This document shows, in pieces, positions 1 to 39,781 of a DNA stretch of 39,781 nt (within the stretch, counting starts at the first letter, position 1; every line of letters starts with the position of its first letter). A program made the position numbers and the translations under genes. The notes under the pieces are model-generated. The model searched no databases, was not told the origin of the DNA, and saw nothing but the letters and a program-made list of their open reading frames with translations. Source of the stretch: Cyanobacteria bacterium QS_4_48_99 (lineage in GTDB: Bacteria > Cyanobacteriota > Cyanobacteriia > Cyanobacteriales > Rubidibacteraceae); NCBI GenBank assembly GCA_003021505.1, contig PXPT01000172.1, positions 1 through 39,781 on the forward strand. Direction: 5' to 3'.

Positions 1-418
1 TGAGGTCATCCCTTTCTTGGTAGCCGTAAGTCTGTGTTGAGTGTGCCTTGCATTTCCAGGGAACCTCGAAATGGCACACTCGCTTTTTTACGACTCCAGT
101 GGGTTTTAGCAAGGGCATCGCTAAGATTCTGCTGAGTTACTTTGTCTCCCCATAGCGAAAGCCATTTGCCCTTGCGTGTTCCTCCCCCATCTCTCGAACA
201 AACTCACGAAACCGTCGCCAGTCGGTGATTTTATGACCACACCCCTGCTGATGCTGGGTAATGGCTCGGGCTACCCCGGTTTGTTGTTCTCGTTTTAGCC
301 AGAGGTCTAGGGTGTTGCGGCTAATGTTGAACATCTGGCTCACGTCTTTTTTGCGTTCGCCTCGTTTCACTGGCGTGAGCGCCTTTGGACGCATGTCGTA
401 ACTGTAGGGGGCTGGCAT
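1..418 (-). pseudogene. IS630-type transposase N-terminal fragment, frameshifted, runs off left edge
   Basis: Starts at 418 with MPAPYSYDMRPKA and carries the helix-turn-helix segment (SQMFNISRNTLDLWLKRE) followed by HKITDWRRFREF, the usual N-terminus of cyanobacterial IS630 OrfA proteins. The annotated frame stops near 137. Shifting frame in the C-run at about 184-188 restores GGGTRKGKWLSLWGDKVTQQ and then NLSDALAKTHWSRKK. After that, 52 extra bases interrupt the frame before TYGYQERD resumes and runs off the window. The gene is therefore dead, with at least one frameshift and one insertion. The DDE catalytic domain would lie left of base 1. Family identity is recalled from the conserved N-terminal pattern, not from a search. 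Confidence 0.8.
32..83. repeat. 52-bp palindromic insertion inside the IS630 gene
   Basis: Arms GAGTGTGCC (39-47) and GGCACACTC (73-81) pair perfectly. An inner pair CATTTC (51-56) and GAAATG (68-73) continues the stem after a small bulge. Removing 32-83 joins the codons for HWSRKK directly to TYGYQERD, the expected transposase order, so these bases are an insertion. No target duplication is obvious. No second copy was seen in the window. Confidence 0.7.
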
Positions 419-491
419 AGGTGTTTTTTAGCTACTCCGCTACTCCACTCCGATTAGATGTCTTAATGCAGTTTCGTGGTGCTATAAAAAT

Positions 492-929
492 ATGACCCGT
501 GGCTCCCAAACAGGGGACAATTACATTTACGGCAGCCACATTTTCTCCCTCTATAACTGGGGAAACGAAGGGAAACACAAAGGACTCATCGGACCCCAAG
601 GGGAGCATTGTCTTAGTTACTATGCCTTTCGGATGGGTGTTCGTGCTTTGCAAGGGGGAGCTCGACTTTTTTGACCCCAACGAGTAATCCTGATTTAACC
701 GCAATTACTACCCAAGATTCTAGTAAGAATGTTTACTTACTTGTTGCCAATAGAGGACAAAAATCCTACACAGTGGATGCCGATTTCTGAATTAATAACA
801 ACTGGAACTGGCACAATGTGGAAATTTAGTTCGCAGGTTATGGACGAGGTTGTTGGTAATCCCGTCCTGGATAATGGTCATGTTACTTTTAATGTTTCTG
901 CCCAAGCGGCAAAATTAATTAAGTTTTAA
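492..929 (+). pseudogene. Glycosidase-like protein, C-terminal fragment with frameshifts
   Basis: Three consecutive frames join into one protein tail. The first reads YGSHIFSLYNWGNEGKH and LSYYAFRMGVRALQGG. A one-base loss in the G-run near 654-658 leads to STFLTPTSNPDLTA and KNVYLLVANRGQKSYTVDADF, followed by a TGA near 789. A further shift near 805-815 leads to GTMWKFSSQ and GNPVLDNGHVTFNVSAQA, ending at 929. The order (end of a TIM-barrel-like domain with W/Y/N-rich loops, then a beta domain closing in an 'AKLIKF' strand) resembles secreted glycoside hydrolases of the cellulase/GH39 type. That family call is from memory and moderate only. No start codon or catalytic part is present. Confidence 0.5.
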
Positions 930-960
930 GAAAACAGTTAACCGAAAGGACGCTTTAACT

Positions 961-1312
961 ATGTCGATGGAAACTCCTTATAATCATGATTTTTTTGAAG
1001 CGCTACAAGAAGGGTCGCGACAGTCAGCAAGGGAAATTATTCCCCTCATTTGGGAGCTTATTCAACCACAGAGTGTTGTTGACGTTGGTGGTGGTGTAGT
1101 AAATTGGTTATCTCTTTTTTAAGGAATTTGGTATTCAAAACTGTCTGGGAATAGATGGCGAGTATGTAGATAGAGCACAATTACAAATTTCCCCAACACG
1201 AGTTTTTAGCATTAGACCTTAATTTACCTGTAAGACTTGACAAAAGTTTTGATTTAGTGCTGTCTTTAGAAGTAGCAGAACACCTTCCCAGTGAATCTGC
1301 CGATATTTTTAT
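961..1312 (+). pseudogene. Class I SAM-dependent methyltransferase, frameshifted and truncated
   Basis: Begins ATG at 961, 32 bases after the glycosidase remnant. The first frame reads FFEALQEGSRQSAREIIP and QSVVDVGGGVVNWLS, which is SAM motif I (normally DVGCGxGxW). An extra T in the run at 1115-1120 shifts to KEFGIQNCLGIDGEYVDRAQ. An extra base near 1190 shifts again to PQHEFLALDLNLPV and SFDLVLSLEVAEHLPSES, the motif II/III region. The reading frame then meets the left end of the IS630-like element at 1314 and no continuation is seen beyond 2256. The damaged glycine-rich loop (second G replaced by V) indicates the copy is no longer functional. Confidence 0.65.
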
Positions 1313-1313
1313 A

Positions 1314-2254
1314 TAGCAATTCTCAGAATCACGAGGTACAGTAGCAGCAGTGAGTAAACCAATGACGAACATCGGAGTTAGTTACCTTTGACCTTGCCTC
1401 CGTAATCCCATCGACTAAATTTTTATAAGTTCTGGCTTTGACTGTTTAAAAGATTGCTTTGAGTTTCGACCAAAAATTTTCCCTCGGGGAAAACTCAGGA
1501 GAATAGGGAGGTAAATAGATTAATCTTGCCCAGGCTGGTTCGAGAGATTTTCTCACCATTTCTCCTTGGTGAAACTTAGAGTTCCGTAAATCTTCCTAGA
1601 AGCCACCACTTCCTGGACAGAGCAAGCACTGATTAATGAGAAGTTTTTTCCTCTTTTTTGTGGCTTTTTCCGGAACCTCTTTCTCTTCTTAAACCTAGGG
1701 GATCTAGTCTAAGCATTGCTAAGTTTACTCCCGATTCATCCACAAAAATTCAATCTTTGGTGGGGACCTCTCGGATGGGCGACCAAAATTCGACTCGCTG
1801 GTGTTGGACTCTTTCGTTTTCTTTTTCTGAGGCGTAGAACGTTTTTTTTTGACGCTGTAGTTTCATCTCTAAGTTATTCTTGCCATGGTAGCTCGAGTGA
1901 CTCTGATTTCTGTGTTCTGGTCGAGGAGATCACTTCAGTCTTCAAGAGTCGCATTATGATTCTGTTCGATAATTTCTGTCAAGGTGAGCAGTGGTTTTTC
2001 CTGGAGCTTGCTTGGGGGAGTTCCACCTTGAGATTGAGGATTAATGTCTCCTGTTTGTCGAGGTTGTTTAAGCAATGTTGGAATAAAGCTTTTGGCTACA
2101 CCAAAACCCTGCCCTAGTTTCCTAATGGAGACATCTTCCTTCTCATGGACTTCGATAATTTTCTACCTAAAGTCAACTGAATCAGGTTTCCTTCCCAATT
2201 TCCCTTACTTATCTATTTCAGCTAAATTGAACCTCATGAGGTTGAGAATTGCTA
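1314..2254 (-). mobile_element. Degenerate IS630-like insertion sequence
   Basis: Ends are mirror images: TATAGCAATTCTC at 1312 onwards and GAGAATTGCTATA ending at 2256. This implies a TA target duplication (1312-1313, 2255-2256), the IS630/Tc1-mariner signature. On the minus strand the broken transposase can be read: KIIEVHEKEDVSIRKLGQGF, GVAKSFIPTLLKQPRQTGDI, then TLTEIIEQNHNATLED, a stop, and IRVTRATMARIT, the usual HTH-plus-linker pattern. The downstream half is littered with stops. About 941 bp long. It truncates the methyltransferase remnant. Confidence 0.75.
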
Positions 2255-2274
2255 TAGGTTTTCATTTAAACCTC

Positions 2275-2415
2275 CTTTACTCGCTTTGCTCTAACGCAGA
2301 AGGTAGAGGGATGAGGGGAGAAAAGGAGTGGGAGAGGGAATGACGCGCAGATGCGCATATGAAATTTTATCCGCGTCAACGCGTCCCCGTGTCACCGCGT
2401 CCTTTTTCTCCTCTG
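2275..2415. repeat. Low-complexity G/A-rich and 'CGCGTCCCCGTGTCACC' repeat
   Basis: A purine-rich stretch (GGGATGAGGGGAGAAAAGGAG) is followed by the motif CGCGTCCCCGTGTCACCGCG near 2380-2400. Nearly the same motif occurs near 10550-10580, and similar text lies inside the DUF3769 gene near 24490. These are dispersed cyanobacterial repeats. No gene was seen here. Confidence 0.55.
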
Positions 2416-2422
2416 CATTTAA

Positions 2423-3280
2423 TTAAGCTTGCTCCCAAATTTCCCGAATTCCATCAGGTAGGAACCCAGCAATTTCTTGAATTTTCTCCTCGGATAATTC
2501 GTCTTTGGTGGCAAAAAACACAGCATTGACTGCCTCTTCCGGAGGTAGGTTGGGTGACAAGCTTCCTTCTTGCTCAATTCGCCGTAGAAACGTATCCGAG
2601 TCAATCTTTAGTGGGGGTCGAACGCGACTTAGGAAGCGAACAATGGGATTGGTATCTTTCCAGAGTTCGGCAATTTCGTTTTGCAAGAGTTTGTCCTTGG
2701 TTGGCTCTGCTGGTTCGTGCAGTTCTCGCGCTACTCGGTCTGTTTCTTCGGTGGTCATCAGGTCACGCATGGTGCGAAACACCACCTCTGCCATGTCTCG
2801 GGCATCAAAGATGTCTTCTAGCCCGCCCTTGGTCATCACTTTTTCTAAGAAAGGCTGATTATGGCTAGCAATGGGAGAGGTAGGACCTTCCGCGAGTTGT
2901 TCGGGCTTATTTGCCCTCATTTTTTCCAACAATTTTTGACCTTTTTCGGTCAGTTCTGCCTTCTTAAACCTGATGAGGTGGGGCAAAGGACCGTCTTCAG
3001 CGCCCAGAGTATTAGCAACGCGGAAGTCTAGCTCTTCCGCTTCAATCACGTCGGGGACATCTTCCTGATTAGCGTAGGCATTGCCTTTAAACTCAGCGTC
3101 GATGTACTGCTTTTGATTGAGGTAGTCTAAGTGACCTAAAAAGTCGGATGGTGTGAGTTGGCGACCCGCAAAGTCGGAACCCTGGAAAGAAACCCCGTGC
3201 TTTCCCTGCTGTTGTTGATCACCTTGATCGATTTTGTCCAACAAGATGTACATGACATCTTCTCGTAGTTGAATTGGCAT
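2423..3280 (-). CDS. DUF2267 domain-containing protein
   Basis: 285-aa soluble protein. The C-terminal half (about 145-285) matches the DUF2267 pattern: LEDIFDARDMAEVVFRTMRD near the start, then PIVRFLSRVRPPLKIDSDTF, EEAVNAVFFATKDELSEEKI and a closing FLPDGIREIWEQA. The N-terminal half (VMYILLDKIDQGD, LTPSDFLGHLDYLNQKQYID, then AELTEKGQKLLEKM) looks like a winged-helix fold, an inference from pattern. The start is supported by a strong Shine-Dalgarno AGGAGGAG six bases upstream, unusual for a cyanobacterium. No membrane segment. Function unknown; DUF2267 proteins have no established biochemical activity known to me. Stands alone, with repeats on both sides. Confidence 0.85.
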   Translation of the reverse strand: MPIQLREDVMYILLDKIDQGDQQQQGKHGVSFQGSDFAGRQLTPSDFLGHLDYLNQKQYIDAEFKGNAYANQEDVPDVIEAEELDFRVANTLGAEDGPLPHLIRFKKAELTEKGQKLLEKMRANKPEQLAEGPTSPIASHNQPFLEKVMTKGGLEDIFDARDMAEVVFRTMRDLMTTEETDRVARELHEPAEPTKDKLLQNEIAELWKDTNPIVRFLSRVRPPLKIDSDTFLRRIEQEGSLSPNLPPEEAVNAVFFATKDELSEEKIQEIAGFLPDGIREIWEQA

Positions 3281-3656
3281 AGTCTCCTCCTAAACAACTC
3301 AAATTTAGGATAATATTAACTGGTGGCGCATTGGTGACCACCACTGCTGTGGTTGTAACAAACGGGGAAATTTGCTTTGCAATCATCTGCAGTTAACGGC
3401 TGAGTATCGCTAACTGCGCCAGCCAAAATATTGTAAAGTAGGTAAGCTCTCGCTACCCTCTTCCACAGGAGGCATATCTTTATGAGGGGTGCGGAGGTGC
3501 GGAGGAGAGTCTGTGTTGAGTTGGAATTGGCTGCTGGAATTTGCACCAGGTGCGGAGGTGAGGAGGTGCTGAGGGGAAATAGTTTCCGAGTGCGGCGCGT
3601 CTCTTCTCTGCCCCTGTGCCCCCTGCTCCTGGTGCTCCCCTGCTCCCCGCCCCCTG
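3281..3656. repeat. Intergenic G-rich imperfect palindrome ('GGTGCGGAGG' family)
   Basis: No credible gene. From about 3483 the strand reads as repeats of GTGCGGAGGTGCGGAGG, then GGTGCGGAGGTGAGGAGGTG near 3550. It is answered by a C-rich half (CCCCTGCTCCTGGTGCTCCC, near 3625) that can fold back on it. Copies of the same family occur near 10440 and 24400. The repeat abuts the kinase stop codon, so it may end that transcript, but there is no T-tract. Confidence 0.6.
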
Positions 3657-5003
3657 CTATTCGGACTTGGCAGCCGGAAGAGTAACGGTAAAAGTGGTTC
3701 CCTGATGAAGGACGCTTTCGACACTAATGTGTCCGTGATGGTTCTCTACAATTGCCTGAGCGATCGCTAATCCCAATCCGATAGAAGTGGAGCTTCCCTG
3801 ATCATTGCTGCGATAGGGATCAACGCGGTAAAAGCGGTCAAACAGGTGGGATAATCCTGTCTCAGGAATCCCTTCTCCTGTATCTTGCACTTTCACCTGC
3901 AACTGGGAAGCACTGGAACATTTGAGGAGCTGTAATTCTACCTCAACTGAGGTTTCCTCAGAGGGAGATTCTGCTGAAGGGGCGGTGTGTTCCACGGCAT
4001 TACTGATGAGATTAGTGAACAGACGCGCCAACTGATCCCAGTCTCCGTGAAGGGTAAAGACTTCCTCTGCTTGCTCTGGCTTGTTCAGGGGCGGATCCAC
4101 CAGGTTCAGCGAAAGATTGACACCCTTTTGTCTGGCGACAGTTCGCTGTTCTTCAATCACTTCCATCAGCAGGGCATCGAGCGGTACGGGCTGATTTTCG
4201 GTTTCCACTGTGCCGCTATCAGAGCGTGCTAAAAATAGTAGGTCATTCACCAAACGCCCTAGTCGCTGCGTCAGCCTCTCGATTAACTGGAGTTGTTGTT
4301 GCTGAAGTTGCGGTTCTGTTTCGGAGTAGGAAAGCGCCATCTGCACATTTGTCTGAATTGTGGCAATGGGATTGCGTAATTCATGGGAAGCGTCAGCCGT
4401 GAATTGCTTGAGGCTTTGATAAGACTCCCGCACAGGCTTGATGGCAACGCCAGAGAGTAGCCAGGCGAGGGTGCTGACACAAGTAACCATGACACTCGTA
4501 CCCACAACTAAATCCAGCAGCAGTTGGCGGATAGGTTTGGTGACTTCAAACCAAGGATGGCTGACGCGCAAATAGCCGAGAACCTGCTTCCCTACTTTCA
4601 CTGGTTCGGTTGCCTGTCGCAAAAGTTGTTCAGAAGACAGATGCACAGTTTCAAAGCTTCGGCTGGGGTTTAGGGGGATATCTGGAGATTCGGAGAGGGT
4701 AGACCAAAGTAACTCGCCTGTGGGGCTGAACCACTCCAAGTCGATGTGGTCATCTCCCACTGTATTGGTACTATCGCGAAAGCTAGCTTTGACGTTAACA
4801 CGATAGCTATTTTCTGAGGGGGTAATAGGTTGGACAACTAGCGATCGCTCTACAACCTCCACAACGTGCTTGAGGGTGTCATCTATGCGATCAATCAGGG
4901 TCGTGCGAACATAGAAATAGATTCCCGTCGCAAACAACAACAGCAGCACCGCAGTGACAGCGGCATACCAAAACGCTAGGCGGCGACGAGTTGTTTGGAA
5001 CAT
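3657..5003 (-). CDS. Membrane sensor histidine kinase (orphan)
   Basis: 448-aa inner-membrane kinase. TM1 lies at about 11-31 (AVTAVLLLLFATGIYFYV) and TM2 at about 162-184, framing a 130-residue extracytoplasmic sensor region. The HisKA H-box FTADASHELRNP puts the phospho-accepting His at 207. The ATPase domain has the N-box (NLISNAVEH, 331-339), G1 (DTGEGIP, 374-380) and G2 (GLGLAIA, 409-415). Every catalytic motif is present, so it should autophosphorylate. Architecture resembles the cyanobacterial RppB/NrsS-like group, but no rppA-type response regulator is next to it, so partner and signal are unknown. It is divergent from the small gene at 5080, with 76 bp between them. Confidence 0.9.
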   Translation of the reverse strand: MFQTTRRRLAFWYAAVTAVLLLLFATGIYFYVRTTLIDRIDDTLKHVVEVVERSLVVQPITPSENSYRVNVKASFRDSTNTVGDDHIDLEWFSPTGELLWSTLSESPDIPLNPSRSFETVHLSSEQLLRQATEPVKVGKQVLGYLRVSHPWFEVTKPIRQLLLDLVVGTSVMVTCVSTLAWLLSGVAIKPVRESYQSLKQFTADASHELRNPIATIQTNVQMALSYSETEPQLQQQQLQLIERLTQRLGRLVNDLLFLARSDSGTVETENQPVPLDALLMEVIEEQRTVARQKGVNLSLNLVDPPLNKPEQAEEVFTLHGDWDQLARLFTNLISNAVEHTAPSAESPSEETSVEVELQLLKCSSASQLQVKVQDTGEGIPETGLSHLFDRFYRVDPYRSNDQGSSTSIGLGLAIAQAIVENHHGHISVESVLHQGTTFTVTLPAAKSE

Positions 5004-5079
5004 CTGTTTAAATGTAAAGTTATCTCAACAAAATGATAAAATTTTAGTTAGGGAATATGCTCTACTTTAATAATTAATT

Positions 5080-5460
5080 ATGTCTCGTCTAATTCAGCTC
5101 CTTCGGAATTTCTTTATTCGCCTTCTAGGCTTTTTCGGTAAGCTCTTGGGTTGGCTTGGTAAGCCTTTTAGGGCGCTAGGGAAGCTCTTGGGATCCCTCA
5201 GTAAGCTCTCTGGATTAACAGAGTCAGAATATACACTGGACTCTGAAGAGGCACGGAGCTTAGGGTCGCTCCCCAGTGAGCAACCATCTCAAGTACAGGG
5301 AACCAATTCAGCTCGAAGCAAGCAACCGCGTCAAGCTGAGTCCCCTCAACCAGCTTCAGCTACCCAACAATCATCTCCTGCTTCTAACACTCCTCGCCGT
5401 AGTCCCGACCAGAGCATGGACTACTTCCGCAAGTTGGCTCGGGAGACAAAGAAGGGTTAG
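5080..5460 (+). CDS. Small conserved cyanobacterial protein with amphipathic N-terminus
   Basis: 126 aa. The first 45 residues are a repeating hydrophobic/basic pattern (FFIRLLGFFGKLLGWLGKPF, then RALGKLLGSLSKLSG), likely an amphipathic or membrane-associated helix rather than a cleavable signal. A serine/proline/glutamine-rich disordered middle follows. The C-terminus (SMDYFRKLARETKKG) is the part I recall as conserved in a cyanobacterial family of unknown function. The predicted start ATG at 5080 follows an AT-rich leader. Divergent from the sensor kinase. A HIP1 site lies just after the gene. Confidence 0.7.
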   Translation: MSRLIQLLRNFFIRLLGFFGKLLGWLGKPFRALGKLLGSLSKLSGLTESEYTLDSEEARSLGSLPSEQPSQVQGTNSARSKQPRQAESPQPASATQQSSPASNTPRRSPDQSMDYFRKLARETKKG

Positions 5461-5541
5461 CGTTGGTTTAATACGGATGGTCGGGAGCGATCGCGCCTGG
5501 CTGCGTGCTATCGTGTTTAAACTGTCACTATTTTTATATAC

Positions 5542-5639
5542 AGGACTTACGCAAGAAAGTATTTAATAACCGCAGTAGGGGCGACCCGCCGGCTCGCCCA
5601 GAGAACAGATTTGACGAAAGATGGGGCTGCGTAAGTCCT
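5542..5639. mobile_element. 98-bp MITE-like element upstream of prfC
   Basis: Perfect 12-bp terminal inverted repeats, AGGACTTACGCA at 5542-5553 and TGCGTAAGTCCT at 5628-5639. They enclose 74 bp that include a GGGGCGACCCGCCGGCTCGCCC core. No coding capacity. It ends 39 bp before the prfC start codon, so it forms most of the prfC leader. Small ends of this type without a transposase are typical of miniature elements mobilised in trans. Confidence 0.75.
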
Positions 5640-5678
5640 AATCAATTTAAAACTTTCCTAACTAAACTAAACTTCAGA

Positions 5679-7304
5679 ATGTCCACAGAAACTCCCACAG
5701 AACTGCAAACTGCTGTCGAACATCGGCGTAATTTTGCAATTATTTCTCACCCGGATGCCGGTAAAACAACACTAACCGAAAAGCTGTTGCTCTACGGAGG
5801 TGCTATTCATCAAGCTGGGGCAGTAAAGTCACGACGGGCGCAGCGCAAAGCCACCTCGGACTGGATGGAGTTGGAGAAGCAGCGGGGAATTTCCATTACC
5901 TCGACGGTGTTGCAGTTTAATTATCAGAATTTTCAGATCAATCTGTTAGATACGCCCGGACACCAGGATTTTAGTGAAGATACTTATCGTACCCTGGCGG
6001 CAGCAGACAATGCGGTGATGCTGACTGATGCTGCTAAGGGATTGGAACCGCAAACGCGGAAGCTGTTTGAAGTCTGCAGGATGCGATCACTTCCCATTTT
6101 TACATTTATTAACAAAATGGATCGTCCAGGAAGAGAGCCGCTAGAACTTCTCGACGAGATTGAGCAAGAGTTAGGGTTACAAACTTACGCGGTAAATTGG
6201 CCCATTGGCACAGGCGATCGCTTCCGAGGGGTGTTTGACCGACAACAGCAGCAGATTCACTTATTTGAGCGCACGGACCACGGCAGCAAAGAAGCAGAAA
6301 CGCGGGTGATTGACCTCGGTGATCCCCAGATTGAAGAATTCCTAGAGCAAGACCTCTACTATCAGCTTAAAGAAGAGTTAGAAATTCTCGAAGGCATTGG
6401 TCCAGAACTGGATTTAGAGAAGGTTCATGCGGGTGAAATGACACCCGTGTTCTTCGGTAGTGCCATGACCAACTTTGGGGTGGAGTTATTCCTCGACGCC
6501 TTTCTCGACTACGCCCAGCCACCAGAGACACATAAATCCTCAGCCGGAGATATACCACCTACCTATCCACACTTTACCGGATTCGTTTTCAAACTGCAAG
6601 CGAATATGGACCCGAAACATCGTGATCGCGTGGCATTTGTCCGCGTCTGCACGGGCAAATTTGAAAAAGATATGACGGTAAACCACGCTCGCACAGGCAA
6701 AACCGTCCGTCTCTCCCGCCCGCAAAAATTGTTTGCCCAAGGTCGAAATTCCCTTGAAGTTGCCTATCCCGGCGATGTGATTGGCTTAAATAATCCGGGC
6801 GCGTTTGCGATCGGCGATACTGTCTACAGTGGTAAAAAGGTGGAGTACGAAGGGATTCCCTGCTTTTCGCCCGAAATCTTCGCCTATCTAAAAAACCCTA
6901 ACCCCTCTAAGTTTAAGCAATTCCGCAAGGGAGTGACAGAGTTGCGCGAAGAGGGAGCAGTACAGATTATGTACTCAGCGGATGAGTTTAAGCGCGATCC
7001 CATTCTAGCAGCAGTGGGGCAACTTCAATTAGAGGTAGTGCAGTACCGCATGGAAAATGAGTACGGTGTGGAAAGCCGTTTAGAGACGTTACCTTACAGC
7101 GTTGCTCGTTGGGTGGCAGGTGGTTGGCAGGCGTTAGAGAAAGTGGGACGTTTGTTCAATACAATGGTGGTTAAGGATGTTTGGGAACGCCCGGTACTGC
7201 TGTTTAAAAATCAGTGGAATTTAGAGCAGGTTGTCTCAGACTATCCTGAACTGAAGTTAAATAGCACTGCGCCTGTGGGTGTGGGAATGCAGCCACAGGA
7301 GTGA
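5679..7304 (+). CDS. prfC: Peptide chain release factor 3
   Basis: 541-aa translational GTPase that recycles RF1/RF2 from the ribosome after termination. G1 is [10 protein letters not shown] (23-32), the switch I region [12 protein letters not shown] lies at 69-80, G3 DTPGH at 91-95, and G4 NKMDRPG at 145-151. Domains II and III follow, including the RF3-type ending [16 protein letters not shown]. The open frame extends upstream to 5505, but that stretch runs through the MITE-like repeat. The ATG at 5679 ([19 protein letters not shown]) gives the normal family length and start, so it was chosen. Convergent with ileS, 77 bp apart. Confidence 0.95.
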
Positions 7305-7335
7305 TTAATTATACTTCTCGTCCCTCACCCCCCAA

Positions 7336-7359
7336 TCCCTTTTAACGGAGACAAAGGGA
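7336..7359. terminator. Hairpin between convergent prfC and ileS
   Basis: TCCCTTT (7336-7342) pairs with AAAGGGA (7353-7359) around a 10-nt loop in the 77-bp gap between two convergent genes. It is a candidate bidirectional terminator. T-tracts are weak on both strands. Confidence 0.35.
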
Positions 7360-7381
7360 GTAATTGAGGATTTAGCAATAC

Positions 7382-10303
7382 TTAAAACTGACCTGCTAGA
7401 GCAGCTTCGCAGCGTTCGCAGATAGTAGGATGTTGGGAGGATTCGCCCACGTGCGGAGAATAGTACCAGCAGCGATCGCATTTTTCGCCCTCTGCTTTCA
7501 CTATTGCTACCGTTACCATCTCCGATTGAGTGTGGTACGCGGCGTTTTCTGCTGCTTCTGGGGAGTCAAGCAATTCCACCTGGGAGGCTAAAAACAGGTA
7601 GCGTAATTCATCAACATGGTTGCCCTCTCTCAGGCTGCCCTCGGGATTGTAGGCGGCTAACCACTGCCGCAGTTCGGAATTACGAACATAGAGCAGCACC
7701 TTCGCCTCCAGGGAAGCGCCAATCATTTTCTCTGCTCTGGCTTGCTCCATCACCCTATAAACCTCGGTGCGAATCTGCCACAGTGTTGACCAGGATTTCG
7801 CTAGTTCCGGCTGCTTCCAATGTTGCTCTAGTTGCACCCAGCCAGACTCAAACACGGACTTATATGGTGTTTCGTAGGGGAGATGCTGCCAAATATCCTC
7901 AGCGGTGTGGCATGCTACAGGCGCGATCGCTTTTGCTAAATTCTCCACCGCTATTGCCAGCACTGTCTGACAACTCCGACGCCGCAGCGAATCGGAGTGG
8001 GAAATATACAGCCTATCTTTGGCAATATCGAGGTAAAAGTTGGACAGATCCACAACACAGAAATTTTGCACTGTTTGGAAGAAGCGATAGAACTCGAAAT
8101 TTTCAAACCCAGTGGTAATTTCGTTAAACACTTCTGTGATGCGGTGCAGCATATAGCGATCCAGTTCCGGCATCTGGTCATAAGCTACCCGATTTTGCAC
8201 TGGATCGAAGTCGTGGAGATTACCGAGTAAAAAGCGCGTCGTGTTGCGAATCTTGCGATAGACATCTGCAAGTTGCTGTAGGATTGTCTGACCAATAGGG
8301 ACATCCGAGGAGTAATCCACTGAAGACACCCACAACCGCAGCAAATCTGCTCCATAGGGCGGTTCTTTCTTTTGGTTATTGCCCCCCTCGATGATTGTGG
8401 CGGGATCGACCACATTTCCCAGGGATTTACTCATTTTACGCCCCCCCTCATCCAAAACAAAGCCATTCGTTAGAACTGTCTTATAGGGGGCAATACCCAT
8501 TGTTGCTACGCTGGTGAGCAAACTGGATTGGAACCAGCCCCGGTGTTGGTCTGACCCTTCCAAGTATAGATCCGCCGGATACTGGAGATTTTCCCGCTGC
8601 TTTGCCACTGCTGCCCAAGAGGAACCGGAGTCGAACCAGACATCCATCGTGTCAGTGCCCTTGCGGTAGGTGCGACCATTGTTGCAGTAATTTTCCGGTA
8701 AGAGTTCTTCTACTGAGAGTTCCCACCAAGCATCAGAACCTCTTTCAGCAATAATCGCTTGGACGTGGGCGATGGTTTCTTCAGTTAGTAGCGGTTCGTT
8801 AGTTTGCTCGTCATAAAATACCGGAATGGGCACACCCCAACTGCGCTGGCGAGAAATACACCAATCCGAACGATCCTCGACCATAGCCCGGATGCGATTT
8901 TCCCCCTGGGCGGGATACCATTTGACTGAGGCGATCGCCTTTAGTGCTTCCTCTCGAAGTCCCTCCACTGAAGCAAACCACTGTTCCGTTGCTCGGAAGA
9001 TTGTGGGCTTTTTCGTACGCCAGTCATAGGGATACTTGTGAACGTAAGCCTCTTCCCTCAGCAAGGCTTTTGCCTCGTTGAGTGCCTCAATCACTGCCCC
9101 ATTACCATCTCCCAAAACATTCAACCCAGCAAATTGTCCCACTTGCTCAGTAAAGTTCCCCTTGCTATCCACAGGTGAGAACACGGGCAACCCATACTTT
9201 GCTCCCACTACGTAGTCCTCTTGACCATGACCAGGAGCAGTATGAACCAAACCTGTCCCCGACTCTGTAGTGATATAATCTCCACCGATTACTACCTTGC
9301 TCTCGCGCTCAAACAGGGGATGGCGATAGGTGCAATGTTCTAGGGTTTCTCCAGGCAGAGTCGCCTCGACCTTCAGCGGCACACCTAATTTCTCAGACAG
9401 CCGTTCCACTAAGTCTGCCGCTACAATTAGATATTGGGAGGGCACCTGGTTAGAAGTTTCCCTTGAATTCTGAATTCTGAATTCTGAATTCTGAACTACT
9501 TCCACCACAGCATAGTTAAGTTCTGGATTAACCGCAACGGCTAAGTTTCCCGGAATTGTCCAAGGTGTCGTAGTCCAGATTGCCAAACCGAGATGGGGCA
9601 TGAATGGCTCTAATTGTTCCCTCGCCGCTGCCCCCAGCTTAGTGACGGGAAAAGCGGCATAGATACTACGGGAAGTATGACCTTCAGGATACTCTAACTC
9701 TGCTTCCGCCAAGGCAGTGCGAGAACTCGGACTCCAGTGAACGGGCTTCAAACCGCGATAAATGTAACCCTTGAGCACCATTTGTCCGAACACGCCCATC
9801 TGAGCCGCCTCGTATTGCGGATTCATGGTGAGGTAAGGATGCTCCCAGTCTCCCCAAACCCCACAGCGCTTAAAGCTCTCCCGCTGCCCTGCCATTGCAT
9901 CAAGAGCGAAATCACGAGCTTTTTGACGCAGTTGTAGCGGAGTCAGGTTTTGCCTTTCCTTAGACTTGAGCGTTTGCAGCACCTTCAGCTCAATGGGCAA
10001 GCCGTGGCAGTCCCATCCGGGAATGTAGCGAACTTTGTATCCTCGCAGCAGTTTGTAGCGATTGACAATGTCTTTCAGGATTTTATTGAGGGTAGTCCCC
10101 ATGTGAATAGGACCATTGGCATAGGGAGGACCATCGTGCAGGACAAAAACCTCGCCCTCGTTGTGCTGCGACAGTTGTTGATAAATCTGGTGTTCTTCCC
10201 AAAATTGATAGATTTCAGGTTCTCGCTTGGCGGCGTTCGCCCGCATGGGAAACTGGGTTTTGGGCAGATTGACTGTATCCTTATAGCTCTTTGATGCTGT
10301 CAC
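7382..10303 (-). CDS. ileS: Isoleucyl-tRNA synthetase
   Basis: Class I synthetase charging tRNA-Ile. No ATG precedes the conserved start. A GTG at 10303 (V-TASKSYKDTVNLPKTQF) gives 973 aa and matches cyanobacterial IleRS; a TTG at 10330 would add nine residues. The HIGH-type motif is HMGT (67-70) and KMSKS is at 623-627. The CP1 editing domain shows TTTPWTIPGN (244-253) and GTGLVHTAPGHGQEDY (349-364). A C-terminal zinc site has paired CxxC motifs (CDRCWYYS and CERCEAAL). Odd: residues about 271-284 inside CP1 (QNSEFRIQNS region) are encoded by four tandem GAATTCT heptamers, an in-frame repeat expansion. Confidence 0.97.
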   Translation of the reverse strand: MTASKSYKDTVNLPKTQFPMRANAAKREPEIYQFWEEHQIYQQLSQHNEGEVFVLHDGPPYANGPIHMGTTLNKILKDIVNRYKLLRGYKVRYIPGWDCHGLPIELKVLQTLKSKERQNLTPLQLRQKARDFALDAMAGQRESFKRCGVWGDWEHPYLTMNPQYEAAQMGVFGQMVLKGYIYRGLKPVHWSPSSRTALAEAELEYPEGHTSRSIYAAFPVTKLGAAAREQLEPFMPHLGLAIWTTTPWTIPGNLAVAVNPELNYAVVEVVQNSEFRIQNSRETSNQVPSQYLIVAADLVERLSEKLGVPLKVEATLPGETLEHCTYRHPLFERESKVVIGGDYITTESGTGLVHTAPGHGQEDYVVGAKYGLPVFSPVDSKGNFTEQVGQFAGLNVLGDGNGAVIEALNEAKALLREEAYVHKYPYDWRTKKPTIFRATEQWFASVEGLREEALKAIASVKWYPAQGENRIRAMVEDRSDWCISRQRSWGVPIPVFYDEQTNEPLLTEETIAHVQAIIAERGSDAWWELSVEELLPENYCNNGRTYRKGTDTMDVWFDSGSSWAAVAKQRENLQYPADLYLEGSDQHRGWFQSSLLTSVATMGIAPYKTVLTNGFVLDEGGRKMSKSLGNVVDPATIIEGGNNQKKEPPYGADLLRLWVSSVDYSSDVPIGQTILQQLADVYRKIRNTTRFLLGNLHDFDPVQNRVAYDQMPELDRYMLHRITEVFNEITTGFENFEFYRFFQTVQNFCVVDLSNFYLDIAKDRLYISHSDSLRRRSCQTVLAIAVENLAKAIAPVACHTAEDIWQHLPYETPYKSVFESGWVQLEQHWKQPELAKSWSTLWQIRTEVYRVMEQARAEKMIGASLEAKVLLYVRNSELRQWLAAYNPEGSLREGNHVDELRYLFLASQVELLDSPEAAENAAYHTQSEMVTVAIVKAEGEKCDRCWYYSPHVGESSQHPTICERCEAALAGQF
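9465..9492. repeat. Four tandem GAATTCT heptamers inside ileS
   Basis: Exact heptamer units at 9465, 9472, 9479 and 9486. They lie within the ileS editing-domain coding region and are translated without breaking the frame. A typical cyanobacterial short tandem repeat, but in an unusual place. Confidence 0.9.
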
Positions 10304-10384
10304 AGGTCTTAATAAGTAATGGTGCTGCAACTATTATCTTGGATCAACTCCTGCCACATCAACAGCATTACCCAATTACTACTT

Positions 10385-10419
10385 GCAGGTTGCAGGTTAC
10401 AAGTTGAAGGTTAAGGGTA
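10385..10419. repeat. Tandem GCAGGTT-type heptamers upstream of ileS
   Basis: Five adjacent seven-base units: GCAGGTT, GCAGGTT, ACAAGTT, GAAGGTT, AAGGGTA. They lie in the gap between ileS and ycf66. Copies decay along the array. Confidence 0.75.
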
Positions 10420-10432
10420 ATTCGAGTGAGAA

Positions 10433-10585
10433 GTGCAGAAGTGTCCAGGTGCGGAGGTGCAGGGGGAAATAATGTTGGAGCGCGTTAGCCTCTCCTCTGC
10501 TCCCCTGCCCCTCTGCTTCCCCAACTCTCTCACGCCCTCAGGTTCTCACTGCGTCACCGTGTCCCCGCGTCCCCATGTCTTCTTT
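10433..10585. repeat. G-rich/C-rich palindromic repeat and 'GTCCCCGCGTCCCC' motif
   Basis: Reads CAGGTGCGGAGGTGCAGGGG near 10446, followed by a complementary C-rich half (CTCCTCTGCTCCCCTGCCCC, near 10493), then GCGTCACCGTGTCCCCGCGT near 10550. Same family as the repeats near 3480 and 24400. The last part overlaps the 3' end of ycf66, so it supplies that protein's final residues. Confidence 0.65.
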
Positions 10586-11483
10586 CCCTTGACTCTTGCT
10601 CGCTTGGTGTCTGTTCGGTTCGAGATTGTCTTGCTTCAACATCGCCCTCTCCCGGTGATTCGGCTGAGGGAGCAAGTTCTGCTTCTGGAGCCACTTCTTC
10701 AGCAGGAGTCGTCTCATCTGTTTCGGGGCTTTCAACTTCTGGTCTTGCGGCTTCAACCACTGCCTCCTCAACTGGTGTAGAAGCTTCCTTGCTTTCTGTT
10801 TCTTTTCGGGCAGCTTCGACATCTTCTGGTTCAGGCTGCTCAGGGGAAGTGGGTTGAGACTCTAGCTCAGAGGGTTCTTCAGCCGGGGTAGCTGCTTCGG
10901 GGGGTTCAGTGGCGCTCGACTCAGAGAGCGCTTCAGCCAAGGTGGAAGTCTGGGAGGTGTTTGCCTTAGGTTTGCCCCTGCGAAAAGGACTGGTAAAGCG
11001 ATTAAAGAACTTGCTGAACAAGGAACTTTGTGCCTGTTTTGATACCTCGGGAGAACTCTCGGTTTGCTCGGAGGGTGGTTCAGCCGGGGTGGGTGCCGCT
11101 TCGGTGGCACTCAATTCCGGGGATTCCTCAGTCGGCGTTGAAGTCTGTGGAGTTTTTGCTTCCGGTTTGAGTCGGCGAAATAGGCTAGTAACTTGCTTGA
11201 GAAGTTTATTCAGCGAGAAACCTTCGAGTTGTTCGGACACTTCGGATCTCAATGTCAAGGTTTGCCAACCCAACCAGCCCAAAAGGGACACTCCGGCGAG
11301 TTGACCCAACAACACCCCGCCTGTAATGCGTCCAGCACACACCCATAAGACCAAGGCGTAAAATAGTCCCAATCCACTCCAGAAGAAATCACTTTTGCGG
11401 TGGAGTTCGGGAAAAAAGAAAGCTGTTATATATAGGGCAAAGCTACCCAAGCCCACGGCGATCGCAAGGATGTATGCCAGCAT
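10554..11483 (-). CDS. ycf66: Ycf66 family protein with long acidic tail
   Basis: 309 aa. The N-terminal 80 residues are the conserved Ycf66 core with about three membrane helices: MLAYILAIAVGLGSFALYIT, then FFPELHRKSDFFWSGLGL, then RITGGVLLGQ and LLGWLGWQTLTLR. The rest is a disordered Glu/Pro/Ser/Thr-rich tail. It contains an internal duplication: KLLKQVTSLFRRLKPEAKTP with TSTPTEESPELSATE is echoed by KFFNRFTSPFRRGKPKANTS with TSTLAEALSESSATE. The last residues (RERRHGDAGTR) are encoded by a dispersed repeat and are probably acquired. Ycf66 is found in cyanobacteria and some plastids; its function is unknown. Divergent from gnd, 184 bp apart. Confidence 0.88.
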   Translation of the reverse strand: MLAYILAIAVGLGSFALYITAFFFPELHRKSDFFWSGLGLFYALVLWVCAGRITGGVLLGQLAGVSLLGWLGWQTLTLRSEVSEQLEGFSLNKLLKQVTSLFRRLKPEAKTPQTSTPTEESPELSATEAAPTPAEPPSEQTESSPEVSKQAQSSLFSKFFNRFTSPFRRGKPKANTSQTSTLAEALSESSATEPPEAATPAEEPSELESQPTSPEQPEPEDVEAARKETESKEASTPVEEAVVEAARPEVESPETDETTPAEEVAPEAELAPSAESPGEGDVEARQSRTEQTPSEQESRERRHGDAGTR

Positions 11484-11667
11484 TTCGGGAGTCCTCCTTC
11501 GGGTGCATCTCTATATACAATTATCAATATCAATCGCAGTAATAGCCAATTAATTGCCTATTCACCACCTAAGGGAGCCATGACTTTTAACCTCTTCTTT
11601 ACAAGACAGTGCCCGAGAAGGTGGCTAACCTAAAGATAATGCAACCCTACAAACAACGAGTAGCTTT

Positions 11668-13122
11668 ATGACACAACCCAGCTTCGGCGTAATTGGTTTG
11701 GCTGTTATGGGAGAAAACCTGGCATTAAATGTCGAAAGTCACGGTTATCCTGTAGCAGTTTACAATCGCACTGCTGCTAAAACTAAGGCGTTTATGGCGG
11801 AGAGGGCGCAGGGCAAGAATGTCAAAGACACCTATTCCATAGAAGAATTTGTTCAAGCCCTGGCACGTCCTCGCAAAATCCTGCTAATGGTTAAGGCAGG
11901 GAAGCCAGTAGACGCAGTTATCAGTCAACTCAAACCCCTGCTAGAGCCGGGAGATATGATTATCGATGGCGGGAACTCTCTCTACGAGAATACGCAGCGG
12001 CGTACCGAAGAGTTAGAAGAAGTCGGACTGAGATATATGGGCATGGGCGTAAGCGGTGGCGAAGAAGGTGCGCTTCATGGTCCGAGTTTGATGCCTGGGG
12101 GCACAGAAAGCGCTTATCGGGAATTAGAGCCTATTGTCACTAAAATTGCTGCTCAGGTGGATGATGGTGCTTGCGTGACCTATATCGGTCCCGGTGGTGC
12201 TGGTCACTACGTCAAGATGGTACACAACGGGATTGAGTATGGTGATATGCAGCTTATTGCTGAAGCTTACGACCTGCTCAAAAATGCCCTAGGACTGGAT
12301 AATAATCAGTTGAGTGAGGTATTTGCCGAGTGGAATAACACGGATGAACTGAATTCGTTTTTGGTGGAAATCTCGGCTGATATCTTCAAAAGGCAAGACC
12401 CACTGACAAATCACCAACTATTGGACTCGATTCTCGATGCGGCAGAGCAAAAGGGGACTGGGCGCTGGACGGTGGTGAGTTCCTTAGAACAAGGGGTTCC
12501 TATTCCCACGATTTATGCAGCAGTGAATGCCCGTGTCATCTCCTCTCTCAAAGAAGAACGAGTAGCAGCATCTAAAGAGCTAGCCGGACCGCCTGTCAAA
12601 TATGAGGGAGATGTGAAAGCATTCATTAATAAGATTCGGGATGCCCTCTATTGCTCGAAGATGTGTTCCTACGCTCAGGGAATGGCACTCCTAGGTCAAG
12701 CATCTGAGGAGTTGGGTTTTAATTTGAACTTGAGCGAGCTTGCCCGAATTTGGAAAGGAGGCTGTATCATTCGCGCTGGGTTCCTGGGTAAAATTCAGCA
12801 CGCTTTTCAGGAAAATCCCAAGCTGGCTAACTTGCTCCTAGCACCGGAGTTTAAGCAGACGATTTTAGATCGCCAAGCTGCGTGGCGGGAAGTGTTGGAA
12901 GTGGCGAACCAACTGGGAATTCCAGTTCCAGGGTTTAGTGCCTCCCTAGATTATTTTGACAGCTACAGACGCGATCGCCTCCCCCAAAGTCTCACTCAGG
13001 CACAGCGAGATTACTTCGGCGCTCACACCTACGAGCGCGTAGACAAGCCCAGAGGTGAGTCCTTCCACACCGAATGGATGGAAACGGATAAACAATCCTT
13101 GCACACTGGCTCTGTTGATTAA
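11668..13122 (+). CDS. gnd: 6-phosphogluconate dehydrogenase, decarboxylating
   Basis: 484-aa cytosolic enzyme of the oxidative pentose phosphate pathway. It oxidises 6-phosphogluconate to ribulose 5-phosphate and CO2 with NADP. The N-terminal Rossmann fold has GLAVMGENLALN (10-21) and NRT (33-35) for NADP. The family signatures are IIDGGN (98-103), VSGGEEGA (128-135) and GPGGAGHYVKMVHNGIEYGD (174-193). These contain the catalytic Lys183 and Glu190. The all-helical C-terminal domain is complete, with the usual GFSASLDYFDSYRRDRLPQS. Length is normal. A strong hairpin follows the stop, so it is probably monocistronic. Confidence 0.97.
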   Translation: MTQPSFGVIGLAVMGENLALNVESHGYPVAVYNRTAAKTKAFMAERAQGKNVKDTYSIEEFVQALARPRKILLMVKAGKPVDAVISQLKPLLEPGDMIIDGGNSLYENTQRRTEELEEVGLRYMGMGVSGGEEGALHGPSLMPGGTESAYRELEPIVTKIAAQVDDGACVTYIGPGGAGHYVKMVHNGIEYGDMQLIAEAYDLLKNALGLDNNQLSEVFAEWNNTDELNSFLVEISADIFKRQDPLTNHQLLDSILDAAEQKGTGRWTVVSSLEQGVPIPTIYAAVNARVISSLKEERVAASKELAGPPVKYEGDVKAFINKIRDALYCSKMCSYAQGMALLGQASEELGFNLNLSELARIWKGGCIIRAGFLGKIQHAFQENPKLANLLLAPEFKQTILDRQAAWREVLEVANQLGIPVPGFSASLDYFDSYRRDRLPQSLTQAQRDYFGAHTYERVDKPRGESFHTEWMETDKQSLHTGSVD

Positions 13123-13140
13123 ACTGCTGGCACTGCGATC

Positions 13141-13162
13141 ATCCCCCGGCACGTCGGGGGAT
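13141..13162 (+). terminator. gnd terminator hairpin
   Basis: ATCCCCCG (13141-13148) and CGGGGGAT (13155-13162) form a perfect 8-bp GC-rich stem with a six-base loop, 18 bases after the gnd stop. The following AGTTAGTTTCTT is T-rich but not a clean run. Confidence 0.6.
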
Positions 13163-13174
13163 AGTTAGTTTCTT

Positions 13175-13615
13175 ATGGTTCAAACAACACAAGCTAGAGA
13201 CATCACCCTTTACGAGCTAGAAAAGAAGTTTGGGTTGCAACTCACCTCAGACGCTGACTGGTTCGCGCAGGAGTCAAAAGACTTACCGACGCTGAGTGAG
13301 GCAGAAAACAGTCTCTAGAGCACAGTACTAAGTAATTATTTCAACTTAACCAAGCGGCGTTCTTTATCGGAAGAACTCGTCAAAATGGTCGTACTGTCTC
13401 CCTTACTACCTTTAGCTGGGTTTTATCAGCCGCCATTTGCAATTGAAACCGAGACTTCTATCGGAATTGCTGCCGAAGATGAGGGAGAGATTGTTAAAGG
13501 GAATATCGATGTCTTACTCGTGCAGCAGTGCTTCTGGATGCTCGTTATTGAATCCAAGCAGGCAAAATTTGATGTCATGACCCAAAAATCATGGGTCTCA
13601 AGCCCCTTCCTTTAG
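13175..13615 (+). pseudogene. Restriction-endonuclease-like protein, N-terminal half with in-frame stop
   Basis: ATG at 13175 opens MVQTTQARDITLYELEKKFG and continues for 47 codons to TAG at 13316-13318. The same frame then resumes as NYFNLTKRRSLSEELVKMVV, PPFAIETETSI and EGEIVKGNIDVLLVQQCFW, then LVIESKQAKFDV. The last part has the D...ExK spacing of a PD-(D/E)XK nuclease core (ID then ESK). I recall it from cyanobacterial type I restriction R-like single-domain proteins. The frame then changes to unrelated residues and stops at 13615, so the C-terminal half is gone. One nonsense mutation plus truncation indicate a dead gene. Confidence 0.65.
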
Positions 13616-13831
13616 GAAGCCCTGTGATCTAATTAGTTCTAAGTAGGGATGGGCTATCCCGAAAAAAGCTCGCTGAGCGGTTTTGAGATCGGGGAAAGTA
13701 TCTGGATTTAGTTCCGTGCTTTCTAGACTCTCCCGTAAAGCGAGAATCCCCACGCCTTTAGGCTGGGGAGTGTCAAACAAGTGCCAGATAAAAAAGCCAA
13801 CGGCGTAACTTTCTTTGCCAGCGGCGATCAC
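13598..13831 (-). CDS. Short hypothetical ORF, possibly a remnant
   Basis: GTG start at 13831 gives 77 aa: MIAAGKESYAVGFFIWHLFD, then GVGILALRESLESTELNPDT and AQRAFFGIAHPYLELIRSQG. The open frame continues upstream without a start codon for 15 further codons (LNLGFFDYLNL) to a TGA, so an upstream part may be missing. Composition looks protein-like and I have a vague sense of a conserved cyanobacterial family, but no function can be given. Caution: the strand also contains two TTTA-loop hairpins (13606-13619 and 13748-13768) like those at IS200/IS605 ends. The ORF could therefore be antisense to a transposon remnant. Confidence 0.3.
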   Translation of the reverse strand: MIAAGKESYAVGFFIWHLFDTPQPKGVGILALRESLESTELNPDTFPDLKTAQRAFFGIAHPYLELIRSQGFLKEGA

Positions 13832-13974
13832 TAAGTTGAGGTAGTCGAAAAATCCTAGATTGAGTCATGCTTTTAAAGAAAAATATTAATCGAACAATTG
13901 ATTAGCATTGTCCCAAGGCTTAAACCTAATTGTAAGACTGCTAAACTACAATACTGGCATATACCCAACGCTAA

Positions 13975-14115
13975 TCAATTAGCGGCAAGTTGCCAGAGAC
14001 GTTGCAGTTCGGCGATCGCCTTTTGATTTGGTAAGGATAAAGTTTTTAGATTGGGGTTAACCTCAGCGCCGGGAGTATTTTGTGACCAGCGCCGGGAGTA
14101 TTTTGTGACCAAGGA
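13975..14115 (-). other. Orphan C-terminal coding fragment downstream of the Uma2 gene
   Basis: On the minus strand an open frame reads WSQNTPGAEVNPNLKTLSLP then NQKAIAELQRLWQLAAN and stops at 13975-13977. It has no start and no recognised family. It overlaps a tandem 23-bp duplication (14064-14109) that shifts the upstream frame. The stretch 13860-13970 holds nothing else I recognise except the palindrome GCTAATCAATTAGC around 13970-13983. Confidence 0.25.
14064..14109. repeat. Perfect tandem 23-bp duplication
   Basis: CAGCGCCGGGAGTATTTTG plus GAC-type end occurs twice back to back (14064-14086, 14087-14109) with no mismatch. This suggests a recent slippage or repair duplication in already non-functional sequence. 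Confidence 0.9.
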
Positions 14116-14150
14116 CTGTTGGGAGGACGCTAGATAAATCGCACTCTATT

Positions 14151-14729
14151 TCATCCCCAGATTTTTTGCAAATCCAACACCAAGCCAGGTAACACATCTT
14201 CACCTGATGCACTCGCTGGAGAGTCTAAAACTTCTTTTTCAATTCCCTGCCGATAAATTTCTAATTGCCGATCTCGGTAGTTAATCAACCAACCTAAGCG
14301 CGTGCCATTCTCTATATATTCCTGCATTTTATCTTGCAGAGGTTTTAAACCATCGCTGGGGGAACGTAACTCAATCACAAAATCAGGACAGAGTGGGAGA
14401 AAATTTTCTTGTTGTTCTGGGGGAAGCGTCGTCCATTTTTCTAGGGGAATCCAGGCGGCATCGGGAGAACGGTACGCCCCATTAGGAAGTTTAAACCCAG
14501 TGGAAGAATCGAACACAATGCCTAGCTCAGTTTTTCGATTCCAAATTCCTAAATCGATATTGATGTCTGAGTTGCGCTTTCCTGTTCCTCCTCCAGTAGG
14601 GGGCATTATAATTAATTCTCCGGTTGCGGTGCGCTCAATTCTCAAGTCACGGTTAGCCTGACAAATTTGATGAAATTGTTTATCGGTGAGTTGTACAGTT
14701 GGGGGAATCTGCAAAGTTAAGGTAGTCAC
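14151..14729 (-). CDS. Uma2 family (DUF820) putative endonuclease
   Basis: 192 aa from a GTG at 14729 (VTTLTLQIPPTVQLTDKQF). The open frame reaches 14843, but the extra 38 codons come from STRR-like sequence (repeats of AAAATGAAAAATG type) and the family normally starts here. Conserved blocks: LTDKQFHQICQANRDLRIER, GELIIMPPTGGGTGKRN, YRSPDAAWIPLEKW, PLCPDFVIELRSPSDGL and RLGWLINYRDRQLEIYR. The restriction-endonuclease-like fold has its acidic residues in SPDAAW and DFVIELRS. Members are numerous in cyanobacteria and their substrates are unknown. Lies 114 bp downstream of the UPF0182 gene on the same strand. Confidence 0.85.
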   Translation of the reverse strand: MTTLTLQIPPTVQLTDKQFHQICQANRDLRIERTATGELIIMPPTGGGTGKRNSDINIDLGIWNRKTELGIVFDSSTGFKLPNGAYRSPDAAWIPLEKWTTLPPEQQENFLPLCPDFVIELRSPSDGLKPLQDKMQEYIENGTRLGWLINYRDRQLEIYRQGIEKEVLDSPASASGEDVLPGLVLDLQKIWG

Positions 14730-14843
14730 GTCGCTGCGCTCCGAATTCAAAATGAAAAATGTCAAATTAAAAATTGGTGTTCTTAATAGGGATAATTTTG
14801 ACCAATATTGCCGTCTTACGAGGTGACAAACCTCAACAATCAA

Positions 14844-17615
14844 TCATTCCTTCCGCTTCGGTTCGGCGTTCGCCTTCTGACTCAACTTTTGCAAAATTTG
14901 CTCTAGTTGTTGCGTTAAGCGCCCATATTCTGCCCAGTTTCCCTCTCGTGCGGCTTGCCGTGCTTGGCGAAATATCTCTTGAGCAGATTGCGCTAGGTTT
15001 GATGGTACTGGCGTTTCACTATCAGGTGCGGTTGAGGGCTGTTTTTTTCCAAACATTGCTGCTAAAGATTCCTCTAGGGAAGGTTGCATAACTACCTGGT
15101 TATTATCGGCAACAATTACTCGCTTTAGTTCCGGTAATTCACCCTGTTCTGCTCGCAGATAAATCGGTTCAACATAGAGCAAAGACTGCTCAATTGGAAT
15201 GACTAATAAATTACCGCGAATGACTTGCGAACCTTGCTGATTCCAGAGAGTCAACTGTTGAGAAATTTCTGTATCCTGATTGATACGAGCTTCAATTTGA
15301 CTGGTACCATAGACTAGTTTTTGTTTAGGAAATTCATACAACAGTTTTTCGCCATACTTTTCACCATCTGAGCGCGCTGCAATCCAAGCAACCATGTTAT
15401 CTTTGTTAACTGGCGTAAAAGGCAAAATCAGAACAAATTCTTCCCTTTCCGCTTCGGGCAAGCGCATGATGATGTAGTAAGGCTCTACAAGTTGCTCATT
15501 CCCTTGATAGTTTTCGGTAGGAAAGCGCCATAGATCTTCCTGGTTATAAAACACCTCCGCATCGCTCATGTGGTATGATAAATACATCTGTGCCTGAACC
15601 TCAAAGAGATCGAAGGGATAGCGAAAATGGCTCCTAATTTGAGGGGGAACCGCATCGCTTGGCTCAAACAAATTGGGAAAGATTTTGCGGTACGTTGCTA
15701 GTAAGGGATCGCTGTCATCGACAACGTAGAACTGCATCGTGCCATCGTAAGCATCAACCACTACCTTGACTGAGTTGCGAACGTAGTTAAAATCACCACC
15801 AACGATTTGCTCATTGTCATTTTGTTGTAGAATTGCAGCGGCATTATTAATACCAGAAACTGGTTCAGAATAGGGATAGCGATCGCTCACTGTATATCCC
15901 TCAATAATCCACTTTAGTTTTCCATCAACCAAACTCGTGTAAGGGTTACTATCCAAGCGCAGAAACGGCGCTACCTTACTCACCCGTTCTTTAATGCGTC
16001 GATGGTAAAGAATGCGCGAATTCTCGGTAAAGTAGTTGGAAATTAATGTTTTGATACTGCCGAAATCGTACGCATAGGCAAGCCTGTGCCATATAGAAGA
16101 GATGGGCACGCCGCCCACGCCTGCGTATCTGTTCGAGGCATTATCATCACCGACAGGATAATCAAACTCTTCGGTACTCATACCGGTAAAAATATAGTGG
16201 TCCGTTTGTTCGCCGTAATAAATTCTGGGTTGAGTAACTTCCAGGTTGACTTCCGAGACTGGGGGAATATCTCGAATAAAAAGTTCCGGTAGCCCCTCTG
16301 GCGTAACCACGTTGACGGGACTCATAACCAAGCCATAGCCGTGGGTGTATTTGAGGCGCTGGTTTACCCAGGTTCTTGCCCGCTGCGGCACTTGTGCATA
16401 GGACAACTCCCGCGGGGAGAGCATCACTTGTCGGTAATTCCCATCGAGGGTATAGCGATCAATATCAACATCACTAAAGTTGTAGTAGAGGCGAATCTCC
16501 TGGAGTTGGCTATATGTGCTGAGTAAGGGGCGATAGTCCCACAGGCGAATGTTGCGGGTGGTTGCCTGGTTTTGCTGTAAATCTTGGCGATTTAGTTGCG
16601 CCTCAGCGGGGTACTGCTGCGTTTCTACATCATCGATACGATAGGCTTGCCTGGTAAATTCGATATTGTGTTGGATATAAGGCTTCTCTTTGACTAATTC
16701 ATTCGGCTCGACGATAAATTCTTGCTGAAACCAGGGATAGAGCTGATACAACAAGATCCAGACAATGAGAAACCCGCCCATCCCATAGACGGGTAGTGCT
16801 ATACTCCTTTGCTGAACCGAAAGAAGAAACAGCACAGATAACGCCAACGCTGCAACGCTCATCATCGAGATTGCCCAAAGCTGGGCATGGGTATCCGTAT
16901 AGCCTGCCCCTGTAACTACCCCGTCTTCGGAATAGAGTAAGTTATAACGCTGGAGCCAGAAATCTAAAGCAATGAGGAAGAAAATCCCCGCCAGCAGCAG
17001 ACTGAGATGGGTTTTCGCTTCCCTGGCAATCAGGTATTGCCAACCCCGTTGGGGATTAATGCAACCTTTGAGGACATAGATTATCACTGAGACAACTAAT
17101 CCACAGATCGAAAGCGCTAGCAACCAATTCTGTAAATTTTCATAAAGTGGGAGTCGGAAAATATAAAAGCTGATGTCTTGCTCATAGATGGGATCGCTAA
17201 TGTTGAAATCGCTGGCATTAAAATACTTTAAAAAGGTTTCCCATCCCCCCACGCTGACTCCGGCAGCAGTCAAAGCAAGGACAAAGATAAGCGTGGGAAC
17301 AATGTAGTTCGGAAGGGGACCGGCATACGCCCGTAAATTGCCTCCTTCTAGGAGACGAAATGTGGAATAGCGCGTCACTCGCAAGGCGAAGAAGTAGTTT
17401 CCCCCTACAAAAAGGGCAAAGACGATAAATGTGCCTACCCAAGTGAGCGATCGCCACTTCAGCAGCGTCCAAAACACCCCGGAAAAGTTGACTGCATTAA
17501 ACCACCAGGCTTCTGTGAGCAGATGGACAAGCGTGCCCGATGAAAATAAAATGAGGGCGGCAACAATAAGAATGGCAATAATAATTTTGGAGCGATCGCG
17601 TTTGTACATTCTCAT
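14844..17615 (-). CDS. UPF0182 family membrane protein
   Basis: 923-aa protein with seven predicted N-terminal membrane helices, for example IIIAILIVAALILFSSGTLV, VGTFIVFALFVGGNYFFAL, LALSICGLVVSVIIYVL and GGFLIVWILLYQLY. They span roughly residues 10-300. A large, mostly extracytoplasmic domain follows, with the family's conserved blocks: YTHGYGLVMSPVNVVTPEGL, PRIYYGEQTDHYIFTG, FIPFT-like LPFTPVNKDNMVAWIAARSD and NLLVIPIEQSLLYVEPIYL. A short charged tail is predicted to be coiled (QLEQILQKLSQKA). The family is widespread in cyanobacteria and actinobacteria; molecular function is not established. Length is typical. Divergent, 70 bp from the next gene. Confidence 0.93.
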   Translation of the reverse strand: MRMYKRDRSKIIIAILIVAALILFSSGTLVHLLTEAWWFNAVNFSGVFWTLLKWRSLTWVGTFIVFALFVGGNYFFALRVTRYSTFRLLEGGNLRAYAGPLPNYIVPTLIFVLALTAAGVSVGGWETFLKYFNASDFNISDPIYEQDISFYIFRLPLYENLQNWLLALSICGLVVSVIIYVLKGCINPQRGWQYLIAREAKTHLSLLLAGIFFLIALDFWLQRYNLLYSEDGVVTGAGYTDTHAQLWAISMMSVAALALSVLFLLSVQQRSIALPVYGMGGFLIVWILLYQLYPWFQQEFIVEPNELVKEKPYIQHNIEFTRQAYRIDDVETQQYPAEAQLNRQDLQQNQATTRNIRLWDYRPLLSTYSQLQEIRLYYNFSDVDIDRYTLDGNYRQVMLSPRELSYAQVPQRARTWVNQRLKYTHGYGLVMSPVNVVTPEGLPELFIRDIPPVSEVNLEVTQPRIYYGEQTDHYIFTGMSTEEFDYPVGDDNASNRYAGVGGVPISSIWHRLAYAYDFGSIKTLISNYFTENSRILYHRRIKERVSKVAPFLRLDSNPYTSLVDGKLKWIIEGYTVSDRYPYSEPVSGINNAAAILQQNDNEQIVGGDFNYVRNSVKVVVDAYDGTMQFYVVDDSDPLLATYRKIFPNLFEPSDAVPPQIRSHFRYPFDLFEVQAQMYLSYHMSDAEVFYNQEDLWRFPTENYQGNEQLVEPYYIIMRLPEAEREEFVLILPFTPVNKDNMVAWIAARSDGEKYGEKLLYEFPKQKLVYGTSQIEARINQDTEISQQLTLWNQQGSQVIRGNLLVIPIEQSLLYVEPIYLRAEQGELPELKRVIVADNNQVVMQPSLEESLAAMFGKKQPSTAPDSETPVPSNLAQSAQEIFRQARQAAREGNWAEYGRLTQQLEQILQKLSQKANAEPKRKE

Positions 17616-17685
17616 TAATAACTCCGGTTATTTTTCTCTCTAATCCCATGAGACAATTAAAAAAATAGCGTCTCGTGACGAGCCT

Positions 17686-19218
17686 ATGTCTTCCACCTCC
17701 ACTGAACCCTACAAAAGCCGATTGTTTAATTTCTTCAATCGGACATCTCTGCACTTGCGCCGCCGATGGGCAAACGCAGGGCGGCAGATGAAAGTTGCAG
17801 CCGCTCGGGGAGTGCAAATTCTGCTCTATCCGGTTTACTTGCTAGTGCAAACAGGGCGAGTTGTGGGGCATAGGCTTCAGGAATCTAGGCGCGATGATAA
17901 AACACTGCCCGCAGCAGACGCACCCATTCAGCGCGTGTTGGAAACAGTCGAGCCTCACATGAATGCCACAGCTAACGAGGAAAAAGGTGGAGGCTTAAAG
18001 TTTCCCTTTTCTCTTTTTCTAGCACCATTAGCAAAGCGAGCGCAGCCGCAAGCAACTAAGACGCTTGACAACCAGAATTGCTGGCTCGCTCAGGATAACA
18101 CTCTCACTGAGGCGCTCATCGAACAAGGCAGAGGGCAGAGGGACAGGGCTTTTAAACTTTCAAGGTTTCCTCGAAAGGCAGCCCCTCCAGAGGGCAGAGG
18201 AAAAAGGATTTTTAACCTACTGCCTTCCGAGGCGGAAGCCTCGATCATGCAAGGGGTGGCAACGCTTTTAGAGACGCGCACTCTAGTTTTGGTTAGGAGT
18301 GACAATCGCGTTCTCGATCTTCTTACCCCATCGCAACAACAAATACTCCAGCAGCGCATAAGCTTGGAAGTGGCTGAATATTGGCATCAGCCCTTGCCTA
18401 TGCCCAGAGCGAGTTACTTTCCCCTGCAAGTCTTTTGGAAATTGATGGACTGGGTGCAAACTAGCCCAGTGGCACGCGCGATTGATCTGTTTGGTGAATC
18501 CACTCTTGTCACTCGAAAAGACAAGCTTTGGGAGCGTCGAATCCTGCCCGCTGGGGCGATTGAGCGATGGGGTTATTGGTGGAGCGATCGCCTCACCGAA
18601 CGACTACACGAGCTGACTTTTGGCTCACCGCGATTAGAACCTCGCCCCCAACCCGATTTTTCCAACATTCAAACCCTCATTCGCGCTGGCATTAACTACT
18701 TTTTGGGCAAGCGCCGCAGGCAATCTTTCTACGAGTACGCAGAGGGTACAGAAATCCCCACTTCCACTCCCGAAAATCCCTGGTTGTCTTGGGGAGATTT
18801 ATTTAGTCTTACCCCCTCTCCAGCAGGGCACTATCCAGAAGCCAGTGTTTGTGATCTTCCCCTCTCCCAAAGCGCTCCCCAGACTAGAGTGAAGAGGAAA
18901 AAATCCTTGCTCAGAGCAGTTCTGCGAGTGATGGGAGGAGTACCTGTCACGCCGCAGAATTCCCATAAGAGTGGCAGCAAGGATTTTACAGAAGGATGGG
19001 ATTCCGGGATGCCGAAAGCGGGAGAGAATTTTTCTGCAAGCTTCTCCCCCTCCTCCTCAGCACATACTCTGCCTCCACCCGATTGGATTGAAATCGAAGC
19101 AATTCCCATCGGCTATGTCAAGCATCCCCTAGAGCGATTACTGGTATGGCTTGACGGTATCATGCTTTGGCTAGAAGAACTGGTGAGAAAAATTTGGCGA
19201 TCGCTGTTTAGAAAATAA
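17686..19218 (+). CDS. Conserved cyanobacterial protein of unknown function
   Basis: 510 aa, no recognised domain. The N-terminus is basic (RLFNFFNRTSLHLRRRWANA). A middle region has LEVAEYWHQPLPMPRASYFP and RILPAGAIERWGYWWSDRL. A Ser/Pro-rich linker follows, then a C-terminal amphipathic segment (VKHPLERLLVWLDGIMLWLE, then RKIWRSLFRK) that may bind membranes. I recognise it only as a cyanobacteria-restricted type. Part of the N-terminal third (EQGRGQRDRAFKLSRF to PPEGRGKRIF) is encoded by GGCAGAG heptamers at 18127-18147 and again near 18195. It is thus a repeat-derived insertion within the frame. Divergent from UPF0182, which may share regulation. Confidence 0.7.
   Translation: MSSTSTEPYKSRLFNFFNRTSLHLRRRWANAGRQMKVAAARGVQILLYPVYLLVQTGRVVGHRLQESRRDDKTLPAADAPIQRVLETVEPHMNATANEEKGGGLKFPFSLFLAPLAKRAQPQATKTLDNQNCWLAQDNTLTEALIEQGRGQRDRAFKLSRFPRKAAPPEGRGKRIFNLLPSEAEASIMQGVATLLETRTLVLVRSDNRVLDLLTPSQQQILQQRISLEVAEYWHQPLPMPRASYFPLQVFWKLMDWVQTSPVARAIDLFGESTLVTRKDKLWERRILPAGAIERWGYWWSDRLTERLHELTFGSPRLEPRPQPDFSNIQTLIRAGINYFLGKRRRQSFYEYAEGTEIPTSTPENPWLSWGDLFSLTPSPAGHYPEASVCDLPLSQSAPQTRVKRKKSLLRAVLRVMGGVPVTPQNSHKSGSKDFTEGWDSGMPKAGENFSASFSPSSSAHTLPPPDWIEIEAIPIGYVKHPLERLLVWLDGIMLWLEELVRKIWRSLFRK
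18127..18147. repeat. GGCAGAG heptamers inside the 510-aa gene
   Basis: GGCAGAG, GGCAGAG, GGACAGG in tandem. A further GGCAGAG lies near 18200. Translated in frame. Confidence 0.7.
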
Positions 19219-19351
19219 GATGCTGTCGCCTGGGCTTGTCCCAAAAACTACCAAGGTAATTGCGTAAACTGAGTAGTTCCCGTGACGTACCAGAAGCTTT
19301 GCCAGCCTCTAATACCAATTCTCTAAATACCAGCTACACATAAAGCATCAA

Positions 19352-19645
19352 CTAGCCAATCCCATTGAGTGAGCGATCGCATTTGTCGAGGCGTGAGTCT
19401 GCTAAAGCTTTGTACTCCAACACCACAGAAACTGCTCTAAAACGTTCTAGGCTCAGGAAATCAGCGACTAGTGCCGGTGTGGGGTTAGCCCCAGCAACAG
19501 CATTAAAGAAGTCCTTCAAATCTCGCTGGTATGCCCTACGAGTATTAGCAGACCGCTTATCTGCGAGAAGCTCCTGGACAAGATCTCGATGATTTGAGGT
19601 TACAAACGAGGGGATATAAGAGTTGGTGGGGGATAGAGCGCTCAT
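19352..19645 (-). pseudogene. Tyrosine recombinase (phage integrase) N-terminal fragment
   Basis: From ATG 19645 (MSALSPTNSYIPSF) the fragment reads RDLVQELLADKRSANTRRAY, then QRDLKDFFNAVAGANPTPAL and FLSLERFRAVSVVLEYKA. This is the SAM-like core-binding domain that precedes the catalytic domain in XerC/XerD-type recombinases. After about 85 residues the sequence departs from the family and stops at 19352. No R-H-R-Y catalytic segment exists in the next 130 bp, so the gene is a truncated remnant. A 61-bp hairpin lies just upstream. Confidence 0.7.
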
Positions 19646-19690
19646 TATGGTTTTTATGATAATTGACATTTCCGTAACAACTCAAGTCTA

Positions 19691-19751
19691 TCCTTACTTC
19701 TCTGATTTTCGTAACCCCTGTTTTATCCGGCTTTGGGAGGAAAAGTAAGGA
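19691..19751. repeat. 61-bp inverted repeat with ATCCTTACTT ends
   Basis: TCCTTACTT (19691-19699) and AAGTAAGGA (19743-19751) are perfect inverted arms. The same end (ATCCTTACTTTT) occurs on the minus strand at about 39403-39414, upstream of an IS630-type gene. Downstream in both copies is a similar CCCgaTTTATC-like stretch. Probably a miniature derivative of that element. Confidence 0.5.
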
Positions 19752-20317
19752 TTGGCAAAAACTGAGCAGAGACAGCCTACAGGGTGAACAAGACTGAGGA
19801 TTGAAGCAGAATTGTAATCTATATATTTTTGCTTCTCATTCATTGAGAAGTTTTCCGTGTTTAGTAGTAAGAGCCAGCAAATATAAGTGTCCCTTCCCAC
19901 TAGGATTAGTTACTTAGGCGTAAGCTTTAAACTCTTCTCATACCACCACCTGTGCTACTCTACAGCTTAGAAAATCCGACCTACAGCTAATTTGGCACTG
20001 GAGGTCTTTTCTTTTCCCAGTATTCTGATACTAGTACAAACGTGCCACTAACTTTCAGGGTGTGATTTACTTGCCTGCTGCCATTATCTAGATGAACTGA
20101 TGACACAACCTAATCGTCGTTGCGATCCTTTTTGGTTTTGTCATGCTTCAATTACACAGCAACGTAAATCGGTAGAGTAAGTGATCTAGAATGAGCGTGA
20201 AAGTAATCACGCTATCAAGCCACCAGTTTTTTGGTTCAATTAACTGAAGTGCTGTAACATGTGGAGGAACCCAATAGCTTTTGTGTTCTGCCATTCTACA
20301 AAATAGGAGAAACTAAC
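19752..20317. other. Gene-poor stretch upstream of the small acidic-protein gene
   Basis: No credible coding region on either strand. Contents seen: a CTTCTCA/TGAGAAG hairpin followed by TTTT (19832-19854), which could act as a terminator on the plus strand; and an AGCGTGA/TCACGCT inverted repeat (20194-20213). No HIP1 site in the stretch. The leader of the gene at 20318 must lie here. Confidence 0.4.
20194..20213. promoter_or_regulatory. Inverted repeat, possible operator
   Basis: AGCGTGA (20194-20200) and TCACGCT (20207-20213) are perfect 7-bp arms with a six-base spacer, 104 bp upstream of the ATG at 20318. The spacing suits a dimeric regulator, but no regulator is encoded nearby. Confidence 0.3.
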
Positions 20318-20671
20318 ATGGCGTTTTATCAATTAGAACTTGATTCCCTTACTGCAAATGATACCCAAGACTTGTGGTCCGACGATGAACTCAGTTTGAA
20401 TGTTGAAGGAAATGTTAAAGAATCAGGGTCCTGGGAGGGCTCAATAGGTCAAAATGAGACAATTTACTTTGACTCGCTTAACACTGCTACAGTGCGGTAC
20501 GATGATCAGATTAACGTTAGTCTTAATGAAGATGATTTTGGACTAGGTGCAAACGATGAGCTTGACACTAAAACAATATCTCCCTCTGACCCTGCACTGC
20601 AATATGATGGTACGAAAGAATATACCTTTTCAGGAGACGGTTTCGAATATACTTTAGATGTTTCATTGTAA
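20318..20671 (+). CDS. Small acidic beta-rich protein, unknown function
   Basis: 117 aa starting MAFYQLELDSLTANDTQD, with a Shine-Dalgarno AGGAG ten bases upstream that favours this ATG over the one at 20261. Very acidic, no Cys, no signal peptide or membrane segment. Alternating hydrophobic residues (ELSLNVEGN, TATVRYDDQINVSL, KEYTFSGDGFEYTLDVSL) suggest a single beta-sandwich, possibly C2-like with Asp-lined loops (WSDDELSL, NEDDFGLGANDEL) that could bind calcium; this is inference. The neighbour on the other strand ends in a domain with a similar pattern. Followed by a hairpin terminator. AT-rich context without HIP1 suggests accessory DNA. Confidence 0.7.
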   Translation: MAFYQLELDSLTANDTQDLWSDDELSLNVEGNVKESGSWEGSIGQNETIYFDSLNTATVRYDDQINVSLNEDDFGLGANDELDTKTISPSDPALQYDGTKEYTFSGDGFEYTLDVSL

Positions 20672-20846
20672 CTTGCAGAGTTAGTGGCATAAGCACGGCA
20701 AATGCAGCTCAAGCTCCAAAAGCGTTTTTAAAGTGTTTTTTGGCAACTGTGGCCGAAAGTGCTTTAATCCTTATCGATTCAATATGCCGACCTTGAGATG
20801 TTAAACATTTCGTGTACTCTTTAATAAACTCTTTTGACGTTGCGGC

Positions 20847-20871
20847 AACTCTAGTATTAATCGCTAGAGTT
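20847..20871 (+). terminator. Terminator between convergent genes
   Basis: AACTCTAG (20847-20854) pairs with CTAGAGTT (20864-20871), nine-base loop, followed by CTTTATTGCTT. The rest of 20672-21020 is AT-rich and shows no gene. Confidence 0.5.
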
Positions 20872-21020
20872 CTTTATTGCTTGTACTTATGACTAATTTA
20901 ATCTTATTACTTATTAAGTAAAGTTAATAATTTACAAGTAACCCAGTAAGCAGCAGTGGCTCAAAAATTTTACGAAATGGAGGCAGAGACACCTGGTTGC
21001 ATAACGACTTACCGGGGTTA

Positions 21021-22121
21021 TTACCAAATTACACCCAAGTTATCTGGTACTTCATTAGTGATATTGTAGGATATAATATACACGACGTCATTTCCGTCAT
21101 CATCTCCGTCATCTTCTCCTAATTTGAGTGTCTTGAGATTACGTTCAGGATTATTGGGATAACCAACAGGAGGACCTGTTTCTCCAGGATTGTTGTATAT
21201 CGAGCCTAATCCTACTAATTCGGGATTATCTGAGCCGTCGTATTCACGAAGAGTGATAAAAGTAGTAGACCCATTAACCTCTGCATTAACAGACCTAGTT
21301 GTTATAGGGTTTCCTTCTTCACCATCTTTCATACCATCTTTATCTTTCCAAAGATCAAATTTTTGTCCATCGACCCGTAGTATGGGTTCGTCTTCATAGT
21401 CTGGATCTACTGGTGGTACACCAGGAGTTGAATAGTATTTAGCCTGGTCATCACTAATATCTTTAGCTACAATTGATGATTTAAATCCATAAGTAGCTGT
21501 CTCAACAGAAAATTTTTCCCCACCAAGAGCAATAGTCCTACTGTCGTCTTCAGCTTTTAGATCAACCAGCTCACCGTCACTGATAGCCTTATCTTCAACA
21601 AGTTGTTGAAAAATATCTCCTTCATCGCCAGGAGAATCGCCACTATTCAACTCCTGGTCTACAAAATGACCAATTTCTTCTATTAGCCCACCAGATAGTT
21701 GTTCAGATTTAGCACTACTTAGGAACTCTTCTGACAAGTAAATAGTATCTTCACCAAAACCACCATTTGCTTTTAAATCAGAACCGGGTATAACTTCAAC
21801 TTTTGGCATTGCATCACCGCTAGCCAAGTTTTGGATTAAATCTTCCGCTTGTTGGGGTTGCCAGTTATCCCCAAAAGCTTGTTCCATGTTGCTAAGGAAA
21901 TCTTCATCAGAAGCAAACGAGTCTAATTGCTCCTCTGCAAACCAAGTCGCAGCGTTCAGAGCTGCATCATCGCTAATAGAAGAGGCTTCACCACTTGCTG
22001 AGTGATTTGATTCAGGGCTGGCTAATTGTAAAGGATTATTTGAGGAGGTGTCACCTTGTTGCCCTGCGTTGGGAACTAAGGAATCGGTGGGGTTGGGCTG
22101 TGAAATGTCTATGCTTTCCAT
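21021..22121 (-). CDS. EEIGH-motif (zincin-like) protein with acidic C-terminal domain
   Basis: 366 aa from ATG 22121 (MESIDISQPNPTDSL). An upstream TTG would add 22 residues and is less likely. Acidic Ser/Asn-rich N-terminus without a Sec signal, as in cyanobacterial proteins secreted by type I systems. Residues 122-200 form a block I recall from many large cyanobacterial calcium-binding proteins: DTIYLSEEFL, then LIEEIGHFVDQELNSGDSPG, DEGDIFQQLV and AEDDSRTIALGGEKF. EEIGH (148-152) sits where zincins have HExxH, but the first His is Glu, so activity is doubtful. Residues 212-353 are a beta-rich domain (EDEPILRVDGQKFDLW, TTFITLREYDGSDNPE, VVYIISYNI) with an Asp-rich run. Convergent with the 117-aa gene. 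Confidence 0.7.
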   Translation of the reverse strand: MESIDISQPNPTDSLVPNAGQQGDTSSNNPLQLASPESNHSASGEASSISDDAALNAATWFAEEQLDSFASDEDFLSNMEQAFGDNWQPQQAEDLIQNLASGDAMPKVEVIPGSDLKANGGFGEDTIYLSEEFLSSAKSEQLSGGLIEEIGHFVDQELNSGDSPGDEGDIFQQLVEDKAISDGELVDLKAEDDSRTIALGGEKFSVETATYGFKSSIVAKDISDDQAKYYSTPGVPPVDPDYEDEPILRVDGQKFDLWKDKDGMKDGEEGNPITTRSVNAEVNGSTTFITLREYDGSDNPELVGLGSIYNNPGETGPPVGYPNNPERNLKTLKLGEDDGDDDGNDVVYIISYNITNEVPDNLGVIW

Positions 22122-22399
22122 ATCAAAAGTGGAGATAGTTTGGATTACTGAATACAGCAGTTTACACCTATGCAAGTACGGCAACACCTAGTGAAGTAAG
22201 GTGTACCTTATAGAGCCGAAAACTGCTGTAAATTGTGCTAAAGGAAACTTGCTTACAAGCTTATTCTCTTTTCAAGCGAAAACTGCAAGCACGACGCAGA
22301 AATTTACAAAAGTTTACGTTAAAACTGTAATGAGTTAAAAACAAGGCACAGACTTTAACTATGCGACGCCAAGTTTCGCATCTCAACAACCTGCAGTCT

Positions 22400-24787
22400 T
22401 CACCAACTCCGAGTGCCTTCAAACGGTTCCGCAGAACCCTCCCAGTTAAAACCATTAACGCGAAAGCCAATGGATCCCAGTTCTAAAGCTGGGTTGTAGC
22501 GCAAGAGAACACTGTAGGTGCGGCGACTGTATTCCACAAAGTAATCCGTGCTGATTTCTTCATTTTCCTCTAAGTCCAATCTGGTCTGAAAACCAGCAAG
22601 AAACGGACCATAGATTTGTTGAGTAATCCCCGCTTCCAGAACGCTTTCGTCCACGAAGCGGTCAAATAAAAACGGAGATTCGCCAACACGAATCGCTTGA
22701 GTGTAGCGAAGATTAAAAGCGGTATAGTCTAGATAAGACCTCGAAAATTGACCCAGTTGCCCTTGTAGCCCGATAGTCGCACTAAGGGAGTTTTGAGTGT
22801 CGCCATTGCTGTAAGCGCTGGCAATGCCAGTGACTCCGGTGGCGAGTCGCAAGGAAGGCTGCACCGGCACGGGGGTATAGCGTAATCCTTCAGTTGGGGT
22901 AGGCGGCAAAGTTTCGCCCTCCCAAAGCGAAAAGCCTCGGCTGAGGTAGGCAGCGCCTTGATAGCGAGTCAAGCTAACGCGGTCATCATCCTCGCCTGGA
23001 CTAAGCAACTCATCTTGGTCTGTCTCGGCGTTAATTCGTTGAATCCCTCCCTGGTAGCGGAGGTTGATCCCGGTTTCTCCTAAGCTCAAGCCTGGGGAAG
23101 TGAAAACAGCGCCCAGACTGCTTTGCACCGTCTGGTAGCCTAAGGAGCCATTGAAGAAGCGATCGCGGTAGCTATATTCTAGGTTGAGAAGATAGGGGCG
23201 CTCCCTATCACCGATGAGCTGCTCAATCTGCAAACTGGCTCGCAGTTCGTCTTCAAATTCACCAAAATCTAAACTGGTGAGTTCCGCAGTTCCCTCCAGG
23301 TTGGTTCTAGGGCTAATTGTCCCCTCCAGTTCCGCTTCTACTCCCGCCGAAGATGGGTCAAAGACTCCTTCTTCCGATACTGCCCTCTGAATAAAATATT
23401 GGGGTGTCACCTGGAAGCGCAGCCCCTCCGTTTCTACCAACCCCAAGGTGCGCTCGGCAAAGAAACCGCCACGTTCTTCGCCATCATACCCAAAGCTAAC
23501 CAAACTAGGGTCACGCTCGCGCCGGTCTAAGACAATTCGGTTTTGAAAAATTGGTAGCGAAAGTCCCTGGTCGAAAACGATGCGCGAGTCTGTCGTGGTA
23601 ATCTCGCTTTGAAGCGGACCTATCCTGGTAAACGTAGCTGTATCGGCTTGTAACTCTAACTCCGGTGGCGAGAAGGGATCGTTGGTAATGCGAACATCAC
23701 TCGCCTGCAAGCTTTCAGGACCAAACTCTACCCGCTCCGCTTGGAAGCGCAGCCGATTAATCCCTCCTTCTGTTTCCCGCGTTGGCAAATTTCTAAGATT
23801 CCTGCCACCGCCGAAATCAAATTGGTAGCCCCCTTGCGGAGTAACTTCCCTTATGGGTTCCTCTACTAAAGTCCCAGCACCGACATCACCCGGTAAGGTT
23901 GGGGAAAAATCTCTCTCAGCAGTCGGTTGATATATCTCGCCCCTCGCGTTGAGAATGACACCGCTATCTCTAACGAAATTGTATCTAAACCGAGCGCCCC
24001 GCAGCACTTGCTCCCCTCGCTTGAGAACCACATTTCCTTGTGCTACAGCCATCCGATTCGCCAAACTGACTTGCACGCGCTTCGCACTGAGCACCCCTCG
24101 CGGAAAGCGCACCAGGACATCGCCAGAGGCAGTAATCACCCGTTGCTGCTCGTCGTACTCGAGTTGATCTGCGGTAACTTTAATTTCGGTAGCGGAAGCT
24201 TCAGTGTCAGATTCTGGCTTGGTTTGGACAATTTCTGAGCGAGACGAGGTTGTCAACTCAAAGGTTCTTCTTTCTCCGTCCCGCGCTTGCATCTGCAAAC
24301 GAGTAGCCTGCGAAACTGGTTCGGGCATAGGCGCTTGCAGATTTTTGATGGGAATGGTGAAGAGTGAGGAGTGAGGAGGTGTTCTGTGCAGAGGGGCGGA
24401 GGTGCTGAGGTGGGGAGATTTCTGTGCAGAGGTGCCCAGGGGCGGAGGGGCGGAGGAGATGGGTGGGCTTGTTTGCTCCTCTGCTGTTTGTGTCCCCTTG
24501 TCCCCTTGTCCCCCATATCCTCTGCTCGGTACGCCCACAGAAATGGGAGCGCCCAGCTTGGCAGCATCTTTGTAAACTGGAGAGTCGGGATTGGAGGCAG
24601 AGGATAGGAATTGCTGAATTGCTGAATTGCTGAATTCTGAATTCAGATTGCTCTTCTGCTGCTCTAATGAGGAGCGGGAATTACTTGTGATCGCTAACCT
24701 AGCAGCATCGGCAAAATGGTTAACCGCTTTCTGTTGCTGAATTTGAACAATCCTAGGGGGTTCAGGCGGTGGAACTGATGGAGGCAT
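22400..24787 (-). CDS. DUF3769 LptD-like outer-membrane protein
   Basis: 795 aa. The Pro-rich start (MPPSVPPPEPPRIVQ) is typical of the cyanobacterial DUF3769 family. Residues about 200-275 are an OstA/LptA-like domain (IKVTADQLEYDEQQRVITAS, GVLSAKRVQV, AQGNVVLKRGEQVLRGAR). The remainder consists of beta-barrel strands alternating aromatic and polar residues (LLNLEYSYRDRFFNGSLGY, YFVEYSRRTYSVLLRYNP). The family is considered the cyanobacterial counterpart of LptD, which inserts LPS in the outer membrane. Odd: residues 49-60 (SEFSNSAIQQF) come from octamer repeats. Residues 90-143 (GQGDKGTQTAEEQTSPP, then PLGTSAQKSPHLSTSAPLHR) come from a G-rich palindromic repeat. Both fall in the disordered linker. 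Downstream of psbI, after a terminator. Confidence 0.88.
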   Translation of the reverse strand: MPPSVPPPEPPRIVQIQQQKAVNHFADAARLAITSNSRSSLEQQKSNLNSEFSNSAIQQFLSSASNPDSPVYKDAAKLGAPISVGVPSRGYGGQGDKGTQTAEEQTSPPISSAPPPLGTSAQKSPHLSTSAPLHRTPPHSSLFTIPIKNLQAPMPEPVSQATRLQMQARDGERRTFELTTSSRSEIVQTKPESDTEASATEIKVTADQLEYDEQQRVITASGDVLVRFPRGVLSAKRVQVSLANRMAVAQGNVVLKRGEQVLRGARFRYNFVRDSGVILNARGEIYQPTAERDFSPTLPGDVGAGTLVEEPIREVTPQGGYQFDFGGGRNLRNLPTRETEGGINRLRFQAERVEFGPESLQASDVRITNDPFSPPELELQADTATFTRIGPLQSEITTTDSRIVFDQGLSLPIFQNRIVLDRRERDPSLVSFGYDGEERGGFFAERTLGLVETEGLRFQVTPQYFIQRAVSEEGVFDPSSAGVEAELEGTISPRTNLEGTAELTSLDFGEFEDELRASLQIEQLIGDRERPYLLNLEYSYRDRFFNGSLGYQTVQSSLGAVFTSPGLSLGETGINLRYQGGIQRINAETDQDELLSPGEDDDRVSLTRYQGAAYLSRGFSLWEGETLPPTPTEGLRYTPVPVQPSLRLATGVTGIASAYSNGDTQNSLSATIGLQGQLGQFSRSYLDYTAFNLRYTQAIRVGESPFLFDRFVDESVLEAGITQQIYGPFLAGFQTRLDLEENEEISTDYFVEYSRRTYSVLLRYNPALELGSIGFRVNGFNWEGSAEPFEGTRSW
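24355..24545. repeat. G-rich palindromic repeat translated inside the DUF3769 gene
   Basis: GTGCAGAGGGGCGGAGGTGC near 24387 and GAGGGGCGGAGG near 24440, with GTCCCCTTGTCCCCTTGTC near 24490. Same family as the repeats near 3480 and 10440. The open reading frame passes through without a stop. Confidence 0.75.
24608..24645. repeat. GAATTGCT octamers inside the DUF3769 gene
   Basis: Three exact GAATTGCT units (24608, 24616, 24624) followed by GAATTCT and GAATTCA. Translated as part of the N-terminal linker. Confidence 0.85.
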
Positions 24788-24827
24788 CTTTTCAGGAAGC
24801 CTAGGTTTACGGTGCAGAATAAAAGAC

Positions 24828-24850
24828 TGGGGCGAAAGTTGCTCGCCCCA
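24828..24850 (-). terminator. psbI terminator
   Basis: On the minus strand TGGGGCGA and TCGCCCCA form a perfect 8-bp stem with a seven-base loop, followed by GTCTTTTATT. It lies 24 bases after the psbI stop and 41 bases before the DUF3769 start. A classic intrinsic terminator. Confidence 0.75.
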
Positions 24851-24874
24851 AGGTGTGATTGACCGCCACTGCGA

Positions 24875-24994
24875 TTATTGTTCTATGTCTCGCCGTTTGG
24901 GGCTGCGATTGGGATCGCCCGACAATAAACCAAACACAAACAGTAGCACAAAAAATGCAATAACCACGTAGACAGCTATTTTCAGGGTTAGCAT
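24875..24994 (-). CDS. psbI: Photosystem II reaction centre protein I
   Basis: 39 aa, matching PsbI along its length: one membrane helix ([20 protein letters not shown]) and the conserved tail [19 protein letters not shown]. PsbI is a small subunit next to the D1 protein in photosystem II and sits in the thylakoid membrane. Start chosen at ATG 24994 because it gives the invariant MLTLKI start; the longer open frame to 25060 is leader. Its own hairpin terminator follows. The 3' end of a group II intron ends about 47 bases upstream, so the native promoter may have been displaced. Confidence 0.93.
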
Positions 24995-25040
24995 ACTGCT
25001 ATCACATATAAGAACTACTTTCCGATCATACCGTTTTAGC

Positions 25041-25257
25041 GGGTAAGGGTCGGAAGTCACTTTCCTTCCCTACCCTAAGAACGGTACGTGACAGTTTCCC
25101 ATCATACCGCTCCAGCCTTACTTCTAGCCTTCAACTGGTTTTACTATGTACCTGTTTATGACAAGCTCTATGTAGGTGAGCTAGATTTTCTGGGTCGTCT
25201 AGTCCATCTTTCTCAACAGCTACTATGTGGTGGTTTCGATTTCTTCTCCTTAAGCTC
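25041..25257 (-). mobile_element. 3' remnant of a group II intron
   Basis: Minus strand. The end of an intron-encoded protein is readable as NRNHHIVAVEKDGLDDPENL followed by AHLHRACHKQVHSKTS and a stop. This is the HNH endonuclease tail of reverse transcriptase/maturases. It is followed by a 34-nt domain V (25079-25112) and a domain VI-like stem (25041-25078, GGGTAGGG...CCCTTACCC). The RT, maturase and ribozyme domains I-III are missing: the fragment ends at a CCCCC/GGGGG hairpin (25258-25283). It lies in the psbI leader. Confidence 0.8.
25079..25112 (-). ncRNA. Group II intron domain V
   Basis: Exactly 34 nt on the minus strand: begins GAGCGGTATG (catalytic AGC triad), GGAAAC tetraloop in the middle, ends CGTACCGTTC. 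The two halves pair (GAGCGGTA with TACCGTTC). Intact in sequence although the rest of the intron is lost. Confidence 0.8.
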
Positions 25258-25285
25258 ATCCCCCGCTTAAAAGACGGGGGGATTT

Positions 25286-25650
25286 CGCGTCATTCGTCAT
25301 TCGTCGTCAGTAAAGTTAGATAGACGTTAGTACAAACACCAATAACCAATGACCAATGACGATCCCCCTTTGTGTAGGCTTCATCCCCAAATAACGATGC
25401 CCAAAGCCCATTTATCTAAAAGCTTATTCCAGTTAACTATTATTCGTACATTCATAGCCTGCTTCACATTGATTTAGTAGGCGAAAAGCATCTGGCTGGT
25501 TAAAGGTAAAAGTCGGTTAAAATATGCATGTTTGTTGCTATTTGTCAAGCGGAGCTAATTGGCGATCGCTACACTAATCCAATTAAAAATAAAAGGAGGG
25601 CTTAATCTAGTGTTCGCTATTTTCTATTGCTTTTATTTAAAAAAATTAAC
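25286..25650. repeat. Intergenic STRR hairpin, otherwise empty
   Basis: GTCATTCGTCATT (25289-25301) and AATGACCAATGAC (25348-25360) are inverted with one mismatch, each built from heptamer-like units. To the right (25361-25650) there is one HIP1 site near 25562 and no gene. The GT2 gene ends at 25651. Confidence 0.6.
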
Positions 25651-26622
25651 CTACCATACTTCCGGTAGTTCCTTTTGAAACTTCCAGAAATTGACTGATT
25701 TTATATTCATAAGCAGTGCCAAATTGATAACTAATTCTTTTGTTAAGGTTTTTGATCTTTGTGTTATTATATATCTTGCCATTTCTACATAGCAACATAT
25801 TTTTTCATACCAACTAATTTGAACGCGACTAATTAAAAATAAGCGTTCGAAAAACAGTTTCCATTGTGGAAACACGAACTTCCTTCTTTTCATTGGGTCA
25901 AACCAAAGGATGCGTTGAGCGTAACCACGATGCGCTTTCATTGATCTGTAGGGATGATCTCTTTTAAAAAAAAGAAGCTCTGGTACTTCGTGGAACTTAC
26001 CGAGAAGAGCAAATTCTTCTAGCAAAATTAGGTCTGATGCGATATAGTTTCCGATTAGCGCTGTCGTCTGAAGAACGTTTGCCCGTATTACCCCATAAAT
26101 TGGCATCCAGGCTCCTTCACTTCGTTTCCCCAAATTTCTTGCTTTGTGCAGCTCATGATAGCGTTTAAAGCGCTGATGGGATTTTGGTGAATTAAGGTTG
26201 AGGTTCTCTAAGAGCCTTTCTACGTGCCTACCCTCTTCGTCAATTAAAGTTGACCTAGAATAAGACAAAATCGCAGAAGGTTTACTATCCAACGCCTCAA
26301 CACATTGCTTTAAGAATTCTGGTGCATACAAATCGTCGTGATTAGCCCACATAAAGTACTCACCATTAGACAAATCGACAACATGATTGAAATTTCGAGT
26401 AGCGCCGAGGTTTTGTTCGTTGCGGTAGTAACGGATGTGGTTATCTTGAGCAGCGTATTCCCGGCAAATTTCTTCTGTACTGTCAGTGGAAGCGTTGTCC
26501 GAGATGATTAATTCAAAATCCTCAAATGTCTGAGCTAAAAGTGAATTTAGCGCCTCTTTCAGGAAAAAATCCCCGTTGTAAACGGGCATTCCAATGCTTA
26601 CGCGCGGCTGAGAATAACTCAT
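25651..26622 (-). CDS. Family 2 glycosyltransferase
   Basis: 323-aa GT-A enzyme transferring a sugar from a nucleotide donor to a surface glycan. GMPVYNG (11-17) begins the nucleotide-binding fold. IISDNASTDST (39-49) binds the nucleotide. The metal-binding DxD equivalent is ANHDD (93-97). No membrane helices strong enough to make it a processive synthase. Start supported by GGAGG eight bases upstream. Last gene of the minus-strand polysaccharide cluster; substrate cannot be deduced. It uses AT-richer codons than the core genes, as do its cluster neighbours. Confidence 0.9.
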   Translation of the reverse strand: MSYSQPRVSIGMPVYNGDFFLKEALNSLLAQTFEDFELIISDNASTDSTEEICREYAAQDNHIRYYRNEQNLGATRNFNHVVDLSNGEYFMWANHDDLYAPEFLKQCVEALDSKPSAILSYSRSTLIDEEGRHVERLLENLNLNSPKSHQRFKRYHELHKARNLGKRSEGAWMPIYGVIRANVLQTTALIGNYIASDLILLEEFALLGKFHEVPELLFFKRDHPYRSMKAHRGYAQRILWFDPMKRRKFVFPQWKLFFERLFLISRVQISWYEKICCYVEMARYIITQRSKTLTKELVINLALLMNIKSVNFWKFQKELPEVW

Positions 26623-26725
26623 TTTTCTTGCCTCCTTTACTAAATCTCAATTTGTGAACTTACTAAGCTTTGTTTGCCAGTTTTTCATCCACTCTTAACC
26701 ACATGGAAAAGATTATAAACTTTTC

Positions 26726-27946
26726 TTAAAGGGAAACAATCTCTGCATTTACTCCCATATCGTCAAGCGTTTGCTTAATTTCCTTGCAGTAGATGGGATT
26801 CATCACAATTACCTGATCCGGCTTATATTCTTTCAAAAATTCTGGTGGCACAATCTCTTTGCCCACGCCAGGGATGAATTTGCCATGACGATGAGGATTA
26901 ATGTCGATGACATATTGAATTTTGTCTACAGTATCGAGGGTAGTCAGAAAAGCGACGCATTTGGAACCTGAACCCCAGACAACTACTCGCTTGTTTTGTG
27001 CGTGCATCTGCTGTAGATGTTGTTTCCACTGCGTCAGTTTGTTTTGAATATGGCTAGCAAAATACTTAACATCTTGGGCTGTCTGTTCCTGGCTTTCTTC
27101 TAACGGATGAATTTTGTGGGATGGTGTGGCGACAGGTTGAGCTTCAATTAAGAGATATTGTTCCCCATAGGCTCGATATAAGTCTGTCACCTCAAACCCG
27201 CAGGAGCGAAATAAACGTGCTAAGGAACCTGGGGTAAAGTAAGAGCAATGCTCATAGTAAATGTCCTCGAAGGAAAGGTTCTGTAGTACGCGAGTTGTAT
27301 CGGGGATTTCAAGGACAACAGTGGTGTCGAGGCGCGAGCCCATGGAATCGCGCACGGTTTGCACAAATTCCGCAGTAGGATAAATATGCTCTAGGGTATG
27401 GCGACAGCAGATAAAATCACCCATATACTCGGCGTGGCGCTGGGAATAATAGTCTTGAATGAAAGTTACGCGATCAGCGGCTTCACTTTTTATTCGCCCG
27501 GGCACAGCAGAAGGGTCAATTCCCACACCGCAATTGTTACCCAATTCGCATAGCAGCAGTAGGAAATCCCCCTTGCTGCAACCAATCTCGACAATATCCT
27601 TGTTGTGCAAATCGTATTTCTCAATCAGGCGATTGGCTAAATCGAGAGCAAACTGGTTAAAGGTGGGGGAAAAACTCTGTTGATCCTCGTAATTGGGCGC
27701 ATAAGCCGACCACTTGCGGTCAAACGCTACGTTAGTGATGAAGCCACAATGGTCGCAAAAGCCTAAAACCACATCACCGCAGGGAAAGTCTAGGGCTTCC
27801 TGCTGAGTGGGCAGCATCAAGCAACTGTGGACGGGAACGTTATGCACTTCGTAGAAAAGGGAGAGTCCTTTGCTGTTGCAGTTGGGACAGAGATGTTCTT
27901 CTAGCGTATATGCTTTATCCGTCTGTTCTAGTAGCGGCTGTATCAT
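26726..27946 (-). CDS. Sugar C-methyltransferase-like protein (first type)
   Basis: 406 aa with the three-part layout of TylC3/NovU-type C-methyltransferases. A zinc-binding N-terminus has C20-x2-C23 and C64-x2-C67. A SAM fold carries motif I VEIGCSKGDF (119-128) and HTLEHIYPTAEF downstream. A C-terminal Rossmann-like domain has VVVWGSGSKCVAFL and the conserved VIDINPHRHGKFIPG. Such enzymes methylate C-3 of nucleotide-linked deoxyketo sugars. It differs from the methyltransferase at 35636, so the cluster may add methyl groups at two points. Upstream AAGGAT serves as a weak ribosome binding site. Donor sugar unknown. Confidence 0.85.
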   Translation of the reverse strand: MIQPLLEQTDKAYTLEEHLCPNCNSKGLSLFYEVHNVPVHSCLMLPTQQEALDFPCGDVVLGFCDHCGFITNVAFDRKWSAYAPNYEDQQSFSPTFNQFALDLANRLIEKYDLHNKDIVEIGCSKGDFLLLLCELGNNCGVGIDPSAVPGRIKSEAADRVTFIQDYYSQRHAEYMGDFICCRHTLEHIYPTAEFVQTVRDSMGSRLDTTVVLEIPDTTRVLQNLSFEDIYYEHCSYFTPGSLARLFRSCGFEVTDLYRAYGEQYLLIEAQPVATPSHKIHPLEESQEQTAQDVKYFASHIQNKLTQWKQHLQQMHAQNKRVVVWGSGSKCVAFLTTLDTVDKIQYVIDINPHRHGKFIPGVGKEIVPPEFLKEYKPDQVIVMNPIYCKEIKQTLDDMGVNAEIVSL

Positions 27947-27998
27947 AGTAGATCCTTAATTAGTTAGTTGAGTTTTCAATTGAAAGGTACTTCTTCAT

Positions 27999-29069
27999 CT
28001 AGTAGGGAGAAGGGGGTTGGCTAGACAGATAAACCATTGCTTCTAGCGACCTCCAGCGCTGTTTGTCATTGACAGTAAGATACTGGTGCATCCCATCCTC
28101 AGAAAGTTGAAAGGATGTTTTCCCATCATCTTCCACTGAAATTTTCCCCGGTTCAGAAAGGTGGAAGTATCCGTCATCTGGTCTTACTGCATAGAGAACA
28201 GAAGTTAAGTCCCAACTAGGTCGGTCGTAAGGCATGTCCATATAATGGCGATAAGCATCTGCAATGGGATGGTTTTCTACGTAGTTATAGTGATGTTGAA
28301 TGCTGCTGGCAGGGTAAAGGATGGATTTGCCGACTTGGTAGCCACTGGCAACCATCCGAGTGGGCCATTCAGCGAAGAGTTTTTTTGCCGAGGGCAAGTC
28401 GACGTAAACGTTGTAATTACGCTCTCCCGTGGGAAAAGCGCCAGCCATAATGGAAAGCAGACGGACTTTACGCTTAACTAACTCTTTGCCAGTTAGGGGG
28501 CTCTGCGAGTCGCCGGGTGAATCGAGAAGGCGTGCCAAGTTAGTGCTGAAGCCCACCTGAACTATAGTCACCGCACCGTCTGGTTCTTCAGCAAGGATGC
28601 GGCGAAGTAAGTCAACGGCTTCTGGTGCTGCTGAACCATCCGTCAAATCATGGGGATACACGAATGACCCATCAGGATGTTTCTTCTGGGCAGGAACCTG
28701 AATCATGTCTTTACTTTTGGGTTTCTTGCCGTCTTGCACCATGCCAATCGGAATTTCCCCCCTGCCGTAAAAGGTGTTCAACAGGTCTAGGTAGGGGGCT
28801 GCCCACTTGTTGTCCTTGGTGATAGTGACAGCGAGTAGCTTGGCTTCTTGACGACTTTCAAAGGCGTGAAGCATGGCGAGGGCAAGCGCATCATCAATAT
28901 CGTTACCCATGTCGGTGTCGAAGATGATGTGCTTAGAATGGGTTTCGCCGAAGGTGATGTTATCATCAGGCGCTTGATAAGATTTTACACTTCCTAGGGT
29001 TAGGAGAAATAATAAAAGTCCGCCTATTATGAAGTTTAGCTTGTTTTTTTGGATCGCTTTTTTGAGCAT
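27999..29069 (-). CDS. Membrane-anchored nucleoside hydrolase
   Basis: 356 aa of the inosine/uridine-preferring nucleoside hydrolase family. One N-terminal hydrophobic helix (FIIGGLLLFLLTLGSVKS, 13-30), a signal anchor or uncleaved signal, suggests action in the periplasm. The calcium-binding DTDMGNDIDDALAL starts at 51. TIVQVGFSTNLARLL and the later PSWDLTSVLYAV (the active-site region with a conserved Asp) support the fold. These enzymes split ribonucleosides into base and ribose. Its place between two polysaccharide genes is unusual; it may be a bystander or act on a nucleotide-derived substrate. Start ATG at 29069. Confidence 0.85.
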   Translation of the reverse strand: MLKKAIQKNKLNFIIGGLLLFLLTLGSVKSYQAPDDNITFGETHSKHIIFDTDMGNDIDDALALAMLHAFESRQEAKLLAVTITKDNKWAAPYLDLLNTFYGRGEIPIGMVQDGKKPKSKDMIQVPAQKKHPDGSFVYPHDLTDGSAAPEAVDLLRRILAEEPDGAVTIVQVGFSTNLARLLDSPGDSQSPLTGKELVKRKVRLLSIMAGAFPTGERNYNVYVDLPSAKKLFAEWPTRMVASGYQVGKSILYPASSIQHHYNYVENHPIADAYRHYMDMPYDRPSWDLTSVLYAVRPDDGYFHLSEPGKISVEDDGKTSFQLSEDGMHQYLTVNDKQRWRSLEAMVYLSSQPPSPY

Positions 29070-29140
29070 AGATTTGCGGTCAATTAAACTCCTTTATTGT
29101 CTCTGCGAGACCTTTTTTATCTGTAGTAAAAAATTGACAT

Positions 29141-29884
29141 TTATGCTGTTAACCGATTTTGATTTAGAAGAAGGTGGTCCCCTAAACTTAGTTGGCGTTT
29201 CCGTCTATTTCTAGGACTTCTCGATTTGTTTTGTTGAGATGCGTCAAGGTGCTTCCACACTTTATATAGGTTTCGCCACTGCACCTTGTCATCTGTTTCC
29301 CATCCGACTTTAGCTGCCGCTAACCCCATAGCAGCCCGGATTCTTGCATGAACTCCTTTTAGTTCTAAATAACGCCCAATCCGACCCCGATAATCCAGCA
29401 ATTCTATTTCCTTGCCCCATCTTTTGGTATAAGAAATAGGGGTTCTCCAATCCATTCTGTTTTATCCAAATAAATCTCTAGTTTAGAAGCTAATTTTTTA
29501 TTGTTTAAGCTGTTTGGGGGAAACTTGGATACATGTTCAACCAGGTTTTCTGTGTGTGTACTAATCCCCGGTGGCCATGCGATATCCTCCGGCACTTTTC
29601 TACTATCCTTGCATCGGAATCGGTAAAAATGGCAGCTTGAAAATTTTCTAAAGATTTTTCAATGGCAAACGCTTGTCGTGATAGCAATGCAAAGTGCCTT
29701 TCTGTTTATGTGGAAATGCTACAACGTTGGGATAGTTATTTAAAAAGCTAGGATAGTCTGTACCCACTATAACTTTATGGTTGGATGCATACCTTTCTAA
29801 ATCTTCAATTAGATTCTTAGCTTGAACCCTATATGGCTTGCCTAAGGCTAGGGTGCAAAAGCAAAAATTATTGTTTTTATCCAT
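29141..29884 (-). pseudogene. Glycosyltransferase-like protein, broken by several frameshifts
   Basis: Reading starts at 29884 with MDKNNNFCFCTLALGKPYRV, NLIEDLERYASNHKVIVGTD and HKQKGTLHCYHDKR. A shift near 29660 gives FAIEKSLENFQAAIFTDSDA. A shift near 29600 gives PEDIAWPPGISTHTENLVEH. Another near 29420 gives GKEIELLDYRGRIGRYLELK then AAAKVGWETDDKVQWRNLYK. The order (CTLALG start, 'CYHDKRFAI', 'IFTDSDARI' DxD-like) is that of a cyanobacterial uncharacterised glycosyltransferase family. At least three frameshifts make it non-functional unless the lesions are sequencing errors. Confidence 0.7.
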
Positions 29885-29991
29885 TACAACAGTCCCAAGT
29901 TTAGTTTAAATCTGCTAACACGAAGTCTTAGTTCGAGAGGTTATCTGCCTGATTGAGCATTGTTTATTCGACTAGGTTAGAAGTATCTAAA

Positions 29992-30759
29992 TTATGCTCG
30001 TAAATTTTCGGGATTTGTTTTCAATTCCAAGCGATTAGAAACTACTTTAGCAGGCACGCCAACTGCAACTGAGTAAGAGGGAATATCCTTGGTTACTACT
30101 GCACCTGCGCCGATTACACTGCCCTGACCAATAGTGATTCCATCTAGGACTTTTACGCCACTGCCTAACCAGCAGTCATCCTCAACCACAATTCCTTTGC
30201 GAGTGGTTCCTTGCTCCCTAATCTTACGCATGGGATCTCCGAAGTTATGATTGTTAGCGTAGATTCCTGAGTGGGATGAAACGAGACAGTCTTTGCCAAT
30301 TTCGACATAACCGGAACCCGATATACAAGCGTAAGGACCAATGTAGGTACGCTCACCAATATCAATTTGTGTGTGCCTACTGGGGTTAACATTTTCCCCT
30401 TTGATATAAACACCTTTATCGAGGCTGACTCGCTTGCCAAGGCAAATTTTATTGCTGTACCCATTGCCGTTAATGCAAACATTACTGCCCAGCACAGCAC
30501 CATCGCCAAGACAAATTATTGCGTTTTGATCGCTGCCGCTGAGGTAAACATGGCGTTCAATGCTGACGCGATCGCCCATTTCAATGCAGTTGGCATGGCT
30601 CAATCTAACACCGGGGTGAATGCGAACAGACTTGCCCATCTGGGCACAAATCCTACGGTAGAGCCAAGTTCGCAGCACCATACACGGTTTTACGGGAGGA
30701 ACCCACTCCGCTAGTGCACTCAAGGCAGATTCTTTCCGACGTAACCACTTAGTACCCAT
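29992..30759 (-). CDS. Hexapeptide-repeat acyltransferase (LbetaH)
   Basis: 255 aa. After a basic N-terminal 60 residues come many hexapeptide repeats of the left-handed beta helix (VRIHPGVRLSHANCIEMGDR, RTYIGPYACISGSGYVEIGK, IVVEDDCWLGSGVKVLDG, GSVIGAGAVVTKDIPSYSVA), ending with VGVPAKVV. The active-site His is likely in ANNHNFGDP. This is the maltose/xenobiotic acetyltransferase fold, which usually transfers acetyl from acetyl-CoA to a sugar hydroxyl. Only 26 bp separates it from the HAD gene upstream, suggesting co-transcription. It probably O-acetylates the glycan or a precursor. Confidence 0.9.
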   Translation of the reverse strand: MGTKWLRRKESALSALAEWVPPVKPCMVLRTWLYRRICAQMGKSVRIHPGVRLSHANCIEMGDRVSIERHVYLSGSDQNAIICLGDGAVLGSNVCINGNGYSNKICLGKRVSLDKGVYIKGENVNPSRHTQIDIGERTYIGPYACISGSGYVEIGKDCLVSSHSGIYANNHNFGDPMRKIREQGTTRKGIVVEDDCWLGSGVKVLDGITIGQGSVIGAGAVVTKDIPSYSVAVGVPAKVVSNRLELKTNPENLRA

Positions 30760-30785
30760 AGTCGATAAATTCCCAGGTTGATGTC

Positions 30786-32810
30786 TTAGACTGATTTTTT
30801 GCTTAATTTGAGTACGGCTCGCTTCACACCTGAGCGCAAGGGCTTAGAGCGTAGTGAACTCTTCAGGGCAGTCTGGATGGCTGGGGAACTCCGTGCCAAT
30901 GAGCCTTCTACCCAGCAAGCTCGATTGTGACGGGGGATTTTTGCTCTGATGAGAGACTGAGGAACGTGCCGCCAGTCATAGGAGTTGGCAAGGCGCAACC
31001 AACCACCATCCTCACCGTGACCATCTTCCCAAGGGAAATCTCCCCAAGCCTTTGCCTCCCAATAAGAAGGATTTAACCAGAAGGATTTCAGCACTTGGGC
31101 GGAAGCTTCGCGCACATCTGCCCAGGGATTCACTAAACTCTCATCGAGCAGCAAATTTTCTGTAAAAGCGTAAACTGTCTGCCTGACGAGGGGAAGCCCC
31201 CATTCGATTACCCTTTGGTTGCATTCCTCGCTAAAAACTGGTTGAACTTGCTCGCCTTCGTCGGTGAAGCTAACGACTGTACCGTGATCTCCGGTACAGA
31301 ACATTTCCACAGGAACGATCCCCCACTGAGGCAAAAACCCTTTCAAGCCTGTACTGAAGCGCTCATCAAAGAAGTAGCCTTCCTTGGTGCCTTGATGATG
31401 CTGGGAACCATTCCTCAAGCCATAATATAGACCCACAGGCAGCACTCCTGCCTCTTGGGAAGTATTTAAGAGTGTGGCGAGCGAGTCTAAGGTACTACCA
31501 AGCCAACTCAAATCGACCATTCCTTTGGGGGTTGAGTCTAGCAGTCCTTCTTGCTCTAAATACTTCATCAAGACTTGTCGCTTTTGGGCTGCTTTGTGAA
31601 AAATGAGTTCGCGGACTTGAGGTTCTTCGAGCAGTGGGTGTAGTGTCTGTAATTCCTCACAAGTGAGATTGCGAGACCAGTCTTTTTCTGGGAATCCCAA
31701 AGTAACCAAGCGATCGCGAATTTCTTCGGGACAAATGCCCACCCGAGCCAATAAGTCTTCAACCGAGAGAAAGTCTGTGCGCTCCCAAATCCAGTTAGGT
31801 CGATTCAACATCCGGGATGCCTGCTGCTCGTCATTACCCATTACGGCGGGCAGATACCATGAAACTCTGCTGGCGTGGAGATAGCGAAGCTCGCAATCAA
31901 TGTTTAACTTGTCAACTAATCGGCGGGCGATTTCGAGCAAAATCTGACCATCTCTTGCGACGAAATAAAGTCGCTTCAAGCCCAACTGATTAGCCCGCTG
32001 GAGTGTCCAGAGGACATAGCCGACTAGCGTTGGTGCCACTACCCCAGCAGCGACATCGCGCAGTGCGTCTTCTTGACGAGAGGATGCAGGAGTGCTTAAG
32101 CGCGCTAATCGGGAAGCACCAGCCATCGCCCCAGACAATCCTTCTGTTGCCCAGTCATAGGAGGAGAGCGTTTGTTCATACCGATTGGGGTTGCCTGGCT
32201 GGAAATGCTCAATTTGAAGTCCTACTTGTTTGGCAGCGCGAACATCAGAACGCAAATTGTCGCCCCAGTGAGTTACCTGAGCGGGTGAAACTCCTTCACG
32301 GCGAAGCAACTCTCGGTAAAGTTCCCCTGTGCGTCTCGATTTGTTTTCCTCACAAGAGACATACAAAGCATCACCCTCTACCCAAAATTCGTGGCGAGTT
32401 AACTGCTCTAGGATAAACTCCGCAGGCAAATACATATTGGAGGTAAACACCACGCGCTTGCCTTGCTTGCGTTCCGTTTGCACACGTTCCTTTGCCCCCG
32501 GTACAGAGCGAAGAAGTTCCGCCTCCAAAGCACATTCGAGATTGATTAATTTATCGCGTTGTTGCTCGCTTAGTCGCAGTGCTGTTGCTAGTTCTGTGTA
32601 AATTTGACGCAGAGAATAGTTTGCGCCGACATTGATGTGGGCACGGTACTCAGCTTGGCTGCGGGCACGAGCAAAGGCTTCCGGCGTGTACTCAATGAGG
32701 GACTTACTCGAGAGTCGCTTGCCGAGTAGGAGAAAGACTACCTCTTGTGAACCCACGGCTCGCGTTAAAACTGTGTCAAAGACATCGAATGAGGAGACTT
32801 GCATTTTCAT
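30786..32810 (-). CDS. HAD-superfamily protein of polysaccharide clusters (COG5610-like)
   Basis: 674 aa. The N-terminal third is a HAD domain with SFDVFDTVLTR (7-17; Asp9 nucleophile, Asp12), VVFTSNMYLP, and the distal THWGDNLRSDVRAAKQVG. The rest (LKRLYFVARDGQILLEIARR, SRVSWYLPAV, GMVDLSWLGSTLDSLATLL, GYFFDERFSTGLKGFLPQWG) forms a second domain seen with it in capsule and O-antigen clusters. Natural substrate is unknown to me; many cluster annotations simply say 'HAD hydrolase'. Preceded by GAGG at a suitable distance. It sits 33 bp after the GT4 gene and 26 bp before the acyltransferase, so part of one operon. Confidence 0.82.
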   Translation of the reverse strand: MKMQVSSFDVFDTVLTRAVGSQEVVFLLLGKRLSSKSLIEYTPEAFARARSQAEYRAHINVGANYSLRQIYTELATALRLSEQQRDKLINLECALEAELLRSVPGAKERVQTERKQGKRVVFTSNMYLPAEFILEQLTRHEFWVEGDALYVSCEENKSRRTGELYRELLRREGVSPAQVTHWGDNLRSDVRAAKQVGLQIEHFQPGNPNRYEQTLSSYDWATEGLSGAMAGASRLARLSTPASSRQEDALRDVAAGVVAPTLVGYVLWTLQRANQLGLKRLYFVARDGQILLEIARRLVDKLNIDCELRYLHASRVSWYLPAVMGNDEQQASRMLNRPNWIWERTDFLSVEDLLARVGICPEEIRDRLVTLGFPEKDWSRNLTCEELQTLHPLLEEPQVRELIFHKAAQKRQVLMKYLEQEGLLDSTPKGMVDLSWLGSTLDSLATLLNTSQEAGVLPVGLYYGLRNGSQHHQGTKEGYFFDERFSTGLKGFLPQWGIVPVEMFCTGDHGTVVSFTDEGEQVQPVFSEECNQRVIEWGLPLVRQTVYAFTENLLLDESLVNPWADVREASAQVLKSFWLNPSYWEAKAWGDFPWEDGHGEDGGWLRLANSYDWRHVPQSLIRAKIPRHNRACWVEGSLARSSPAIQTALKSSLRSKPLRSGVKRAVLKLSKKSV

Positions 32811-32843
32811 TACCTCGCTGAAAATTATTTGATTTATATAAAT

Positions 32844-34139
32844 TTATCGGCTGAGGGCAAGTTTTTTGGTATGAAAATAACCATTTTGGCTCTCTAAGAT
32901 CTCATTAAAAAGAGATTTATATTTTCGTGCGTATTGCTCTAGCGTAAATTCTCGTTCAGCTTTTTCACGAGCAGAGTAAGATAGTTTTTGGAGGCGATCG
33001 CGATCTTTTAGTATCCAGGCAATCCCTTGAGCCAAATCTTCAATGGAGTAAGGTTGAGCTAGATAGCCATTTTGCTGGTGTTCAATTACATCCGGCATCC
33101 CACCAACTTTAAATGCGACGCAAGGGGTTCCACAGGCGATCGCTTCTAAGACAGTATTGGGCAAATTATCCTGCATCGAGGGTGCAACAAAAACATCCGC
33201 TGCCGAATAAGCAAGTGCTAGGGATTGGGTGTCGTTTAGTTTGCCTAAATAATGAGATTTAAATCCCAAATCTAGTTGCTCACTTGGCTGAGAAAAACCA
33301 AAAGTAATCACTTCTGTATTGTCTTGGCATCCCGACTTACTCAGGTTTTGCAGGGCTGGCTGAAGGAGATGAAATCCTTTTCTGTGACTATTCCCCCATG
33401 CCCCAAACAGAATCAGTTGTTTATATTGCGGTAAATTAAGTAGTTTTCGCGCTATCTGTTGCTCTGTAGGCTGATACTTCTTAGTATCAACAGCAGTGGG
33501 AATGACTTCCACTCGTCTATCTTTGAAAAAAGAGCTAGAACTGGCACATTTAGCTAACCAGGAGCTAGGAGTGACAACAGTTAAATTAAGGTTTTTCCAT
33601 GCCTTAGCTTTGCGCTGCCACACCCAACGCGATAGATCACAATCTTGAGTGCTTCCCAGTTGAGGACAAGCACCGCAGGAATCGGTGTAGCGATCGCAAT
33701 GTTGGCTATAGTGACATCCTCCTGTGAATGCCCACATATCCGAGAGAGTCCAAACCAGGGGCTTATTTAACTTCGGAATACTCTCTATTTGTAGGAAGCT
33801 AGCACAAGTCCAACGCAGGTTAATAATATCTGGATTGAGTTGCGCCACCTTTGACGGAATCGGGTAGGCGGGAAACCACTGGAGACTAAAAGAGCTACTG
33901 CGATCGCGGTTAGGATAAAATTTCAGTGGTAAGCTATCTAGGCGTTGCTCTGACTTCAGCTTACTCAGTTTTTTTACTAGCTTATGCTTGGGGACGGTAA
34001 TGACAGCTTCATCATCGCCAAACTTCGTTTGCACCAATATCTGAGAATCCATACCGAGGTTTTGTAAACTCTGGTGCAGTCGATAAGCAGAACCACCAGC
34101 CCCGCCTTCAAGGGAAGTGCTTATTAGTAAAACTTTCAT
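32844..34139 (-). CDS. Family 4 glycosyltransferase
   Basis: 431-aa GT-B enzyme. MKVLLISTSLEGGAGGSAYR begins the first Rossmann fold. A cysteine-bearing loop (CGACPQLGSTQDC) is typical of one GT4 subgroup. The donor-binding domain has LILFGAWGNSHRKGFHLLQP, DVFVAPSMQDNLPNTVLEAI and CGTPCVAFKVGGMPDVI. The gene starts 11 bp after the next GT4 gene, implying co-transcription. Linkage specificity cannot be read from sequence. Confidence 0.9.
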   Translation of the reverse strand: MKVLLISTSLEGGAGGSAYRLHQSLQNLGMDSQILVQTKFGDDEAVITVPKHKLVKKLSKLKSEQRLDSLPLKFYPNRDRSSSFSLQWFPAYPIPSKVAQLNPDIINLRWTCASFLQIESIPKLNKPLVWTLSDMWAFTGGCHYSQHCDRYTDSCGACPQLGSTQDCDLSRWVWQRKAKAWKNLNLTVVTPSSWLAKCASSSSFFKDRRVEVIPTAVDTKKYQPTEQQIARKLLNLPQYKQLILFGAWGNSHRKGFHLLQPALQNLSKSGCQDNTEVITFGFSQPSEQLDLGFKSHYLGKLNDTQSLALAYSAADVFVAPSMQDNLPNTVLEAIACGTPCVAFKVGGMPDVIEHQQNGYLAQPYSIEDLAQGIAWILKDRDRLQKLSYSAREKAEREFTLEQYARKYKSLFNEILESQNGYFHTKKLALSR

Positions 34140-34150
34140 AAATTTCTAAA

Positions 34151-35452
34151 TTAATTAACATGGGCATTTGGCATTGCTAAAACTGAGGAGCGATCGCAGA
34201 TTCTCTCGTACTGGTAATATAAATCGTTTGCAACCCGATCAAAGGAAAAATTTTCGAGCGATCGCTGTCGCCCCGCTTCTCCCATCGATTTCCTTAAATC
34301 CTCATTCTGGAGTAAGCGTAGAATTGCATCAGCTAATGCAGAAGCATCACCTCGCTCCACCAACAGTCCAGTTTTGCCCTCTTCAACAATTTCTGGGAAA
34401 GCACCACTTTGTGTTGCAATAACGGGAACTCCGGTAGCCATAGCCTCAATAAGCGGAACTCCGAAGGGCTCATTCCACACGGATGGAAAAACAAAAATAT
34501 CCGTATTCTGGTAATAGTTAACCAATTGCGAGTGTGGAACCGAACCTGTAAAGGATACTTGGTTGGCTACGCTAGAATGCTCCTGCATATGCGATAGGTG
34601 GTTGAGCCAATCATCACGATAAAACGAAGCCAAATCTAAAACCTTGGGATCGTTACTTAACCCCACCACAAATTCATAGTTTACTGCTGCTTTTGAACCG
34701 ACAAGTTCGAGCTGCGTCTCTGGATATTGCTCAACTACTTTTTGAAATGCTTCTAAGAGGACATGTACTCCCTTTTCCGGTGAAACTCTGCCGACAAACA
34801 GTATTTTTTTGGCACTGTTTTCCTTCGCGCTGTGCTTATTGTTACCAATAAATCGGTGGATATCTACGCCATTGTGAACAGTTTTGCATAGACTAGCAAA
34901 TTGTGGAAAACGTCCGCTAATTTCTTTAGTAATATAGTCGCTACAACTAAGAACCAAATTAACTTGGCAAAGCCGCCGCTCGGTCATGGCGTAATCTAGT
35001 TGTGTCAACCACTCGCACCGCATATTCAGAACGATTTTGATGTTAGGATTGAAGGCTCGAATTATGGGGACAAACTGAGAAAAGTTGAGAACGTGTACAA
35101 GATCACATTGCTGATTTCTCAAGTCAATCGCTATTTGTAAAATATATCCCAAATAATAAAAACTAGAAGAAAAAAGAGGACGTTTACTGTTAGAGCGTTT
35201 GGGAAAATGCTCAAAACTTTTCAGAATTTTAATTAATCCTCGATCAAGGATGAGCGGCACCTGCTTATAACAGACCTCTTGTCGATATTCTATTTCTTTT
35301 TGAAAAGGATTTTTTTGAAAAGATTTTGTATAGACAACAACTTCGCAAGACTGAGATAGTTTTTGTGCGATTTTTGAAACCCAAATTCCTAAAGAGTTTT
35401 TCTGGGGCAATAGCACTTCATCAAAGGGTTGAGTAACAAAAGCTACTTTCAT
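34151..35452 (-). CDS. Family 4 glycosyltransferase
   Basis: 433-aa GT-B enzyme. N-terminal fold MKVAFVTQPFDEVLLPQKNS. The donor domain has KKILFVGRVSPEKGVHVLLE and the EX7E motif in EPFGVPLIEAMATGVPVIAT (first Glu of EPFGVPLIE to second Glu). No membrane segment; expected at the cytoplasmic face, adding a sugar to a lipid-linked intermediate. First gene after the hairpin that follows the rfbF-epimerase-methyltransferase group, so it may begin a new transcript, with a promoter in 35453-35635. Confidence 0.92.
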   Translation of the reverse strand: MKVAFVTQPFDEVLLPQKNSLGIWVSKIAQKLSQSCEVVVYTKSFQKNPFQKEIEYRQEVCYKQVPLILDRGLIKILKSFEHFPKRSNSKRPLFSSSFYYLGYILQIAIDLRNQQCDLVHVLNFSQFVPIIRAFNPNIKIVLNMRCEWLTQLDYAMTERRLCQVNLVLSCSDYITKEISGRFPQFASLCKTVHNGVDIHRFIGNNKHSAKENSAKKILFVGRVSPEKGVHVLLEAFQKVVEQYPETQLELVGSKAAVNYEFVVGLSNDPKVLDLASFYRDDWLNHLSHMQEHSSVANQVSFTGSVPHSQLVNYYQNTDIFVFPSVWNEPFGVPLIEAMATGVPVIATQSGAFPEIVEEGKTGLLVERGDASALADAILRLLQNEDLRKSMGEAGRQRSLENFSFDRVANDLYYQYERICDRSSVLAMPNAHVN

Positions 35453-35552
35453 TTTGGAAATCCTTTTATTGCTTACTGAGCGGTTCCGAGAGTAAAATAG
35501 AGTGCTTCACTACCCAGAACTGGCCAGAACTGGTATCAGTCCTTTACTAAAA

Positions 35553-35596
35553 GTAGATGGGGGTGAAAACAATCTGAAGTTATTACACCCATCTAC
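35553..35596 (-). terminator. Hairpin after the rfbF-epimerase-methyltransferase group
   Basis: On the minus strand GTAGATGGGTG pairs with CACCCCCATCTAC (one extra base) across a 20-base loop, followed by TTTTAG. It lies 40 bases past the methyltransferase stop and 100 bases before the GT4 gene. A direct CCAGAACTGG repeat sits between 35516 and 35535. Confidence 0.5.
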
Positions 35597-35635
35597 CTAC
35601 GTGAAAGTCACCCTCACCCAACCCGACTAAAAACT

Positions 35636-36865
35636 CTACACTATGGTAGGTTCCGGGATGGGGATAATAAACTTGCCTCCCTGCTGCCGATAAGCTTCCT
35701 GCTGCTGCAAAATTTCATCAGCAAAGTTCCAAGCTAGGAGCAAAACGTAATCTGGTTGATCTTCCAGTAGCTTTGACGGTGGAAAGATGGGTAAATGATT
35801 GCCGCCCATGTAACGACCATGTTTAAATTGGTTGAGGTCAACCACATAATCAACTAGTGTTTGGTCAATCCCCACATAGTTGAGCATTGTTGTTGCTTTA
35901 GCCGCTGCCCCATACGCTGCAATCGTCTTTCCTTGTTGTTTGAGATCCCAGAGAATCTGTAACAGAGAACGCTTGATTTCCAAGACGCGATCTGCAAAAT
36001 CACGGTAGTAATCAGCGCTATCAACGCCTCGCTCGGCTTCTTCTTGGAGTAGCCCTTTAACCGACTCAGTCACTGCTTCATAAGGCTTTACAAATAGGCG
36101 TAAAGAGCCACCATGAATGGAGGTGCGTTGGATATCATTGAGAAACAAAGAATGTCTTCTAAATAACTTGTCCAATGCTGTTACTGAAAAGTAGCAGAGA
36201 TGCTGGTGATAGATGGTGTCAAATTCGCAATCATCAACTAGGTCAACCACGTAAGGCGCTTCCATGACAGCAACACCATCATCTTTCAAGAGAATGCCTA
36301 TGCCTTCGACAAAGCCGTTCAAATCGGGCACGTGAGCCAAAACATTGTTGGCAAGAAAAACATCTGCCTCGCGCCCCTCCGCACGCAACTGCTGTGCCAG
36401 GTCTTTGCCAAAGAACTTGCAAAGTGTGGGAATACCCCCTTGCTGCGCCGCCTCAGCCGGTCCTGGGGCTGGGTCAATGCCCAGCACGGGAACGCCACTT
36501 TCGACAAATTTCTTCAGCATATACCCGTCATTACTGGCAGCTTCCACAACCAAGCTGTCGGCGTGGAGTTGCCTCGACTGAATTAATGCTTGGGCACTCT
36601 CCCCAAAGTGTTGCAAAAGGCTTCTCGAGACAGACGAGAAATAGGGGTAGTCCTGACCAAACAGGATTTCTGGGGGAACCGTTTCTGTAATCTGGGCTAG
36701 TCCACAGTGGGGACAAAAAGCGAGGTCGAGGGGAGCGGTATATTCTGGTGACGCAAGCTGCTCTTTAGTCAGCAGGGCATCAGCCAGGGGCGTGTGACCA
36801 AAAGAGAGAACTAGCTCCACCTCAGGGCTCTCACAAGAGCGGCAAGTTGGCTGTGAGTCATGCAT
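35636..36865 (-). CDS. Sugar C-methyltransferase-like protein (second type)
   Basis: 409 aa, same three-part layout as the gene at 26726 but clearly different in sequence. Zinc site C8-x2-C11 and C51-x2-C54 (CRSC, CPHC). SAM fold with [15 protein letters not shown] and [20 protein letters not shown]. Then [15 protein letters not shown] and a C-terminal domain with [20 protein letters not shown] and [20 protein letters not shown]. Matches C-3 methyltransferases of dTDP/CDP-4-keto-deoxysugars. Starts 14 bp after the epimerase stop, so it is surely in its operon and acts on the CDP-sugar made there. Confidence 0.9.
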
Positions 36866-36879
36866 TTGCGGGGTTCCGA

Positions 36880-37932
36880 TTAGCTTATCTCACTAAGTGC
36901 TGGTGCTTCGGTTCTCCAGCGCAGGGTTTCGTCCAAACGCCCAGTTTCTAATAACTGTTGGATGTGGGCGATGCGCTTGTATCTCGCTCCTTCAAAGTCT
37001 TCGAGGGTTAATCCCACTTTTTGATAAGCGGCATAGAGTTGTTGTGCCCCCCGCTGGGCATCCCATTGGGGTTGGAATTCGGGAAGAGTCTGCATGATTT
37101 TGCTACAGTCAACCCGATAGCAGCGCTTATCTGGTGTACCATCGGAGGCATATTCAACCTGGCAGCCTGGAACCGTCTGTTGGACAATCTCGGCTAATTC
37201 CCGGATGCGATAGTTGTCTTCGTTGCGTCCCACATTGAACGCCTGATTGTGGACAGCCTCGCGCGGCGCATGCAACGCAGCAATAAAGGCACGGGAAATA
37301 TCTTCGATATGCACAATCGGTCGCCAGGGAGTGCCGTCACTTTTGATGTATACTCGAGCTGTGGTGAAAGCCCAAGCGACCAGGTTGTTCAGTACCAGGT
37401 CGAAGCGCAGGCGGGGAGATACGCCATAGGCAGTGGCGTTGCGTAGATAGGTGGGACTAAACTGGGAGTCAGCCAGCTTTGCCACCTCCTGCTCTACACG
37501 CACTTTGGAAGTGCCATAGGGAGTGACCGGATGGAACTCTGATTCCTCATTCAGCCAGTCACTTCCCCCCGCCCCATAATTACTACAGGAAGACGAGAAT
37601 AGGAAGCGCTTGATTCCCGCCGCTTTTGCTAGCTTGGCGAAGCGGACTGAAGCGAAATGATTGATCTCGTACGTCAGGGTGGGATTGAGGTTGCCCAGGG
37701 GGTCATTGGAGAGTCCTGCCAGATGAATGGCAGCATCGAATCCCTCCAGGTCAGACGCTTCCACGTTACGGATATCCTTTTTCAGTTCCGGGATGGAGTG
37801 AATTCCTTCTCCGAAGGTGCTTCGCTCAAAGAAGTCGCTATCTAGCCCGACTACCTCATGCCCTTGGGCTAGTAGCATAGGCACCATTACCGTTCCGATG
37901 TAACCCTTGTGACCCGTTAATAAGATTCGCAT
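36880..37932 (-). CDS. NAD-dependent sugar epimerase/dehydratase
   Basis: 350-aa extended short-chain dehydrogenase. NAD site GHKGYIG (GxxGxxG, 7-13), DSDF (31-34) after the second strand, and catalytic Y139-x3-K143 (YGTSK) with SSSCSNYG upstream. [18 protein letters not shown] is the usual substrate-loop region. Start at 37932 ([13 protein letters not shown]) rather than 37968, because the fold begins here. It overlaps the end of rfbF by 77 bp. Acts on a nucleotide sugar, presumably CDP-linked from rfbF; whether epimerase, reductase or dehydratase is not decidable by eye. Confidence 0.88.
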
Positions 37933-38710
37933 TTTGTTGTTTCTCCCAAATTTTCCAAGGTGCATCACCGCTTTGCCAGAGGCTTTCTAGCAAGCGCTTA
38001 TCGCGCATGGTGTCCATGCATTGCCAAAAGGAAGTATGGCGATATGCCATCAACTGACCGTCTTGGGCGAGTCGTTCTAGTGGTGCCTTTTCCCATTGGG
38101 TGTCGTCGCCCTCGATGTAGTCGAACACCCCTGGCTCTAGAACAAAGAAGGCACCATTAATCCAGCCTTCTCCAAGCTGAGGTTTTTCTGAAAATTCTGT
38201 AATCTGGTCACTTTCGAGTTCTAAATGACCAAAACGTGCAGTTGGTCTGACTGCGGTTAAAGTAGCTAATTTGCCGTGGGAGCGATGGAAGGCTAACAAG
38301 TCCTGCAGATTCACATCAGAAACGCCATCCCCCCAGGTCAACATAAAGGTTTCATTTCCCATATAGGGGGCGAGTCGCTTGATGCGTCCGCCGGTGTTGG
38401 TGTGAATTCCGGTATCGATTAGGTCGACTGTCCAATCTGGGCAGTAATCAGTATGTTTTGTTACCAAACCATCCTTCAAGTTCACAGTGAGGTTACTATT
38501 GAGAGAGCAGTAGTCCACCATGTACTTTTTGATCACCTCACTCTTGTATCCGAGGGCGATCGCAAAATCATCGAAACCATAGTGGGAGTAATGCATCATG
38601 ATATGCCAGAGGATGGGTCGTCCACCGATTTCTACCATTGGCTTCGGTTTGGTTTCGGTCTCTTCGGCTAAACGAGTTCCAAGACCACCAGCAAGAATTG
38701 CGACTTTCAT
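37856..38710 (-). CDS. rfbF: Glucose-1-phosphate cytidylyltransferase
   Basis: 284 aa, GT-A-like nucleotidyltransferase: CTP plus glucose 1-phosphate gives CDP-glucose, the entry to CDP-deoxysugars. Signature [18 protein letters not shown] begins at 8. Further hallmarks: [52 protein letters not shown] and [18 protein letters not shown]. About 25 residues longer than usual at the C-terminus ([20 protein letters not shown]), the part overlapping the epimerase gene. GAGGAG precedes the start. First gene of the cluster. CDP-glucose 4,6-dehydratase, its normal partner, is absent from the window. Confidence 0.94.
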
Positions 38711-38844
38711 AGGAAATCTCCTCTAATTTCTTAGTGACTATATGACTACTTTGTTAACTCAATTACCTCGTTTATTAAAACTAAAACTTGGGATGAGATT
38801 GAGCAATTTAGTGAGAGGGAATAATTTCATGAAAAAGTACCAGG

Positions 38845-39333
38845 CTAACTCGACTGCATTTTTTTTTGTCTTTTTTTTGTGACTCGATACTTAATTCTTC
38901 CAGAAATAATCATATTTTTATCTCTGAGAATCCTCCTTACTGAGGAACCACTCAGTTCAATGCCAGTTTTGTGCGCTAGATAGGTAGCTAAACGTTCCCC
39001 TGTCCACTCTTTCTTGTCGTATCCCACCTCAAAAGGCTCTTTATTAATTGCTTCCATCAACAATCGGTTATACTCTTCTGTAGCTTTGCGATAGTTTCCT
39101 TTCTCTCGCCCGTCTTTAAGGCTATCGATATCATTCGGGTCTCCATGCGTACACCAGTAGGCAACAGTTCGGTAAGAACAGCCAATGAAGCTGCTTATTT
39201 GCTGATAAGTCTTTCCATCGTTGCTAAGAAGGAGTATCAAAGCTCGTTCTCTCACACGCGGGCTATTGCTTTCTTGAATAGCTTCTTGCAACTTTTTGAG
39301 TTGCTTCTGGCTCAGGAAGTTTTTAGTAGGCAT
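38845..39333 (-). pseudogene. IS630-type transposase HTH region, truncated
   Basis: 162 aa: MPTKNFLSQKQLKKLQEAIQ, ERALILLLSNDGKTYQQISS (first HTH), FIGCSYRTVAYWCTHGDPND, then TGERLATYLAHKTGIELSGS and SVRRILRDKN (winged helix). This is the N-terminal half of an IS630 transposase. The normal continuation with the DDE catalytic domain (DESGF motif) is missing in all three frames downstream. The end is an A-rich stretch (KKRQKKMQSS) encoded by runs of eight and nine A. A single-ORF HTH regulator is a less likely reading. Confidence 0.6.
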
Positions 39334-39735
39334 ATTTACAAACCAACATTCACCAGATTTTCACCTGAACGAATTAGGAGTAATCCTAGCGCGATAAATC
39401 GGGTTTGTAGGTAATAAAAAAGTAAGGATAAAACTGCGTATTCAAATTGCAAAAGCACTTTTGTTTGCAAGTTAGCGTTTGACTTTCTATGGGTGGAAAA
39501 AAAGCAGCTAGGGATATTTAACTTTGTGTAAATCTGCCGCACAAAAGCCTGGTAGTGATTAGAAAGTGAGATAATTGCTGGGGTTATGGGGGGCGCTTGG
39601 CACTCTAATCTTTATGGGAAGTTACCTAAAGGGGGTGAAGTGAGGATTTGGCGATCGCGGTTTTAGAAAGGCTTCTATTTATTATTAATCCGAAAGTAGA
39701 ATAGATTTCATGCAGGAAGTGTCCATCCGTGAAGC
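39334..39735. other. Gap between two IS630-type genes
   Basis: No credible gene. On the minus strand ATCCTTACTTTTTTATTACC (39395-39414) then CAAACCCGATTTATCGCGC looks like the end of the IS630-type element whose gene starts at 39333. It resembles the 61-bp hairpin at 19691. A HIP1 site lies near 39651. The remaining bases show nothing recognisable. Confidence 0.4.
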
Positions 39736-39781
39736 ATGAAACTTGAAGATGCCCGCAGCCTATCGCCCGGAGCGCAACAGG
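39736..39781 (+). CDS. Start of a second IS630-type transposase, cut by right edge
   Basis: Only 15 codons: MKLEDARSLSPGAQQ. This matches the start I recall for IS630-family transposases with an N-terminal HTH ('MKLEDAR-L-PEAQ'). Too short to prove. Its presence fits a contig edge falling in a repeated element. Confidence 0.45.
   Translation, partial: MKLEDARSLSPGAQQ

Follow-up and report, generated by a model that had tools for sequence, protein, structure and literature searches.

Two predicted C2 domains, one free-standing and one behind a zincin-like EEIGH domain, in a convergent gene pair of a cyanobacterium

Introduction

C2 domains are calcium-dependent membrane-binding modules and are best known from animals and plants. 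They are typically not found in prokaryotes according to the excerpted text of a 2026 paper (PMC12922734), and C2 is listed among calcium domains in an extract of another study (PMC4987107). The only characterised cyanobacterial C2 domain found here, that of the Synechococcus NO synthase (syNOS), lacks the usual Asp residues and moves between the enzyme domains with Ca2+, as described in the same 2026 excerpt (PMC12922734). Proteins with a double-glycine (GG) motif and a C39 peptidase have been described in S. elongatus biofilms (PMC4997328), and 290 GG precursors of 28-164 aa have been reported, 150 of which were classed as 'other' (PMC3140520), both as given in extracts of these papers.

The window analysed here is a stretch of 39,781 nucleotides from Cyanobacteria bacterium QS_4_48_99 (contig PXPT01000172.1). 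In an initial annotation of the window, a small acidic protein was suspected to be a free-standing copy of the C-terminal domain of a neighbouring protein with an EEIGH motif. In this study, both proteins were compared with sequence families, predicted structures and related loci.

Results and Discussion

Organization of the locus

The two genes are convergent, as had been annotated, with 349 bases between them. The gene of the 117-aa protein, identified by ORF calls, profiles and a fold model, lies at 20318-20671 on the forward strand, and that of the 366-aa EEIGH protein, identified by ORF calls and searches, at 21021-22121 on the reverse strand. Both frames are intact. The 117-aa gene is preceded by a good ribosome-binding site, a Shine-Dalgarno-like AGGAG read from the sequence at 20305..20309 (forward strand), eight bases 5' of the ATG. 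A 9-bp hairpin followed by a T-rich tail (20847..20871, forward strand) could be a terminator between the convergent genes by consensus match only, and such consensus matching returned seven terminator-like sites in 20200-22400 against 1.7 expected.

Three parts can be distinguished in the 366-aa protein, all encoded on the reverse strand. The N-terminal 61 residues (21939..22121) appear from the sequence to be an S/N/P-rich segment. They are followed by the zincin-like EEIGH domain, delimited by similarity searches at residues 62-212 (21486..21938), in which the alignment of relatives places the EEIGH motif at residues 148-152 (21666..21680) and a GDEG at residues 165-168. Profiles and a weak fold model point to a C2-like domain at about residues 241-355 (21057..21401). 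No significant family was found for either protein in Pfam, NCBIfam, PADLOC or PHROGs. Phage records contained no relative of the 366-aa protein, and a scan of viral contigs gave one distant EEIGH relative and no member of the C2 family described below.

The pair is flanked by DUF3769/LptD and UPF0182 genes. A 510-aa ORF (17686-19218, forward strand) between UPF0182 and the pair is without a significant Pfam, NCBIfam or PADLOC family.

The 117-aa protein

The fold model and the family profile together indicate that the 117-aa protein is very probably a free-standing C2 domain. The AlphaFold2 model, built from a five-row alignment, had a pLDDT of 78.3 and a pTM of 0.74, and its best 50 matches in a Foldseek search of the PDB were all C2 domains or C2-containing proteins, headed by cytosolic phospholipase A2 (cPLA2; E 1.2e-4). 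Among the matches listed by VIA-align, where absence rules out no family, were cPLA2 (Z 10.4, rmsd 3.2, 112 aligned), the cyanobacterial syNOS C2 (Z 10.2, rmsd 2.7, 106 aligned) and the perforin C2 (Z 9.8, rmsd 2.7, 104 aligned). When the model was compared with viral predicted structures, one match under E 0.001 was obtained, to an unnamed protein.

The protein itself had no Pfam C2 hit. The first lead to its family was a weak match in a single genome among 242 others of the order, and from this a family of proteins of about 110 aa, encoded in cyanobacteria and on Streptomyces plasmids, was assembled. A profile built from six relatives, with no window sequence among them, gave the 117-aa protein 37.7 bits (best of 1000 shuffles, 9.5). 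The family profile A2, which includes the 117-aa protein, matched Munc13-1 C2B (E 0.0024) and perforin C2 (E 0.1) among PDB sequences, and the Munc13-1 alignment spans both calcium loops, with TED..G.DE on loop 1 and D-x-D...DDxLG on loop 3. It had been annotated that no described system came to mind; based on the fold model and the family profile, however, the fold is a well-known one.

The C-terminal domain of the 366-aa protein

The motifs on which the likeness between the two proteins had been based are present, i.e., DDELSLNVEG and EDEPILRVDG, VSLNEDD and ITLREYD, and EYTL and VYIISYNIT in the last strand. Pairwise BLASTP between the 117-aa and 366-aa proteins gave nothing useful (best E 0.57), and therefore the shared motifs alone would be within chance. 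The first profile (six relatives, no window sequence) gave the C-terminus of the EEIGH protein just 2.7 bits, and an hhalign comparison with a 7-row profile gave a probability of 1.5. These results, together with the poor fold model described below, would fit a chance likeness, in which the C-terminus is some other acidic beta domain. This explanation appears highly improbable from the wider profiles. After distant members had been added, the C-terminus reached 19.2 bits, whereas the best of 1000 shuffles had 7.8. In a stricter comparison, a profile of 12 members without either window sequence, recruited via a profile that contained the 117-aa protein and lacked the EEIGH protein, gave 19.8 bits for the 117-aa protein and 15.9 bits for the C-terminus, although the best of 2000 shuffles, one of the 117-aa protein, reached 13.7 (the next, 8.3); the best unrelated ORF had 7.1 bits among 470 ORFs from the window and the loci, family members included. 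With a profile of 49 other domains, again without window sequences, the scores were 28.9 and 25.7 bits, respectively, whereas the best of 4000 shuffles stayed at 12.8, and none of the 55 other window ORFs was among the best 14 matches listed; these 49 domains were recruited via the profile A9, which has both window domains in it and thus introduces a mild leak.

The shared order of features is thus likely to reflect homology of a beta-sandwich domain, as judged from the sequences. The homology that had been guessed was borne out by the profiles, though not by direct comparison, and by the same family profiles the 117-aa protein is a lone version of the domain type that ends the 366-aa protein. 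That the latter domain is a C2 domain is probable, the sequences arguing well for it and the structure weakly. Structure prediction of both proteins, which had been proposed as a check, gave a C2 fold for the 117-aa protein and a poor model for the C-terminus (pLDDT 52.3, pTM 0.46). The best 50 matches of the latter model were C2 domains or C2-containing proteins, but this is partly circular because five of the six rows in its alignment were C2 proteins.

In the family tree, the two window domains did not group, and both were on very long branches, the placement of each being unsure. A recent duplication as their origin is not supported by this pattern; the two domains may be evolving fast or be in decay.

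Calcium-ligand positions

In the alignment of 51 domains, the loop-1 Asp was present in 49 (the other two being gaps), the first loop-3 position was D or E in 50, the second Asp was kept in 42 and the Asp of DDfLG in 39. At these columns the 117-aa protein has D, E, D and D, and the domain of the EEIGH protein has D, E, D and E, its DDfLG Asp being Glu by alignment. By the same approach, acidic residues of the 117-aa protein fall on calcium-ligand positions at D18, D23, E71, D73 and D80, and D18 aligns with the first loop-1 Asp of the relatives. Both domains may bind calcium, because acidic residues occupy the ligand positions.

The EEIGH domain

Residues 1-212 of the 366-aa protein had matches in 60 of 120 genomes of the order, with up to 17 in one genome, and the frames bearing them ranged from 173 to 10641 aa among the matches listed. 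The whole protein matched 18 plasmid records, 15 of which are cyanobacterial by name. As had been described, residues 148-152 carry Glu in place of the first His of HExxH, so that the window protein has EEIGH and not the zincin motif. This replacement had been considered unusual, but it is the rule among the EEIGH relatives, which share xExGHxxD followed by GDEG, where x is Glu in 34 of 35 and Ala in one. Weak Pfam and NCBIfam matches of the relatives include several zincins, alongside unrelated families; for example, the SprT-like family was matched by two of eight members (E 0.0015).

Among ten EEIGH proteins examined with Pfam, the domains after the EEIGH domain were M15 peptidase, CHAP with SH3, CARDB, CAP, PA14 (two proteins) and RTX, and two of the ten were without a Pfam match. 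The RTX match (HemolysinCabind) was in relative L019, and the 366-aa protein itself had no HemolysinCabind match and no RTX repeats. The strongest match of the N-terminal domain, L006 (50%), carries the M15 peptidase and L013 the CHAP domain, and a Nostoc plasmid protein with an EEIGH-type domain bears the annotation of a colicin E3-type cytotoxin. Seen through these relatives, the EEIGH domain commonly forms the N-terminal part of cyanobacterial proteins that look exported. It would be a carrier or maturation part of such proteins and not an ordinary protease, since replacement of the first metal-binding His extends through the whole family.

In Tenacibaculum finnmarkense (L037 4539-6542), a TssD/baseplate cluster includes a PAAR-like DUF4280 followed by an EETGH domain, and a viral contig (L062 5920-6462) carries an EEVGH-type domain close to a frame that has RTX-like and FG-GAP-like repeats. 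A contractile-injection reading, taken from the Tenacibaculum locus, was set aside for the window genome, in which no contractile sheath gene (PF04984) was found. DUF4157 is a marker of contractile-injection effectors, and it had no match in the window proteins or the EEIGH relatives in Pfam-type searches.

The C2 family in cyanobacteria

Profile A9 (12 rows, both window domains included) matched 31 of 320 genomes of the order, often in tandem; the 31 include G020 and G069, in which very long proteins with weak A9 matches look like false positives. At least two C2 genes are close together in six other positive genomes (G090, G107, G159, G219, G557 and G569), and two C2 domains occur within one protein in G156, G164, G189 and G604. 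One family member (L093) passes the Pfam C2 cut-off (24.8 over 22 bits). Several fusions were found. In L099 (214-1842), the C2 domain is fused to a Tle1-like phospholipase (PF09994, E 1.4e-84), an arrangement that parallels eukaryotic cPLA2; others join it to a crystallin domain (L087), Tectonin (L058), DUF346 (L106) or TPRs (L103). In L046, L083, L087, L088 and L091, a hydrophobic stretch rich in Gly/Ala was seen by eye to be inserted after the first strand and before DE. Moreover, in three cyanobacteria (L049 6569-6871, L050 6661-6963 and L051 1648-2085) the C2 gene is followed by a conserved 101-aa beta-rich-looking gene with the start MIR[TS]KRIEAGDWRTVESFW.

Many relatives carry export signals. 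In 18 stretches around C2 genes, which are a selection from the positive genomes, a double-glycine leader was recognised on 17 of 27 C2 genes, by pattern on 16 of them and by eye on one. Eight stretches contain C2 genes with such a leader, and a C39 exporter gene is present in five of them (L112, L115, L116, L118 and L119) and absent in three (L111, L114 and L117). Four of these genes are in tandem at L116 8603-11219 and two at L119 8797-9985, with a C39-peptidase ABC exporter directly adjoining. Signal peptides were seen by eye on the C2 relatives L091, L095 and L058. In the window pair itself, reading of the sequences showed no double-glycine leader in either protein, and no recognised secretion signal was seen on either; the window genome has two C39 peptidase genes elsewhere. 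By analogy with the EEIGH and C39 contexts of their relatives, the window proteins may be exported.

The missing signals would fit the possibility that the two C2 domains are protein-protein modules without calcium-driven membrane binding, e.g., a cytoplasmic heterodimer or a regulatory switch like that of syNOS, whose C2, mobile with Ca2+, is a top structural match of the 117-aa model. This is unlikely in our opinion, as the family keeps the acidic ligand positions, whereas the syNOS C2 lacks the usual Asp in the excerpt available (PMC12922734), and as so many relatives look exported. Calcium-dependent membrane or surface binding of the window domains, predicted from C2 biology and from the C2-lipase relative L099, stands at about even chances.

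No paper on such a C2 family was found in open-licence full texts. A broader proposal, which is tentative and which we would rate as doubtful, is that an overlooked and largely exported C2 toolkit exists in cyanobacteria and on at least two Streptomyces plasmids, with calcium-ligand positions kept. It would comprise free C2 domains, tandem GG-leader C2 proteins beside C39 exporters, C2 domains with Gly/Ala inserts near the first calcium loop, a C2-phospholipase that parallels cPLA2 and C2 domains preceded by an EEIGH carrier. In this proposal, the window pair would consist of one C2 on a carrier and a free C2 as its partner, meeting in the presence of calcium on a target membrane or on the cell's own membrane.

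Linkage of the two genes

The 3.6-Mb window genome contains exactly two A9 matches, and these are the pair with its 349-base spacer; in single-sequence searches of the same genome, each protein found just itself. By our estimate, the chance that the only two members fall within about 1 kb at random is less than one in a thousand. Such close linkage points to common acquisition or joint function, without telling them apart. On the other hand, an EEIGH-type ORF was found in none of the 18 stretches around other C2 genes, and a single-sequence search with the C-terminal region of the 366-aa protein found it in none of the 242 other genomes of the order. Co-occurrence of the pair elsewhere, which had been suggested as a check, was thus not seen; of the two outcomes that had been named as speaking together against the idea, differing folds and no co-occurrence, only the second was observed. 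That the two genes act together, as their linkage suggests, is possible and in our judgement somewhat short of even.

Acquisition is suggested by the surroundings of the pair. Beside it, a 105-aa fragment (19352-19669, reverse strand) matches PF02899, the N-terminal SAM-like domain of phage integrases (E 0.00014), and is likely a broken integrase. LptD and UPF0182 are 4.8 kb apart in the window genome compared with 1.3 kb in the relative G099, where the pair is absent; this spacing was available from G099 only, the stretches of six other relatives being without UPF0182 and one of them just 640 bases long. The G099 spacing and the integrase fragment together suggest an acquired segment. They would also be expected, as would the very long branches in the tree, if the locus were a remnant, i.e., two acquired C2 genes in a small insertion that diverge without a selected joint role. 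This is quite unlikely considering the intact frames, the conserved core positions and the good ribosome-binding site on the 117-aa gene.

The linkage could alternatively reflect an effector-immunity pair, in which the 366-aa protein would be exported as an antagonist and attach to target membranes with its C2 domain, and the 117-aa C2 would shield the producer, either by pairing with the C2 domain of the antagonist or by blocking the receptor of that domain. The EEIGH domains on likely bacteriolytic proteins (the M15 peptidase of L006, the CHAP protein L013 and the Nostoc protein annotated as a cytotoxin) and the related domain next to TssD/baseplate genes in Tenacibaculum are in agreement with it. 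Immunity genes, however, are usually found behind the toxin gene in the same orientation, whereas the window genes are convergent. Moreover, no catalytic domain was seen in the 366-aa protein with Pfam and NCBIfam, C2 genes at other loci have no EEIGH gene close by, and the pair did not recur in the searches of other genomes. An effector-immunity pair is therefore very unlikely.

Proposed role of the pair

The explanation that we slightly favour, at a little better than even, is that both genes of the locus code for divergent members of a bacterial C2 family, one free and one behind an EEIGH domain, which provide calcium-dependent holding at a membrane or surface. The EEIGH domain would serve as the carrier or maturation part of an exported protein. 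With Ca2+, the acidic loops of both C2 domains would attach to anionic lipid or to an acidic polymer on a surface, and the small protein and the EEIGH protein could thereby be held at the membrane or cell surface, as neighbours or in a C2-C2 complex.

Comparison with known systems

The EEIGH domain resembles the zincins (SprT-like, M48, M90 and Tox-MPTase3) in the weak Pfam matches of its relatives and differs from them in the Glu at the first His of HExxH; the DUF4157 injection effectors differ from it by the domain that gives them their name. Tle1-like lipases (PF09994) are connected with the family through L099, and the window pair is without a lipase. The GG precursors with C39 exporters (PMC3140520, PMC4997328) are comparable to the relatives' C2 genes, with their leaders, adjacent exporters and tandem arrangement, and not to the leaderless window proteins; C2 is not mentioned in the extracts of these two papers. 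Family members may be among the 150 'other' precursors in the extract of PMC3140520, and the family, if our interpretation is true, would be a new class of cargo for C39 exporters.

The syNOS C2 shares with the 117-aa protein a cyanobacterial origin and the C2 fold. It is part of a multidomain enzyme without the usual Asp ligands in the 2026 excerpt (PMC12922734), whereas the members of the window family are free-standing or on exported-looking proteins and keep the acidic ligands. The occurrence of such a family in 31 of 320 genomes of one order contrasts with the view on prokaryotes expressed in that excerpt. As in the C2 superfamily (PF00168), represented by cPLA2, Munc13-1 C2B and perforin C2, the family has a beta-sandwich in the model, D...DE on loop 1 and D/E-x-D...D on loop 3. 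Unlike those domains, it is bacterial and short (about 105-120 aa), its two window proteins fall outside the Pfam C2 hits, and its calcium and lipid binding is predicted. If the prediction is true, the family would give extracellular calcium a testable role in cyanobacteria and would be a bacterial counterpart to calcium-triggered membrane targeting.
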